In this document: positions 1-42,242 of the stretch, piece by piece
Numbering within the stretch: the stretch's first letter is position 1
How the letters are laid out: the number at the start of each line of letters is the position of its first letter
Source of the DNA: Gemmatimonadota bacterium
GTDB taxonomy: Bacteria > Gemmatimonadota > Gemmatimonadetes > Longimicrobiales > Gaopeijiaceae
Length of the DNA: 42,242 nucleotides
Assembly: GCA_040882465.1 (NCBI GenBank)
Contig: JBBEBG010000005.1
Location: 1 to 42,242, forward strand
Direction: 5' to 3'
Notes under the pieces: model-generated
Told to the model about the DNA's origin: nothing
What the model saw: only the letters and a program-made list of their open reading frames with translations
Database searches by the model: none
Program-made: the position numbers and the translations under genes

Positions 1-106
1 GACGGTGGGTCGCCGCATGGATGTGCGCCGCGAGTGTCGCGATCTCGTCCCCGAGCGCCTCCACGACATCGGGATCCGGGAGCTTTGCCACCTGAAATCC
101 ACACAT
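1..106 (-). CDS. DUF222/HNH-endonuclease-type protein, N-terminal fragment
   Basis: The first 35 codons of a minus-strand gene run off the left edge. The translation begins MCGFQVAKLPDP and continues into EIATLAAHIHAATHR. That helical segment resembles the N-terminus of DUF222 proteins, which usually carry an HNH nuclease domain far downstream; that part lies outside the window. An AGGGGGA Shine-Dalgarno sequence sits five bases before the ATG, which supports this start. The function of DUF222 proteins is poorly known; many copies often occur per genome and they may be mobile-element or toxin-like nucleases. Family assignment rests on a short recognisable stretch only. Confidence 0.5.
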   Translation of the reverse strand, partial: MCGFQVAKLPDPDVVEALGDEIATLAAHIHAATHR

Positions 107-634
107 CGAATTCCCCCTTTATCTCCAGGAAAGGCAACGAGTTCTCTCCAATATACGGGGGTATTTGTGGGCTTCTCGGGAGTCTGCGAGAGACTCGAAC
201 TCGGGGTGTCGCAACCTCGATATTGCCGAGCTCGGCAATCGCGCCTCACGGGGGCCGGGAGCCGCCTCCAAACGTGTTCCATGGGGATCTCTCGGACCTC
301 GTGGACTTGGCACACCCGGAAGTGGTCCATGGCTGGATGGGACGGCTGGTTGGAAGCCCGAGACAGCGTGGCGCGACGGATAGGAAGCTGACCCGGAAGT
401 TGACCCCGACCACGACTGACCGGGACCGCTGCATCGCGCTCGAGACCAGCCGCAACCTCAGTTCCGTCACCTGCCTCACCCACCGCGCGTGTCGCGTCCC
501 TCTCGGCACAGCGATCCGGAAGGGCCCCTGGTCTCGAGTGAGCGGTTCCCCGTTCGAACCATTCACGAGAAACACGCCGCTCCACCGTCGAGGACGGCGA
601 TGATAGGGACGCCGGTCCGAGCCGTCAAGTTTTA
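107..634. other. gene-free stretch between divergent genes
   Basis: About 530 bases lie between the divergent DUF222-type gene and the molybdate operon. Open frames exist on both strands, but their translations are low-complexity, Arg/Ser/Pro-rich and match no family I recognise, so I treat them as chance frames in GC-rich DNA. The stretch holds a hairpin at 180-196 (GAGTCT/AGACTC, five-base loop) and a perfect 18-base palindrome at 222-239. Nothing else was recognised. Confidence 0.5.
222..239. repeat. perfect 18-bp palindrome
   Basis: ATTGCCGAGCTCGGCAAT is self-complementary over its whole length. It has no loop and no following T-run, so it looks more like a protein-binding dyad than a terminator. 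A second short dyad lies just upstream at 180-196. It sits about 115 bases upstream of the DUF222-type start and 430 upstream of the molybdate regulator, so either could be its target. No function can be shown from sequence. Confidence 0.45.
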
Positions 635-663
635 TTGACATCACTGCAGGTAAACATTACAGT
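635..663 (+). promoter_or_regulatory. sigma70-like promoter of the molybdate operon; probably leaderless
   Basis: A perfect TTGACA (635-640) is separated by 17 bases from TACAGT (658-663), a four-of-six match to TATAAT. The predicted transcription start falls at about 670, exactly on the ATG of the regulator gene. No Shine-Dalgarno sequence precedes that ATG, so the mRNA is probably leaderless. A CTGCAG dyad lies in the spacer and could be an operator, possibly for the regulator itself. Confidence 0.55.
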
Positions 664-669
664 CCTCAC

Positions 670-1767
670 ATGTCGTCACCCCTTCAGTCCGACCTCGGCA
701 AGCTCCGAAACGCCTGCGGCTGGTCGCAATCCCGCATTGCGGAGATGGCCGGGATCTCGCGGCAGAGTTACGCGGCAATCGAGTCGGGGAAATCCGTCCC
801 GTCCACGGAGGTCGCCCTTCGCCTCGCGCGCGCCCTGGGGCTCCCAGTGGAGCGCCTCTTCCGCCTCGCCGAGGACAAGCCGGGGGAGATCCGGGCGACC
901 GAGGCGGGAATCGGCCCCTCGCCGACGGGACGAGTGCGCCTCGTCCGAATGGGCGACCGCACGGTCGCATACGGCCTCGAGGCAGGGGGTGTCCACGCCG
1001 GACTTTCCGCGGACGGGGTCGTCTCATCGCGTCACGGCGACGAGCTCCGCGTCAGGACCCTTCCGGAACGGCGCTCCGCGCCGGACCTGATCGTCGCGGG
1101 ATGCGACCCGGCTTTCGGGCTCGTGATGCGCGAGCTCTCGGATCGCGGCCTGGATGTGCTCTGGGTTCCGACGGGAAGCGAAGCCGCGCTGAAGGCGCTC
1201 GCGCGCGGCGTCGTGCATGTGGCTGGAGTCCACCTCCGCGACCGCGACTCGGGGCTCGACAACGATTCGGCAATCCAGCGATTCGTCCCCTTCGCCACGG
1301 CCCGCATCGGGTTCGCGGTGTGGGAACAGACGCTCGTGGCGGCCGGTGGGAATCCTCTCGGGATTGCCGGAATCGAAGACCTCGTCCGTCCGGACCTCCG
1401 GCTCGTCAATCGCGAGCCCGGCTCGGGCGCGCGCACGCTTCTCGACTCGCGACTTCGCGCAGCCGGGATCGCCGGGACGAGCATCGGCGGTTACCGCGAG
1501 ACTACCGCGCGCGGTCATGATGAAGTGGTCGCGGCGGTCGCGGCAGGGACGGCGGACGCGGGAATCGCCGTGCGCGCCTCCGCGCGGGCGCGGGGCCTGG
1601 CTGCGGTCACCCTCGCGGAGGAACCCTACGAGCTCGCGATTCCCGAGCATCTCTTGGGCCTTCCCGCCGTGGACGCACTTCTCTCGGTCCTCCTGCTCCC
1701 TCGCGTGCGAAGTCAGGTGGAGGAGCTCGGTGGATACGACGCATCGGAAATGGGGCGGGTGGCGTGA
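670..1767 (+). CDS. XRE-family regulator with C-terminal periplasmic-binding-protein-like domain (probable molybdate-responsive regulator)
   Basis: A 365-residue protein. Residues 8-66 form an XRE/Cro helix-turn-helix (WSQSRIAEMAGISRQSYAAIE). Residues about 130-345 form a PBP-like domain of the PF12727 type, with its hallmark LVNREPGSGAR at about 245-255. Such proteins pair a DNA-binding domain with an oxyanion-binding-protein fold and often sit beside molybdate or tungstate transporters. Here the gene is first in an operon and its GTGA end overlaps modA, so it very likely senses molybdate (or tungstate) in the cytoplasm and controls this operon. That is inference from position; the ligand cannot be read from sequence. 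The start is set by a promoter whose predicted transcript begins at this ATG. Confidence 0.85.
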   Translation: MSSPLQSDLGKLRNACGWSQSRIAEMAGISRQSYAAIESGKSVPSTEVALRLARALGLPVERLFRLAEDKPGEIRATEAGIGPSPTGRVRLVRMGDRTVAYGLEAGGVHAGLSADGVVSSRHGDELRVRTLPERRSAPDLIVAGCDPAFGLVMRELSDRGLDVLWVPTGSEAALKALARGVVHVAGVHLRDRDSGLDNDSAIQRFVPFATARIGFAVWEQTLVAAGGNPLGIAGIEDLVRPDLRLVNREPGSGARTLLDSRLRAAGIAGTSIGGYRETTARGHDEVVAAVAAGTADAGIAVRASARARGLAAVTLAEEPYELAIPEHLLGLPAVDALLSVLLLPRVRSQVEELGGYDASEMGRVA

Positions 1768-2564
1768 TCCGCCGAGAGGAAAGGAAGTGCAGGACGCGAC
1801 GGGTCCAAGCCGCACTTGGAATTGCGCTGGCACTCGCGGGATGCGCAGGGGAGACCAAGGATGACGCGGCTCCCCTCCTCGTCCTCGCGGCGTCGGACCT
1901 TCAGGCGGCATTCGAGGAAATCCTTCCCCTCTTCGAGGCGCACACCGGTGAGCGGGTAAGCCTGGTGCTGGGCTCGACAGGGAATCTCGCGACCCAGATT
2001 CGAAACGGTGCTCCGGGAGACCTCTTCTTCGCGGCCAATGAGAGCTTCCTCGAGGAGCTGATCGTGGCCGGACGAGTGGATCCGGATACGCGCCGAATTT
2101 ACGCGCTGGGTCGCCTCGTCCTCGTCGCTCCCCCCGGGCGAGACACACCCTCGAAGGTCACCTCCCTGGCGGCGCCGGGCTTCGAGATTGTGGCGATCGC
2201 GAATCCGGAGCATGCCCCGTACGGAATCGCTGCGCGAGACGCGCTGGAACGGGCGGGGCTCTGGGACTGGATTCAGCCTCGCCTGGTCCTGGGTGAGAAC
2301 ATCTCCCAGGCCTACCAGCTGGTGCGGACCGGAAACGCGGACGCGGGGATCGTGGCCCTCGGTCTCGTGATGGGTGCGCCGGGCGGCCCCGTGCCCTACG
2401 CGCTGGTCGGCTCCGAACTCCATGCCCCGCTCCGACAGGCAGCCGGCGTCGTGACGGGAAGCAGGCGCCCCGAATTCGCGCAGGCGTTTCTGGACCTCGT
2501 TCTTTCGCCCGAAGGGCAAGAGATCATGGCCCGCTTCGGATTCGAGCCGCCCCCCGCGCCCTGA
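1764..2564 (+). CDS. modA: molybdate ABC transporter substrate-binding lipoprotein
   Basis: A 266-residue exported lipoprotein that binds molybdate outside the cytoplasmic membrane and delivers it to ModBC. The N-terminus is basic (MIRREERKCRTRR), then hydrophobic, ending in the lipobox LAGC with the lipidated Cys at 27. The mature part has the ModA fold: LLVLAASDLQAAF at the start, a STGNLATQI oxyanion-binding segment, GDLFFAAN, and the C-terminal QAFLDLVLSPEGQEIM. The GTG start overlaps the regulator's stop codon (GTGA), so the two are translationally coupled. modB begins five bases after the stop. Specificity for molybdate rather than tungstate is assumed. Confidence 0.9.
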   Translation: MIRREERKCRTRRVQAALGIALALAGCAGETKDDAAPLLVLAASDLQAAFEEILPLFEAHTGERVSLVLGSTGNLATQIRNGAPGDLFFAANESFLEELIVAGRVDPDTRRIYALGRLVLVAPPGRDTPSKVTSLAAPGFEIVAIANPEHAPYGIAARDALERAGLWDWIQPRLVLGENISQAYQLVRTGNADAGIVALGLVMGAPGGPVPYALVGSELHAPLRQAAGVVTGSRRPEFAQAFLDLVLSPEGQEIMARFGFEPPPAP

Positions 2565-2569
2565 TCCGC

Positions 2570-3232
2570 ATGATGACCTCGGGTCCGCTTTTCCTCTCGT
2601 TCCAGATCGCGGTCCAGGCCACCGTCCTGGCGCTTCTCGTCGGGCTGCCGCTGGCGTGGGTCCTAGCGCGCAAGAAGTTTCCCGGACGCGACCTGTGCAC
2701 CGTGCTCGTCCTGCTCCCGATGGTCCTTCCTCCTACCGTTCTCGGTTACTACCTCCTGGTCGTCATCGGCCGCGAAGGAGTCGTCGGCCGGGCCGCGGCG
2801 ACCCTTGGCGTGGACCGCCTGGTCTTCACTCCGGCCGCCGCCGTCCTTGCGGCATTCGTCGCTTCGGTTCCCTTCCTCGTCCTCGCCGCCCGCGCGGGAT
2901 TCGAACAGGTGGACCAGGTTTACGAGGAGGCCGCGCGTACCCTGGGAAGATCCGAGTGGGCGATCGCCTTCACCGTGACTCTCCCGCTCGCCTGGCGCGG
3001 GATCGTGGCGGGGACGGCCCTCACCTTCGCCCGCGCAGTGGGCGAATTCGGAGCCACGGTCATGGTGGCCGGGAGCATTCCCGGCTCCACCCGGACCGCA
3101 AGCATCGCGATCTATGATGCCGTCCAGGCGGGACGGATGGACGACGCGAACGGGATGGCCCTCCTCCTCACGCTGACAACGACCGTCGTCCTCCTCCTCA
3201 TCACGCGGTTGGGACGCGGAGCCGGATGGTGA
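2570..3232 (+). CDS. modB: molybdate ABC transporter permease
   Basis: A 220-residue integral membrane protein with about five hydrophobic segments, typical of ModB in length. It forms the translocation pore for molybdate. The ABC-interaction (EAA) loop is visible as YEEAARTLGRSEWAIAFTVT at about 125-145, followed by the usual LPLAWRGIVAGTALTFARAVGEFG family pattern. Adjacent ATG codons at 2570 and 2573 are both possible starts. The 3' end overlaps modC by seven bases, so the permease and ATPase are probably made in step. Confidence 0.92.
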   Translation: MMTSGPLFLSFQIAVQATVLALLVGLPLAWVLARKKFPGRDLCTVLVLLPMVLPPTVLGYYLLVVIGREGVVGRAAATLGVDRLVFTPAAAVLAAFVASVPFLVLAARAGFEQVDQVYEEAARTLGRSEWAIAFTVTLPLAWRGIVAGTALTFARAVGEFGATVMVAGSIPGSTRTASIAIYDAVQAGRMDDANGMALLLTLTTTVVLLLITRLGRGAGW

Positions 3233-3948
3233 GCCTCGACGTCGCCCTTCGCACGAGCGCTGACGCCTTCGTCCTCGACGTCGCCTTTCACGCGGCGGGT
3301 GGGATCACCGCCCTCTTCGGCCCCTCTGGCGCGGGAAAGACGCTGACCCTTCGCCACGTTGCAGGACTCGAGCGCGCGGAGGCGGGGCGCATCGCCTTGG
3401 ACGGACGCGTCCTCTTCGACCGGGAAGCTCGCATCGATCTCCGTCCGCGCGAGCGAAGGGTCGGCTACGTCTTCCAGGACTACGCTCTCTTTCCGCATCT
3501 CGACGTCGAGTCGAACATCGCGTTCGGGCTGGCCGGCAGGCCTCGCGAAGAACGGGAAGCGCGGGTGCGGGAGCTCCTCGCTCTCGTCGAACTCGATGGA
3601 TTCGAAGGCCGGCCGGTGAAGTCACTCTCGGGAGGGGAACGCCAGCGCGTCGCCCTGGCGCGCGCCCTCGCCCCCGAGCCGGCCCTCCTACTCCTCGACG
3701 AACCTTTCGCCGCGCTCGACTTCCGCGTTCGCGCGGCGCTCCGCCGCAGCCTCCGCTCGATTCAGCGCCAGGCCGAGGTGCCGATGATCCTCGTCACCCA
3801 CTCGCTCCCGGACGTACGGCAGCTCTCCGATGACCTCGTCCTTCTCGACCGGGGGCGCGTCGTTGCCGCGGGGCCCACGGCGGACCTTCTTACAAGTCCG
3901 GAGAGTGCGGAGGTTGCCGAGCTCCTGCGCGGCGAGGAGACGGTCTGA
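3226..3948 (+). CDS. modC: molybdate ABC transporter ATP-binding protein, short form without TOBE domain
   Basis: A 240-residue ABC ATPase that powers molybdate import. Walker A is GPSGAGKT (32-39), the Q-loop lies in YVFQDYALFP, the signature is LSGGERQR (134-141), Walker B is LLLLDEP (154-160) and the switch His is in VTHS (H192). Classical ModC proteins are about 350 residues and end in a TOBE/Mop regulatory domain. This one stops soon after the ATPase core, so that molybdate-sensing domain is absent. All catalytic motifs are intact. It is the last clear gene of the operon. Confidence 0.9.
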   Translation: MVSLDVALRTSADAFVLDVAFHAAGGITALFGPSGAGKTLTLRHVAGLERAEAGRIALDGRVLFDREARIDLRPRERRVGYVFQDYALFPHLDVESNIAFGLAGRPREEREARVRELLALVELDGFEGRPVKSLSGGERQRVALARALAPEPALLLLDEPFAALDFRVRAALRRSLRSIQRQAEVPMILVTHSLPDVRQLSDDLVLLDRGRVVAAGPTADLLTSPESAEVAELLRGEETV

Positions 3949-4016
3949 GGGATAGTTTGTTGGGTGGAAGTGTATCCCAGCCGATTCCGTCCGCCTCCGC
4001 CTCCAGGAAACCGCCC

Positions 4017-5177
4017 ATGACCGCTTCCACTCTCACTACCATGGGTTCCCTTCTCATTCTCACCCTCGCCCCCTACCCCCAAGCTGCCCGGGGGCAGGCT
4101 CCCGACTTTCCGGAAATTCGAGTGGGGCAGACGGTGGATGCGTTCCTGGGAACGGGCGGCCCCACGATCGGGGAGCGCGGGCCTTTCATGGTATATCGCT
4201 TTGAGGCAGAGGCTGGGACCCGGTATTCGGCGGAGCTGCGCTCCTTCGATTTCGACGGATATCTGATTTTCGCTCGCCCGGCGGGCGGGGTGACCGAGTT
4301 CCTGAAGGAAGATGACGACGGAGGGACGGACACGGATGCACGCCTCCGATTCAGGATCGAGGAGGGAGGCACCTACCTCCTCATCGCCCAGGCATACGAA
4401 GCGCGCACGGGAGGAGCGTTTACACTCTCGCTTGAAGAGAGGGTGCTTCCCCCGTCCCAGCCTCCCCGTCCTCTCGTCGTCGGCGATCCCATCGAAGGGC
4501 GCCTGACCGAGAACTCGAGTGTCTACTTTTCCGACTTCGACGAGGAATTCCCATACGACCTCTGGACCTTTGAGGGCCGGGGCGGCGAGAATTATGTGAT
4601 CACCGTCGAGTCGGCCGACTTCGATGCCTACCTCGAGTTCGGTCCCATGTCCGGAGATGGGATTCAGGTCACCCACACGGACGACGACGGGGGAGGAAAC
4701 CTGAACGCCTCGCTGAGGGTCGAGCTCTCCCACGACGGCCGCTTCGGGATTCGCGCGCGACCGCTGAGCGAGGACGCCCTCGGAGCCTATACCCTCACTG
4801 CGCGGCCCTTCACACCCACCGCGGCCGCCCGTCGGCCCATTTTAGCCGGCGAACTGGTGACCTCGGCGCTGACGGCCGAGGACGCGCTTCTCGATGCGGA
4901 CATTCACTACCAGGAGTGGACTTACGCCGGGAGCGCGGGCGAGAGGATTCGCATCTCCATGATCTCGACGGAAATCGATTCCTATCTCGTCCTCGGAAAA
5001 GAAAGCGGCGACGGGGTCTTCGAGGAGATCGTCTTCAACGACGACGGACCGGGCGGGACCCTGGATTCGGAGATCGACTTCACCCTCCCCGAGGACGGCG
5101 AATACCTGATTCGCGCTCGGTCCTACGGGGCCGGAGCGCGCGGAAGTTATACGGTGGAAGTGGAACGCGTCCCATAA
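4017..5177 (+). CDS. exported protein with three PPC (pre-peptidase C-terminal) repeats
   Basis: A 386-residue secreted protein without a recognisable catalytic domain. The chosen ATG follows AGGAAA by seven bases and opens a signal peptide (hydrophobic MGSLLILTLAP, probable cleavage near RGQA-PDF); an upstream in-frame start at 3957 would put a long polar tail before it. The mature protein is three beta-sandwich modules of about 105-115 residues (about 38-140, 150-262, 275-385). Each has an aromatic YRFEA/WTFEG/WTYAG strand, a Phe/Ile-Asp-(Gly/Ala/Ser)-Tyr-Leu motif and an acidic DDDGG or NDDGPGG loop that may bind calcium. PPC domains normally sit at the C-terminus of secreted peptidases; a protein made only of them suggests binding or scaffolding. 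Its role is unknown. Confidence 0.8.
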   Translation: MTASTLTTMGSLLILTLAPYPQAARGQAPDFPEIRVGQTVDAFLGTGGPTIGERGPFMVYRFEAEAGTRYSAELRSFDFDGYLIFARPAGGVTEFLKEDDDGGTDTDARLRFRIEEGGTYLLIAQAYEARTGGAFTLSLEERVLPPSQPPRPLVVGDPIEGRLTENSSVYFSDFDEEFPYDLWTFEGRGGENYVITVESADFDAYLEFGPMSGDGIQVTHTDDDGGGNLNASLRVELSHDGRFGIRARPLSEDALGAYTLTARPFTPTAAARRPILAGELVTSALTAEDALLDADIHYQEWTYAGSAGERIRISMISTEIDSYLVLGKESGDGVFEEIVFNDDGPGGTLDSEIDFTLPEDGEYLIRARSYGAGARGSYTVEVERVP

Positions 5178-5180
5178 CCG

Positions 5181-6476
5181 ATGGCGGCTCCGCCTCATGT
5201 CGTGATCGTCGGCGGAGGCTTCGGCGGCCTCTACTGCGCGCGGGCTCTGGCGAAAGCCCCCGTGCGGGTGACGGTCATCGACCGCCGGAATTTCCACCTC
5301 TTCCAGCCCCTTCTCTATCAGGTCGCGACCGCCTCCCTCTCCCCGGCGGACATTGCGAGCCCAATTCGAATGATCCTGCGGCATCAGAAAAACACACAGG
5401 TCTGGATGGGGGAGGTCGCGAAGGTGGATCCGACGCGACGGGAACTCTGCCTCGCCGACGGGGCGCGCGCCGGGTACGACTATCTCGTCCTCGCGACCGG
5501 GGCGACGCACGCATACTTCGGGCGCGACGATTGGGAGGCGGAGGCCCCCGGACTCAAGTCGGTCGAGGACGCGACGGAGATCCGACGGCGTTTTCTCCTC
5601 GCCTTCGAGGCGGCGGAGCGGGAAGCGGACCGGGAGGCACGCAAGCGGCTCCTCACCTTCATCATCGTCGGCGGAGGCCCCACCGGGGTCGAGCTCGCGG
5701 GAGCCATGGCGGAGATCGCCCGGCGGGCGATGCCTTCCGAGTTCCGCGCGATTGATACGACCTCCGCGCGAATCCTCCTCCTCGAAGGGATGGATCGTGT
5801 CCTTCCGACCTACCCCCCCGATCTCTCCGAGAAGGCGCGACGTCAGCTCGAGCGCCTGGGCGTCGAGGTCCGCACCCGCGCCCTCGTGACACAGATCCGA
5901 CCGGACTGCGTGATGATCGGCGAGGACCGGATCGCGGCGCACAACGTGTTCTGGGCGGCCGGGGTGGCCGCGTCGCCCCTCGGGGCGTCCCTCGGCGTGG
6001 AGCGCGACCGCGCGGGACGGGTGAAGGTCGAGCCGGATTGTTCGATTCCAGGGCACCCGGAAGTCCTGGTGATCGGGGACCTCGCGACGCTGAACCGCGA
6101 AGACGGCGCGCCCGTCCCGGGTGTCGCGCAAGGCGCGATGCAGATGGGACGCCACGCGGCCCGCACGATTCGGGGGGACCTCGAGGGACGCCCGAGAAGG
6201 CCCTTTCGGTACGTGGACAAAGGCGACCTGGCGACGATCGGGCGGGCGGCCGCCGTGGCGCGGATCGGGGGACTCCATCTCTCCGGGTTCCTCGCGTGGA
6301 CGATCTGGGTGGTCGTCCACATCCTCTACCTGATCGGATTCCGGAACCGCGTTCTGGTCATGATGCAGTGGGCGTGGGCCTATCTCACCTACCAGCGCGG
6401 GATCCGCCTGATCACCGGGGAACGACCCGGCCTGGGCACCCTCAGCGTCGGAGGGCCTGGTCCAGATCGGCCATGA
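5181..6476 (+). CDS. ndh: type II NADH dehydrogenase (NDH-2), FAD-dependent
   Basis: A 431-residue flavoprotein that oxidises NADH and reduces quinone at the inner membrane face without pumping protons. The FAD-binding Rossmann motif is VVIVGGGFGGLYCARAL near 7-23. The NADH-binding motif is IIVGGGPTGVELAG (161-174). The flavin-contacting VLVIGD lies at about 295-300, followed by PGVAQGAMQMGRHAA. The C-terminal tail (about 358-404) is strongly hydrophobic or amphipathic, as in NDH-2 enzymes that attach to the membrane. The gene follows the PPC protein by three bases. Its 3' end overlaps the convergent metY by 35 bases. Confidence 0.9.
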   Translation: MAAPPHVVIVGGGFGGLYCARALAKAPVRVTVIDRRNFHLFQPLLYQVATASLSPADIASPIRMILRHQKNTQVWMGEVAKVDPTRRELCLADGARAGYDYLVLATGATHAYFGRDDWEAEAPGLKSVEDATEIRRRFLLAFEAAEREADREARKRLLTFIIVGGGPTGVELAGAMAEIARRAMPSEFRAIDTTSARILLLEGMDRVLPTYPPDLSEKARRQLERLGVEVRTRALVTQIRPDCVMIGEDRIAAHNVFWAAGVAASPLGASLGVERDRAGRVKVEPDCSIPGHPEVLVIGDLATLNREDGAPVPGVAQGAMQMGRHAARTIRGDLEGRPRRPFRYVDKGDLATIGRAAAVARIGGLHLSGFLAWTIWVVVHILYLIGFRNRVLVMMQWAWAYLTYQRGIRLITGERPGLGTLSVGGPGPDRP

Positions 6477-7722
6477 GATCTTCGAGGTCTTCGAGCCCTG
6501 CGCTCAGACGGACGAGTTGTGGAGTGATCCCGGCGGACCGCCGCACGCTCTCTTCCAAGGCCGAATGCGTGGTGAACCAAGGAAGGATCACCACCGTTCG
6601 GGCGTCCCCGATATTTGCGAGGTGCGAGGCGATCTTCACCCGGTTCACGAAGTGCTTGGCTCCCTCCTCGTCCTTCGTCTCGAAAGAGAGGACCCCCCCG
6701 AAGCCGTTTCTGAGGACACGCTTCGCAACCGCATGTGAAGGATGACTTTCCAATCCAGGGTAATGCACCCGTGCGACCGCCGGATGGGCCTCCAGCCAGC
6801 GGGCCAGGGCGAGGGCGGAATCGCACTCCCGCTGGACCCGGATGGATAACGTCTCGAGCCCCTGGAGCCCCAGGAACGCGGTCTGGGGGGAGAGGGTCAT
6901 CCCCATGACGAAGAGTCCGAGATCGTGCGCCCGGAGCCGAAACGCGAGATCTCCTTCCCGGGCAATATAGCTCCGCCCGCGGGAGTCGAGCCTGGAGAAG
7001 GCGGGGAAGTTGGGATGGTCCCAGTCGAATGTCCCCCCGTCCACGAGCGCTCCCCCGATGAAGGTCCCGTGGCCTCCGATCCATTTGGTGGCGGAATGAA
7101 CGACGATGTTCGCCCCCATCTCGAGCGGGCGGCAGAGGTAACCCGCGCATCCCCAGGTGTTGTCCACGACGAAGGGGATCTTCCGGGTCTTACAGAGCGC
7201 GGCGATCGCCGGAATGTCCGGAACGGTGCAAGTGGGATTGGCAATGTTCTCCACCCAGACTGCCACGGTCTCGTCGCGAATCGCCGCCTCCACCGCCTCG
7301 ACGGTCTGATCCACGGCGTCCCACGATACTCCCCACGGCTCCAGGATCTTCCGCGCGACGGCGTACGTCCCCCCGAACATCTCGCGGGAAAAGACGACGT
7401 GTTTCCCGGGTTCGGCGAGGGCGAGAAGCGTCGCCGTCGTGGCCGCCTGCCCGGAGGAGAAAGCGACTCCCCCCTTCCCCCCTTCCAGCGCCACGATCCG
7501 GTCCACGAAGACCTGGACCGTCGGGTTGTCCATCCGCCCGTATTGGTTCCCGTCCCCTAGCCCCGCGAAGAGTTGAGCGGCGTGGTCCGCGTCCTCGAAG
7601 ACATAGCTCGAGGTCGCATAGATCGGCACCGCCCGGGCCCCCGTAGCGGGATCCGGGCCTCCCTGCCCGGCGTGGAGCTGGAGGGTGTCGAAGCGGAGCG
7701 GGGGGGTGGAGCTTTTTTCCAT
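6442..7722 (-). CDS. metY: O-acetylhomoserine sulfhydrylase (PLP enzyme)
   Basis: A 426-residue Cys/Met-metabolism PLP enzyme. It makes homocysteine from O-acetylhomoserine and sulfide in methionine synthesis. It opens with the MetY-like FDTLQLHAGQ and PIYATSSYVF. The PLP-binding Asp is in VVDNTW (D187) and the Schiff-base Lys in SATKWIGGHG (K213). Length and the GGTFDWDHPNFPAF segment favour MetY over the shorter MetB/MetC. The ATG at 7722 gives the expected N-terminus; an in-frame codon at 7767 would add an unlikely basic tail. The gene diverges from the desaturase and converges on ndh with a 35-base overlap. No SAM riboswitch was found upstream. Confidence 0.9.
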   Translation of the reverse strand: MEKSSTPPLRFDTLQLHAGQGGPDPATGARAVPIYATSSYVFEDADHAAQLFAGLGDGNQYGRMDNPTVQVFVDRIVALEGGKGGVAFSSGQAATTATLLALAEPGKHVVFSREMFGGTYAVARKILEPWGVSWDAVDQTVEAVEAAIRDETVAVWVENIANPTCTVPDIPAIAALCKTRKIPFVVDNTWGCAGYLCRPLEMGANIVVHSATKWIGGHGTFIGGALVDGGTFDWDHPNFPAFSRLDSRGRSYIAREGDLAFRLRAHDLGLFVMGMTLSPQTAFLGLQGLETLSIRVQRECDSALALARWLEAHPAVARVHYPGLESHPSHAVAKRVLRNGFGGVLSFETKDEEGAKHFVNRVKIASHLANIGDARTVVILPWFTTHSALEESVRRSAGITPQLVRLSAGLEDLEDLMADLDQALRR

Positions 7723-7798
7723 GGTCTTGGGGCACGACTCCTCTTGGCGACGGGGAGATCCTATCACCCGCGCACGTGAATCCAGACGTTAGTTGGAG

Positions 7799-7838
7799 GG
7801 CCGGGGGCTGTCGAGGCCCGCGCCCCGGGCCTATTTTT
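7799..7838 (+). terminator. terminator-like hairpin with T5 tract in the desaturase leader (possible attenuator)
   Basis: AGGCCC (7814-7819) pairs with GGGCCT (7827-7832) around a seven-base loop, and ATTTTT follows directly (7833-7838). An alternative pairing joins 7799-7808 with 7822-7831, with one mismatch, and would compete with the first. It ends only seven bases before the desaturase ATG. No plus-strand gene lies upstream for it to terminate (metY is on the other strand), so it is either an attenuator in the desaturase 5' leader or a chance structure in GC-rich DNA. Confidence 0.35.
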
Positions 7839-7845
7839 CAGCGTC

Positions 7846-8901
7846 ATGCCCTTCTCCCCGGAGAGCTTTCTGGAACCATCCACGACCGAGACCGGCTCCG
7901 CGTTGGCGGAGTGGAACCGACGCCTAGCCCCCTTCCGGGGACCGGACACGATTCGGAGCGTACGCCAGCTCGCGGTGACGGCGGCCGGTTTCGTCCTCCT
8001 CTGGCTCGCGATGCTCTGGAGCCTCGAAGTGAGTTACGCGCTCACCCTCCTCCTCGCGATCCCCGCGTCGGGGTTCCTGGTCCGGCTCTTCATGATCCAG
8101 CACGACTGCGGGCATGGTTCCTATTTCAGGTCCCGCTGGGCGCGCGATACGGTCGGATTCGTCATCGGGGTGCTCACCCTCACCCCGTACCATTACTGGC
8201 GGCGCACCCACGCCCACCACCACGCCCATTCCGGGGACCTCGACTTTCGGGGATTCGGCGACGTGGATACGCTCACGGTGCGGGAGTACGAGGCGCTCTC
8301 CCCGCTCAAGCGCTTAGGGTACCGGGTCTACCGGCATCCGCTCATCCTTCTGGGCGTCGGCGGCCTCTACCACTTTCTCATCAAGCACCGCTACCCCTCC
8401 GACGTTCCGCGGGATTGGAAGCAGGCGTGGGCTAGCGTCTGGTGGACGAACGCGGCGCTGGGAGGGATTCTCATCACCGCCTGGCTCACGATCGGGCTGG
8501 ACCGTTTCCTTATGGTCCAGGCCCCGGTCACCCTGATCACATGCGCGACGGGCGTGTGGCTCTTCTACGTGCAGCACCAGTTCGAAGAGACGTACTGGCA
8601 CCGCCACGAGGAGTGGGACTTCGTGGAAGCCTCGATCCGGGGAAGCTCACACCTCGTTCTCCCCCGCCCCCTCCAGTGGATCACCGCTTCCATCGGTTTG
8701 CACCATGTGCACCACCTGAGCGCACGAGTCCCCAACTACCGCCTCCAGGAGTGTCTCGACGGGACGCCAGAGCTGCAGGTCGCGACCCGCATCGGAATCC
8801 TCGACGGCTGGAGGCTTTTCCGGCTCACCCTCTGGGACGAGGATGCGCGCCGGCTCATCGGCTTTCGTGAGATGAAGAACCGGCCGGCTCAGCTCGCGTA
8901 A
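7846..8901 (+). CDS. membrane fatty acid desaturase (acyl-lipid, DesA-like)
   Basis: A 351-residue integral membrane di-iron desaturase that introduces double bonds into membrane lipid acyl chains. The three histidine boxes are intact: HDCGH (86-90), HAHHH (122-126) and HHVHH (286-290). Hydrophobic segments lie before box 1 (about 42-83), around 103-113, and at about 203-243. The spacing and the third box followed by LSARVPNYRL resemble bacterial and plant-like delta-12 acyl-lipid desaturases; the double-bond position cannot be decided. The gene diverges from metY and overlaps the convergent DUF420 gene by 13 bases. A terminator-like hairpin in its short leader hints at control of elongation. 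Confidence 0.87.
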   Translation: MPFSPESFLEPSTTETGSALAEWNRRLAPFRGPDTIRSVRQLAVTAAGFVLLWLAMLWSLEVSYALTLLLAIPASGFLVRLFMIQHDCGHGSYFRSRWARDTVGFVIGVLTLTPYHYWRRTHAHHHAHSGDLDFRGFGDVDTLTVREYEALSPLKRLGYRVYRHPLILLGVGGLYHFLIKHRYPSDVPRDWKQAWASVWWTNAALGGILITAWLTIGLDRFLMVQAPVTLITCATGVWLFYVQHQFEETYWHRHEEWDFVEASIRGSSHLVLPRPLQWITASIGLHHVHHLSARVPNYRLQECLDGTPELQVATRIGILDGWRLFRLTLWDEDARRLIGFREMKNRPAQLA

Positions 8902-9455
8902 TACGGGGCCATCATTAAAAAGACGACGACGCCGGTCACGGCGACGTAGAGCCAGAGGGGAAAGGTCCAGCGCGCCACCCGGCGGTGGCGAACGAATTCC
9001 CCGCGCAATGCCCGAATCACGGAAAAAAGCGCCAGGGGGAGGACGACGGGCGCAAGTGCGATGTGGCTGGTCAGGATCACGAAGTATGCCGGCCGGACCC
9101 ATCCCTCGCCCCCAAAGCTCGACTCCGGCGCCTGCGAGTGATAAATGATGTACGAGATGAGGAAAACGCAGGAGAGGGTGAAAGCCGAGACCATCGCCGC
9201 CCGGTGCCAGGGGATCCGGCGGGCGCGGATCGCCACATACCCGGCAAGGAGGAGGAGGGCCGTCGCGCCGTTCATTAGGGCGTGGAAAGCCGGAAGAGCG
9301 GAGACGTCGAGCCCCTCGACTTCGAGAACGCGCGGAAAGGCGACCAGGACGAGGACGAGAAGGCAGACCGCGGCGGAGAGGCCGTAGACGAGGGCGGCGA
9401 GCGCCTTTTCGTGCACGCCCGCGAAGGTTTGGCGCGCGGGATTCAGTTCGCTCAT
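8889..9455 (-). CDS. DUF420 family membrane protein
   Basis: A 188-residue membrane protein with about five hydrophobic segments. It shows the DUF420 pattern: a histidine in FHALMNGATALLLLAGY, IIYHSQA, LTSHIALAPVVLPLAL, then HRRVARWTFPLWLYVAVTGV near the C-terminus. DUF420 proteins (YozB-like) are often found with cytochrome oxidase or haem assembly genes and their conserved His residues may bind haem or metal. No oxidase genes lie nearby here, so the role is open. It converges on the desaturase with a 13-base overlap and diverges from the histidine kinase across a 106-base gap. Confidence 0.85.
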   Translation of the reverse strand: MSELNPARQTFAGVHEKALAALVYGLSAAVCLLVLVLVAFPRVLEVEGLDVSALPAFHALMNGATALLLLAGYVAIRARRIPWHRAAMVSAFTLSCVFLISYIIYHSQAPESSFGGEGWVRPAYFVILTSHIALAPVVLPLALFSVIRALRGEFVRHRRVARWTFPLWLYVAVTGVVVFLMMAPYYAS

Positions 9456-9561
9456 GGTGTGTGAGAAGATAACACGCCTCGCGCACCTTGTTGCCGCCGC
9501 TTCCGCCCTGTTCTAACGTCCCTCCGGACCCGAACGGCCACACCCCCGACCCGGACGAGCG

Positions 9562-12282
9562 GTGCCCGAAGAGACGAGCGAAGACCGAGGATCCGTCCCC
9601 TCCGGCGACCCCGACCGCTGGGGCGAAGCGCTCGTCGGATGGGTTACCCGCGAGATCGAGGGCACCGGCTCCTTTCCGCGCGGCATCGAGGCATGGATTG
9701 ACGAGCGGCTCGCCCGCCGCCTACTGAATCCCGCGCGTGCCGTCTTCGTCGCGCAACTTCTCTTCGTCGCAGTCGTCGTCGCCATCTCCTGGAGCCAGCT
9801 TCCCCCCGGGGCGCTCGCGGCGTGGGCGGCCATGCTCGTCGCTTCCGCCGCCATCCGCTCCGGTCTCCCCGGCTGGCTCGCGAGACAAGGGACCGGGGTC
9901 CGGGGATGCGTCGCCGCCTTCCAGTGGTCGGTCCTGATCTCGGGGCTGGTCTGGGGTGGGGGGATCGCATTTCTCGGACGAGGCCTTCCGATCGAGCGGC
10001 TCTTCCTGATCCTAGTCGCCCTGACCGGCATGGTCGCCGCCTCCGCGGTCACCCTCGCCCCCGATCCCGCGAGCTTTCGACGCTTCGAGATCCCTCTCGT
10101 CACGGGCCTGGTCATCGGCATCCTTTGGCACGGCCAGACCCAGGTCCACTTGCTCGGCGCGGGCCTGATGATTTTGTTCGGCGTGTGGGTGCAAACCCTC
10201 CTCCGGCAGAGTCACCGCGCGCTCCGCCACGAGCTCACCATCGCCGCGGATCTCAAGCACCACGACGAGAAGGCCGGGCGGGAGCGCGCCTTTCTAATTG
10301 CGCTCCTCCAATCCCTTCCCGACGCCGTCGTCGCGATGAAACGCGACGGTTGCGTCCTCGCACTCAACCGCGGATTCACCGAGACCTTCGGATGGGAGCC
10401 GGAAGAGGTCCTCGGCCACGATCTCTTCGAGCTCGCCGTCCCGGAGGAAGGCCGCGACGAGGCGCGGCGGGAAGTCCGGGAGCTTTTCGACGCGGGCGGG
10501 AGCGTTCGCGACACGCGCAGGCGTCGGAAGGACGGCTCGTTGATTCAGGTGCGCGTCCTCGCGAGCCCGATCGCCGGGCTCCACGACGTGGTCGCAATCC
10601 TGTACTCCGACATCTCCCGCCTCAAGGAGACGGAGTTGGCCCTGGAGCACGCGCGCGCGGCGGCGGAGCAAGCGAATCGGGCGAAGAGCGAGTTCCTCGC
10701 CACCATGAGCCATGAAATCCGGACCCCGATGAACGCGATCATCGGGATGGCGGAACTCCTCGCCGAGACCGATCTCTCGCAGACTCAGCGGGAGTACGTG
10801 CGCATCTTCACGACCGCGGGCGATACCCTCCTCACCCTCATCAATCAGATTCTGGATCTCTCGAAGATCGAGGCGGGACATTTCGAGTTGGACGAGCGCC
10901 CTTTCTCGGTGTGGGAGCTCGTCGAGCACACGGTGCAGCTTTTCGCCGTTCCCGCGCACGAGAAGGATGTCGAGCTGACCGCGCGGATCGATCCCGGGGT
11001 CCCGCGCCGCCTGGTCGGCGACGCGGACCGCCTCCGCCAGATCCTCGTGAACCTCCTCGGGAATGGGGTCAAGTTCACACGCGAGGGGGAGGTTTCCTTG
11101 AGCGTGAGCCGCTCCACCCGCCCTGCCGAAGGCGAGGAGGGCACGGACGTGGTCCTCCGGTTCGCGGTGGCCGACACGGGGCCGGGGATTCCGGAAGATC
11201 GGATGGAGGCCGTTTTCGAGAGATTTACCCAAGCTGACTCTTCCACCACGCGAGAGCATGGAGGATCCGGGTTGGGGCTGACGATTTCGTCCGCTCTCGT
11301 CGCGCTCATGCACGGGGAGATGGGCGTCCGTAGCCGCCTCGGTGAAGGGAGCACCTTTTATTTCACGGTGAGGCTGAAGGAGGCGGGCCCCGAGGTCCAG
11401 GGACCTAAGGCCCCGGAACGCCTTTCCTTTGAAGGGCTCCGCGCCCTCGTCGTGGACGACAACGCCACGAACCGGCTCGTCCTCACGGAGGTGCTGCGCG
11501 GCTGGGGCGCGACGCCGACCACCGCTGCGGGCGGACAGGAGGCCCTCGCCGAGCTCCGCCATGCGCGCGACTCGGGCCAGAAGTACGACCTCGTCCTTCT
11601 CGATGGACGTATGCCGGGAATCGATGGATTCGAGGTGGCCGAGCTGGTCCAGAAGGAGCGGGGCCTCGCGGCAGCCACCCTGATGATGCTGACTTCGGGA
11701 GGGGACCAGGCCGCCGAGATCGAACGGGCCCGAGCGGCGGGCATCCAGGCATATCTCGTGAAGCCGGTTCGGCGCGCCGAGCTCCGCGAGACGATCGGGC
11801 GGCTCCTGAGCCGAAGCGGGAGCGAGGCGGCTCTCCCGGTTGGAGCGACCGGCGTATCGAGTGCGCCCCTGCCGCGCACGGCCGGAGCAAAGATCCTTCT
11901 GGTCGAAGACACGGAGGAGAACCAGATCCTCATCCAGGCGTACCTCGGAGGATCTCCGCACAGCCTCCGGATCGTCGCGCGCGGCGACGAAGCCGTACGG
12001 ACCTACACCGGGGATCCCTCGGAGTACGACCTGATCTTCATGGACATCCAGATGCAGGGAATGGACGGCTACGAGGCGACCCGGCGCATCCGAAGCTGGG
12101 AGAAGTCGGAGGGCGTCCCCGCTGTTCCGATCGTTGCCCTGACGGCGCATGCGCTGGACGATGAGCGCCGCAAGACGCTCGAAGCGGGATGCGACGCTCA
12201 CCTCACGAAACCGATTCGAAAGGACGTCTTTCTCTCCGCCGTCGCGACGCATGCGAGGCCGGCCCCGCGGCCCGAGGGATGA
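9562..12282 (+). CDS. membrane-bound hybrid sensor histidine kinase with two receiver domains
   Basis: A 906-residue protein. Order: hydrophobic region with about six membrane segments (58-215); PAS domain (about 243-355, AMKRDGCVLALNRGFTETFG); HisKA with phospho-acceptor H384 in MSHEIRTPMNAIIGM; HATPase with NLLGNGVKF (N box), DTGPGIP (G1) and GGSGLGL (G2), about 485-605; receiver 1 (about 627-750, VVDDN, D681, K734 in LVKP); receiver 2 (about 777-895, D828 in FMDIQM, K884 in LTKP). There is no C-terminal HPt domain, so the phosphate must leave to a separate protein. The N box has Gly in place of the usual second Asn. The GTG start is least certain. It overlaps the DUF4105 gene by ATGA. Confidence 0.9.
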   Translation: MPEETSEDRGSVPSGDPDRWGEALVGWVTREIEGTGSFPRGIEAWIDERLARRLLNPARAVFVAQLLFVAVVVAISWSQLPPGALAAWAAMLVASAAIRSGLPGWLARQGTGVRGCVAAFQWSVLISGLVWGGGIAFLGRGLPIERLFLILVALTGMVAASAVTLAPDPASFRRFEIPLVTGLVIGILWHGQTQVHLLGAGLMILFGVWVQTLLRQSHRALRHELTIAADLKHHDEKAGRERAFLIALLQSLPDAVVAMKRDGCVLALNRGFTETFGWEPEEVLGHDLFELAVPEEGRDEARREVRELFDAGGSVRDTRRRRKDGSLIQVRVLASPIAGLHDVVAILYSDISRLKETELALEHARAAAEQANRAKSEFLATMSHEIRTPMNAIIGMAELLAETDLSQTQREYVRIFTTAGDTLLTLINQILDLSKIEAGHFELDERPFSVWELVEHTVQLFAVPAHEKDVELTARIDPGVPRRLVGDADRLRQILVNLLGNGVKFTREGEVSLSVSRSTRPAEGEEGTDVVLRFAVADTGPGIPEDRMEAVFERFTQADSSTTREHGGSGLGLTISSALVALMHGEMGVRSRLGEGSTFYFTVRLKEAGPEVQGPKAPERLSFEGLRALVVDDNATNRLVLTEVLRGWGATPTTAAGGQEALAELRHARDSGQKYDLVLLDGRMPGIDGFEVAELVQKERGLAAATLMMLTSGGDQAAEIERARAAGIQAYLVKPVRRAELRETIGRLLSRSGSEAALPVGATGVSSAPLPRTAGAKILLVEDTEENQILIQAYLGGSPHSLRIVARGDEAVRTYTGDPSEYDLIFMDIQMQGMDGYEATRRIRSWEKSEGVPAVPIVALTAHALDDERRKTLEAGCDAHLTKPIRKDVFLSAVATHARPAPRPEG

Positions 12283-13508
12283 GGCCTCTCCTGGTCGCGG
12301 CGGCGCTCGCCCTCGCGGCCGCCTCCCCGGGGATCGCGGGCGCCCAAGAGCCGCCGCCGGAGCCCCGCTACGAGGTCTTCCTCCTCACCATGGCCCAGGG
12401 AGCGGAAGTTTGGGAGCTCTTCGGACACAACGCCCTCCTCATCCGGGATCGCGCGACGGGAGAAGACCTCGCCTGGAACTGGGGGCTGTTCGACTTCGAG
12501 CAGGAGGCCTTCATTCCCCGCTTCCTACGCGGCACGATGGAGTACAGCATGGGTCCGGCACGGCTCGAACCCTTCCTCGCGGGATACGCGGCCGCGAACC
12601 GGACCGTCTTTGCGAACGAAGTCCTCCTCACCCAGGAGGATGCGGCCGCCCTCGATGCCTTCGTGCGGTGGAATTTTCAACCCGAAAACCGGAATTACCG
12701 CTACGACTACTTCCGGGACAATTGCTCCACGCGGCTGCGCGACGCGCTCGACGGCGTCCTCGGGGGGGCGATCTTCGCCGCGCTCGGGGATCGCCGGACG
12801 CCACACAGCTACCGATGGCACGTTCGCCGCCTCGTGCAGGATGACGTGTGGCTGGACCAGGGGATCTCGTTCATGTTCGGAACCGGAGTGGACCGGCCCC
12901 TGACCGCGTGGGAGACGGCCTTCCTCCCGGTGGAACTCCTGAAGCACCTCGAAGAGGTCCAACGGCCGGACGGCCAGGGTGGGATGCGCCCCCTCCTCGG
13001 CCCGCGCCAGGTCCTCTTCGAGGCCACGCGGCCGGCCGAGCCGGAGGCGCCGCCCGCATTTTCCTTCCTCTGGGTCGCCGCAGGGCTCGCCGCGGCGGGA
13101 GGAATCGGGTGGGTGGGAAGGCAGGCCTGGAGGCGGAAGCGGTGGGCGAAGGCCGGCCTCTTCGCGGTGGTCACCGTCTGGGGGCTCTTCTCAGGGATCC
13201 TGGGGCTCCTGCTCGTCCTTTTTTGGTTCTCGCACCACGTGTCCGTGCACTGGAACGGGAACCTCTTCCACCTGAGCCCCCTCGCCCTCGCGCTTCCCGT
13301 CCTCGTTCTCCGGGACCTTCGCGGAAAGGCTTGCGCTTCGGCGGGGGCCGGAGCGCGGCTCGCCCTTCTGATCGCGCTCCTCTCCGTCGGGGCCGCCGTC
13401 ATCCAACTGACGCCTCTTTTCGCGCAAGGGAACGCGGAGGTGATCGCTCTCGGCCTTCCGGTGAATCTGGCCCTCGCCTGGGTCCTCACTCGGTTCCCCG
13501 CCGAATGA
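12279..13508 (+). CDS. DUF4105 / Lnb-like periplasmic domain membrane protein
   Basis: A 409-residue exported protein. Residues 1-22 form a signal peptide (probable cleavage at IAGA-QE). Residues about 30-240 are a DUF4105 domain, with WELFGHNALLIRD (FGH 48-50), WNWGLFDF and YDYFRDNCSTRLRDAL (Cys149). About four or five membrane segments follow (about 261-409). The domain is related to Lnb, a lipoprotein N-acyltransferase, and the conserved His and Cys are the likely catalytic pair; acyl transfer here is inference. The ATG overlaps the kinase stop (ATGA), so the two are translationally coupled. An upstream in-frame ATG at 12189 would lie inside the kinase gene. The 3' end overlaps the convergent M20 gene by 23 bases. 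Confidence 0.8.
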   Translation: MRPLLVAAALALAAASPGIAGAQEPPPEPRYEVFLLTMAQGAEVWELFGHNALLIRDRATGEDLAWNWGLFDFEQEAFIPRFLRGTMEYSMGPARLEPFLAGYAAANRTVFANEVLLTQEDAAALDAFVRWNFQPENRNYRYDYFRDNCSTRLRDALDGVLGGAIFAALGDRRTPHSYRWHVRRLVQDDVWLDQGISFMFGTGVDRPLTAWETAFLPVELLKHLEEVQRPDGQGGMRPLLGPRQVLFEATRPAEPEAPPAFSFLWVAAGLAAAGGIGWVGRQAWRRKRWAKAGLFAVVTVWGLFSGILGLLLVLFWFSHHVSVHWNGNLFHLSPLALALPVLVLRDLRGKACASAGAGARLALLIALLSVGAAVIQLTPLFAQGNAEVIALGLPVNLALAWVLTRFPAE

Positions 13509-14940
13509 GCTCGCCGTAGAAGCGAATCATCCCCACATAGTCCGTCACCGGAATCCTCTCGTTCGCGCCCCGCAAGCTCGCGAGCGTGGCCGCATTCATT
13601 CGAAAGGGAACGAAGCGGTAGCTGTCCCGCGCAACCGCGGAGAAAGGGCGCACGTCCGTGACTCCGGGGACCGTGGCGGGGAGAACGACCAGGAGGTCGG
13701 GAAATACCGCGCGGGCCGCATCCCGGATACGAAGGAAGCCCTCGGTGTCCGTGGAGGAAATGGCGGACGGAGGGATCGGGGCCGCGCCGGCCGGCTCGGG
13801 GAGAAGCTCGATCTCGAGGTCCCCGAGGCGGGCCCAGATTTCCTCCAGGACCGCGTCCGGCGCATCCCAGGGCGCGATCCCCACACGAAGCCGGGCGGTC
13901 GCGTGGGACGGGAGCGCTCCGCGGTCCGCCTCCGCGCGGAGGAGGGTGGGCGCGGCGACCGTACGAAGGGTGGCGCCGAGCCAGGGATTCCCCGAGAGGG
14001 CGCGCGCGAGCGGACGCTCGAACAACCAGAGGTTCGCGGCGAGCATCCGCGTCCCCGGGTCCATGTGGGGGGCCAGGGCCAAAAAGAGCCGGCGGGTCGG
14101 GCCCTGGATCCTCGGCGTGAACCCCGGATCCTCGAGGCGGACGATCGCCTCCGCGATTCTCCCCGCCGCGGTCCCGCGCGGGGGCGCCGAGGCGGGCCCT
14201 CCCACTCCCCGCGCCGTGAGCCGGAGCGCGAGCGCCCCCTGTTCGGCCGTCCCGATCACGCCGATCGGCTCGGTGACGCCCGGTAAGAGCCCCTCGGCGA
14301 TCCCCCCGCCGTCGCCGAGGGCCCACAACGCGACGATTCCGCGCGACTCCAGGAGCGCGGCGACTTCCGAGAGGCCGCTCCCCTCCTCCTCCACGGGACC
14401 CCCGACCGCGACCATCAGGGTGCGGGCAGGATCGAAGCCCTCCGCGAGGAGGGCGTCCAATGCTTCGAAGATCGCGACGAGGGGTCCCCGCCCCGAAAGT
14501 GTTCCGCGACCCCACACGGCACCGTCCGCGAGCTCGCCGGAGAAGGGGGGGAAGCGCCACGCTTCCGCCCCCGGACCCGTCGGAGCGGGACCCATCCGGG
14601 CAACAAGGAGCACCGGCTCGAGCTCGGGATCCGTTCCACTCCAGGTGTAGAGGAAGGAGCTAGGAGCGACCGCCTCCCTCACGAGCGCCGCGTGGACCGC
14701 GGGAAAGGCGCTCGCGAGAAATTCGGGAAATCCGGGGGCCTCCGGGGTGGGTTCGGGTGGAATCCGGATCGCCACGGTGAGCCGGTCCAGCGCACGCGCC
14801 GCGTCGAAATCGAAGGGGTGAACCGCGACCTCCGAAAGAGTTTGTGGGCGCAGGAAGGCGGATCGAACGAAGAGAGTCGCGGTCAGGAGCCCCGAGACCA
14901 CGAGGAAGGCGAGGAGCGCCCGGAAGAGAAGGGTCTTCAT
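13486..14940 (-). CDS. M20-family peptidase-like protein with missing metal ligands (probable pseudoenzyme)
   Basis: A 484-residue protein with an N-terminal membrane anchor (LLFRALLAFLVVSGLLTATL). Its framework matches PM20D1/M20 carboxypeptidases: PFDFDAARALDRLTVAIRI, FLYTWSGTDPELEPVLLVAR, WRFPPFSGELADG, GRGTLSGRGPLVAIFEALD, and near the end PGVTDVRPFSAVARDSYRFVPF. In active members the first metal His and Asp sit in a GHxDVVP-like motif; here it is ARMGPAP (114-120). The bridging Asp of GRGTLDDK is replaced in GRGTLSGR (144-151). The GHDEE region reads GGPVEEEG, keeping only glutamates. The protein is therefore unlikely to bind the usual two zinc ions, yet the frame is open throughout. It follows the ATPase gene by ten bases. 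Confidence 0.75.
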   Translation of the reverse strand: MKTLLFRALLAFLVVSGLLTATLFVRSAFLRPQTLSEVAVHPFDFDAARALDRLTVAIRIPPEPTPEAPGFPEFLASAFPAVHAALVREAVAPSSFLYTWSGTDPELEPVLLVARMGPAPTGPGAEAWRFPPFSGELADGAVWGRGTLSGRGPLVAIFEALDALLAEGFDPARTLMVAVGGPVEEEGSGLSEVAALLESRGIVALWALGDGGGIAEGLLPGVTEPIGVIGTAEQGALALRLTARGVGGPASAPPRGTAAGRIAEAIVRLEDPGFTPRIQGPTRRLFLALAPHMDPGTRMLAANLWLFERPLARALSGNPWLGATLRTVAAPTLLRAEADRGALPSHATARLRVGIAPWDAPDAVLEEIWARLGDLEIELLPEPAGAAPIPPSAISSTDTEGFLRIRDAARAVFPDLLVVLPATVPGVTDVRPFSAVARDSYRFVPFRMNAATLASLRGANERIPVTDYVGMIRFYGELIRRGTE

Positions 14941-14950
14941 CGCGCGCAGT

Positions 14951-16450
14951 TTATCCGGAACCCATGAGCTGGGCCAGGTCCACAACCCTCGCGAGGGGCT
15001 CCCGCGCGAGGGTCCGGCGGAGTTCCTCGCTCCCCTCCCCTGCCAGGAAAAAGAGCGCCGCGCGCGCCTGCCGCCCGATCCCGTAACGGGTCTCCGCCAT
15101 CCGGCGGTTCATCTCGCGGGGGAGCTCCTCGAAGCGCATCTCCCAGTCCACCAGTCCGTAGCAGACCTGCCCGTTCGAGAGGCGGCCGGCAACGGGAAAG
15201 TCGGCTTCGGATCCCCAGAGGGCGCCGACCTCCCTCGCCGGTACCCCGAAGGCCGCCTCCGCATGGTCCGCGAGCCACCGCCGGGCTGCCTCTTCCATCC
15301 ATCCCTGAAGGTGCCGGCCGAGGGCGGGGCGGATCCGATCCCGCCAGACCGCCGGCGCACCCTCGCTTGCGATCAGGCTCCTATGCGGAAGGACCGAGCT
15401 GAACCAGAAGCCAAGGAAGGGATCGGAGAGCGCATAGCGGCGGCTCCGGCTCCCGGGGGCCGCATCGAGGGGAAGGTCCACGCGGACGAGTCCCTCCTCC
15501 TCGAGCTTCCCTAGGTACGGGGCGAGCTGCGACCCCGACTCGACACCGGAGGCGCGCGCAAGAATGCCCGACCAGTCCAGGGGACCGGCGGCGAGCGCGC
15601 GCAGGACGGAGGCGTAACGAGCGGGTCGCTGGAAGGTGGCCTCCAGGCGCCGCAGCGGCTCGTCGTGGAGGTCGCCCTGCGGTTTGAGGACCCTCCGCAC
15701 CACCATCTCGCCGAGGTCCTGGCGCGGCCCCCCCGGGCGGAGGTGTGCGGGGTGATCGCCGAGGATTGCCCAGCGGAGAAAAGCATCCCGGGGATCCCTC
15801 GCGCCGTGCCCCCACCCCGCGACGCGGTAGGGAAGCGGCGGGAGCTCCAGCTCGAGGTCCGCCGGGCCGAGCGTGCCCCTAGTTCCGGTCAGGGGCTCGA
15901 GCGTGCCCTTCGCGCGGGCGCAGAGGACGAGACGCAAGGGAATCCCGTGGGTACGCACCCCCTGCACCAGGTCGGATAGCTCCTGTACGAGCCGCCGATG
16001 GGAAGAAAGGAGGGTCTCCATCCCGTCGAGGGCCAGGGTGAAGGGCTTGCCCGAATCTTCGACGCGGTCGCGCAGCCCCATCAAAAGCGAGAGCCATCCG
16101 GCCTTCGTGATTCCCGTCGGAAGGACCCCGGGGCGCCGGGGGACCGGAGCCTCTCCGAGTTGTGCTCGAGCGAGCTCCTCCAGATCCGCCAGAAGATCTC
16201 CCTCGGTGAGTGGCGCCCCCTGGAAGTGGAGGGATTCGGAGCCCTTCAACGCCCTCTGGAGGAGGGCCGTCTTCCCGCGCCCGCGTGCACCGGTGATCGT
16301 GACGACGGCGGGTCCGGCCCCGGCGAGGAGCGCCACCAGCTTCCCGAGCTCCATCTCCCGCCCCAGGAGCGGCTCGGGCTCGGAGAGGCCACCGGCTTCG
16401 CGTCGGAGTCCGCCCCTTCGCGACCGCCCCCTCGCAGCACCCTTCGACAT
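14951..16450 (-). CDS. archaeal-type P-loop ATPase with DUF234-like C-terminus
   Basis: A 499-residue protein of the STAND-like archaeal ATPase group. Walker A is GARGRGKT (54-61) and Walker B is FTLALDG (137-143), where the usual acidic residue after Asp is Gly. A sensor-like LRLVLCARAKGTLEPL follows. A winged-helix region (about 275-335) leads to YALSDPFLGFWFSSVLP (339-355), a hallmark before the DUF234 nuclease-like domain. In that domain the expected Glu-x-Asp survives as EADFPV, but the ECKW motif reads GLVDWE, so nuclease activity is doubtful. The ATG at 16450 has a GGGTGGGGG ribosome site; an in-frame codon at 16495 lies in AT-rich promoter-like DNA. It heads an operon with the M20-like gene. 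Confidence 0.75.
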   Translation of the reverse strand: MSKGAARGRSRRGGLRREAGGLSEPEPLLGREMELGKLVALLAGAGPAVVTITGARGRGKTALLQRALKGSESLHFQGAPLTEGDLLADLEELARAQLGEAPVPRRPGVLPTGITKAGWLSLLMGLRDRVEDSGKPFTLALDGMETLLSSHRRLVQELSDLVQGVRTHGIPLRLVLCARAKGTLEPLTGTRGTLGPADLELELPPLPYRVAGWGHGARDPRDAFLRWAILGDHPAHLRPGGPRQDLGEMVVRRVLKPQGDLHDEPLRRLEATFQRPARYASVLRALAAGPLDWSGILARASGVESGSQLAPYLGKLEEEGLVRVDLPLDAAPGSRSRRYALSDPFLGFWFSSVLPHRSLIASEGAPAVWRDRIRPALGRHLQGWMEEAARRWLADHAEAAFGVPAREVGALWGSEADFPVAGRLSNGQVCYGLVDWEMRFEELPREMNRRMAETRYGIGRQARAALFFLAGEGSEELRRTLAREPLARVVDLAQLMGSG

Positions 16451-16464
16451 TCGACCCCCACCCT

Positions 16465-16510
16465 GAAGTAAGATAATTATTATTAGACTAATCATACTTG
16501 AGCTAATTTT
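16465..16510. promoter_or_regulatory. AT-rich divergent control region with ATTAG dyad
   Basis: This short stretch is strikingly AT-rich for its surroundings. It holds the dyad ATTAGACTAAT (16482-16492). On the minus strand, TATGAT (complement of 16491-16496) could be a -10 element for the ATPase/M20 operon. On the plus strand, TATACT at 16548-16553 with TTCTGA 17 bases upstream is a weak candidate promoter for amtB. The dyad could be an operator for either direction. Confidence 0.35.
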
Positions 16511-16620
16511 CCACGGATTTCCCCTTCTGAGCGCTCCTCCCTCCCCTTATACTCTTTCCTTCGTTTCGCAGGAAATACGCTTCCGGCCGGCCGGAAGCAC
16601 CGCACCTTGGGGAGCCCAAC

Positions 16621-18045
16621 ATGCCGATCTCCACTCCGAGCCACAGCATCCTCGGAAAGTTTTCAACCCTCGGCCCACGACTCGCCGTCCTCGGAAGTCT
16701 CGGGCTCCTTCTCGTCACGCCGGGAGCCGCCTTCGCGCAGGACGCGGCCGAAAGCGCGATCTCCGGCGCGGACACGGCGTGGCTCCTTATCTCGGCCGCC
16801 CTCGTCCTCCTGATGACGCCCGGCCTCGCCTTTTTCTACGGCGGGCTAGTGAGCTCCCGAAACGCGCTCAACACGATGATGATGAGCTTCGTCGCGCTCG
16901 GCGTGGCGGGAGTCCTTTGGGCGCTCCTCGGGTACTCGCTCGCCTTCGGCGAGGGGAACGCCTTCATCGGCGACACTTCCATGGCCCTGTTGCGCGGCGT
17001 GGGGCTGGAAGTGAGTGGATCCATCCCTCACATCCTCTTCATGGCTTTCCAGGCCACCTTCGCGATCATCACCGCCGCACTGATCTCGGGAGCGCTGATC
17101 GGGCGCATGCGGTTCGGCGCCTACATGCTCTTCATCGCGGCCTGGGGGCTCCTGGTGTACGCTCCGGTCGCCCACTGGGTGTGGGGTGGGGGTTGGCTGA
17201 GCGGTCTGGGAGCGTTGGACTTCGCCGGAGGCGCGGTAGTCCATGTGAATGCGGGCGCCGCGGCCGTCGTCGCGGCGCTCGTGCTCGGAAGCCGAAAGGA
17301 CTTCGGACGCCAGGCCTTCCTCCCGCACAACGTCCCCTTCGTCCTCCTCGGCGCCGGGCTCCTCTGGTTCGGATGGTTCGGCTTCAACGGCGGCAGCGCG
17401 CTCGCCGCGAACGAGATCGCGGCCCTCGCCTTCGTGAACACCATGCTCGCGCCGGCGGCGGCCCTCGTCGTCTGGGCGCTCCTCGATCATTTTCGGACCG
17501 GAAAGATCACGGCGGTCGGCATCGCGACGGGAATCGTCGTCGGCCTCGTGGCGATCACTCCCGCGGCGGGCTTCATCTCACCCGTTTCGGCGTTGCTTCT
17601 CGGGGCCATCGCGGCGCTGCCGAGTTATTTCGCGCTCCAGTGGCGCGCGCAGAGCAGGCTCGACGACTCGCTCGACGTCTTCGCCGCTCACGGGGTCGGC
17701 GGGATCACGGGCGCCATCCTCACGGGCGTCTTCGCGGACTCGACGGTGAACGGCTCGGCCGACGGACTCCTCTTCGGGAATCCGGGCGCCGTCGGGGTGC
17801 AGGCCCTCTCGGTCTTCGCCGTCCTCGTTTTCAGCGGGAGCATGACCTTCATCATCCTGAAGCTGATCGGACTCATCGTGCCGCTTCGCGGGAGCTCCCG
17901 CGAAGAGGGCGTCGGCATGGACATCCTCAATCATGGCGAAGAGGCCTACGCGAGCGGCGACGGGGCGATTCTGATCCTCGATGAAGAGATCAACGGATTC
18001 GGAGCGCCCGAAGGGACAGGCGCCTCCAGGTCACACGCGTCCTAG
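16621..18045 (+). CDS. amtB: ammonium transporter
   Basis: A 474-residue Amt-family channel that moves ammonium into the cell. Residues 1-39 form a signal peptide ending AFA-QDAAE, common in Amt proteins. Eleven or so membrane segments follow. The signature lies in DFAGGAVVHVNAGAAAVVAAL, giving the first pore His; the second is in FAAHGVGGITGAIL. The gate phenylalanines are in the FMAFQATFAIITAAL segment. It is followed after 25 bases by a PII gene, the classical amtB-glnK pairing, so its activity is probably blocked by PII when nitrogen is plentiful. It opens a four-gene nitrogen assimilation block. Confidence 0.95.
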   Translation: MPISTPSHSILGKFSTLGPRLAVLGSLGLLLVTPGAAFAQDAAESAISGADTAWLLISAALVLLMTPGLAFFYGGLVSSRNALNTMMMSFVALGVAGVLWALLGYSLAFGEGNAFIGDTSMALLRGVGLEVSGSIPHILFMAFQATFAIITAALISGALIGRMRFGAYMLFIAAWGLLVYAPVAHWVWGGGWLSGLGALDFAGGAVVHVNAGAAAVVAALVLGSRKDFGRQAFLPHNVPFVLLGAGLLWFGWFGFNGGSALAANEIAALAFVNTMLAPAAALVVWALLDHFRTGKITAVGIATGIVVGLVAITPAAGFISPVSALLLGAIAALPSYFALQWRAQSRLDDSLDVFAAHGVGGITGAILTGVFADSTVNGSADGLLFGNPGAVGVQALSVFAVLVFSGSMTFIILKLIGLIVPLRGSSREEGVGMDILNHGEEAYASGDGAILILDEEINGFGAPEGTGASRSHAS

Positions 18046-18070
18046 CCACCGATTCCCGGAGGGAAGATCC

Positions 18071-18433
18071 ATGAAGCTGATCCGAGCCATCATCCGACCC
18101 GAGAAGCTGAACGAGGTGTTGAAGGCGCTCTTCCAAGCGGAGGTGCGCGGTATCACGGTCTCACGCGTTCAGGGCCATGGGGGCGAGACCTCCTCCGTGG
18201 CGACGTACCGGGGGACTTCGGTCATGATGGAGCTCACCGAAAAAGTGATGCTCGACATCGGCGTCTCCGAAGGGTTCACGGAGACGGTCGTGAATGCGGT
18301 CCTGAGCTCGGCGCGCACCGGGGAGGTCGGGGATGGCAAGATCTTCGTCATTCCGGTCGAGCAGGTCCATCGGATTCGGACCGGAGAGCGAGACACAGCG
18401 GCGGTCACCCCCGTGGCCGTGACCGCGGGTTAG
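18071..18433 (+). CDS. glnK: PII nitrogen regulatory protein lacking the uridylylation tyrosine
   Basis: A 120-residue PII protein, a trimeric sensor of 2-oxoglutarate and ATP/ADP. It aligns without gaps to E. coli GlnB from [16 protein letters not shown] to [20 protein letters not shown]. Within the T-loop (residues 37-55) the sequence is [15 protein letters not shown]. Tyr46 is kept but position 51, the uridylylated Tyr of proteobacterial PII, is Val, and Gln39, which helps bind Mg-ATP-2-oxoglutarate, is Glu. Control by uridylylation at Tyr51 is therefore excluded. Position after amtB suggests it gates the transporter. The symbol reflects position; it may be a separate PII subfamily. An SD-like GGAGGGAAG precedes the ATG. 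Confidence 0.9.
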
Positions 18434-18527
18434 TTTCGCGCCGGCGCATGGCCCTCAAGGCGTGCCCGGCGTGGTTGGACGAAAAGCAACGAGTTCCCCC
18501 ATCGAGCCAGGAGAGGAGGAGGAAGGG

Positions 18528-19940
18528 ATGACCCCGGAACAGTTTTTCAAGTTCGCGAAGACGAACAAAGCCACCATGGTGGACCTGAAGTTCACCGACC
18601 TGCTCGGGACGTGGCAGCACTGCACGTACCCGATTGAAACTTGGGACGAAGGGACTTTCGACGAGGGCGTCGGATTCGACGGATCCTCCATCCGTGGGTG
18701 GCAGGCGATCAACCAGTCCGACATGCTCGCGATCCCGGACGCTTCCACCGCGAAGATCGATCCCTTCTTCGCCGAGCCGACGGTGAGCGTCATCGCGAAC
18801 ATCGCGGACCCGGAGACGCTCGAGGACTACACGCGCGACCCGCGCCACGTGGCGCGAAAGGCGCTCGAACACTTGAAGAAGTCGAAGATCGCCGACACTT
18901 GCTTCGTCGGTCCCGAGCCGGAATTCTTCATCTTCGACCAGGTGCGTTACGAGCAGACGCAGAACCGCGGCTTCTACGAGATCGACTCGGTGGAAGGAGC
19001 CTGGAACACGGCCCGTTTCGAGGAGCCGAACCTCGGCTACAAGCCCAGCTACAAGGGTGGGTACTTCCCCGTTTCGCCAACCGACACGTACCACGACCTC
19101 CGGACCGAGATGGTCCTCGCGATGCAGAAGGTCGGGATCGTCGTCGAGGCACACCACCACGAAGTCGGCACCGGTGGACAGTGTGAGATCGACATGAAGT
19201 TCTCGCCGCTTCTGCAGATGGCCGATCAGTTCATGTGGTTCAAGTACATCATCAAGAATGTTGCGAAACGGCATGGAAAGACGGTCACCTTCATGCCGAA
19301 GCCCATCTTCCAGGACAATGGGAGCGGCATGCACACCCATATGTCGCTCTGGAAGGGCGGGAAACCTCTCTTCGCCGGGAAGGAGTACGCGGGGTTGAGC
19401 CAGATGGCGCTCTACGCGATCGGCGGGCTCCTCAAGCACGCGAAGGCGATTCTGGCCTTCGCGGCTCCGACGTCGAATTCGTATCGCCGATTGGTCCCCG
19501 GGTACGAGGCGCCCGTGAACCTCGCCCTCTCCAAGCGAAATCGGTCCGCCTCGGTTCGGATTCCGATGTACTCGCCGAGCCCGAAGTCGAAGCGTCTGGA
19601 GTTCCGTTGCCCCGACCCGAGCTGCAACGGGTACCTCACCTTCTCCGCCATGCTGATGGCGCTCATGGACGGGATCAACAACAAGATCGAGCCCGGCAAG
19701 CCGCTCGATCGCGACATCTATCACATGACGAAGGCGGAGCTCGACAAGACACCGAAGACACCGGCAAGCCTTGAAGAGTCGCTCGAAGCGCTCAAGAAGG
19801 ACCATGCCTTCCTCACACAGGGCGGCGTCTTCACCGATGATCTGATCCAGACCTGGATCGATTACAAGATGGAGAACGAGGTCGAGGCGCTCCGCCTCCG
19901 GCCCCATCCGCACGAGTTCTTCCTCTATTACGACAACTGA
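18528..19940 (+). CDS. glnA: glutamine synthetase type I
   Basis: A 470-residue dodecameric GSI that makes glutamine from glutamate, ammonia and ATP. Motifs: [20 protein letters not shown] near the start, [35 protein letters not shown], the ATP-binding [18 protein letters not shown], and [22 protein letters not shown] near 390 keeps a Tyr where enteric GSI-beta enzymes are adenylylated. The ATG at 18528 follows a strong GGAGGAGGAAGG site. It lies 94 bases after the PII gene and is followed by two strong hairpins before glnN. Confidence 0.95.
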
Positions 19941-19952
19941 GGAAAGGCGAAG

Positions 19953-19978
19953 CGGTGTTCCGGGATCCCGGAACACCG
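19953..19978 (+). terminator. perfect 26-bp palindromic hairpin after glnA
   Basis: CGGTGTTCCGGGA (19953-19965) is followed at once by its exact reverse complement (19966-19978). As RNA it forms a very stable stem with a minimal GAUC-type loop. It starts 12 bases after the glnA stop. No T-run follows, so it may act as an mRNA 3' end stabiliser or a non-canonical terminator rather than a classical intrinsic one. Confidence 0.65.
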
Positions 19979-19995
19979 TGGAGAGCGGGAGCGAG

Positions 19996-20029
19996 CGCCC
20001 CGGGGGTCGAAGGGAGTACCCCCGGGGCG
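19996..20029 (+). terminator. second strong hairpin between glnA and glnN
   Basis: CGCCCCGGGGGT (19996-20007) pairs perfectly with ACCCCCGGGGCG (20018-20029) around a ten-base loop, CGAAGGGAGT. It ends about 50 bases before the glnN start. Only two T residues follow. With the hairpin just upstream it probably sets different expression of the two synthetases. Confidence 0.6.
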
Positions 20030-20080
20030 TTGGCTTCACACGGACCGGGCCACGCGTACGCCGCCCCCACCTGACGATTC

Positions 20081-22279
20081 ATGCCCCGAAACACAAACAC
20101 CCGCCGGGCCGACGCTCTCGCGGCGATCCGGCCGACACCCTCCCGAACCGAGGGCCCCGCGGGGAGCGCGCCCGTGGACGTTGGGCGTATCTTCGGGGAG
20201 AACACCTTCGGGGTAGCCCAGATGAAGGCGAGGCTTCCGCCGGAGACCTTCAAGCGGCTGGTGGCGACTGTTGAGTCTGGATCGGAGCTTGACTCTTCGG
20301 TGGCGGACGCGGTGGCCGCCGCCATGAAGGATTGGGCCGATGAGCGGGGCGCCACGCACTTTTCCCACTGGTTCCAGCCGCTCACGGGGCTGACCGCTGA
20401 GAAACACGACTCCTTCCTCACGCCGGCACGCGGGGACGGCGGCCCGGCGATCACGCTATTCTCGGGACAGGAGCTGATCCAGGGAGAACCCGACGCCTCT
20501 TCCCTTCCCTCCGGCGGCCTTCGCACGACGTTCGAAGCGCGCGGCTACACGGCCTGGGATCCCACTTCGCCGGCCTTCATCATCGAAGGTGCGGGGGGCG
20601 CGACTCTTTGTATCCCGACCGCCTATTCTTCCTGGTCGGGGGACGCCCTCGATCAGAAGATCCCGCTCCTCCGCTCGACACACGCCCTCGAGGAGCAGAC
20701 CCTGCGCGCTCTCCGCCTCTTCGGGGTGAAGGCGAAACGCGTGCGCGCGACGCTCGGCCCGGAGCAGGAATTTTTCCTCGTGGACCAGGAGTTCTTTTAT
20801 CGGAGGCCCGACCTGGTCACCACGGGGCGGACGCTCTTCGGTGCCCGGCCACCCAAGGGACAGGAGCTCGAGGACCACTACTTCGGGGCGATCCCCGAGC
20901 GGATCCTCGAATACATGCAGGCGGTCGAGTTGGAGCTCTACCGTTTGGGGGTCCCGGTGAAGACGCGGCACAACGAGGTCGCTCCGGGGCAGTTCGAGAT
21001 GGCCTTCTTATACGAGGAGGCGAACCTCGCTGCCGACCACCAGCAGCTCACGATGTCCACGTTGCGCCGAGTCGCGCGAAGGTTCGGGCTCGTTTGCCTC
21101 CTCCACGAGAAACCCTTCGCGGGGGTGAACGGGAGCGGGAAACACCTCAACTGGTCCCTCGCGACCGATGAGGAGAACCTCCTCGAACCCGGCGACACCC
21201 CCCACAAAAACATGCAGTTCCTCTTTTTCTGCGCGGCCGTTCTCCGCGCGGTGGAGCGGCACCAGGACCTGCTCCGGGCCTCGGTCGCCTTCGCGGGGAA
21301 CGACCACCGCCTCGGCGCGAACGAGGCTCCCCCCGCGGTCCTCTCGGTCTTCCTCGGGGACCAGCTCACCGACATCTTCGAGCAACTCGCCGAGGCCGGG
21401 GCCGCGACCTCTTCGCGGGGAGGGGGCCTCCTGGGGCTCGGCGTCCGGGTCCTTCCCGCACTCCCGAAACACGCCGGGGACCGGAATCGGACCTCTCCCT
21501 TCGCCTTCACCGGGAACAAGTTCGAGTTTCGCGCGCTCGGGGCCTCGCAGAGCATCTCCTTTCCCGCCACCGTCCTGAACACGATAGTCGCCGAATCCAT
21601 TGACGAGCTTTGCGACAAGCTCGAGGCGGAGAAGGCGTCCGGGAGCGGCCTCCAGGTGGCATTGGGAAAGGTCCTGGCCGAGGCGGCTGGAGAGGTGCGC
21701 CATATCGTCTTTAATGGGGACGGATATTCGGGCGCGTGGGAAGAAGAGGCAAAGCGCCGCGGTCTCCTGGATCTGCGGACGACCCTCGACTCCCTTCCCC
21801 ACCTCGTGAAGGACAAAAACGCGGAGATCTTCGAGCGGTTCGGCGTCCTCTCCCGGCGGGAGCTCGAGTCTCGTTACGACATCGCGCTGCACCATTACTT
21901 TCATACGGTGAACATCGAGGGGGAGACCGCGGCCGCGATCGGACGGACCATGATCCTCACCGCCGCGATCCGGCACCTGAATGAGCTCCTCGAGGCGGTT
22001 CGCGGTGCAAAAGAGGCCGGAATCAAGGCCACGGCGGTGACGCGGACCGCCAAGCTGGTCGTGGAGCTTGTGGACGAGCTGGAGGGAGCGCTCGAGGAGC
22101 TCCAGGCGCAGAACGCCGAGCTGGGAGGAGAAGAGGTGTCCTCGAAAGTCGTGCACATGCGGGAGAAGATTCTCCCCGCGATGGCCCGCGTGCGGCGCGT
22201 GGTGGATCGTCTCGAAAAGGTGATTCCCGACGACCGTTGGCCGATCCCGACCTACCGAGACATGCTGCACCTGCGCTGA
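20081..22279 (+). CDS. glnN: glutamine synthetase type III
   Basis: A 732-residue GSIII, the long form found in Bacteroidota, cyanobacteria and some other phyla. It carries out the same reaction as GSI but is built differently. The family marks are the N-terminal [87 protein letters not shown], the [14 protein letters not shown] segment, [19 protein letters not shown], and a C-terminal coiled-coil-like region with the final [17 protein letters not shown]. Length is typical. It lies 140 bases after glnA, separated by two hairpins, so it may have its own control. Having GSI and GSIII together may serve different nitrogen states. Confidence 0.95.
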
Positions 22280-22339
22280 GCGGCGGAACCGGCGACGTGC
22301 GGGCGGCGCCGAAGCTCCCTCCCCGACCTGCGCGGCGCC

Positions 22340-23932
22340 TCACTCCTCCGAGGGATCGCCCTCCAGGGGACGGGAAACCACGCAGGCGTTCACCCCTCCC
22401 ACACCCATCGAAAGCTTCCCCATCGCGCCGCCCGGCGCCTTGCACGCAATGTCGTACACGAAACCTTTGTGCACGCCGGCGATCTCGATGTTCAGCTCCT
22501 CGCGGGTGAGCGGAGTCGGATAGAGGACGCCGCGCCCCACCCCGAGGTACTGGGCGGTGAGCTCCCATCCGCCCCCGGCGCTCATTCCGTGACCGAAGGT
22601 GCCTTTGCGCGCCGTGACGAGGACGGTCTCGGGAAAGATCTCCCGCAAGTTCTCGACCTCGAGGTAGTCCCCGGGGGTGGCGGTGGCGTGAAGGTCCCAA
22701 CTCGTGATCTCTTCGGGATTCATCGCCCCGCGCGCGAGCGCGTCGCGGATCGCATGGAGGGGACCTTCCTTCGAAGGAGTGATGATGTGTTCGGCGTCGG
22801 AGGAGACCCCCACCGAGACCGGCTCCATCCCCAGGGGCCTGAACCCTTTCGCTTCCATGAAGGATCGCTCGCCCACGATCCAGGCCACCGAGCCCCCCGA
22901 CACGTGCGTTCCCCGGAGGCCGGTCAGCGGCTTGGAGACCTCGGCATCGGCCGACACGACCCGCGCTCCGTAAAATGCGCCAACCGTGAGCGGATGCGGC
23001 GGCGGATCCGTCGCGCCGACGACGACCGCACGCGCCTCGCCCCGTTGAATCGCGTCCATGGCGAGCTTGAGGCAGACTCCGAAGGTGGCACAGGCGGCCA
23101 CGGGCGCATACGAAAAACCGGTGATCCGCCCCAGCATCGAGACCTGGGCGGCGGGTGTGTTCGGGATGTTCCAGAGGACATTCGTGGAGACTTCCGTCCA
23201 GGGCGGAGGCGGCGCGTTCCAGCGCTCCTGCAGCCTGGCCCGGCGACGCTCCTTTTCGCGCATGACCTTGAGCTTTCCGGCCTCGACCTCTCCGGACACC
23301 GTGAGGCCTTCGAGCCCCGCCTGCTCCGCGAGGTATTCATGCAGCGCCGGGGAGCGGGCCGCCCAGTGGGCATTCCATTCGCGCTCCGCCGCCTCGCGCT
23401 CGTCCGGATCCTCGATCGTCGCGGGATCCGCGGGATGCGCCTCGCCGGGAGACGTCTCTTCGCCACTTCGAAACGCTCGAAGCGCCGGGCAACGATCGGG
23501 GTCTGCCCAGAAGCGATCCCAGCGCTTCTGGGCCCGATCGAGCTGGACCGACGCGTCGTAGATGGTGGGAAAGGCGCCGAGCCCCGTTCCGAAGTACACG
23601 TGCGCCTTTGGTCCGAGCTCCTGGAGGACTCCCTCGATCCCGGGATTCTGCTCGAGCGCCTGCACGAAGGCCCCGATCGCGAAGAGGGTGGTGAAGTCCA
23701 TCTTCCCGGTGAGCTGGGAGTACCGATTCGGGGGGAAACGGGCGTCGATCCACTCGCGGTAGGGCGCAAAGTCGAAGTCGAGGTTTCCGGAGAGGAAGTT
23801 GTTCGGCCCGAAGCCCTGGAAGGGGGAGAGCCAACTCTCGGCCGACTCCAGGTTGCGGGCGAAGGCTTCGATGTTTGGAGAGCGGGGCGCGACGATCCCC
23901 CACCCATAGACTCCGACCCGCGGCGCCGTCAC
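22340..23932 (-). CDS. beta-ketoacyl-ACP synthase-like protein with large internal insertion
   Basis: A 530-residue condensing enzyme of the thiolase fold. The Cys-His-His triad is present: C281 (APVAACATFGVCLKL), H415 (WDLHATATPGDYLE) and H448 (KGTFGHGMSAGGGWEL), with K443. Elongating FabF enzymes are about 410 residues. Here about 100 extra residues, rich in Arg, Glu and Trp, lie between the FGTGLGAF motif (about 114-121) and the active-site Cys. The start overlaps the citrate synthase stop by four bases (ATGA equivalent), so the two are coupled. It may act in a specialised lipid pathway rather than primary fatty acid synthesis; no acyl carrier protein is nearby. Confidence 0.8.
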   Translation of the reverse strand: MTAPRVGVYGWGIVAPRSPNIEAFARNLESAESWLSPFQGFGPNNFLSGNLDFDFAPYREWIDARFPPNRYSQLTGKMDFTTLFAIGAFVQALEQNPGIEGVLQELGPKAHVYFGTGLGAFPTIYDASVQLDRAQKRWDRFWADPDRCPALRAFRSGEETSPGEAHPADPATIEDPDEREAAEREWNAHWAARSPALHEYLAEQAGLEGLTVSGEVEAGKLKVMREKERRRARLQERWNAPPPPWTEVSTNVLWNIPNTPAAQVSMLGRITGFSYAPVAACATFGVCLKLAMDAIQRGEARAVVVGATDPPPHPLTVGAFYGARVVSADAEVSKPLTGLRGTHVSGGSVAWIVGERSFMEAKGFRPLGMEPVSVGVSSDAEHIITPSKEGPLHAIRDALARGAMNPEEITSWDLHATATPGDYLEVENLREIFPETVLVTARKGTFGHGMSAGGGWELTAQYLGVGRGVLYPTPLTREELNIEIAGVHKGFVYDIACKAPGGAMGKLSMGVGGVNACVVSRPLEGDPSEE

Positions 23933-25239
23933 CCTCGCTGGTCCATGGAGACGTATGCCCGCTCCCCACTCCCTTCGTAGACCTGCCGCGGCCGGGCGAT
24001 CCTCTGTTCATTGTCCGTGAGCATTTCCTCCCACTGCGCGAGCCAGCCGACGGCACGGGGCACGGCGAAGAGCACCGGGAACATCTCGACGGGAAATCCG
24101 AGGGCTTGGTAGATGAGCCCCGAATAGAAGTCCACGTTCGGGTAGAGATTCCGTGACATGAAATAGTCCTCGCTCAGCGCGATCGTCTCGAGCTCCAGCG
24201 CGATGTCGAGGAGGGGGTTTTTTCCGGTGACGCCGAAGACGTCGTACGCCGTCTGCTTGATGATGCTCGCCCGGGGATCGTAGGCCCTGTAGACCCGGTG
24301 CCCGAAGCCCATCAGGCGGCGTTCCCCCCTCTTTACACTCTCCAGGAAGGCCGGGATGTGTTTCACCTCCCCGATTTCGTTCAGCATCCGAAGGACCGCT
24401 TCATTCGCGCCCCCGTGGAGGGGGCCGTAGAGCGCCGCCATCGCTCCGGCGAGCGAGGAATAGGGATCGGTCTGGGAGCTCCCGATCACCCGCATCGCGG
24501 TCGTGGAGCAGTTTTGCTCGTGGTCGGCATGGAGGATGAAGAGCACGTCGAGCGCCCGCTCGAGGACGGGCGACGGGCGATATTCACGCACGCCGATCCT
24601 GAAGAGCATGTTCAGGAAATTCGCGGAATATCCGAGCTGATTTTCCGGGAAGACGTACGGGAGTCCCCGGTGATGGCGAAAGCAGAAGGCAGCGAGCGTC
24701 GGCATCTTCGCCACCAGGCGGACGATCTGTTCCCACCGGTTCGCCGGATCGTGGACCTCTTTCGATTCCGGATAAAAGGTGGACAACGCGGCCACCGCGG
24801 AGATCATCATCCCCATGGTGTGCGCGTCGTACCGGAAGCCGTCGAGCAGCTTCGTGATGTTCTGGTGGATGTAGGTGTGGTAGGTGACGTCGTGGACGAA
24901 TGTCTCGAGCTCGCTCGCGGAGGGGAGCTCTCCCTTCAGGATGAGATAGGCGACCTCGAGGAACGAGCTCTTTTCCGCGAGCTGCTCGATCGGATAGCCG
25001 CGGTAGCGGAGAATCCCCTTTTCGCCGTCGATCTCGGTGATCGTGCTCCGCGTGGACGCCGTGTTCGTGTAGGCGGGATCGTAGGTCATCATCCCGAAGT
25101 CGTCGGGATCCACCCGGATCTGGCGGAAGTCCATTGCGCGGACGACATCCCCCTCGAGGATCTCGAACTCGTATTCCTTCCCGTTGCGGTTGTCCCGGAC
25201 CGACAGGGTCTCCCTGGGACCCGTCCCGCGATCAGCCAT
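23929..25239 (-). CDS. gltA: citrate synthase (type II-like)
   Basis: A 436-residue enzyme that condenses oxaloacetate and acetyl-CoA into citrate. The catalytic residues are in place: H275 (GPLHGGANE), H314 (GFGHRVYRAYDPR) and D370 (LYPNVDFYSG), with LHADHEQNCSTTAMR at 236-250. The N-terminal extension with LRYRGYPIEQLAE is typical. Upstream of the ATG the strand reads GGGAGGAGGAAA, a strong ribosome site. The downstream ketosynthase start overlaps its stop, so both come from one message. Upstream, a gene-free gap of about 340 bases separates it from a divergent small gene. Confidence 0.95.
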   Translation of the reverse strand: MADRGTGPRETLSVRDNRNGKEYEFEILEGDVVRAMDFRQIRVDPDDFGMMTYDPAYTNTASTRSTITEIDGEKGILRYRGYPIEQLAEKSSFLEVAYLILKGELPSASELETFVHDVTYHTYIHQNITKLLDGFRYDAHTMGMMISAVAALSTFYPESKEVHDPANRWEQIVRLVAKMPTLAAFCFRHHRGLPYVFPENQLGYSANFLNMLFRIGVREYRPSPVLERALDVLFILHADHEQNCSTTAMRVIGSSQTDPYSSLAGAMAALYGPLHGGANEAVLRMLNEIGEVKHIPAFLESVKRGERRLMGFGHRVYRAYDPRASIIKQTAYDVFGVTGKNPLLDIALELETIALSEDYFMSRNLYPNVDFYSGLIYQALGFPVEMFPVLFAVPRAVGWLAQWEEMLTDNEQRIARPRQVYEGSGERAYVSMDQRG

Positions 25240-25577
25240 TTCCTCCTCCCTTACGTGCTTCAGGCGAACCCCATCTTCACTCGTTGACGAACAGCCCGAA
25301 AGATACCACGACTCTTGTGCGGCGGGCTACCGGACCCCCGGGCGACAGGCAACGGGAGATTCCGGTCTCGCGGTGCTCGGCGGCGCAGGGGCTCTCCGGC
25401 CCGGAGGGACCCCGAAAGCAATGGGAGAGAAGCCCCCGGGGAGGGACCCTTGCCCGAGCCGGGCTTCGGAAGAACCTTGTTATAGGAGTTTCACCCGGAC
25501 CCGGCGGGTTCCCCCCCGTCCGCGGGCCCGCATCTGTGACCTCCCGTGGGTCTCTCCCTTCAACAAGGAGTTCGACC
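25240..25577. other. gene-free divergent intergenic region
   Basis: About 340 bases lie between citrate synthase (minus) and a small hypothetical gene (plus). They include the citrate synthase ribosome site and an AAGGAG before the small gene. A TTATAG-like element near 25,480 could be a -10 for the plus strand, but no -35 is correctly spaced. No hairpin, RNA or reading frame with a recognisable product was seen. Confidence 0.4.
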
Positions 25578-25871
25578 ATGGCCGCTCTCTTCGAAGTCCA
25601 CCGGGCAGTGAACCTCAAGGACCGCTATCTCTTCGGGCTGGTCGGCGTCATCGAGGAGGGAATGGTCCACACGGGGATGGACGCCTCCCTGGCGGACGAC
25701 GAGGACGGAGAGAAATTCGAAGGGAAAGTGCATGGCGTGGAGTTCACGGGCCTGGACGGAATGCCCGAGCCGACGCTGACTTTCCACTACCGCGATCCGG
25801 AGAAGATCCGGCGGTGGGAATCCATTCGGTGGGAGGGGAAAAGGGTTCGGCTCGAGTGGGCGCTCCACTGA
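25578..25871 (+). CDS. small conserved-looking hypothetical protein
   Basis: A 97-residue protein I do not recognise. It starts MAALFEVHRAVNLKDRYLF and reads VGVIEEGMVHTGMDASL, then ends RRWESIRWEGKRVRLEWAL. The alternation of beta-like stretches with a balanced charge suggests a small soluble beta-rich protein, perhaps an OB-like barrel; the central VIEEGMVHTGM is the kind of turn seen in translation-factor beta-barrels, but that is guesswork. The start has AAGGAG seven bases upstream. Longer in-frame starts exist but lack such a site. It lies 130 bases before the EF-G-like gene on the same strand, without an obvious functional link. Confidence 0.6.
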   Translation: MAALFEVHRAVNLKDRYLFGLVGVIEEGMVHTGMDASLADDEDGEKFEGKVHGVEFTGLDGMPEPTLTFHYRDPEKIRRWESIRWEGKRVRLEWALH

Positions 25872-26003
25872 CGGAGGCGCCCGCCGCCTGAGGCGGCGTC
25901 CCGCATCCGTCGGCATCCTCCACCGCATTCGAAGGCAGGTCGCCGAGGAAGCTCGGAGGCCGGCCACACCGGGCCGCTTGGGCCGGCCCTTTCCGGAGGC
26001 ACG

Positions 26004-28097
26004 ATGCCGTCTGCGAAGGACTATCCGACCGACCAAATCCGCAACATTGCCATCCTGGGGCACGCAAGCTCGGGAAAAACCACGCTCGTGGACGCCCTAT
26101 GCTTCGCGACGGGGACGTCGCAGCGGAAGGGGAACGTGGACGAGGGCCACGCCCTCACCATGACGACCCCCGAAGAGATCTCCCACCGCGTGTCCATGCA
26201 GCTCACCCCGGCCTTCGCCGAGTGGACGGACACGAAGCTCAACCTCCTGGACACCCCGGGATACCTCGACTTCACCGCGGACGCCTTGGCGGCCGTTCGG
26301 GTTGCGGACGCGGCGGTGATCGTGCTGAGCGCGACCTCCGGAGTCGAGGTTGGAACGGAGAAAGTCTGGGAATATTGCGAGGAACGCGGGATCCCCCGGA
26401 TCCTTTTCATTTCGATGATGGATAAGGAGCATGCGGACTTCCACGGCGTTTACCAGGATGCGAAGGAGCGGCTCACGCCGAAGGCGCTCCCCGTGGAGAT
26501 TCCCATCGGCTCCGGCGACGGGTTCCAGGGGCTCATCAACCTTTTTCGGGAGCGCGCCCACTTCTACGGTGCCCCGGATGGAAAGGGCGAGTTCGAGGTC
26601 GGTGAGATCCCGTCGGAGCTCCAGGGCTCTTTCGATCGGTGGCGAACCGAGCTCCAGGAAACCCTCGCCACGCAGGACGAGAGTCTCCTGGAGCAGTATC
26701 TCGAGGGGGGCGGAATCTCGAGGGAGGACGCCATCGCCGCGATGGCCCGCGGGATGGCGCGCGGGGACGTGGTGCCGGTCCTCCTCGGGTCGGCCCGGAA
26801 AGGGTACGGGGTTCGGGCCCTGCTCCGGCGGATGGTGCAGCTCCTCCCCAGCCCGGCGGCGGCCCCTCCCCAACCGGCTTCCCAGAACAACGGGAAGGGG
26901 GAGGTTCAGCTCTCTGCCGCGGACGGCGACCCATTTTCGGCCCTCGTCTTCAAGACGACGGCGGAGCCGCACGTGGGAAATCTCTCGCTTTTCCGCGTCT
27001 ACGGAGGACGGGTGGAATCCGGCGCCCAGGTCGTGAATGTGGGACGGGCGAGTCCGGAAAAGCTCAACCATCTCTCCGTCCCCTTCGGCAAGGAGCGGCC
27101 GGAAGTGCAGAGGCTCCACGCGGGGGACATCGGGGTCGTCGCAAAGCTACGGGACACCCACACGAACGACACTCTCGCCGCGCCCTCGCGACCCGTCCTG
27201 ATTCCGGGAATCGCTTTCCCCCGCCCGGACATCACGCTGGCGGTGCGTGGCGTGAGCCGAAAGGATGACGACCGCCTCGGGGAGGTCCTGAGCCATCTCC
27301 GCGAGGAGGATCCGGCCTTCCAGTTCGAGTACAACTCGGAGCTCCACCAGACGATCGTACGCGGGCTCGGAGAGCTCCACCTGGACATCCAGATCGAGCG
27401 GATGGCCCGGAAGTACGGGGTCAAGGTGGAGACGGAGCGGCCCCGGATCGCCTACCGCGAAACGATCACTCTGCCGGCCGAGGCACAGGGGCGTCACAAG
27501 AAACAGTCCGGCGGACGGGGACAATTCGGCGACTGTTGGATCCGGCTCGAGCCCCTTCCCCCCGGTTCCGGGTTCGAGTTCGTGAACGGGATCAAGGGTG
27601 GGGTGATCCCCGGGAAGTTCATCCCGTCGGTGGAACGCGGAATCGTCGAGGCGGCCGGAAAGGGAATCGTCGCCGGTTATCCCCTCGTGGACGTCCGGGC
27701 GGAGTGTTTCGACGGGACCTACCACACCGTGGACTCCTCGGACATCGCATTCCAGATCGCGGGGTCACTCGCTTTCCAGAAGGCCGCGCAGCAGGCCGGG
27801 CCGATCCTCCTCGAGCCGATCATGGCGGTCGCCGTGACGACGCCAGAGACCTTCATGGGCGACATCCTCGCCGACATCACACAGCGTAGGGGGAAGGTGC
27901 TCGGGATGGATGGAGGTGGTGGGCGCACCGTCGTTCGGGCTCGGGTCCCCCAGGCGGAGCTCTACAAGTACGCCGCCGCGCTCCGCGCGATGACCCAGGG
28001 GCGCGCGCACCACGTGCGCGAACTCGTGGCGTACGAACCCGTGCCGGATCTGGTCGCGAAGCGAATCGTAGGAGAAGTTCAGGGCAAGGCCTCCTGA
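26004..28097 (+). CDS. elongation factor G-like GTPase (EF-G2 type)
   Basis: A 697-residue translational GTPase paralogue, full length with the EF-G domains. G1 is GHASSGKT (19-26). G3 is DTPGY (83-87), with Tyr where EF-G has the catalytic His; Tyr at this place is common in EF-G2. G4 is normally NKxD but here reads SMMD (137-140), so guanine recognition is probably altered. Domain II-V motifs remain, including LGELHLDIQIERMARKYG, the GGRGQFGDCWIRLEP segment and AVTTPETFMGDILADITQRRG. The canonical EF-G is not in this window. EF-G2 proteins often do not replace EF-G in translocation; the role here is unknown. Confidence 0.87.
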   Translation: MPSAKDYPTDQIRNIAILGHASSGKTTLVDALCFATGTSQRKGNVDEGHALTMTTPEEISHRVSMQLTPAFAEWTDTKLNLLDTPGYLDFTADALAAVRVADAAVIVLSATSGVEVGTEKVWEYCEERGIPRILFISMMDKEHADFHGVYQDAKERLTPKALPVEIPIGSGDGFQGLINLFRERAHFYGAPDGKGEFEVGEIPSELQGSFDRWRTELQETLATQDESLLEQYLEGGGISREDAIAAMARGMARGDVVPVLLGSARKGYGVRALLRRMVQLLPSPAAAPPQPASQNNGKGEVQLSAADGDPFSALVFKTTAEPHVGNLSLFRVYGGRVESGAQVVNVGRASPEKLNHLSVPFGKERPEVQRLHAGDIGVVAKLRDTHTNDTLAAPSRPVLIPGIAFPRPDITLAVRGVSRKDDDRLGEVLSHLREEDPAFQFEYNSELHQTIVRGLGELHLDIQIERMARKYGVKVETERPRIAYRETITLPAEAQGRHKKQSGGRGQFGDCWIRLEPLPPGSGFEFVNGIKGGVIPGKFIPSVERGIVEAAGKGIVAGYPLVDVRAECFDGTYHTVDSSDIAFQIAGSLAFQKAAQQAGPILLEPIMAVAVTTPETFMGDILADITQRRGKVLGMDGGGGRTVVRARVPQAELYKYAAALRAMTQGRAHHVRELVAYEPVPDLVAKRIVGEVQGKAS

Positions 28098-28243
28098 GAC
28101 ACCGGAGCGGTCGGATCGCGGTCCGTTGACAAGGGTGGGCCGCCTCCCGTCTCTTCCTTCCACTTCTGCGCGCACGTGGCGACCGGGCGTCCGCCCCGCC
28201 GCCCCCCCGGGGCACCTTCAGCGACCTGCGAACGAGGCCTTCC

Positions 28244-29977
28244 ATGAAGCGACGACTCCTGCATCTCACTCTCCCCTTCGCCATGGGGCTCACGGCCTTT
28301 CCCGCCGATGCGCAGTGGGGCCGGAACGTGGACGACGAGGCACTCGCCAATCCGAATCGGACCGAGTGGCTCACGAACGGTCGCGACTTCGCGGAGCAGC
28401 GCTTCAGCCCCCTCGATCAGATCAACGCCGGAAATGTGAGCCGCCTGGGGCTGGCCTGGTCTTACGAGATCGGGAGCCCACAGGGACAGCTCGAGGCAAC
28501 CCCCCTCGTCTCCGATGGCATCATGTACGCGACCGGGACCTGGAGCGTCGTCTTCGCCCTCGACGCCCGGACCGGCGAGGAGATCTGGCGATGGGATCCG
28601 GGGATCATCCAGGGAGGACTCGCAAACGGCGGGCCGAGCATCTGTTGCGGTCCGGCCAACCGGGGCGTGGCCCTCTACGAAGGAAAAATCTATGCCGGGC
28701 TCCTGGACGGGCGGCTCGTGGCGCTGGACGCGGAGACCGGCCGACTTGTCTGGGCCCGGCAGACCGTGCCTCCGGGAGACGAATACAGCATCACGGGAGC
28801 GCCGCGCATCGTCCGCGGGAAGGTGGTCATCGGAAATGGAGGCGCGGAATACGGCGTCCGCGGATACGTGACCGCATACGACGCCGAGACCGGGGAAGAG
28901 GTGTGGCGTTTCTACACGGTTCCGGGCGACCCCTCCCTTGGCTTCGAGTCCTTCGCCCTCGAGATGGCAGCGAGCACCTGGGCCGGGAACTGGTGGGAGC
29001 TCGGCGGCGGGGGAACCGTCTGGGACGCCATCGCCTACGATCCGGAAGCGAATCTCGTCTACATCGGTGTAGGGAACGGCTCCCCCTGGAGCCGCGAGCA
29101 CCGGAGCGCCGGACAGGGCGACAATCTCTTCCTCGCCTCGATCGTCGCCCTGAACGGGGACACGGGCGAAATGGCGTGGTATTACCAGACGGCCCCGGGG
29201 GACGACTGGGACTATACGGCGACTCAACACATCATGCTCGCGGACCTGGTGATCAACGGGGAGGAGCGGCGGGTCCTGATGCAGGCCCCCAAGAATGGCT
29301 TCTTCTACGTCCTCGACCGGATCACCGGAGAGTTCATCTCGGCCCAAGCGATCGCCCATGTGACCTGGGCCTCGCATGTGGATCCGACGACGGGGCGGCC
29401 GGTCGAAACACCGGAGGCCCGGTACGACGAAGTCGGCGCCTACCTCGCACCGGGTCCGCGCGGAGCCCATAACTGGGAGCCGATGTCCTTCAATCCGGAA
29501 GTCGGCCTCGTCTTTATCTCGGGCCAGAACACGCAGTCGTTTTATCGTCGAAACACGGACTTCGTCATCCGGCCCGGACAGTTCAACACCGGAACGGGCG
29601 GAGGCGGCGGTCGGGGAGGCGTCACGGCGCCCCCGGCCCCCCAGCCGGCCGGATTCCTGCTCGGCTGGGATCCGGTGGCCCAGGAGGAGCGCTGGAGGAT
29701 TCCCTACGAGTCGTCACGCAACGGCGGGACGCTCTCGACGGCAGGCGGCCTCCTCTTCAGCGCGAGGAACGATGGGCGCTTTTACGCCCACGACCCAGCG
29801 ACCGGGCGCATCCTCTGGGAGGCGGAGATCGCCCGCGGGCCCGGAGCGATGATGACCTACGAGCTCGACGGGCGGCAGTATGTGACGATGCTTACGGGCC
29901 CGGGCGGCGCGAATGGGCCGTCGGGGCGGGTCCTGACTTTCGCGTTGGACGGCAATGCGTCCATGCCGAACGACTGA
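28244..29977 (+). CDS. PQQ-dependent alcohol dehydrogenase (quinoprotein), periplasmic
   Basis: A 577-residue exported eight-bladed propeller enzyme that oxidises alcohols in the periplasm using PQQ. A signal peptide ends near ADA-QWG (about residue 23). The adjacent disulfide cysteines are C134-C135 in SICCGPANRG. The catalytic Asp is D323 in GDDWDYTATQH. Two residues on is Thr325; lanthanide enzymes carry Asp there, so a calcium enzyme is more likely. No CxxCH haem motif follows, so electrons must pass to a separate cytochrome. A glycine-rich insertion (near 450) precedes the last blades. It converges on the quinone oxidoreductase across a strong hairpin. PQQ synthesis genes are not in the window. 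Confidence 0.88.
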   Translation: MKRRLLHLTLPFAMGLTAFPADAQWGRNVDDEALANPNRTEWLTNGRDFAEQRFSPLDQINAGNVSRLGLAWSYEIGSPQGQLEATPLVSDGIMYATGTWSVVFALDARTGEEIWRWDPGIIQGGLANGGPSICCGPANRGVALYEGKIYAGLLDGRLVALDAETGRLVWARQTVPPGDEYSITGAPRIVRGKVVIGNGGAEYGVRGYVTAYDAETGEEVWRFYTVPGDPSLGFESFALEMAASTWAGNWWELGGGGTVWDAIAYDPEANLVYIGVGNGSPWSREHRSAGQGDNLFLASIVALNGDTGEMAWYYQTAPGDDWDYTATQHIMLADLVINGEERRVLMQAPKNGFFYVLDRITGEFISAQAIAHVTWASHVDPTTGRPVETPEARYDEVGAYLAPGPRGAHNWEPMSFNPEVGLVFISGQNTQSFYRRNTDFVIRPGQFNTGTGGGGGRGGVTAPPAPQPAGFLLGWDPVAQEERWRIPYESSRNGGTLSTAGGLLFSARNDGRFYAHDPATGRILWEAEIARGPGAMMTYELDGRQYVTMLTGPGGANGPSGRVLTFALDGNASMPND

Positions 29978-30007
29978 CAGGACGGAGAACGTAGGTGAGA
30001 CGCGGAA

Positions 30008-30037
30008 GGCGGCGGGGCGAGTTTTCGCCCCGCCGCC
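30008..30037. terminator. bidirectional terminator-like hairpin
   Basis: GGCGGCGGGGCGA (30008-30020) pairs perfectly with TCGCCCCGCCGCC (30025-30037) around a GTTT loop. It lies in the 69-base gap between the convergent PQQ dehydrogenase and quinone oxidoreductase genes, where it can serve both. No long T-run is present, as in other hairpins of this window. Confidence 0.7.
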
Positions 30038-30046
30038 CCGTGGGCG

Positions 30047-31018
30047 TCACCCGATTTCGAGCAGGACTTTTCCGGTCGTTTTCCTTCCCGTCAATCGCTC
30101 GTGCGCGACTCCCGCCTCTTCGAGGGGGTGCCGCTCCCCGATTCTCACCTTCAGCTCGCCGGATGCGATCCAATCGAAGAGGTCGCCGGCTCGGCGCCGG
30201 AGCTCGACGGGGCTCGCGATGTAGTGACCGAGCGTGGGGCGGGTCAGGAAGAGCGAGCCTCCCGAATTCAGGCGCTGCGGATCCACGGGAGGGACGGCGC
30301 CGCTCGACTGCCCGTAGAGAACCATCATGCCCCTGGGGCGGAGCACCGACATGCTCCGATCGAAGGTGTCCTTGCCCACCGAGTCGTACACGACGTCGAG
30401 TCCCTCCCCGCCGGTGAAGCGCCTCACTTCCTCGGCAAAATCGGTCTGGTCGTAACGGATCACCTCGTCGGCGCCGGTTGCACGCGCGAGCTCGGCTTTC
30501 TGTTCGGTCGAAACGGTCCCGTAGACGGTGGCCCCGAGGCGCTTGGCGATCTGGGTCAGGAGGAGCCCGACCCCGCCGGCCGCCGCATGCACGAGCGCTC
30601 GCTGCCCCTTCGCGAGCGGGAAAGTGCTGAAGGCCAGGTAGTGGGCGGTCATCCCCTGGAGCATCACCGCAGCCGCCGCGTCGAGCTCCACCGCGTCCGG
30701 GACGGGCACGAGCTTCCACGCGGGGACGATCGCCTGCTCGGCGTAACTCCCCGCCTGCATCGCATACGCGACGCGGTCACCGACTTTGACCCCGGTCACT
30801 CCCGCTCCGACCGCGTCCACCACCCCCGCTCCTTCCATCCCGGGCGTAAAGGGGAGGGGCATCTTATAGGCGCCGGTGCGCTGATAGACATCAATGAAGT
30901 TGACGCCGGCCGCGGCGATCTTCACCCTCGCTTCGCCTTCGCCCGGGGTCGGCGCGGCGATTTCTTCGACCCCCAGGACCTCAGCGCCCCCGATCTCATG
31001 GACTCGTATCGCTCGCAT
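30047..31018 (-). CDS. zinc-free quinone oxidoreductase, MDR family
   Basis: A 323-residue NADPH:quinone reductase of the zeta-crystallin/QOR group. It opens [19 protein letters not shown] and has [14 protein letters not shown], the QOR hallmark, then [17 protein letters not shown] and GDRVAY. The nucleotide fold has [21 protein letters not shown] with the AxxGGVG motif. Cysteine zinc ligands are absent, as expected. The C-terminal [19 protein letters not shown] matches the family. It diverges from the exported SDR gene. The physiological quinone or alkenal substrate is unknown. Confidence 0.9.
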
Positions 31019-31176
31019 GCTTAACCTCTCCCTCGATCTCCGAATCTCGCGACGTCATCGGTGGATGCCGCCGGGCCGACGGCCCGCCCGTCGCTGCCGG
31101 GACGGTAGGATCCGCGTCGGCCGATGGCAAGCGCGCGCCGGCCGTGGAACGGTGGCTCCGGTTCGGGATAGAGAAA

Positions 31177-31195
31177 GTCGTCGCCGGGAGACGAC
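31177..31195 (+). repeat. small hairpin upstream of the exported SDR gene
   Basis: GTCGTC (31177-31182) pairs with GACGAC (31190-31195) around GCCGGGA. It lies nine bases upstream of the ribosome site GGGGAGGAGG and may shape the 5' leader. No T-run follows. Confidence 0.35.
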
Positions 31196-31222
31196 GCACA
31201 CCTTGGGGAGGAGGCTCGAGCG

Positions 31223-32191
31223 ATGAAGAGAGAGCGGACGAATCGGCCGGCCGCTCGCGGCGCGGACTTCGGACCCCTGATGGGTACCGGCGCGATGCTC
31301 CTCCTCGGGGTCCTGCTTTCACCTACCCTTCCCTTCACGCTCGGAGCCCACGTGGCCGCGCAGGCACCTGCCGTCGGTGAGGATCAACAGGTCGTCCTCG
31401 TGACCGGCTCCACCGACGGCCTCGGGCGCGAGGTCGCCCGCGCCGTCGCGGGGACCGGCGCACATGTGATCGTGCATGGAAGGAACCGCGAGCGTGGGAT
31501 GGAGCTCGTCGCGGAGATCGAGGCCGAAGGCGTCGGAAGCGCGCGGTTTTACGCCGCCGACTTCGGGGAGCTGGAGCAGGTTCGGGAGCTCGCGCGGGCC
31601 ATCTTGGAGGACTACGACCGGCTCGACGTCCTGGTCAATAACGCAGGGATCTGGCTCGAAGCCGACCAGGGGCGAGTCCTGAGCGCGGACGGGCACGAGC
31701 TCCACTTTCAGGTGAACTACCTTGCCGGGTTCCTCCTCACAAGGATGCTCCTTCCCTTACTCGTGGAAAGTGCGCCCGGCCGTATCGTGAACGTGGCATC
31801 CGGGGCACAATCCCCTCTCGACTTCGGCAACGTGAACCTCGACGTGGGCTACACGGACGGGCGTGCCTACGGACAGAGCAAGCTCGCGCAGATCCTCTTC
31901 ACGGTGGATCTCGCCCAGGAGCTCGAAGGAACCGGAGTGATCGCACTCTCCCTCCATCCTGCGACCCTCATGGACACGAACATGGTGCTCGCGCGGGGGA
32001 CGGCGCCGCGGAGCTCGGTGGAAGACGGGAAGAGGGCGGTGATGCACCTCATCACCGGAGAAGGATTGGAGAGCGGGACTTACTTCAACGGGACGAATCC
32101 GGCGCGGGCGAACGCGCAGGCCTACGATGCCGAAGCGCGTGCCGCGCTTCGCGAGCTGAGCGCCGCTCTGGCGGCGTTGGAGCTCAGGTAG
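31223..32191 (+). CDS. short-chain dehydrogenase with N-terminal export or membrane signal
   Basis: A 322-residue SDR resembling the retinol-dehydrogenase/WW-oxidoreductase group. The NAD(P) motif is TGSTDGLG (61-68); NNAG lies at about 139-142; the catalytic Ser is in VASGAQS (S193) and the catalytic pair is Y216/K220 in YGQSK. All SDR core residues are present. Unusually, about 55 residues precede the fold, with basic MKRERTNRP, then the hydrophobic MGTGAMLLLGVLLSPTLPF and VAAQAPA resembling a signal cleavage site. The strong GGGGAGGAGG site nine bases before the ATG supports this start. The enzyme may be membrane-anchored or exported, which is odd for an NAD(P) enzyme. It overlaps the convergent DAHP synthase by eight bases. 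Confidence 0.8.
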   Translation: MKRERTNRPAARGADFGPLMGTGAMLLLGVLLSPTLPFTLGAHVAAQAPAVGEDQQVVLVTGSTDGLGREVARAVAGTGAHVIVHGRNRERGMELVAEIEAEGVGSARFYAADFGELEQVRELARAILEDYDRLDVLVNNAGIWLEADQGRVLSADGHELHFQVNYLAGFLLTRMLLPLLVESAPGRIVNVASGAQSPLDFGNVNLDVGYTDGRAYGQSKLAQILFTVDLAQELEGTGVIALSLHPATLMDTNMVLARGTAPRSSVEDGKRAVMHLITGEGLESGTYFNGTNPARANAQAYDAEARAALRELSAALAALELR

Positions 32192-33260
32192 CGCCGGCGG
32201 CGAGGAAGGCCATCCGGGCCTGGTTCACCTCCGCGAGGCTTTCGAGGCAACCCAGCGTGTCTTCCCAGCCGAGACAGGCGTCGGTGACGCTCTGACCGTA
32301 CACGAGCTTTTGCCCCGGATCGAGCGCCTGGGCGCCTTCCACCAGATTGCTTTCGATCATGACGCCCATGATCCCCTCCTCGCCGGTGCGGAGCTGGTCA
32401 CAAACGTCCGCGCAGGCCTCCAATTGGCGCTTGTATTCCTTGCGGCTGTTCGCATGGCTCAGGTCGATCATCAGCCGTGGGGGAAGGCCTGCCGCGCGGA
32501 GGAGGGCGGTCGCAGCCCGCACCGAGGCGCTGTCGTAATTCGGGCCGTCGCTGCCGCCCCGCAGGATGATGTGGCAGTCTTCATTTCCCGAGGTCGAAAA
32601 AATCGCCGACCTTCCCTGCTTCGTGACCGAGAGGAAGATGTGCGAGCTGCGCGCGGCCCGGACGGCGTCCACCGCCACCTGAACCGAGCCGAGCGTGCTG
32701 TTCTTGAAGCCGATCGGACAGGAGAGTCCCGACGCGAGCTGGCGGTGGACCTGGCTTTCGGTCGTGCGCGCTCCGATCGCGCCCCAACAAACGAGGTCGC
32801 CGGAGTACTGGGGGGAAATCGGATCGAGGTATTCGGTTCCGGTGGCGAGCCCCATATCCACGAGGTCGCGAAGGAGCCCCCGTGCGATCCGGAGCCCCTC
32901 GTTCACTCCGAACGAGTTGTTCAGGTAGGGATCGTTGATCAGCCCCTTCCATCCGACCGTCGTCCGCGGCTTTTCGAAGTACACCCGCATGACGATTTCG
33001 AGGACCTCCTTCCAACGGTCCGCCTCGGCTTTGAGACGCGTCCCGTATTCGAGCGCCGCCGCCGGATCGTGGATCGAGCAGGGGCCGACCACCACGAGGA
33101 GCCGGTCGTCCCGGCCGTGGATGATGTCGCTGATGCGCGCCCGGGACGAAAACACGAGCTGCGAGGCCGCGTCGGAAACCGGAAGATCTCGGAGCAAGAC
33201 CTCGGGCGCGACCACCTCCTCCATCCCGGTGATTCGCGTGTCGTCGGTATGGTACTTCAT
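32184..33260 (-). CDS. aroG: 3-deoxy-7-phosphoheptulonate (DAHP) synthase, class I AroG-type
   Basis: A 358-residue enzyme for the first step of the shikimate pathway, joining phosphoenolpyruvate and erythrose 4-phosphate. It aligns along its full length with E. coli AroG/AroF: MKYHTDDTRITGMEEVVAP at the start, VGPCSIHDP, MRVYFEKPRTTVGWKG, WGAIGARTTESQVHR, LSCPIGFKNSTLGS, CHIILRGG, MIDLSHANS and GVMIESNLVEG. The alignment fixes the start at 33260; a codon at 33272 adds four residues, and a much longer open frame upstream is chance. Whether it is feedback-inhibited by Phe, Tyr or Trp cannot be told. It diverges from the dienoyl-CoA-reductase-like gene across 288 bases. Confidence 0.93.
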   Translation of the reverse strand: MKYHTDDTRITGMEEVVAPEVLLRDLPVSDAASQLVFSSRARISDIIHGRDDRLLVVVGPCSIHDPAAALEYGTRLKAEADRWKEVLEIVMRVYFEKPRTTVGWKGLINDPYLNNSFGVNEGLRIARGLLRDLVDMGLATGTEYLDPISPQYSGDLVCWGAIGARTTESQVHRQLASGLSCPIGFKNSTLGSVQVAVDAVRAARSSHIFLSVTKQGRSAIFSTSGNEDCHIILRGGSDGPNYDSASVRAATALLRAAGLPPRLMIDLSHANSRKEYKRQLEACADVCDQLRTGEEGIMGVMIESNLVEGAQALDPGQKLVYGQSVTDACLGWEDTLGCLESLAEVNQARMAFLAAGAT

Positions 33261-33548
33261 CTCCCTGCCCATCGGGGGGTCGAACGGCGGGAGGAGTGGC
33301 GACGGACGCCGCCCCCTTCCCCTGCAACTGCCGAACCATAAGGGATTTGCGGGACGGCGGGTAGGCGTCACCGGGCCCTCCGGACTCCCTGCCCAACGTC
33401 CCGCGGCGGACTCGTTGCCCGGTCCCGGGCTCGGGCCCTCCCGAGTGCGCCGCTTCCCCTCCCGCGGTATACTGGCCCGGAGCCGGCCTGGCGGCGCCCC
33501 ATTGCGGGCGTCCGCGTCCCCCGCGAACGGGAGAAACGGGTGAATTCG
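33261..33548. promoter_or_regulatory. divergent intergenic region between DAHP synthase and SDR genes
   Basis: A region of 288 bases without a recognisable gene. TATACT at 33468-33473 is a possible -10 element for the plus-strand SDR, about 80 bases before its start; the -35 is poor. Another TATACT lies upstream of amtB in a similar pyrimidine-rich setting. No promoter is evident on the minus strand. Confidence 0.3.
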
Positions 33549-34430
33549 ATGTTCAGGGAAGGGCTTCTCCAGGGGAAACGAATCCTCGTGACCGGAGGAG
33601 GAACGGGCCTCGGAAAGGAGATGACCGAGGCTTACCTCTCCCTGGGAGCGGAGCTCTTCATTTGCGGGCGGAGGAAGGGCGTGCTCGACGAAACGGCGGC
33701 CGAGCTCATGGACCGCCGCGGCGGAAGCGTGAAGACCTTCGGCGTGGACATCCGGAGCGCGGAGGCCGTGGACGAGATGGCCGGGGCGATCTGGGCAGAC
33801 GGCGGACCTCTGACAGGGCTCGTCAACAACGCCGCGGGGAACTTCATTTCCCCCACGAAGGACCTGTCCACCCGCGGCTTCGACGCCATCGCGAACATCG
33901 TCCTCCACGGGACCTTTTACGTGACCCACGCGGTGGGGCGCCGATGGATTGCGGACGGTGTTCCCGGAAACGTCATCTCGATTCTCGTCACCTGGGTCTG
34001 GAACGGAAGCGCGTTCGTCGTTCCCTCCGCGATGGCGAAGGCGGGCGTCCACATCATGACCCGCTCGCTCGCCGCCGAGTGGGCGCCCTACGGGATTCGA
34101 CTCAACGCGATCGCACCGGGCTCCTTTCCGACGAAGGGCGCGACTGAGCGTCTCCGTCCCGAAGGGCTCGAGGACGTCTACCCCGCGATGGAGTCCATCC
34201 CGATGGGGAGAGCCGGCCGGATGGACGAGCTGCGCAACCTCGCCACCTTCCTCATGGCGGACGGTTGCGAATATCTGACGGGGGAATGCATCGTGATCGA
34301 CGGCGCGGCCCATCTGATCGGCGCGGGGCAGTTCTACCATCTCTCGTCGCTCTCCGAAGGCGACTGGGAGACGATGCGTTCCGCCATCCGCGCCGCCGAC
34401 GAGAAGGACCGGGCGCGCCGAAGCGTGTAA
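33549..34430 (+). CDS. SDR oxidoreductase, 2,4-dienoyl-CoA reductase-like
   Basis: A 293-residue short-chain reductase. It starts MFREGLLQGKRILVTGGGTGLG, close to the peroxisomal-type dienoyl-CoA reductase pattern, and has VNNAAGNF and a C-terminal GECIVIDGAAHL. At the usual YxxxK site it has SAMAK: the Lys is kept but the Tyr is not, as in dienoyl-CoA reductases, which use another Tyr. It probably reduces unsaturated acyl-CoA during beta-oxidation with NADPH, by family. The ATG at 33549 is supported by GGTGA five bases upstream and the family N-terminus; a GTG at 33540 is possible. The next gene begins 23 bases after its stop. Confidence 0.85.
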   Translation: MFREGLLQGKRILVTGGGTGLGKEMTEAYLSLGAELFICGRRKGVLDETAAELMDRRGGSVKTFGVDIRSAEAVDEMAGAIWADGGPLTGLVNNAAGNFISPTKDLSTRGFDAIANIVLHGTFYVTHAVGRRWIADGVPGNVISILVTWVWNGSAFVVPSAMAKAGVHIMTRSLAAEWAPYGIRLNAIAPGSFPTKGATERLRPEGLEDVYPAMESIPMGRAGRMDELRNLATFLMADGCEYLTGECIVIDGAAHLIGAGQFYHLSSLSEGDWETMRSAIRAADEKDRARRSV

Positions 34431-34453
34431 CCGAACCGAGGGGCAAAGGCTCG

Positions 34454-36385
34454 ATGAAACTCAGACGACTCGTCGCGGTCCACGCCGTCTCAGCGGCAAC
34501 CCTGGTCGCCGCCCCCGCTTCCGCGCAGATCGCCCGGATCGAGTTGGAGGTCGTGGAGTCCCCGGCGCTCGACGGCGAGAGCTTCGGCGCCGTGGGCCAA
34601 TACGAACGGCTGCGCGGCGTCTTTTTCGGGGAAGTCGATCCGGCCCACCTCCTTCACCTGGGGATCGTGAACCTCGATCGGGCCCCGAGGAACGAGCGGG
34701 GGCGGGTCGAATACGCCACGACCGTCGAGATTTATCGCCCCCGCGACATGTCCCGCTGGAACGGGGCACTCTACCACACCGTCCCGAACCGCGGCGGGGC
34801 CGGAGCGGGGGAAGCGGTGCTCCTCGAGATGGGCTTCGCGCTGGTTCGCGTAGGATGGCAGGGGGATCTCCCGGCAACGCAAAACAACGTCACCGCTCGG
34901 CTTCCCATCGCGCGAAATGTGGACGGCTCCCCCCTCGAGGGGCCCGCCTACACGGAGTTCATCTTCAACAACGACGACTCGATTTCGACCGCAACGCTCA
35001 GTTATCCGACGGCCTCTCTCGACCCCGCTCAGGCCACGCTCACCGTCCGCCAGAACCAGTTCGACCGGCGCTCCACGCCTGACGACCTGAGATGGCGATT
35101 CGAAGACGAGAGGCGAGTCACGATCGAGCGGCCCGCCGGCTTCGACGGAGGCGCGATCTACGAATTCATTTACGAAGCGAAGGACCCGATCGTGATGGGG
35201 TTGGGATTCGCCGCGACGCGGGACGTGATTTCCTTCCTCCGGTACCGGACGGCCGACGAAGCGGGGAATGTGAATCCGCTTGCGCCGGGCGGTGAGCTTC
35301 CTAAGATCGCCCTCTCCATCGGGATCTCCCAGAGCGGACGATATCTCCGCGACATGCTCTACCAGGGATTCAACGAGGATGTCGAGGGGCGCATCGTCTT
35401 CGACGGGATGCACCCGGATATCGCGGGCTCACGGAAGACCTTCACCAATTTCGCGTTTTCCCAACCGGGGCGGTGGCAGCGCCAGCACGAGGACCACCTC
35501 TTCCCCGGGGATCAGTTCCCCTTCACCTACGGCACGCTGACCGACCCCATCAGCGGGAGGACCGACGGCATTCTCGAGCGCTGCACGGCATCGGATACCT
35601 GTCCGAAGGTCGTGCATACCGATGGAGAGGCGGAGCTCTGGCAGGGGCGCGCGTCCCTCGTGGTCACGGATCCGCTCGGGCGCGACATCGAGCTCCCCGA
35701 GAATGTCCGCGTCTATCTCATCGCGGGAACCCAACATGGCGGAGGGCGGGGAGTCTACCTCGAGACGCCGACCTCAGGGATGTGCCAGAATCCCGGCAAT
35801 CCGATGGCCCTCTCCCCGATCCGCACGGCGCTCACGGTCGCCCTGTACGAGTGGGTGGCGGAGGACCGCCTCCCTCCGCCCAGCCGACATCCCAAGGCGG
35901 AGGGCGGCGGGCTCCTGCGGCCCGAGATCACGGCATTCCCTCGAATACCGGATGTCCTTTACACGGCAAGTTATAACCCACTTCAGCTCATGAATTACTC
36001 GACTATTCCGGCCACGGGCGGTGACGCCTATACCGTCATGGTCGCGGGGATCAACGGCGACGGGAACATGTTGGGGGGCGTGCGGCACCCCAACTTCGAG
36101 GTGCCGATCGGGACCTATACGGGCTGGAATCTCCGTCGCGACGGCTTCGCTCCCGGCGAGCAATGCGGCGGAACCGGTTCGTATTTCCCCTTCCTGGAAG
36201 CGCAGGTGGACCGCTCGGGGTCATGGGATTCCCGCCGCTCCTTTCAGGAACGGTACTCCTCCCCCGAGGTGTACGTCGAGCGACTCGAAGCGGCCGCCGC
36301 CCAACTCGTCGAAGAGCGTTTCCTCCTCCGTCGCCACGCGGAGGAGATCGTCCGCCTCGCACGGGAGGCCCGCCTCCCGAACTAG
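34454..36385 (+). CDS. secreted alpha/beta-hydrolase domain protein (PF20091 type)
   Basis: A 643-residue exported hydrolase. The signal peptide ends PASA-QIARIE (about residue 24). A beta-rich N-terminal half (to about 230) includes YERLRGVFFGEVDP. The catalytic half has the nucleophile elbow GISQSGRYLRD (Ser292), typical of this family (G-x-S-Q-[ST]-G). Later motifs include DGMHPDIAGSR, FPFTYG and GTQHGGGRG, the last a candidate for the catalytic His. It probably cleaves an ester or similar bond outside the cytoplasm; the substrate is unknown. Its gene follows the SDR by 23 bases, so both may serve one catabolic pathway. A longer in-frame start lies inside the SDR gene and is rejected. Confidence 0.82.
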   Translation: MKLRRLVAVHAVSAATLVAAPASAQIARIELEVVESPALDGESFGAVGQYERLRGVFFGEVDPAHLLHLGIVNLDRAPRNERGRVEYATTVEIYRPRDMSRWNGALYHTVPNRGGAGAGEAVLLEMGFALVRVGWQGDLPATQNNVTARLPIARNVDGSPLEGPAYTEFIFNNDDSISTATLSYPTASLDPAQATLTVRQNQFDRRSTPDDLRWRFEDERRVTIERPAGFDGGAIYEFIYEAKDPIVMGLGFAATRDVISFLRYRTADEAGNVNPLAPGGELPKIALSIGISQSGRYLRDMLYQGFNEDVEGRIVFDGMHPDIAGSRKTFTNFAFSQPGRWQRQHEDHLFPGDQFPFTYGTLTDPISGRTDGILERCTASDTCPKVVHTDGEAELWQGRASLVVTDPLGRDIELPENVRVYLIAGTQHGGGRGVYLETPTSGMCQNPGNPMALSPIRTALTVALYEWVAEDRLPPPSRHPKAEGGGLLRPEITAFPRIPDVLYTASYNPLQLMNYSTIPATGGDAYTVMVAGINGDGNMLGGVRHPNFEVPIGTYTGWNLRRDGFAPGEQCGGTGSYFPFLEAQVDRSGSWDSRRSFQERYSSPEVYVERLEAAAAQLVEERFLLRRHAEEIVRLAREARLPN

Positions 36386-36428
36386 TCACGTTGGCGAAGC
36401 ATCTCCCCGCGGGCGCACGGAGTCGCAC

Positions 36429-36542
36429 TTACCGCAGGTCTCCGAGATGGACGATATTCGCCTGCTCGAAGTAGATCGCGCTGTCCCAGCCCGTGTGCGC
36501 GGGGCCGTAATGCTTCAGGTGGATCGTCGTGGCCTTCGGGAG
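36429..36542 (-). pseudogene. metallo-beta-lactamase-fold hydrolase fragment
   Basis: A minus-strand segment encodes LPKATTIHLKHYGPAHTG followed by WDSAIYFEQANIVHLGDLR and a stop. This matches the middle of MBL-fold hydrolases, where HYGPAHTDGDxxVYF and NVVHxGDL carry a metal His and Asp. The HTH-Asp box and the first half of the protein are missing, as is everything after GDL, so at least two thirds of the gene has gone. The usual DGD reads GWD. Upstream codons in the same frame lie opposite the transposase remnant and are not MBL-like. Confidence 0.55.
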
Positions 36543-36579
36543 ACCGGGCGCAGCCGAGGTCGCCCTGCCCGCAAACCCG

Positions 36580-36919
36580 CCGATCGGGGCCGAGCCCCTT
36601 CCGGAGCCTCGGCCGAGTCCATCGAGCCGCATCGCCTGGGCACGCCTTTTCGCCCGGATCTGCGAGGTGCTCCCACTTCTCTTCCCGGCCTGCCAGGGAG
36701 AGATGCAGGTGATCGCGTTTATCACCGCCCCCCCCCACCGTCCGGACCATCCTCCTGCATCTCGAGATTCCTCTCCAGCCCCCGCCTCTTGCCCCCGCCC
36801 GCGCTCTGCCGCAGGCCGCGCTCTCCTTCGATCAGACGCCCGCCTTCGACCCGTCCGATCCCGAGCCCGCTCCAGAGCTCGACTTCGATCAGTCCCCGTC
36901 CGACGAAGGGGACGCCTGA
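36580..36919 (+). pseudogene. IS91-like transposase C-terminal remnant, frameshifted
   Basis: The plus strand encodes SSRIAWARLFARICEVLPLL, then FPACQGEMQVIAFITAPP. After a run of nine C residues (36728-36736) the match continues one frame later: TVRTILLHLEIPL, PPPLAPARALPQ, and an acidic end FDQSPSDEGDA with stop at 36917-36919. This resembles the C-terminus of IS91/IS801-type transposases, where the zinc-binding CPRCGGEMRVIAFI is followed by an ILxHLG helix and a PARxPP tail. One Cys of the CPxC pair is Phe. The N-terminal catalytic domain is absent. Removing one C from the run restores one frame. It is a dead mobile-element remnant. Confidence 0.6.
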
Positions 36920-37426
36920 CCTCGACCCACGGTTCTCCGCTCCGCTTTCGGTCACCCTCGCCCATCCGCCCATCCTCCTGGCTCATCCGGACATGGGGCC
37001 ACCGACGACCCCGTTCTGACCTCCCGGCCAGCCTCCTCCTCTGACCAGCCTCTCGCCACCCATCCCGCTCTCGGAATCGTTGCTCTCCCCAACCCCGCGT
37101 CCTACCTTGGCTTTCGCGTTCGCCTCCACGCCGGTGGTCCGGAGCGCGTTGCCGAAGGGGAAGCCCTTCGATCCGCTCGCGGTGCCGACTGCCGAGTTGT
37201 CGTTCTCCTGAGCGCGGCCGTCCCCGGAAGCTACCAGACAGCCTCCTCGTGGGCCGCGTGGAGAGAGGGTGGAAGCGGGCGAGATCGCGCGGAGCCGGTA
37301 CGAAAGCCATCGTGAGTTAGCGGTGGGCGACGCGGCGTAGGGTATGCTGGCACTCGAAACACCGCGTCTCGCTCTCGGTACCATACAGTTACAAGCCACT
37401 TGCGCGAAGCACGAGGGGGGGGGCAT

Positions 37427-38236
37427 TTGTCAATTGCATCCCATTGGGGATGGGTTTCCGTCATCTCGACAACGGCGGGTTCCTCCATGACGCTCGCCTT
37501 CTGCGCGGATCCACGGTTTCGCGCCCACGTTGAGGTACTCACGCCTCCTCTCGCCGTGACGGACGATTGGGATACTTTCGAGCACACTGCGCACCGGGCC
37601 GCCACCCTCATCGTGGTGACCGAATCACTTCGCGATTGGTCCCATTTGGACTCCATGCGGCGGCTCAGGGCGAGACTGCCCGGGGTCCCCTGGATACTCC
37701 TTACAGGCCGGAGCGAGAGGAATCTTCTCGAACTTCGGCGGTTCGAGGTCGAGGAAGTTGTCTTTACGACCGAACTCGAACGTCTGGAGGGTGCGATCCG
37801 CGGCGTCCGTGTCCGGAAAGTACGCTCGACTCTTGCGAAGTTCGTGAGCGAGCACGAGGGATTCACGCGATACAAGAAGAGACTTCTTCGAGCCCTTTTC
37901 GAGGCCAATGAGCCGCCCAGGAGCTGCTCCGAGTGGGGTAAACTCGCGCACGTTGCGCCGGATACGGTCAAGTATCACTTCAGACATGTGAAGGACCGGG
38001 GCGGTCCACCGGCTTCATTCCTCCTAAACGCCAACCTGGTTCTCGCCGCTCTCGAGTCGGCGCCGGCCGCCCGCTCTTGGAGCGAACTTTCCGCTGTCGT
38101 GAATGTCGATTCTCGGCGGCTTCATCGGGCCGGGACCATGCTCACGCAGAACGCAGGGCAATCTCCCGCGGCACCGTTGCCCTCCATCCAACAGGTGGCG
38201 AAGGGCCTCGGGCAGTCGCTCAGCAGCGCGCCGTAA
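37427..38236 (+). CDS. putative transcriptional regulator with receiver-like N-terminus and two helix-turn-helix segments
   Basis: About 269 residues. I do not recognise a named family. Residues 10-125 alternate strands and helices like a receiver or pseudo-receiver (VSVISTTAG, TLIVVTESLRDWSHLD, VPWILLTGRSERN, EVVFTTELERLEGAI), but the phospho-acceptor pattern is not clear. The C-terminal half has two helix-turn-helix candidates: SEWGKLAHVAPDTVKYHFRHV (about 168-189) and SWSELSAVVNVDSRRLHRAG (about 217-237). The start is uncertain: a TTG at 37427 has a G-rich ribosome site and keeps the first strand; ATG at 37487 would lose it. It lies upstream of the DsbA/peptide genes and may control them. 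Confidence 0.6.
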   Translation: MSIASHWGWVSVISTTAGSSMTLAFCADPRFRAHVEVLTPPLAVTDDWDTFEHTAHRAATLIVVTESLRDWSHLDSMRRLRARLPGVPWILLTGRSERNLLELRRFEVEEVVFTTELERLEGAIRGVRVRKVRSTLAKFVSEHEGFTRYKKRLLRALFEANEPPRSCSEWGKLAHVAPDTVKYHFRHVKDRGGPPASFLLNANLVLAALESAPAARSWSELSAVVNVDSRRLHRAGTMLTQNAGQSPAAPLPSIQQVAKGLGQSLSSAP

Positions 38237-38334
38237 ACGGCTCGTTCGGTTGCGGGTCGAATTCACTACACGATTCGGTCGGAACGGCTACACGACCTGG
38301 TTTGGAGAATCTGGGCGGAAGTTCAAGATTGGTA

Positions 38335-38355
38335 GCGGACCTCCATGAGGTCCGC
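38335..38355 (+). terminator. perfect 9-bp hairpin after the regulator gene
   Basis: GCGGACCTC (38335-38343) pairs with GAGGTCCGC (38347-38355) around a CAT loop. It lies about 100 bases after the regulator stop and 130 before the first DsbA-like gene, so it probably separates two transcripts. No T-run follows. Confidence 0.55.
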
Positions 38356-38483
38356 CCGAGAGTCTTCGGCGCGCACCAGCTCAGCCGCCTGCCTTCGCCA
38401 AGCTTCACCGGCGATGAAAGCAGGCCCGCATTCCGAGACCTGTTAGGGCCCAGTATCAGCTCCTGCTGCGGAGGGAGTTGGCC

Positions 38484-39011
38484 ATGGAGAAAGCGTCGTC
38501 GACGGTATGTGCAATGACAGTAATCACCATCTGCGCCGTCCTTCTCGTGGGAGTTCTTCTGAGGCGGGAGTTCTTCGGGGACGCGGAGGTGGGCATCGCG
38601 CCAGGCGCCCCCGAGTACGTCGAGGGTTGGGAGGATATGCTTGGCGAAAAGCTCACGGTCGCCTCATCAGCGGGCACGGCGCAAGTCTTCGCGTTTTTGG
38701 GTTTCCAGTGCCCGTATTGCCCCGACTTCCACGAGAATACCTTGTGGGCCCTCGAGGAAGAGTTTGGTGATGCATTGAAGGTCACCTTTCTCCACCTGCC
38801 GTTGGACATTCATCCCTTCGCGGACGCTGCGGCGATTGCAGCAGGGTGCACCGCCGAACAGGGGCAGTTCAGACAGTTCGCGGACGCCTCGTTCGCGATG
38901 CAGGATTCGATAGGCGTTCAGGACTGGATCGCACTTGCGAATGATGCAGGAATTCCCGACGTCACAATTCACACAGAATGCATGCATCTTGTGCCGGATG
39001 CGCTAACGTAG
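38484..39011 (+). CDS. membrane-anchored DsbA-like thioredoxin-fold protein, C-terminally truncated
   Basis: A 175-residue protein with an N-terminal membrane anchor (about 9-28) and a thioredoxin-like core. The active site is CPYC (76-79) in FLGFQCPYCPDFHENT, followed by the DsbA-type helical region (LHLPLDIHPFADAAAIAAGC). The ATG has GGAGGGAG six bases upstream. It stops soon after AGIPDVTIHTECM. The sibling at 39526 continues there for some 85 residues, including the cis-Pro loop GTPTLVING and the last strands of the fold. No such sequence follows here in any frame. The protein thus lacks a key half of the active-site surface and may be non-functional or specialised. Confidence 0.72.
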   Translation: MEKASSTVCAMTVITICAVLLVGVLLRREFFGDAEVGIAPGAPEYVEGWEDMLGEKLTVASSAGTAQVFAFLGFQCPYCPDFHENTLWALEEEFGDALKVTFLHLPLDIHPFADAAAIAAGCTAEQGQFRQFADASFAMQDSIGVQDWIALANDAGIPDVTIHTECMHLVPDALT

Positions 39012-39087
39012 TGTAGGAGCGAGCTCGGTAGGACTTGAAAGGGTGGACAGGGGTGCCGCGTCGCCCGCAACGGGCATCCCGCTCTTG

Positions 39088-39093
39088 TTGACA
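39088..39093 (+). promoter_or_regulatory. candidate -35 element of the peptide gene
   Basis: A perfect TTGACA lies 58 bases before the peptide ATG. The matching -10 is poor (TCATTC with an 18-base spacer), so the promoter assignment is weak. Its position between the first DsbA-like gene and the peptide allows separate transcription of the peptide. Confidence 0.3.
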
Positions 39094-39151
39094 GGTATAT
39101 CAAAGGCCTGCTCATTCTCATGCACCGTACTCTCGCGGAGGCAATCTCACA

Positions 39152-39412
39152 ATGACAAAGCACACTCGCCTTAAGATCATCGCGTTTGCCGCCCTGGCGC
39201 TGGCATCCGGGGCGTACTCGAACCTCTTGGGCTCACCCCCCCGGTTAGAGGGCGAATTCGATCTATGCTGGGTTGCGTGCCCCGATAATGTGACGAAACA
39301 GGCTGCGTGCGAAGAACAATCCGGAGCTTGGAACGGTTCTCCTTGCTGGCATTCATGCTCGGGACCCGAAGGATGGCGGCCGATCGGCATTACCTGTATC
39401 TACGTAGGATGA
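39152..39412 (+). CDS. small exported cysteine-rich peptide with two CWxxC motifs
   Basis: An 86-residue protein of no family I know. Residues 1-23 look like a Sec signal peptide (basic MTKHTRLK, then IIAFAALALASGAYS), without a lipobox. The mature part of about 60 residues has six Cys at 39, 43, 53, 65, 69 and 82. They form two CX3C units, CWVAC and CWHSC, each with Trp after the first Cys, plus two single Cys, enough for three disulfides. The ATG has GGAGG ten bases upstream and overlaps the TGA of an 11-codon upstream frame. It lies between two membrane-anchored DsbA-like genes that could oxidise it. Toxin, bacteriocin, signal or structural peptide are all possible. Confidence 0.62.
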   Translation: MTKHTRLKIIAFAALALASGAYSNLLGSPPRLEGEFDLCWVACPDNVTKQAACEEQSGAWNGSPCWHSCSGPEGWRPIGITCIYVG

Positions 39413-39525
39413 CGACTCACCGCCCTTAGATGGCCGAGGCGCCCTGTCCACCCACACTTTGTTTGAGCGGTCGTGACGCTGTGCATACGCGGCAGTGACA
39501 CTCACCTTCATTGAGGTAACAGACG

Positions 39526-40248
39526 ATGATCGACCGCCTCGCTTCCATTGCGCTTATTGTCGCAGCCCTAGTTTTTTCAGTCACGCTGATACACGGCGAA
39601 TTCTTTTCTGCAGCGACCCGCACTGACCTGTATCAGCCCAAATACATTGAGGAATGGTCATCCGCGCTTGGCGCCTCTGTGAATTCTGCCAGTCCGGACG
39701 CGCCTGTACAAATTATGGCCTTTGTCGACTATCAATGCCCCGCTTGCGCTGTCGCCGATTCTGTGATCCGCCAACTCAGACGGGCATATCCCACAGAGGT
39801 CGCAGTTCATTACTTACATTATCCCTTGCCGGCTCACCCGCAAGCGCGAGTGGCCGCCCTTGCCGTCGAGTGCGCCATGGAATTCCAGCGCTTTGATGAG
39901 ATGGCTCACATTCTTTACAGCGGCCAGGAATGGTTCGGCGTAAAGCGTTGGGATGAGTATGCCGATGACGCCGGAATCGCAGACATAGCACAATTTAATG
40001 TTTGCATGGCGGAGGCAGGCCACATTGCTCGTATTGAGGCAGGTCTTCGTTGGGGAGAGACGTTTGCAGTTTTAGGTACTCCTACGCTGGTCATAAACGG
40101 GTGGATGTTTTTCGGAGGGCTTACCTATGAGCAGCTCGATACTCTGGTTTCAGCGGTACGCTCGGAAGAATTGCGCTCAGATCTGTCGCCCGAAGACGTG
40201 TCGGCCATTGTTGGCCACTCGTTTCGCGGTCCCACTTCCGCCATGTAG
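39526..40248 (+). CDS. membrane-anchored DsbA-like thiol oxidoreductase
   Basis: A 240-residue protein with an N-terminal anchor (SIALIVAALVFSVTLIHG, about 7-24) and a complete DsbA-type thioredoxin fold facing the periplasm or outside. The active site is CPAC (71-74) in FVDYQCPACAVADSV, a helical insertion spans about 105-170, and the cis-Pro loop is GTPTLVINGW (P186). It is a homologue of the truncated protein at 38484: both share the anchor, the EYVEGWED/KYIEEWSS linker and the catalytic region. The start has GAGGTAA upstream. Base composition is much lower in G+C than in the left part of the window. It probably catalyses disulfide formation in exported proteins, plausibly the adjacent Cys-rich peptide. 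Confidence 0.85.
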   Translation: MIDRLASIALIVAALVFSVTLIHGEFFSAATRTDLYQPKYIEEWSSALGASVNSASPDAPVQIMAFVDYQCPACAVADSVIRQLRRAYPTEVAVHYLHYPLPAHPQARVAALAVECAMEFQRFDEMAHILYSGQEWFGVKRWDEYADDAGIADIAQFNVCMAEAGHIARIEAGLRWGETFAVLGTPTLVINGWMFFGGLTYEQLDTLVSAVRSEELRSDLSPEDVSAIVGHSFRGPTSAM

Positions 40249-40297
40249 GGATGACTTTGGGCTTCCGAGCACCACTTTCCTAAGCAATTCTACGCAC

Positions 40298-41452
40298 TTG
40301 CTGACGCGTCTTGCTTTCGTTGGGCTCACTTGCTCGGGGTCACTCGGCTATTTCTTCGCTTCCGTCCATGCTCAAGATCGCTCCAGCTCAACGTGGGCAC
40401 TCGATATTGATTGGCGTATCGGGGGACGCTCTGACGCCGCTTATGAGGTGTTTGGTGGATTCCCGTTGAATCTGACCATCGGACCGCACGGCGAAGTCCT
40501 AGTGGCTGATCCTCAGCTGGGCCATATTCATATGTTTGATTCCTCCGGGCGCTTTGTGCGCGCTATTGGCTCCCGAGGCGAGGGACCGGGTGAGTTTGAC
40601 GTTCCGCTCGCCATGGGCTGGGACGCCAATAGCCACCTGTGGGTGTCCGATGCGCGAGGCTATTACCATGTTTTTGATTCCACAGGTGTACCGGTCGAAA
40701 GCCACTCCCACGGCTTTGTCACTCCAGCCCGAATCACAGGCCAGGGCGCATTTGACGCCGAGGGCAACTTCTTGGATGAAACTGAACTCCGTCCTCAGGG
40801 GTCCTCACGGATAACCGTCGCTCTCATCAGGGTAGCACCAGACGGTAACGTGATAGATACGCTCCCCCCCATGGTCGGTCCTCGGTTCGATCTGCGCGAC
40901 CGACCGCTAATGGCCTTTCCGGGCGCTCCGATTAGGGGCTTTGGACGTAACGCACCCGAATCTGTCCTGGCGCTCGCGCGCTATGTACCTCAATTGATCT
41001 TTACTGTGGCTCCGGATGGCACACTTTGGCTGGCGTACTCGAATCGCTATCAGCTCATCCAACGCACACTCGTGGGCGACACCATTCAAGTGATTGATGC
41101 TTCACATCGACCCGTACCCCCCTTATCGCCAGCGGATGAGCGCATATTGCGTGAGGGTTTGCTCCTCGTTGACGTCGAACGGGCTGAATTCGCCTATGGG
41201 AGGCAGCTCCTTCGCTTCATACACGTCCTAGCCGACGGTCATGTGATGATTGGATTGGAGGACGATCCAGGAAGAGGCGTCTCGACGATCGACATTCTGA
41301 CGTCGCACGGAGACTATGAGGGTTCCCTTCTGCTGCCCGTACCCCTTGATGCGCAATCTCAAATTGCATCTCGTGGTGATACCATTGTGTTTGTTACGCG
41401 CGACGCCCTCGAAGTCGCGTCAGTGGTTCACGCGTCGATTCGAAAGCCTTGA
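40298..41452 (+). CDS. secreted six-bladed beta-propeller protein (NHL/6-bladed type)
   Basis: About 384 residues. The TTG at 40298 opens a signal peptide (LTRLAFVGLTCSGSLGYFF, cleavage likely at VHA-QD); no clear ribosome site is visible. In-frame codons reach back into the upstream gene, but their translation there is not signal-like. The mature protein has propeller-blade repeats: NLTIGPHGEVLVADPQLGHI, MFDSSGRFVRAIGSRGEGPG and LWVSDARGYYHVFDSTG. GEGPGEF is typical of 6-bladed propellers common in Gemmatimonadota and Bacteroidota. These proteins bind ligands or partners outside the cell; the target is unknown. It follows the DsbA-like gene by 49 bases. Confidence 0.75.
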   Translation: MLTRLAFVGLTCSGSLGYFFASVHAQDRSSSTWALDIDWRIGGRSDAAYEVFGGFPLNLTIGPHGEVLVADPQLGHIHMFDSSGRFVRAIGSRGEGPGEFDVPLAMGWDANSHLWVSDARGYYHVFDSTGVPVESHSHGFVTPARITGQGAFDAEGNFLDETELRPQGSSRITVALIRVAPDGNVIDTLPPMVGPRFDLRDRPLMAFPGAPIRGFGRNAPESVLALARYVPQLIFTVAPDGTLWLAYSNRYQLIQRTLVGDTIQVIDASHRPVPPLSPADERILREGLLLVDVERAEFAYGRQLLRFIHVLADGHVMIGLEDDPGRGVSTIDILTSHGDYEGSLLLPVPLDAQSQIASRGDTIVFVTRDALEVASVVHASIRKP

Positions 41453-41454
41453 TC

Positions 41455-42242
41455 ATGCGCACGAGTCGCGTGGTGTCCTTCTTCAGTGTTTTGGTTAGTC
41501 TTGCGGCTTCCTTGTTCGCCACCAGATCGGCCACCACCGCACAGGAACCACAACTGGTGATCACTCCGGTTTTGGAGTTGGCTTCCTCCGAAACGGTCTT
41601 TGCTTACGCCCGTGTTTCTCCAGACGGCACGAAGGCGGTGTTTACATTGCAAGACCGCGAGCAAGCGTCGATGGCCCTCCATGTGGTGGATTTGTCAAGT
41701 GAAAGGCGTCTGTTTGTGGAGCCGGGTATCGATGGCTATTGGTCTCCGGAAGGCGATAGGGTGATTTACCGAAGCGGAATGCCCGGAGCAGGTGTCAGCA
41801 TTCTTCATATGAACACCGGCTTCGTTAGTCGCCGCATTGGACCAGAGTCACTTGGTGACTACCCGAGTTGGGGCTTACTTGACGGACGCGACGTCATCTT
41901 GACGATTGACGGAGAGTACTATTTTCGCCGGGGCGATATCGCTGAGGCCGATGCGTTGCCGATGGAGGCTTGTCCCGATATTGGAGTGGGCGATCGGCCA
42001 TTGCTTTCTAAAGACGGTACGCGGGTGTCTGTTTTTGTTAACGGCTCCGTGGTCGTTCGCAATTTGATGGGATGCGACGAAGTGTTTTTTACAGGCGAGC
42101 TGGGCGCCAAGGCCGACTTTTCTTTCGACGGTAGATACATCGCTTTTCATTCACCACGATTGGATGGATTCGGATACGAGATCAAAATCGTCGACCTCGA
42201 GGCGCGCACCGTGCGAACACTTAGCGACTTGGAAGGTTCTAG
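41455..42242 (+). CDS. secreted PD40/TolB-like beta-propeller protein, truncated by the window edge
   Basis: An open frame of at least 262 codons starts two bases after the previous stop and runs off the right edge. It opens MRTSRVVSFFSVLVSLAASL with a signal peptide cleaved near TTA-QEP. The rest shows PD40/WD40-like units: FAYARVSPDGTKAVFTLQD, GYWSPEGDRVIYRSG, PSWGLLDGRDVIL, SFDGRYIAFHS. These match TolB-type propellers. The C-terminal part is missing, so a fused catalytic domain (as in dipeptidyl peptidase-like proteins) cannot be excluded. Its close spacing suggests translation coupled to the upstream propeller gene. Confidence 0.72.
   Translation, partial: MRTSRVVSFFSVLVSLAASLFATRSATTAQEPQLVITPVLELASSETVFAYARVSPDGTKAVFTLQDREQASMALHVVDLSSERRLFVEPGIDGYWSPEGDRVIYRSGMPGAGVSILHMNTGFVSRRIGPESLGDYPSWGLLDGRDVILTIDGEYYFRRGDIAEADALPMEACPDIGVGDRPLLSKDGTRVSVFVNGSVVVRNLMGCDEVFFTGELGAKADFSFDGRYIAFHSPRLDGFGYEIKIVDLEARTVRTLSDLEGS

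Follow-up and report, generated by a model that had tools for sequence, protein, structure and literature searches.

The closest described relatives of the protein considered here, an ATPase encoded in a stretch of 42,242 nucleotides of Gemmatimonadota DNA (hereafter the window), are the PDC-S27 or DUF234-ATPase_2 proteins (PF03008 + PF01637). PDC-S27 is described as an ATPase fused to a PD-(D/E)XK member, and most candidates of this kind await validation (PMC12988326). These proteins resemble the clade of the window ATPase in their P-loop module, winged helix and DUF234 domain and in the 15-bp tandem repeats upstream of their genes, and they form its sister group in our tree. They differ from the window clade, which is tied to one metabolic locus and in which the nuclease Glu and Lys are gone, as are mostly the nuclease Asp and usually the Walker B Glu; the window protein, P0001, also falls under the Pfam cut-offs of both DUF234 and ATPase_2. 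Against the PADLOC profile of PDC-S27 (PDLC04984), which comes without a given cut-off, P0001 gives a match of E 4.6e-9 over residues 229-352 only, whereas its sisters L152 and L235 reach about 1e-45 over about three quarters of the protein.

Other systems share single aspects with this locus. Archaeal Orc1/Cdc6 proteins, which bind origin repeats, have the ATPase and winged-helix fold in common with P0001 (Z 15.2 to 2qby on DNA), whereas P0001 has an extra DUF234-like domain, a promoter location and no origin context. GlnR differs from P0001 in being a small MerR-type protein. PMC9249791 describes it as a DNA-binding repressor that is encoded with glutamine synthetase and controls nitrogen homeostasis, and this circuit resembles the one proposed below in that a DNA-binding regulator is encoded with glutamine synthetase. 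In mycobacteria, the regulator IniR has an AAA+ module likened to SSO1545, which is the second-best structure for P0001, and a MalT-like sensor domain that answers trehalose (PMC5760070), whereas P0001, in a nitrogen-assimilation locus, combines a winged helix with a dead nuclease domain. A similar ATPase-nuclease architecture is reported for DUF1703 in PMC1913061; PMC4858521, taken up as a DUF234 paper, was set aside because it concerns DUF2341 instead. Among the literature matches listed, we found no described regulator of glutamine synthetase type III (GSIII) in Gemmatimonadota, no account of repeats or operators of DUF234 genes and none of an ATPase linked to GSIII, and DUF234 as a whole word in a single paper, within a search scope that left out most subscription papers and all bioRxiv preprints.

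The features of the locus are collected in Table 1. At the far end of the window, positions 38001-42000 have a GC content of 0.56-0.59, compared with about 0.62-0.72 elsewhere in the window, and are perhaps acquired DNA.

Table 1. Features of the ATPase locus in the window, with the evidence for each assignment.
Feature	Position	Strand	Basis
M20-like pseudoenzyme, downstream of ATPase	13486..14940	-	next to ATPase in 1 of 58 relatives, the window genome
ATPase / winged-helix / dead-nuclease protein P0001, 499 aa	14951..16450	-	AAA_16 above cut-off; AF2 model
DUF234-like domain, PD-(D/E)XK fold, about residues 380-498	14957..15313	-	structure matches; below Pfam DUF234 cut-off
Lost ExK nuclease motif position, Leu-Val-Asp, residues 433-435	15146..15154	-	motif comparison with relatives
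Winged-helix domain, about residues 262-342	15425..15667	-	AF2 C-terminal model and structure matches
Walker B, residues 137-143, FTLALDG; Gly in place of Glu	16022..16042	-	sequence motif
Walker A, residues 54-61, GARGRGKT	16268..16291	-	sequence motif
Candidate operator, three 9-mers, 15-bp spacing	16468..16509	-	upstream-region comparison
Unit 3 of candidate operator, TTATCTTAC	16468-16476	-	
Unit 2 of candidate operator, TTAGTCTAA	16483-16491	-	
Unit 1 of candidate operator, TTAGCTCAA	16498-16506	-	
amtB, ammonium transporter, first gene divergent from ATPase	16621..18045	+	PF00909 E 1e-117
glnK, P-II protein	18071..18433	+	PF00543 E 3.3e-25
glnA, glutamine synthetase (Gln-synt_N, Gln-synt_C)	18528..19940	+	PF00120, PF03951
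GSIII, glutamine synthetase type III, P0003	20081..22279	+	GSIII_N PF12437 E 3.1e-70

The open reading frame of P0001 begins MSKGAARG and its translation start is likely at 16450; a second in-frame ATG is open at 16495, 45 bases further upstream, and would, if used, place two of the three operator units inside the coding region. The first-pass annotation had noted that the Walker B Asp is followed by Gly and that the DUF234 ECKW-like motif reads GLVDWE. Both observations hold, the Walker B context being FTLALDGMET (Asp142, then Gly143, with Glu145 three residues past the Asp) and the DUF234 motif reading QVCYGLVDWE in place of the GECKWW of nuclease-intact relatives. P0001 scores over the Pfam cut-off for AAA_16 (PF13191; 33.1 bits, cut-off 32.6) and under those for ATPase_2 (PF01637; 19.9 bits, cut-off 33.2), which the nuclease-intact sisters pass, and DUF234 (PF03008; 19.7 bits, curated cut-off 22.5), for which the sisters L070, L152 and L153 score 62.1, 53.7 and 47.8 bits, respectively. 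The DUF234 profile found no match anywhere in the window's genome (G000) at E 0.001 or over its cut-off. STAND regulators of the MalT/LuxR type differ from P0001 in their C-terminal LuxR-type helix-turn-helix, which was absent from the Pfam matches of P0001 up to E 1, and a match to the NCBIfam profile AbsR2 is confined to residues 16-83.

The AlphaFold2 model of P0001 has a mean pLDDT of 89.4. For its N-terminal two thirds, the best structural match is 2qen, a Walker-type ATPase of P. abyssi (Z 19.3), followed by SSO1545 (2fna, Z 18.3) and Orc1/Cdc6 on origin DNA (2qby). Folded alone, the C-terminal half (pLDDT 90.7) splits into a winged helix and a PD-(D/E)XK-like domain. Residues 262-361 match 2qen (Z 9.0), BigR (8.4), TtgV on its operator (2xro, 8.2) and other regulators at about 8, a middling value in a range that the structure tool calls possibly a common arrangement; the sequence profile also matches MarR-family 3zpl (E 0.0068). 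The DUF234-like domain matches AF1548 (Z 10.1, rmsd 2.5, 107 aligned) and 2vld (Z 9.9), followed by Can2 (Z 8.5) and Card1 and MspJI (both Z 7.9), while Foldseek alone gave nothing under E 0.001 for the C-terminal half (best E 3.2e-3). According to the model, the C-terminal domain has the PD-(D/E)XK core fold without the catalytic D and (D/E)xK.

It had also been proposed in the first-pass annotation that P0001 forms an operon with the M20-like gene downstream, as a sensing or scaffold pair of proteins with eroded active sites. The two genes are indeed on the same strand with a gap of ten bases (14941-14950), and the M20-like protein is as degenerate as was claimed: ARMGPAP stands for GHxDVVP, GTLSGR replaces a GAxDDK-type motif and PVEEEG replaces the DEE motif of intact homologues. 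The coupling itself found no support under the annotation's own criterion of adjacency. Among 58 genomes with relatives of the ATPase the two genes are adjacent in one, G000, and the maps of 20 other ATPase loci, which span 7.8 to 16 kb apiece, contain no gene called as an M20 homologue, so coupling was rejected. In this comparison with the 58 relatives, six genomes have a close M20 homologue (E < 1e-40). Besides G000, G010 and G017 carry the homologue and a clade ATPase on separate contigs, G032 has an equally eroded M20 gene with no ATPase match at E 0.001, and G057 and G051 have only distant ATPase paralogues (best E about 1e-18). Adjacency confined to G000, an eroded M20 gene without the ATPase in G032 and one on another contig in G017 together make a functional pair of the two proteins highly improbable, despite their spacing and shared erosion. 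A sensing role for the ATPase is still possible with a different partner, since its conserved divergent neighbour is GSIII or amtB-glnK-glnA. As to the M20 pseudoenzyme, L033 (G032) and L036 (G017) are equally eroded and the relatives in G057, G051 and G010 have intact motifs; because eroded and intact close relatives coexist, it forms a separate small lineage that is degenerating. The gene at 12189-13508, which converges on the M20 gene, encodes an Lnb_N periplasmic and transmembrane protein.

The conserved partner of the ATPase is nitrogen assimilation, not the M20 gene. We searched 154 genomes of the order with separate profiles for the ATPase and for GSIII, and 58 genomes were found to hold the ATPase clade or its nearest relatives (matches down to E 2.2e-73); outside this set were the truncated sister-like G103:C135 and G006:C49 (GECKWW intact) and distant paralogues, and second partial ATPase matches in G106 and G109 were excluded from the count. 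ATPase and GSIII lie head to head on one contig in 51 of the 58, at a median match distance of 183 bp (less than 500 bp in 48 of the 51). In four further genomes (G016, G001, G104 and G113) the locus is truncated, the contig breaking off ahead of or within GSIII or near the start of the ATPase, and the two genes are on different contigs in three (G034, G151 and G152). Gene maps of the 20 other ATPase loci had GSIII called head to head in 17. In the window the divergent gene order is amtB-glnK-glnA-GSIII, and the same amtB-glnK-glnA block lies between ATPase and GSIII in G015; in G001 it precedes a fragment of GSIII at the edge of the contig, and in G016 the closest nitrogen gene called is glnA. 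GSIII is present in 104 of the 154 genomes, and many GSIII genes are without the ATPase. GSIII can therefore do without it, as the ATPase match is missing for some GSIII genes of the same family and even of the same genus (g26). Across 395 genomes sampled from the phylum, G034 (1.8e-111) and G151 (6.4e-110), both unlinked, gave the strongest matches beyond the window's family.

A different regulator occupies this position in family f3 of the same order, where an Lrp/AsnC gene (PF01037) lies upstream of GSIII and co-directional with it in two of two loci tested (L167, L176); L168, L170 and L177 have a similar arrangement, judged by eye. Like the window ATPase it is a DNA-binding-type regulator adjoining GSIII, but it is an unrelated protein and is co-directional with GSIII. 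This suggests that the regulator post next to GSIII has been filled independently by unrelated proteins.

Erosion of the nuclease is complete across the GSIII-linked clade. In P0001 the catalytic D, E and K of PD-(D/E)XK are replaced by P, L and D, respectively. None of the 53 members that reach the nuclease motif (G095 and G109 are truncated before it) keeps the Lys of ExK, and the catalytic Asp is Pro in 37 of them. A Glu directly after the Walker B Asp position is found in 6 of 55 members, and Walker A GK[ST] is intact in 31 and lost in 24. Since the same motifs are lost across the clade, the erosion in the window is not chance; with Walker A gone from 24 of the 55, ATP binding cannot be a clade-wide requirement. 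Members with a destroyed Walker A include G026, G022, G012, G072, G075, G077, G078, G082 and G118; because this motif is destroyed too, some GSIII-linked ATPases are pseudo-ATPases as well as pseudo-nucleases. The three unlinked proteins (G034, G151 and G152) retain GRRRVGKS, LDEFPY and GECKWW, and ECKW together with LDEFPY is kept in none of the 53 readable linked or contig-cut proteins. In a tree of 80 proteins, the 53 eroded ones form one clade (support 0.917); its sister group, in which every protein has GECKW, consists of L070, L152, L153 and two proteins from rhizobial plasmids. Because the eroded and linked clade is sister to a nuclease-intact group, loss of the nuclease coincides with recruitment to the GSIII locus.

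An AT-rich stretch lies upstream of nearly every clade ATPase, in genomes that are GC-rich; within this survey the start of L072 is misplaced and L080 is a truncated relative. The element has the consensus TTagcATAA-N6-TTAcGCTAA, after which comes a third, weaker unit at the same 15-bp spacing. The pattern TTAnnnTAA, chosen after the sequences had been seen, occurs twice at period 15 with at least 10 of 12 letters in 37 of 58 upstream regions (three unlinked sisters included), versus 0.2 expected from dinucleotide shuffles, and other periods from 9 to 27 reach at most 21 of the 58; the loci in these element tests are not independent, because close relatives are included. A 40-bp model of the element (R1) was run against 25 whole genomes, and all 19 matches lay upstream of the ATPase. 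Matches were found in 16 of 20 genomes with a clade ATPase and in 0 of 5 others, among them G034 with its intact sister; R1 had been built from the sites of 15 of the 16 matched genomes, whose matches are thus by construction, and the site of G022 was not in the model. R1 missed G009, G026, G027 and G078, although the G027 site was in the model. At E up to 5, R1 found no site other than at the ATPase promoter, so a genome-wide regulon has no support at the sensitivity of a model that missed 4 of 20 known loci.

With a site matrix, 52 of 55 clade loci score at least 22, whereas 20 regions upstream of GSIII genes that have no ATPase lack the element; their best score is 11.8, and 18 of them are negative. 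The single-strand scan missed L075, L079 and L155 (4.7, -14.4 and 3.1); a scan of both strands recovered the sites of L075 and L079, and its scores exceeded those of at least 99 percent of block shuffles in all 55 clade loci, which are also the training loci. Trained on the linked clade alone, the matrix found sites upstream of five of five nuclease-intact sisters (0.000 to 0.003 of block shuffles), namely L070, L152, L153, Mesorhizobium L235 and Rhizobium L236, with no GSIII in the stretch read; two of these sites are on rhizobial plasmids and so in another phylum. Of the other 12 plasmid DUF234 genes scanned with the same matrix, Haloferax L240 alone reached the level of the sister sites. 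Because nuclease-intact sisters without GSIII carry sites, the operator core ATTA-N3-TAAT probably predates the GSIII link, which argues that the element belongs to the ATPase. The element is conserved across the clade and co-inherited with the protein. An unbiased repeat score gave 12.4 of 24 (z 8.2) at period 15 for the linked clade, barely above the 12.2 (z 5.1, all multiples of three raised) of ordinary genes because the repeats have strongly diverged; GSIII upstream regions without the ATPase gave z 0.4 at this period (19 regions).

Tandem repeats, though of other sequence, also adjoin the starts of unlinked DUF234 homologues in the phylum (27 regions, z 11.3 and 9.2 at 15 and 16 bp). After two duplicates and two regions with truncated starts were dropped, 7 of the 23 distinct regions that remained had their best period at 15 and 9 had it at 16. 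The spacing of 15 or 16 bp gave a prediction that we tested on DUF234 genes of plasmids. Indeed, z was 12.0 at period 15 and less than 3 at all other spacings in a first set of 14 genes, which came from Alphaproteobacteria, Rhodothermota, Deinococcota, haloarchaea, Fusobacteriota, Bacteroidota, Actinomycetota and Thermodesulfobacteriota. A second set of 12 genes, hand-picked and not random, for which the statistic had been fixed beforehand, gave z 15.2 at period 15 and at most 3.0 elsewhere. Together these are 26 of 152 matching plasmid records, and the haloarchaeal genes among them are not mutually independent. Period 15 was the unique best in 19 of the 26 (10 of 12 haloarchaeal and 9 of 14 bacterial genes) versus 15 of 254 control genes, and at least 17 of 24 identities were reached by 16 of the 26 versus none of the 254, the controls being genes of Gemmatimonadota loci and not of plasmids. 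The seven plasmid genes without a unique best of 15 include L244 and L256 (best 16) and L251 (15 and 14 tied). The operator rule of 15-bp repeats thus seems to hold for much of the DUF234 family.

Nine unlinked DUF234 loci have a best spacing of 16 bp (L022, L023, L024, L026, L028, L216, L227, L228 and L233), and where their motif was read it is of the xVK type, for example EVKW, SVKW or AVKW. Some plasmid DUF234 genes have parA/parB or orc1/cdc6 nearby, as in L248 (Parabacteroides), L255 (Halarchaeum) and L254 (Natronococcus); together with the iteron-like repeats, these neighbours might hint at a role in plasmid maintenance.

We consider it reasonably probable, from these comparisons of sequences, that P0001 is a self-regulating ATPase which binds DNA in a sequence-specific manner, controls the divergent nitrogen operon and was domesticated from a nuclease-active, PDC-S27-like DUF234 ancestor. 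That ancestor would have had the same operator on its own promoter, its nuclease activity being lost on recruitment to the GSIII locus. We infer DNA binding, the direction of control and the signal or ligand as follows. The winged helix of P0001 would bind the TTAnnnTAA-like units that stand three in a row, at 15-bp steps, in the promoter region common to both genes, with several subunits binding cooperatively, one per 15 bp. Oligomerisation on the repeats would probably be set by the P-loop module, although ATP is not needed in some members, given the loss of Walker A. The nuclease-dead DUF234 domain may have been retained as a structural or a ligand- or partner-binding module. Because the element lies between both genes and near the ATPase start, its occupancy should repress the ATPase promoter and probably both promoters. 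P0001 would therefore most likely repress its own gene and the nitrogen operon, that is amtB-glnK-glnA-GSIII in the window and GSIII alone in most relatives, and be released under nitrogen limitation, possibly via its ATP/ADP state or contact with GlnK or glutamine synthetase. Candidate signals are a nucleotide, GlnK, glutamine synthetase or a ligand of the dead nuclease domain.

The repeats might instead serve self-regulation only, with a post-translational role of P0001 in nitrogen metabolism, for example as an assembly or inhibitory partner of GSIII or GlnK. Nuclease-intact relatives without a GSIII neighbour carry repeats on their own promoters, so autoregulation alone is enough to explain the element, and a conserved pairing with one enzyme would fit a protein-protein role as well. 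What speaks against this is the identity of the adjoining gene: amtB borders the element in the window, G015 and G001, and glnA is the nearest nitrogen gene called in G016, GSIII lying farther off or outside the stretch in these loci, so that divergence from a nitrogen promoter, rather than contact with GSIII, is what has been conserved. We therefore regard this explanation as unlikely. The ATPase need not bind DNA at all if the AT-rich element serves as a core promoter or is recognised by a different nitrogen regulator. The position of the element near the ATPase start does overlap the location where a promoter is required, but the element tracks the ATPase and not GSIII, being absent from the 20 GSIII regions without the ATPase and present upstream of five sister ATPases without GSIII, two of them in another phylum; moreover, the 15-bp spacing is kept while the sequence changes between subfamilies, which is unexpected of a promoter. 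This makes such a reading rather improbable.

It could also be supposed that P0001 is still a defence protein of the PDC-S27 type which lies beside GSIII by chance and kills or signals without a nuclease, as its weak match to the PADLOC profile and the strong matches of its intact sisters would allow. Linkage to one locus in 51 genomes (and four more cut by contig ends) and the full loss of the nuclease residues are both unlike a mobile defence gene, and the defence function of most PDC candidates is itself pending validation (PMC12988326); we hold this to be very improbable. The reading of P0001 as a DNA-binding regulator of the nitrogen operon is thus preferred.

To conclude, the sequence evidence for linkage, erosion and the element is strong, and what the window probably encodes is a regulator domesticated for nitrogen assimilation, rather than two paired dead enzymes. 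The ATPase is likely an undescribed switch for nitrogen use, and at this one locus the protein, its candidate operator and its proposed target can all be named. It would also be a clean case of a defence-like nuclease turned metabolic regulator. At the level of the family, an uncharacterised and widespread group of candidate defence genes is tied to a DNA signature, repeats 15 bp apart on their own promoters, which spans several bacterial phyla and haloarchaea and predicts how much of the family contacts DNA. There is perhaps an even chance that DUF234/PDC-S27 proteins of bacteria and archaea in general are self-recognising ATPases that assemble head to tail on such repeats, many of them as autoregulated switches, and that one Gemmatimonadota family lost its nuclease and became a dedicated switch for nitrogen assimilation. 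If true, many DUF234 genes now counted as candidate defence genes would be, or would also be, autoregulated DNA-bound switches.

What the first reader, a model, noticed from the sequence alone, without database searches (positions are those of the whole stretch)
37427..42242. Candidate undescribed system: exported CWxxC peptide with paired DsbA-like proteins and propellers
In order, on one strand: double-HTH regulator, truncated membrane DsbA-like protein (CPYC), six-Cys exported peptide, full membrane DsbA-like protein (CPAC), secreted 6-bladed propeller, secreted PD40 protein. A disulfide-rich exported peptide between two thiol oxidoreductases suggests dedicated folding. Gene order, motifs and lower G+C are seen in the sequence; the functional link is inference.
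Basis: partly seen in the sequence, partly recalled or inferred. Interest (0 to 1): 0.75.

Follow-up and report, generated by a model that had tools for sequence, protein, structure and literature searches.

The report
Exported disulfide peptide, dedicated oxidase, propeller
Bacteria of the phylum Gemmatimonadota carry many copies of an apparently undescribed gene set that exports a small cysteine-rich peptide and encodes beside it a membrane-anchored enzyme of the kind that ties disulfide bonds, and often a propeller-shaped exported protein that may be the peptide's partner.

Summary
The 86-residue peptide is a singleton, but the arrangement is not. Taking loci only by similarity to the CPAC DsbA-like protein, 48 of 60 in the order have a small exported cysteine-rich ORF within 2.6 kb on the same strand; 1 of 60 has one on the other strand. 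A 6-bladed-propeller gene is near 42 of 60. Twenty other DsbA-like genes of the same order have neither (0/20, 0/20). In other families of the phylum the figures are 11/20 and 8/20. The peptides fall into about 40 sequence clusters; 69 of 76 have an even mature Cys count. Their Cys class tracks the DsbA tree (15 changes against 33 shuffled). Relatives of the regulator sit at several loci. 'Paired' is not general: the first DsbA-like gene lacks the cis-Pro half and looks decayed. The last gene is cut by the contig end. Most likely a peptide-folding cassette: Sec-exported peptide, oxidised by its own anchored DsbA (recharged by DsbB or VKOR), then working with the propeller. Closest known arrangement: Bacteroidota NVEALA peptides beside propeller lipoproteins, without the DsbA. 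Client relation and biological role are inferred.

The parts
37487..38236 (+). regulator: receiver-like N-terminal part plus two HTH-like segments
   Evidence: Relatives at module loci L101, L116 and L331, and weaker at L114 and L077; in L116, L331, L114 and L077 the gene lies upstream of the peptide gene on the same strand. Not found in the 20 control loci.
38484..39011 (+). truncated anchored DsbA-like protein (CPYC), probably a decayed copy
   Evidence: Profile match 186 bits but only to position 169 of 246; the cis-Pro half is missing. A short stretch reading ATGIPLLLTG lies in another frame near 39067 but the profile does not detect it.
39152..39412 (+). 86-aa exported peptide, six Cys (spacing 3-9-11-3-12)
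   Evidence: Signal-like N-terminus and Shine-Dalgarno seen in sequence; no Pfam or NCBIfam match; own sequence is a singleton, with weak resemblance to the 8-Cys framework of peptides at other module loci.
39526..40248 (+). membrane-anchored DsbA-like thiol oxidoreductase, CPAC, conserved GTP cis-Pro
   Evidence: PF13462 2.6e-19; profile matches DsbA and BdbD chains of the PDB, best 2.9e-31; conserved anchor and CPxC across 35 relatives.
40298..41452 (+). exported 6-bladed beta-propeller, DUF5128/NHL type
   Evidence: DUF5128 1.6e-5, NHL propeller chains 1e-21; AlphaFold model gives propeller-like strands only at both ends, mean pLDDT 48. TTG start and type I signal peptide are judged by eye.
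41455..42242 (+). TolB/PD40-like secreted propeller, cut by the contig end
   Evidence: NCBIfam TIGR02800 4.7e-7; no relative in the 40 neighbourhoods searched, so not shown to belong to the module.

Best explanation
This is one copy of a gene cassette widespread in Gemmatimonadota that makes a small exported disulfide-rich peptide together with its own folding enzyme and, often, a propeller-shaped exported partner. The peptide is exported through Sec in reduced form. The co-encoded DsbA-like protein, held in the membrane by its N-terminal anchor, oxidises it to two to five disulfides through its CPxC site, and is itself recharged by the genome's DsbB or VKOR. The folded peptide then most likely works in the periplasm or at the cell surface, bound to the DUF5128/NHL-type propeller. 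Shown: the genes, their recurrence, the even Cys counts, co-segregation of peptide class with the DsbA lineage, mostly purifying selection on related peptide pairs, and a DsbB gene in this genome. Inferred: that the DsbA acts on the peptide (about 0.6), that peptide and propeller bind each other (about 0.35), and any biological role.
For: Loci picked only by DsbA similarity: peptide near 48/60, propeller near 42/60; control DsbA-like genes 0/20 and 0/20, Fisher 6e-11 and 9e-9. Peptide ORFs are 0.18 per kb near the DsbA on the same strand against 0.006 per kb elsewhere in the same loci. Repeated in other families of the phylum: 11/20 and 8/20. Of 81 loci, 44 have all three genes within about 5 kb, and the peptide lies upstream of the DsbA in 56 of 61. 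Even mature Cys count in 69/76 (binomial 3e-14). Peptide Cys class needs 15 changes on the DsbA tree against 33 when shuffled, 0 of 200 as low. In 9 of 13 related peptide pairs dN is below dS in the mature part; one is about equal, one reversed, two have saturated dS. Searching from the peptide side, five of six newly read loci have a propeller or DsbA beside the peptide. G000 and 6 of 18 relatives have DsbB, 7 others have VKOR, none both.
Against: No expression or biochemical data. The window's own peptide has no clear homologue: best hit in 121 family genomes 3e-4, best score to the other peptides weak, and its profile resemblance to the 8-Cys class is reached by 1% of shuffles and by peptides of other classes. 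The DsbA is missing next to several peptide-propeller pairs (L328, L331) and the propeller is missing at 17 peptide-DsbA loci, so no pair is obligatory. Outside the order the opposite-strand background is higher, 5 of 20. Co-segregation could reflect linked inheritance without function. Peptide and propeller models are low confidence.
Confidence: 0.55

Rival explanations
1. The peptides are secreted antimicrobial or signalling peptides (bacteriocin-like), folded by the DsbA, with the propeller as immunity protein or receptor on the producer.
For: Diverse cysteine-rich cores over short signal-like leaders, tandem peptide copies, several cassettes per genome, and low G+C suggesting transfer. Known bacteriocins use their own thiol oxidoreductase; sublancin with BdbB is an example (general knowledge; papers listed, not read).
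Against: Related pairs mostly show purifying rather than diversifying selection. No dedicated peptide exporter was recognised among the genes recurring in three or more of 40 neighbourhoods, though not all were classified; no bacteriocin family matched over cut-off in the ten peptides scanned.
Confidence: 0.2
2. The peptide is the small disulfide-rich subunit of a propeller-based periplasmic enzyme, like methylamine dehydrogenase (small subunit, MauD-like oxidoreductase, propeller subunit).
For: Same parts list: propeller, small disulfide-rich protein, thioredoxin-fold maturation protein (general knowledge of the Mau system). One peptide gene per propeller in many loci.
Against: No conserved pair of Trp for a tryptophylquinone: some peptides, such as L098_3222, have none. 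Peptides are about 52 residues mature; the propeller is of DUF5128/NHL type, not the 7-bladed heavy subunit. No MauE-like partner was recognised among recurring genes.
Confidence: 0.1
3. The DsbA-like protein is a general oxidoreductase and the peptides are unrelated small exported proteins that happen to share its neighbourhood.
For: The fold is common; most genomes of the order have further DsbA-like genes. Some DsbA loci have no detected peptide (11 of 81 have neither peptide nor propeller).
Against: 0/20 control DsbA-like genes against 48/60; over 30-fold strand-specific enrichment; co-segregation of peptide class with DsbA lineage.
Confidence: 0.08
4. The 86-residue frame in this window is not a gene, or the window's cassette is a decaying remnant.
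For: Singleton sequence; the neighbouring first DsbA-like gene is truncated.
Against: Signal-like leader, Shine-Dalgarno, six Cys and the usual place upstream of an intact anchored DsbA and propeller; related peptides elsewhere are under selection as proteins.
Confidence: 0.07

Closest known systems
NVEALA peptides (PF14055) with TolB_like/DUF5128/DUF4221 propeller lipoproteins, Bacteroidota
   Same: Small exported peptides, mostly with several Cys, beside a 6-bladed-propeller-type lipoprotein, several pairs in tandem; checked in genome G659, loci L287 and L289.
   Different: Different peptide family (no NVEALA match in G000); no DsbA-like gene in the fetched NVEALA stretches. No paper on NVEALA function in the library held.
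Bacteriocin clusters with their own thiol oxidoreductase (sublancin with BdbA/BdbB)
   Same: Works alike: a disulfide peptide with a co-encoded thiol oxidoreductase.
   Different: Gram-positive, dedicated exporter and immunity protein, no propeller; no sequence relation tested. From general knowledge; papers listed were not read.
MauD/MauE with methylamine dehydrogenase
   Same: Thioredoxin-fold maturation protein, disulfide-rich small subunit and propeller encoded together (general knowledge).
   Different: Propeller type, peptide size, no conserved Trp pair, no MauE-like gene recognised.
DsbA/BdbD-type oxidases
   Same: The CPAC protein's fold and CPxC plus cis-Pro site; best profile matches in the PDB are DsbA and BdbD chains.
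   Different: Those serve many clients (general knowledge); this lineage is tied to cysteine-rich peptide loci.

Membership tests
NVEALA peptide system | peptide matches PF14055 | tested here: not met
   No match in G000; control rings in Bacteroides.
NVEALA peptide system | 6-bladed propeller gene beside the peptide | tested here: met
   DUF5128-type propeller follows the DsbA in the window; 42/60 loci in the order.
DsbA-like oxidases (Thioredoxin_4/DSBA) | thioredoxin fold family match with CPxC and cis-Pro | tested here: met
   39526-40248 meets it; 38484-39011 lacks the cis-Pro half.
DsbA-like oxidases (Thioredoxin_4/DSBA) | oxidase activity on exported thiols | not testable with these tools
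   Needs biochemistry.
DUF5128/NHL 6-bladed propeller | family match over cut-off | tested here: met
   PF17170 24.7 bits, cut-off 22.9.
DUF5128/NHL 6-bladed propeller | six blades in the structure | tested here: inconclusive
   AlphaFold model mean pLDDT 48, middle unmodelled.
Bacteriocin clusters | dedicated exporter and immunity gene | tested here: inconclusive
   None recognised among genes recurring in three or more of 40 neighbourhoods; not every gene was classified.
Methylamine dehydrogenase maturation | conserved Trp pair in the small subunit | tested here: not met
   Listed peptides include ones with no Trp.

The most novel reading that the evidence does not exclude
A phylum-wide, many-family repertoire of exported disulfide-rich mini-proteins in Gemmatimonadota, each with its own anchored folding enzyme and often a matched propeller and regulator, forming an undescribed secreted peptide-partner system that shares its core with NVEALA-propeller pairs of Bacteroidota.
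Probability: 0.4. Interest if true: 0.82.

Novelty: new variant of a known kind. Interest (0 to 1): 0.66.

Why it matters
Gemmatimonadota are common in soil but rarely cultured, and dozens of families of structured exported peptides with a co-encoded folding enzyme appear to have gone undescribed: none of the ten peptides scanned matches a known family over cut-off. If the client relation holds, each cassette is a ready-made pair for producing disulfide-rich peptides, and the comparison with Bacteroidota gives a first handle on what the orphan NVEALA peptides and their propellers do.

Tried and rejected
Peptide search with the single 86-residue query: no convincing homologue. Pfam and NCBIfam on ten peptides: nothing over cut-off. 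AlphaFold on the peptide alone and on the propeller with four rows: low confidence, so not searched against folds. Placing the window peptide in the 8-Cys class by profile: suggestive, not specific; by eye, its middle stretch CEEQSGAWNGSPC resembles those at L107 and L276, whose DsbAs lie in the same starred group of 16 on the tree. Reading a frameshifted C-terminus of the first DsbA-like gene: not detected by the profile. Paper searches for NVEALA, DUF5128, BF3164 and the parts together gave nothing on such a module.

Full report
Observation. Searches confirm six ORFs on the + strand from 37487 to the end. The window is the whole contig G000:C5, so the TolB/PD40-like gene is cut. Pfam and NCBIfam identify the CPAC protein as Thioredoxin_4/DSBA, the propeller as DUF5128 and the last gene as TolB-like; the peptide has no match. 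G+C falls from about 67% to 54-62% from the regulator on, and third-position G+C from 0.81-0.84 in two upstream genes to 0.55-0.58 in the last three.

Recurrence. DsbA-like relatives occur in 152 of 154 genomes of the order. I fetched 60 loci by DsbA score alone and 20 lower-scoring DsbA-like genes of the same order as control. A small ATG ORF with a signal-like leader and at least four later Cys lies within 2.6 kb on the same strand in 48/60, on the other strand in 1/60, and in 0/20 controls; a DUF5128-type propeller in 42/60 against 0/20 (Fisher). The density is 0.18 per kb near the DsbA against 0.006 elsewhere in the same loci. Twenty further loci from other families of the class give 11 and 8. 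Strong matches to the DsbA profile occur in 95 of 394 phylum genomes, up to six in one genome. Of 81 loci, 44 hold all three genes, 17 peptide and DsbA, 9 DsbA and propeller, 11 DsbA alone. The peptide detector is a home-made rule, so single cases can be wrong (L068_6875 and L106_1498 look spurious); the controls were run with the same rule.

Peptides. 76 distinct peptides have a median mature length of 52 and 13% Cys; 69 have an even Cys count by a rough cleavage rule, and several odd ones contain a Cys in the leader or look spurious (binomial; related peptides are not independent, so the p-value overstates). They form 42 single-linkage clusters, among them a CC-CC-C-C class, a 4-Cys class, a 10-Cys class and a loose 8-Cys framework. 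For 13 related pairs, mature-part dN and dS were computed: dN is below dS in nine, about equal in one (L104/L111), above in one (L066_11766/L067_8118, 0.60 against 0.43), and dS is saturated in two, where the raw proportion of nonsynonymous change is still the lower. So the peptides are real coding genes, mostly under purifying selection. The window peptide is a singleton; its spacing 3-9-11-3-12 could be the 8-Cys framework without the first and fifth Cys, but the profile test is only suggestive.

Linkage. On a tree of 81 DsbA domains the peptide Cys class needs 15 changes against 33.3 on average when shuffled, with 0 of 200 as low; near copies contribute to this. Relatives of the window regulator lie at L101, L116 and L331, and weaker at L114 and L077. 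Searching from the peptide side with two class alignments, six loci not read before were fetched: L332 has peptide, propeller and DsbA; L333 peptide and DsbA; L328, L330 and L331 peptide and propeller (L330 runs into a contig end); L329 neither detected. Module DsbA genes are lower in G+C than their surroundings in 45 of 56 loci, control 7 of 14, which would fit movement between genomes.

Oxidation chain. DsbB is present in G000 and 6 relatives, VKOR in 7 others, none with both, 5 of 19 with neither detected. The first DsbA-like gene of the window matches the profile only to position 169 of 246 and a second DsbA next to the peptide is rare elsewhere, so the pair is best read as one working and one decayed copy.

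Taxonomy. Contig G071:C51 has the length and peptide of WGEM01000051.1 and G019:C120 those of JAJEBR010000101.1, both named Gemmatimonadetes. Both genomes are in the window's family, hence the phylum; this is inference from shared codes. A Gemmatimonadaceae locus, L190, has all three genes; none of the 74 loci of other phyla in that scan has the propeller, and one Chloroflexi locus (L155) has a plausible peptide.

Comparison. In a Bacteroidota genome, NVEALA peptides lie beside propeller lipoproteins of DUF5128, TolB_like or DUF4221 type without a DsbA-like gene in the stretches read. The two share the peptide-propeller layout; membership is not met because the peptide family differs. No paper on such a module was found in the held library, which does not cover most subscription journals.

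What is shown and what is not. Shown: a recurrent, strand-specific, lineage-linked cassette. Not shown: expression, disulfides, client relation, peptide-propeller binding, role.

Noticed in passing
L073, L079, L085, L087, L092 around the DsbA: In genus g48 the 4-Cys peptides sit with a PDZ-domain gene and a large outer-membrane barrel with a CarboxypepD_reg domain instead of the propeller.
   Followed up: partly
L119 and L272: Very similar peptides and DsbAs occur in genomes of different families (f1 and f7), suggesting transfer.
   Followed up: partly
G000 and 18 relatives: DsbB and VKOR never occur together in the 19 genomes searched: seven with each, five with neither detected.
   Followed up: no
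L155:6589-6861: A Chloroflexi DsbA-like gene has a signal-bearing 6-Cys peptide ORF beside it.
   Followed up: no
L098, L099, L090, L096: MacB/FtsX-type permease genes lie near several cassettes.
   Followed up: no
L287: Bacteroidota NVEALA peptides are arranged as tandem peptide-propeller pairs with different propeller families.
   Followed up: partly
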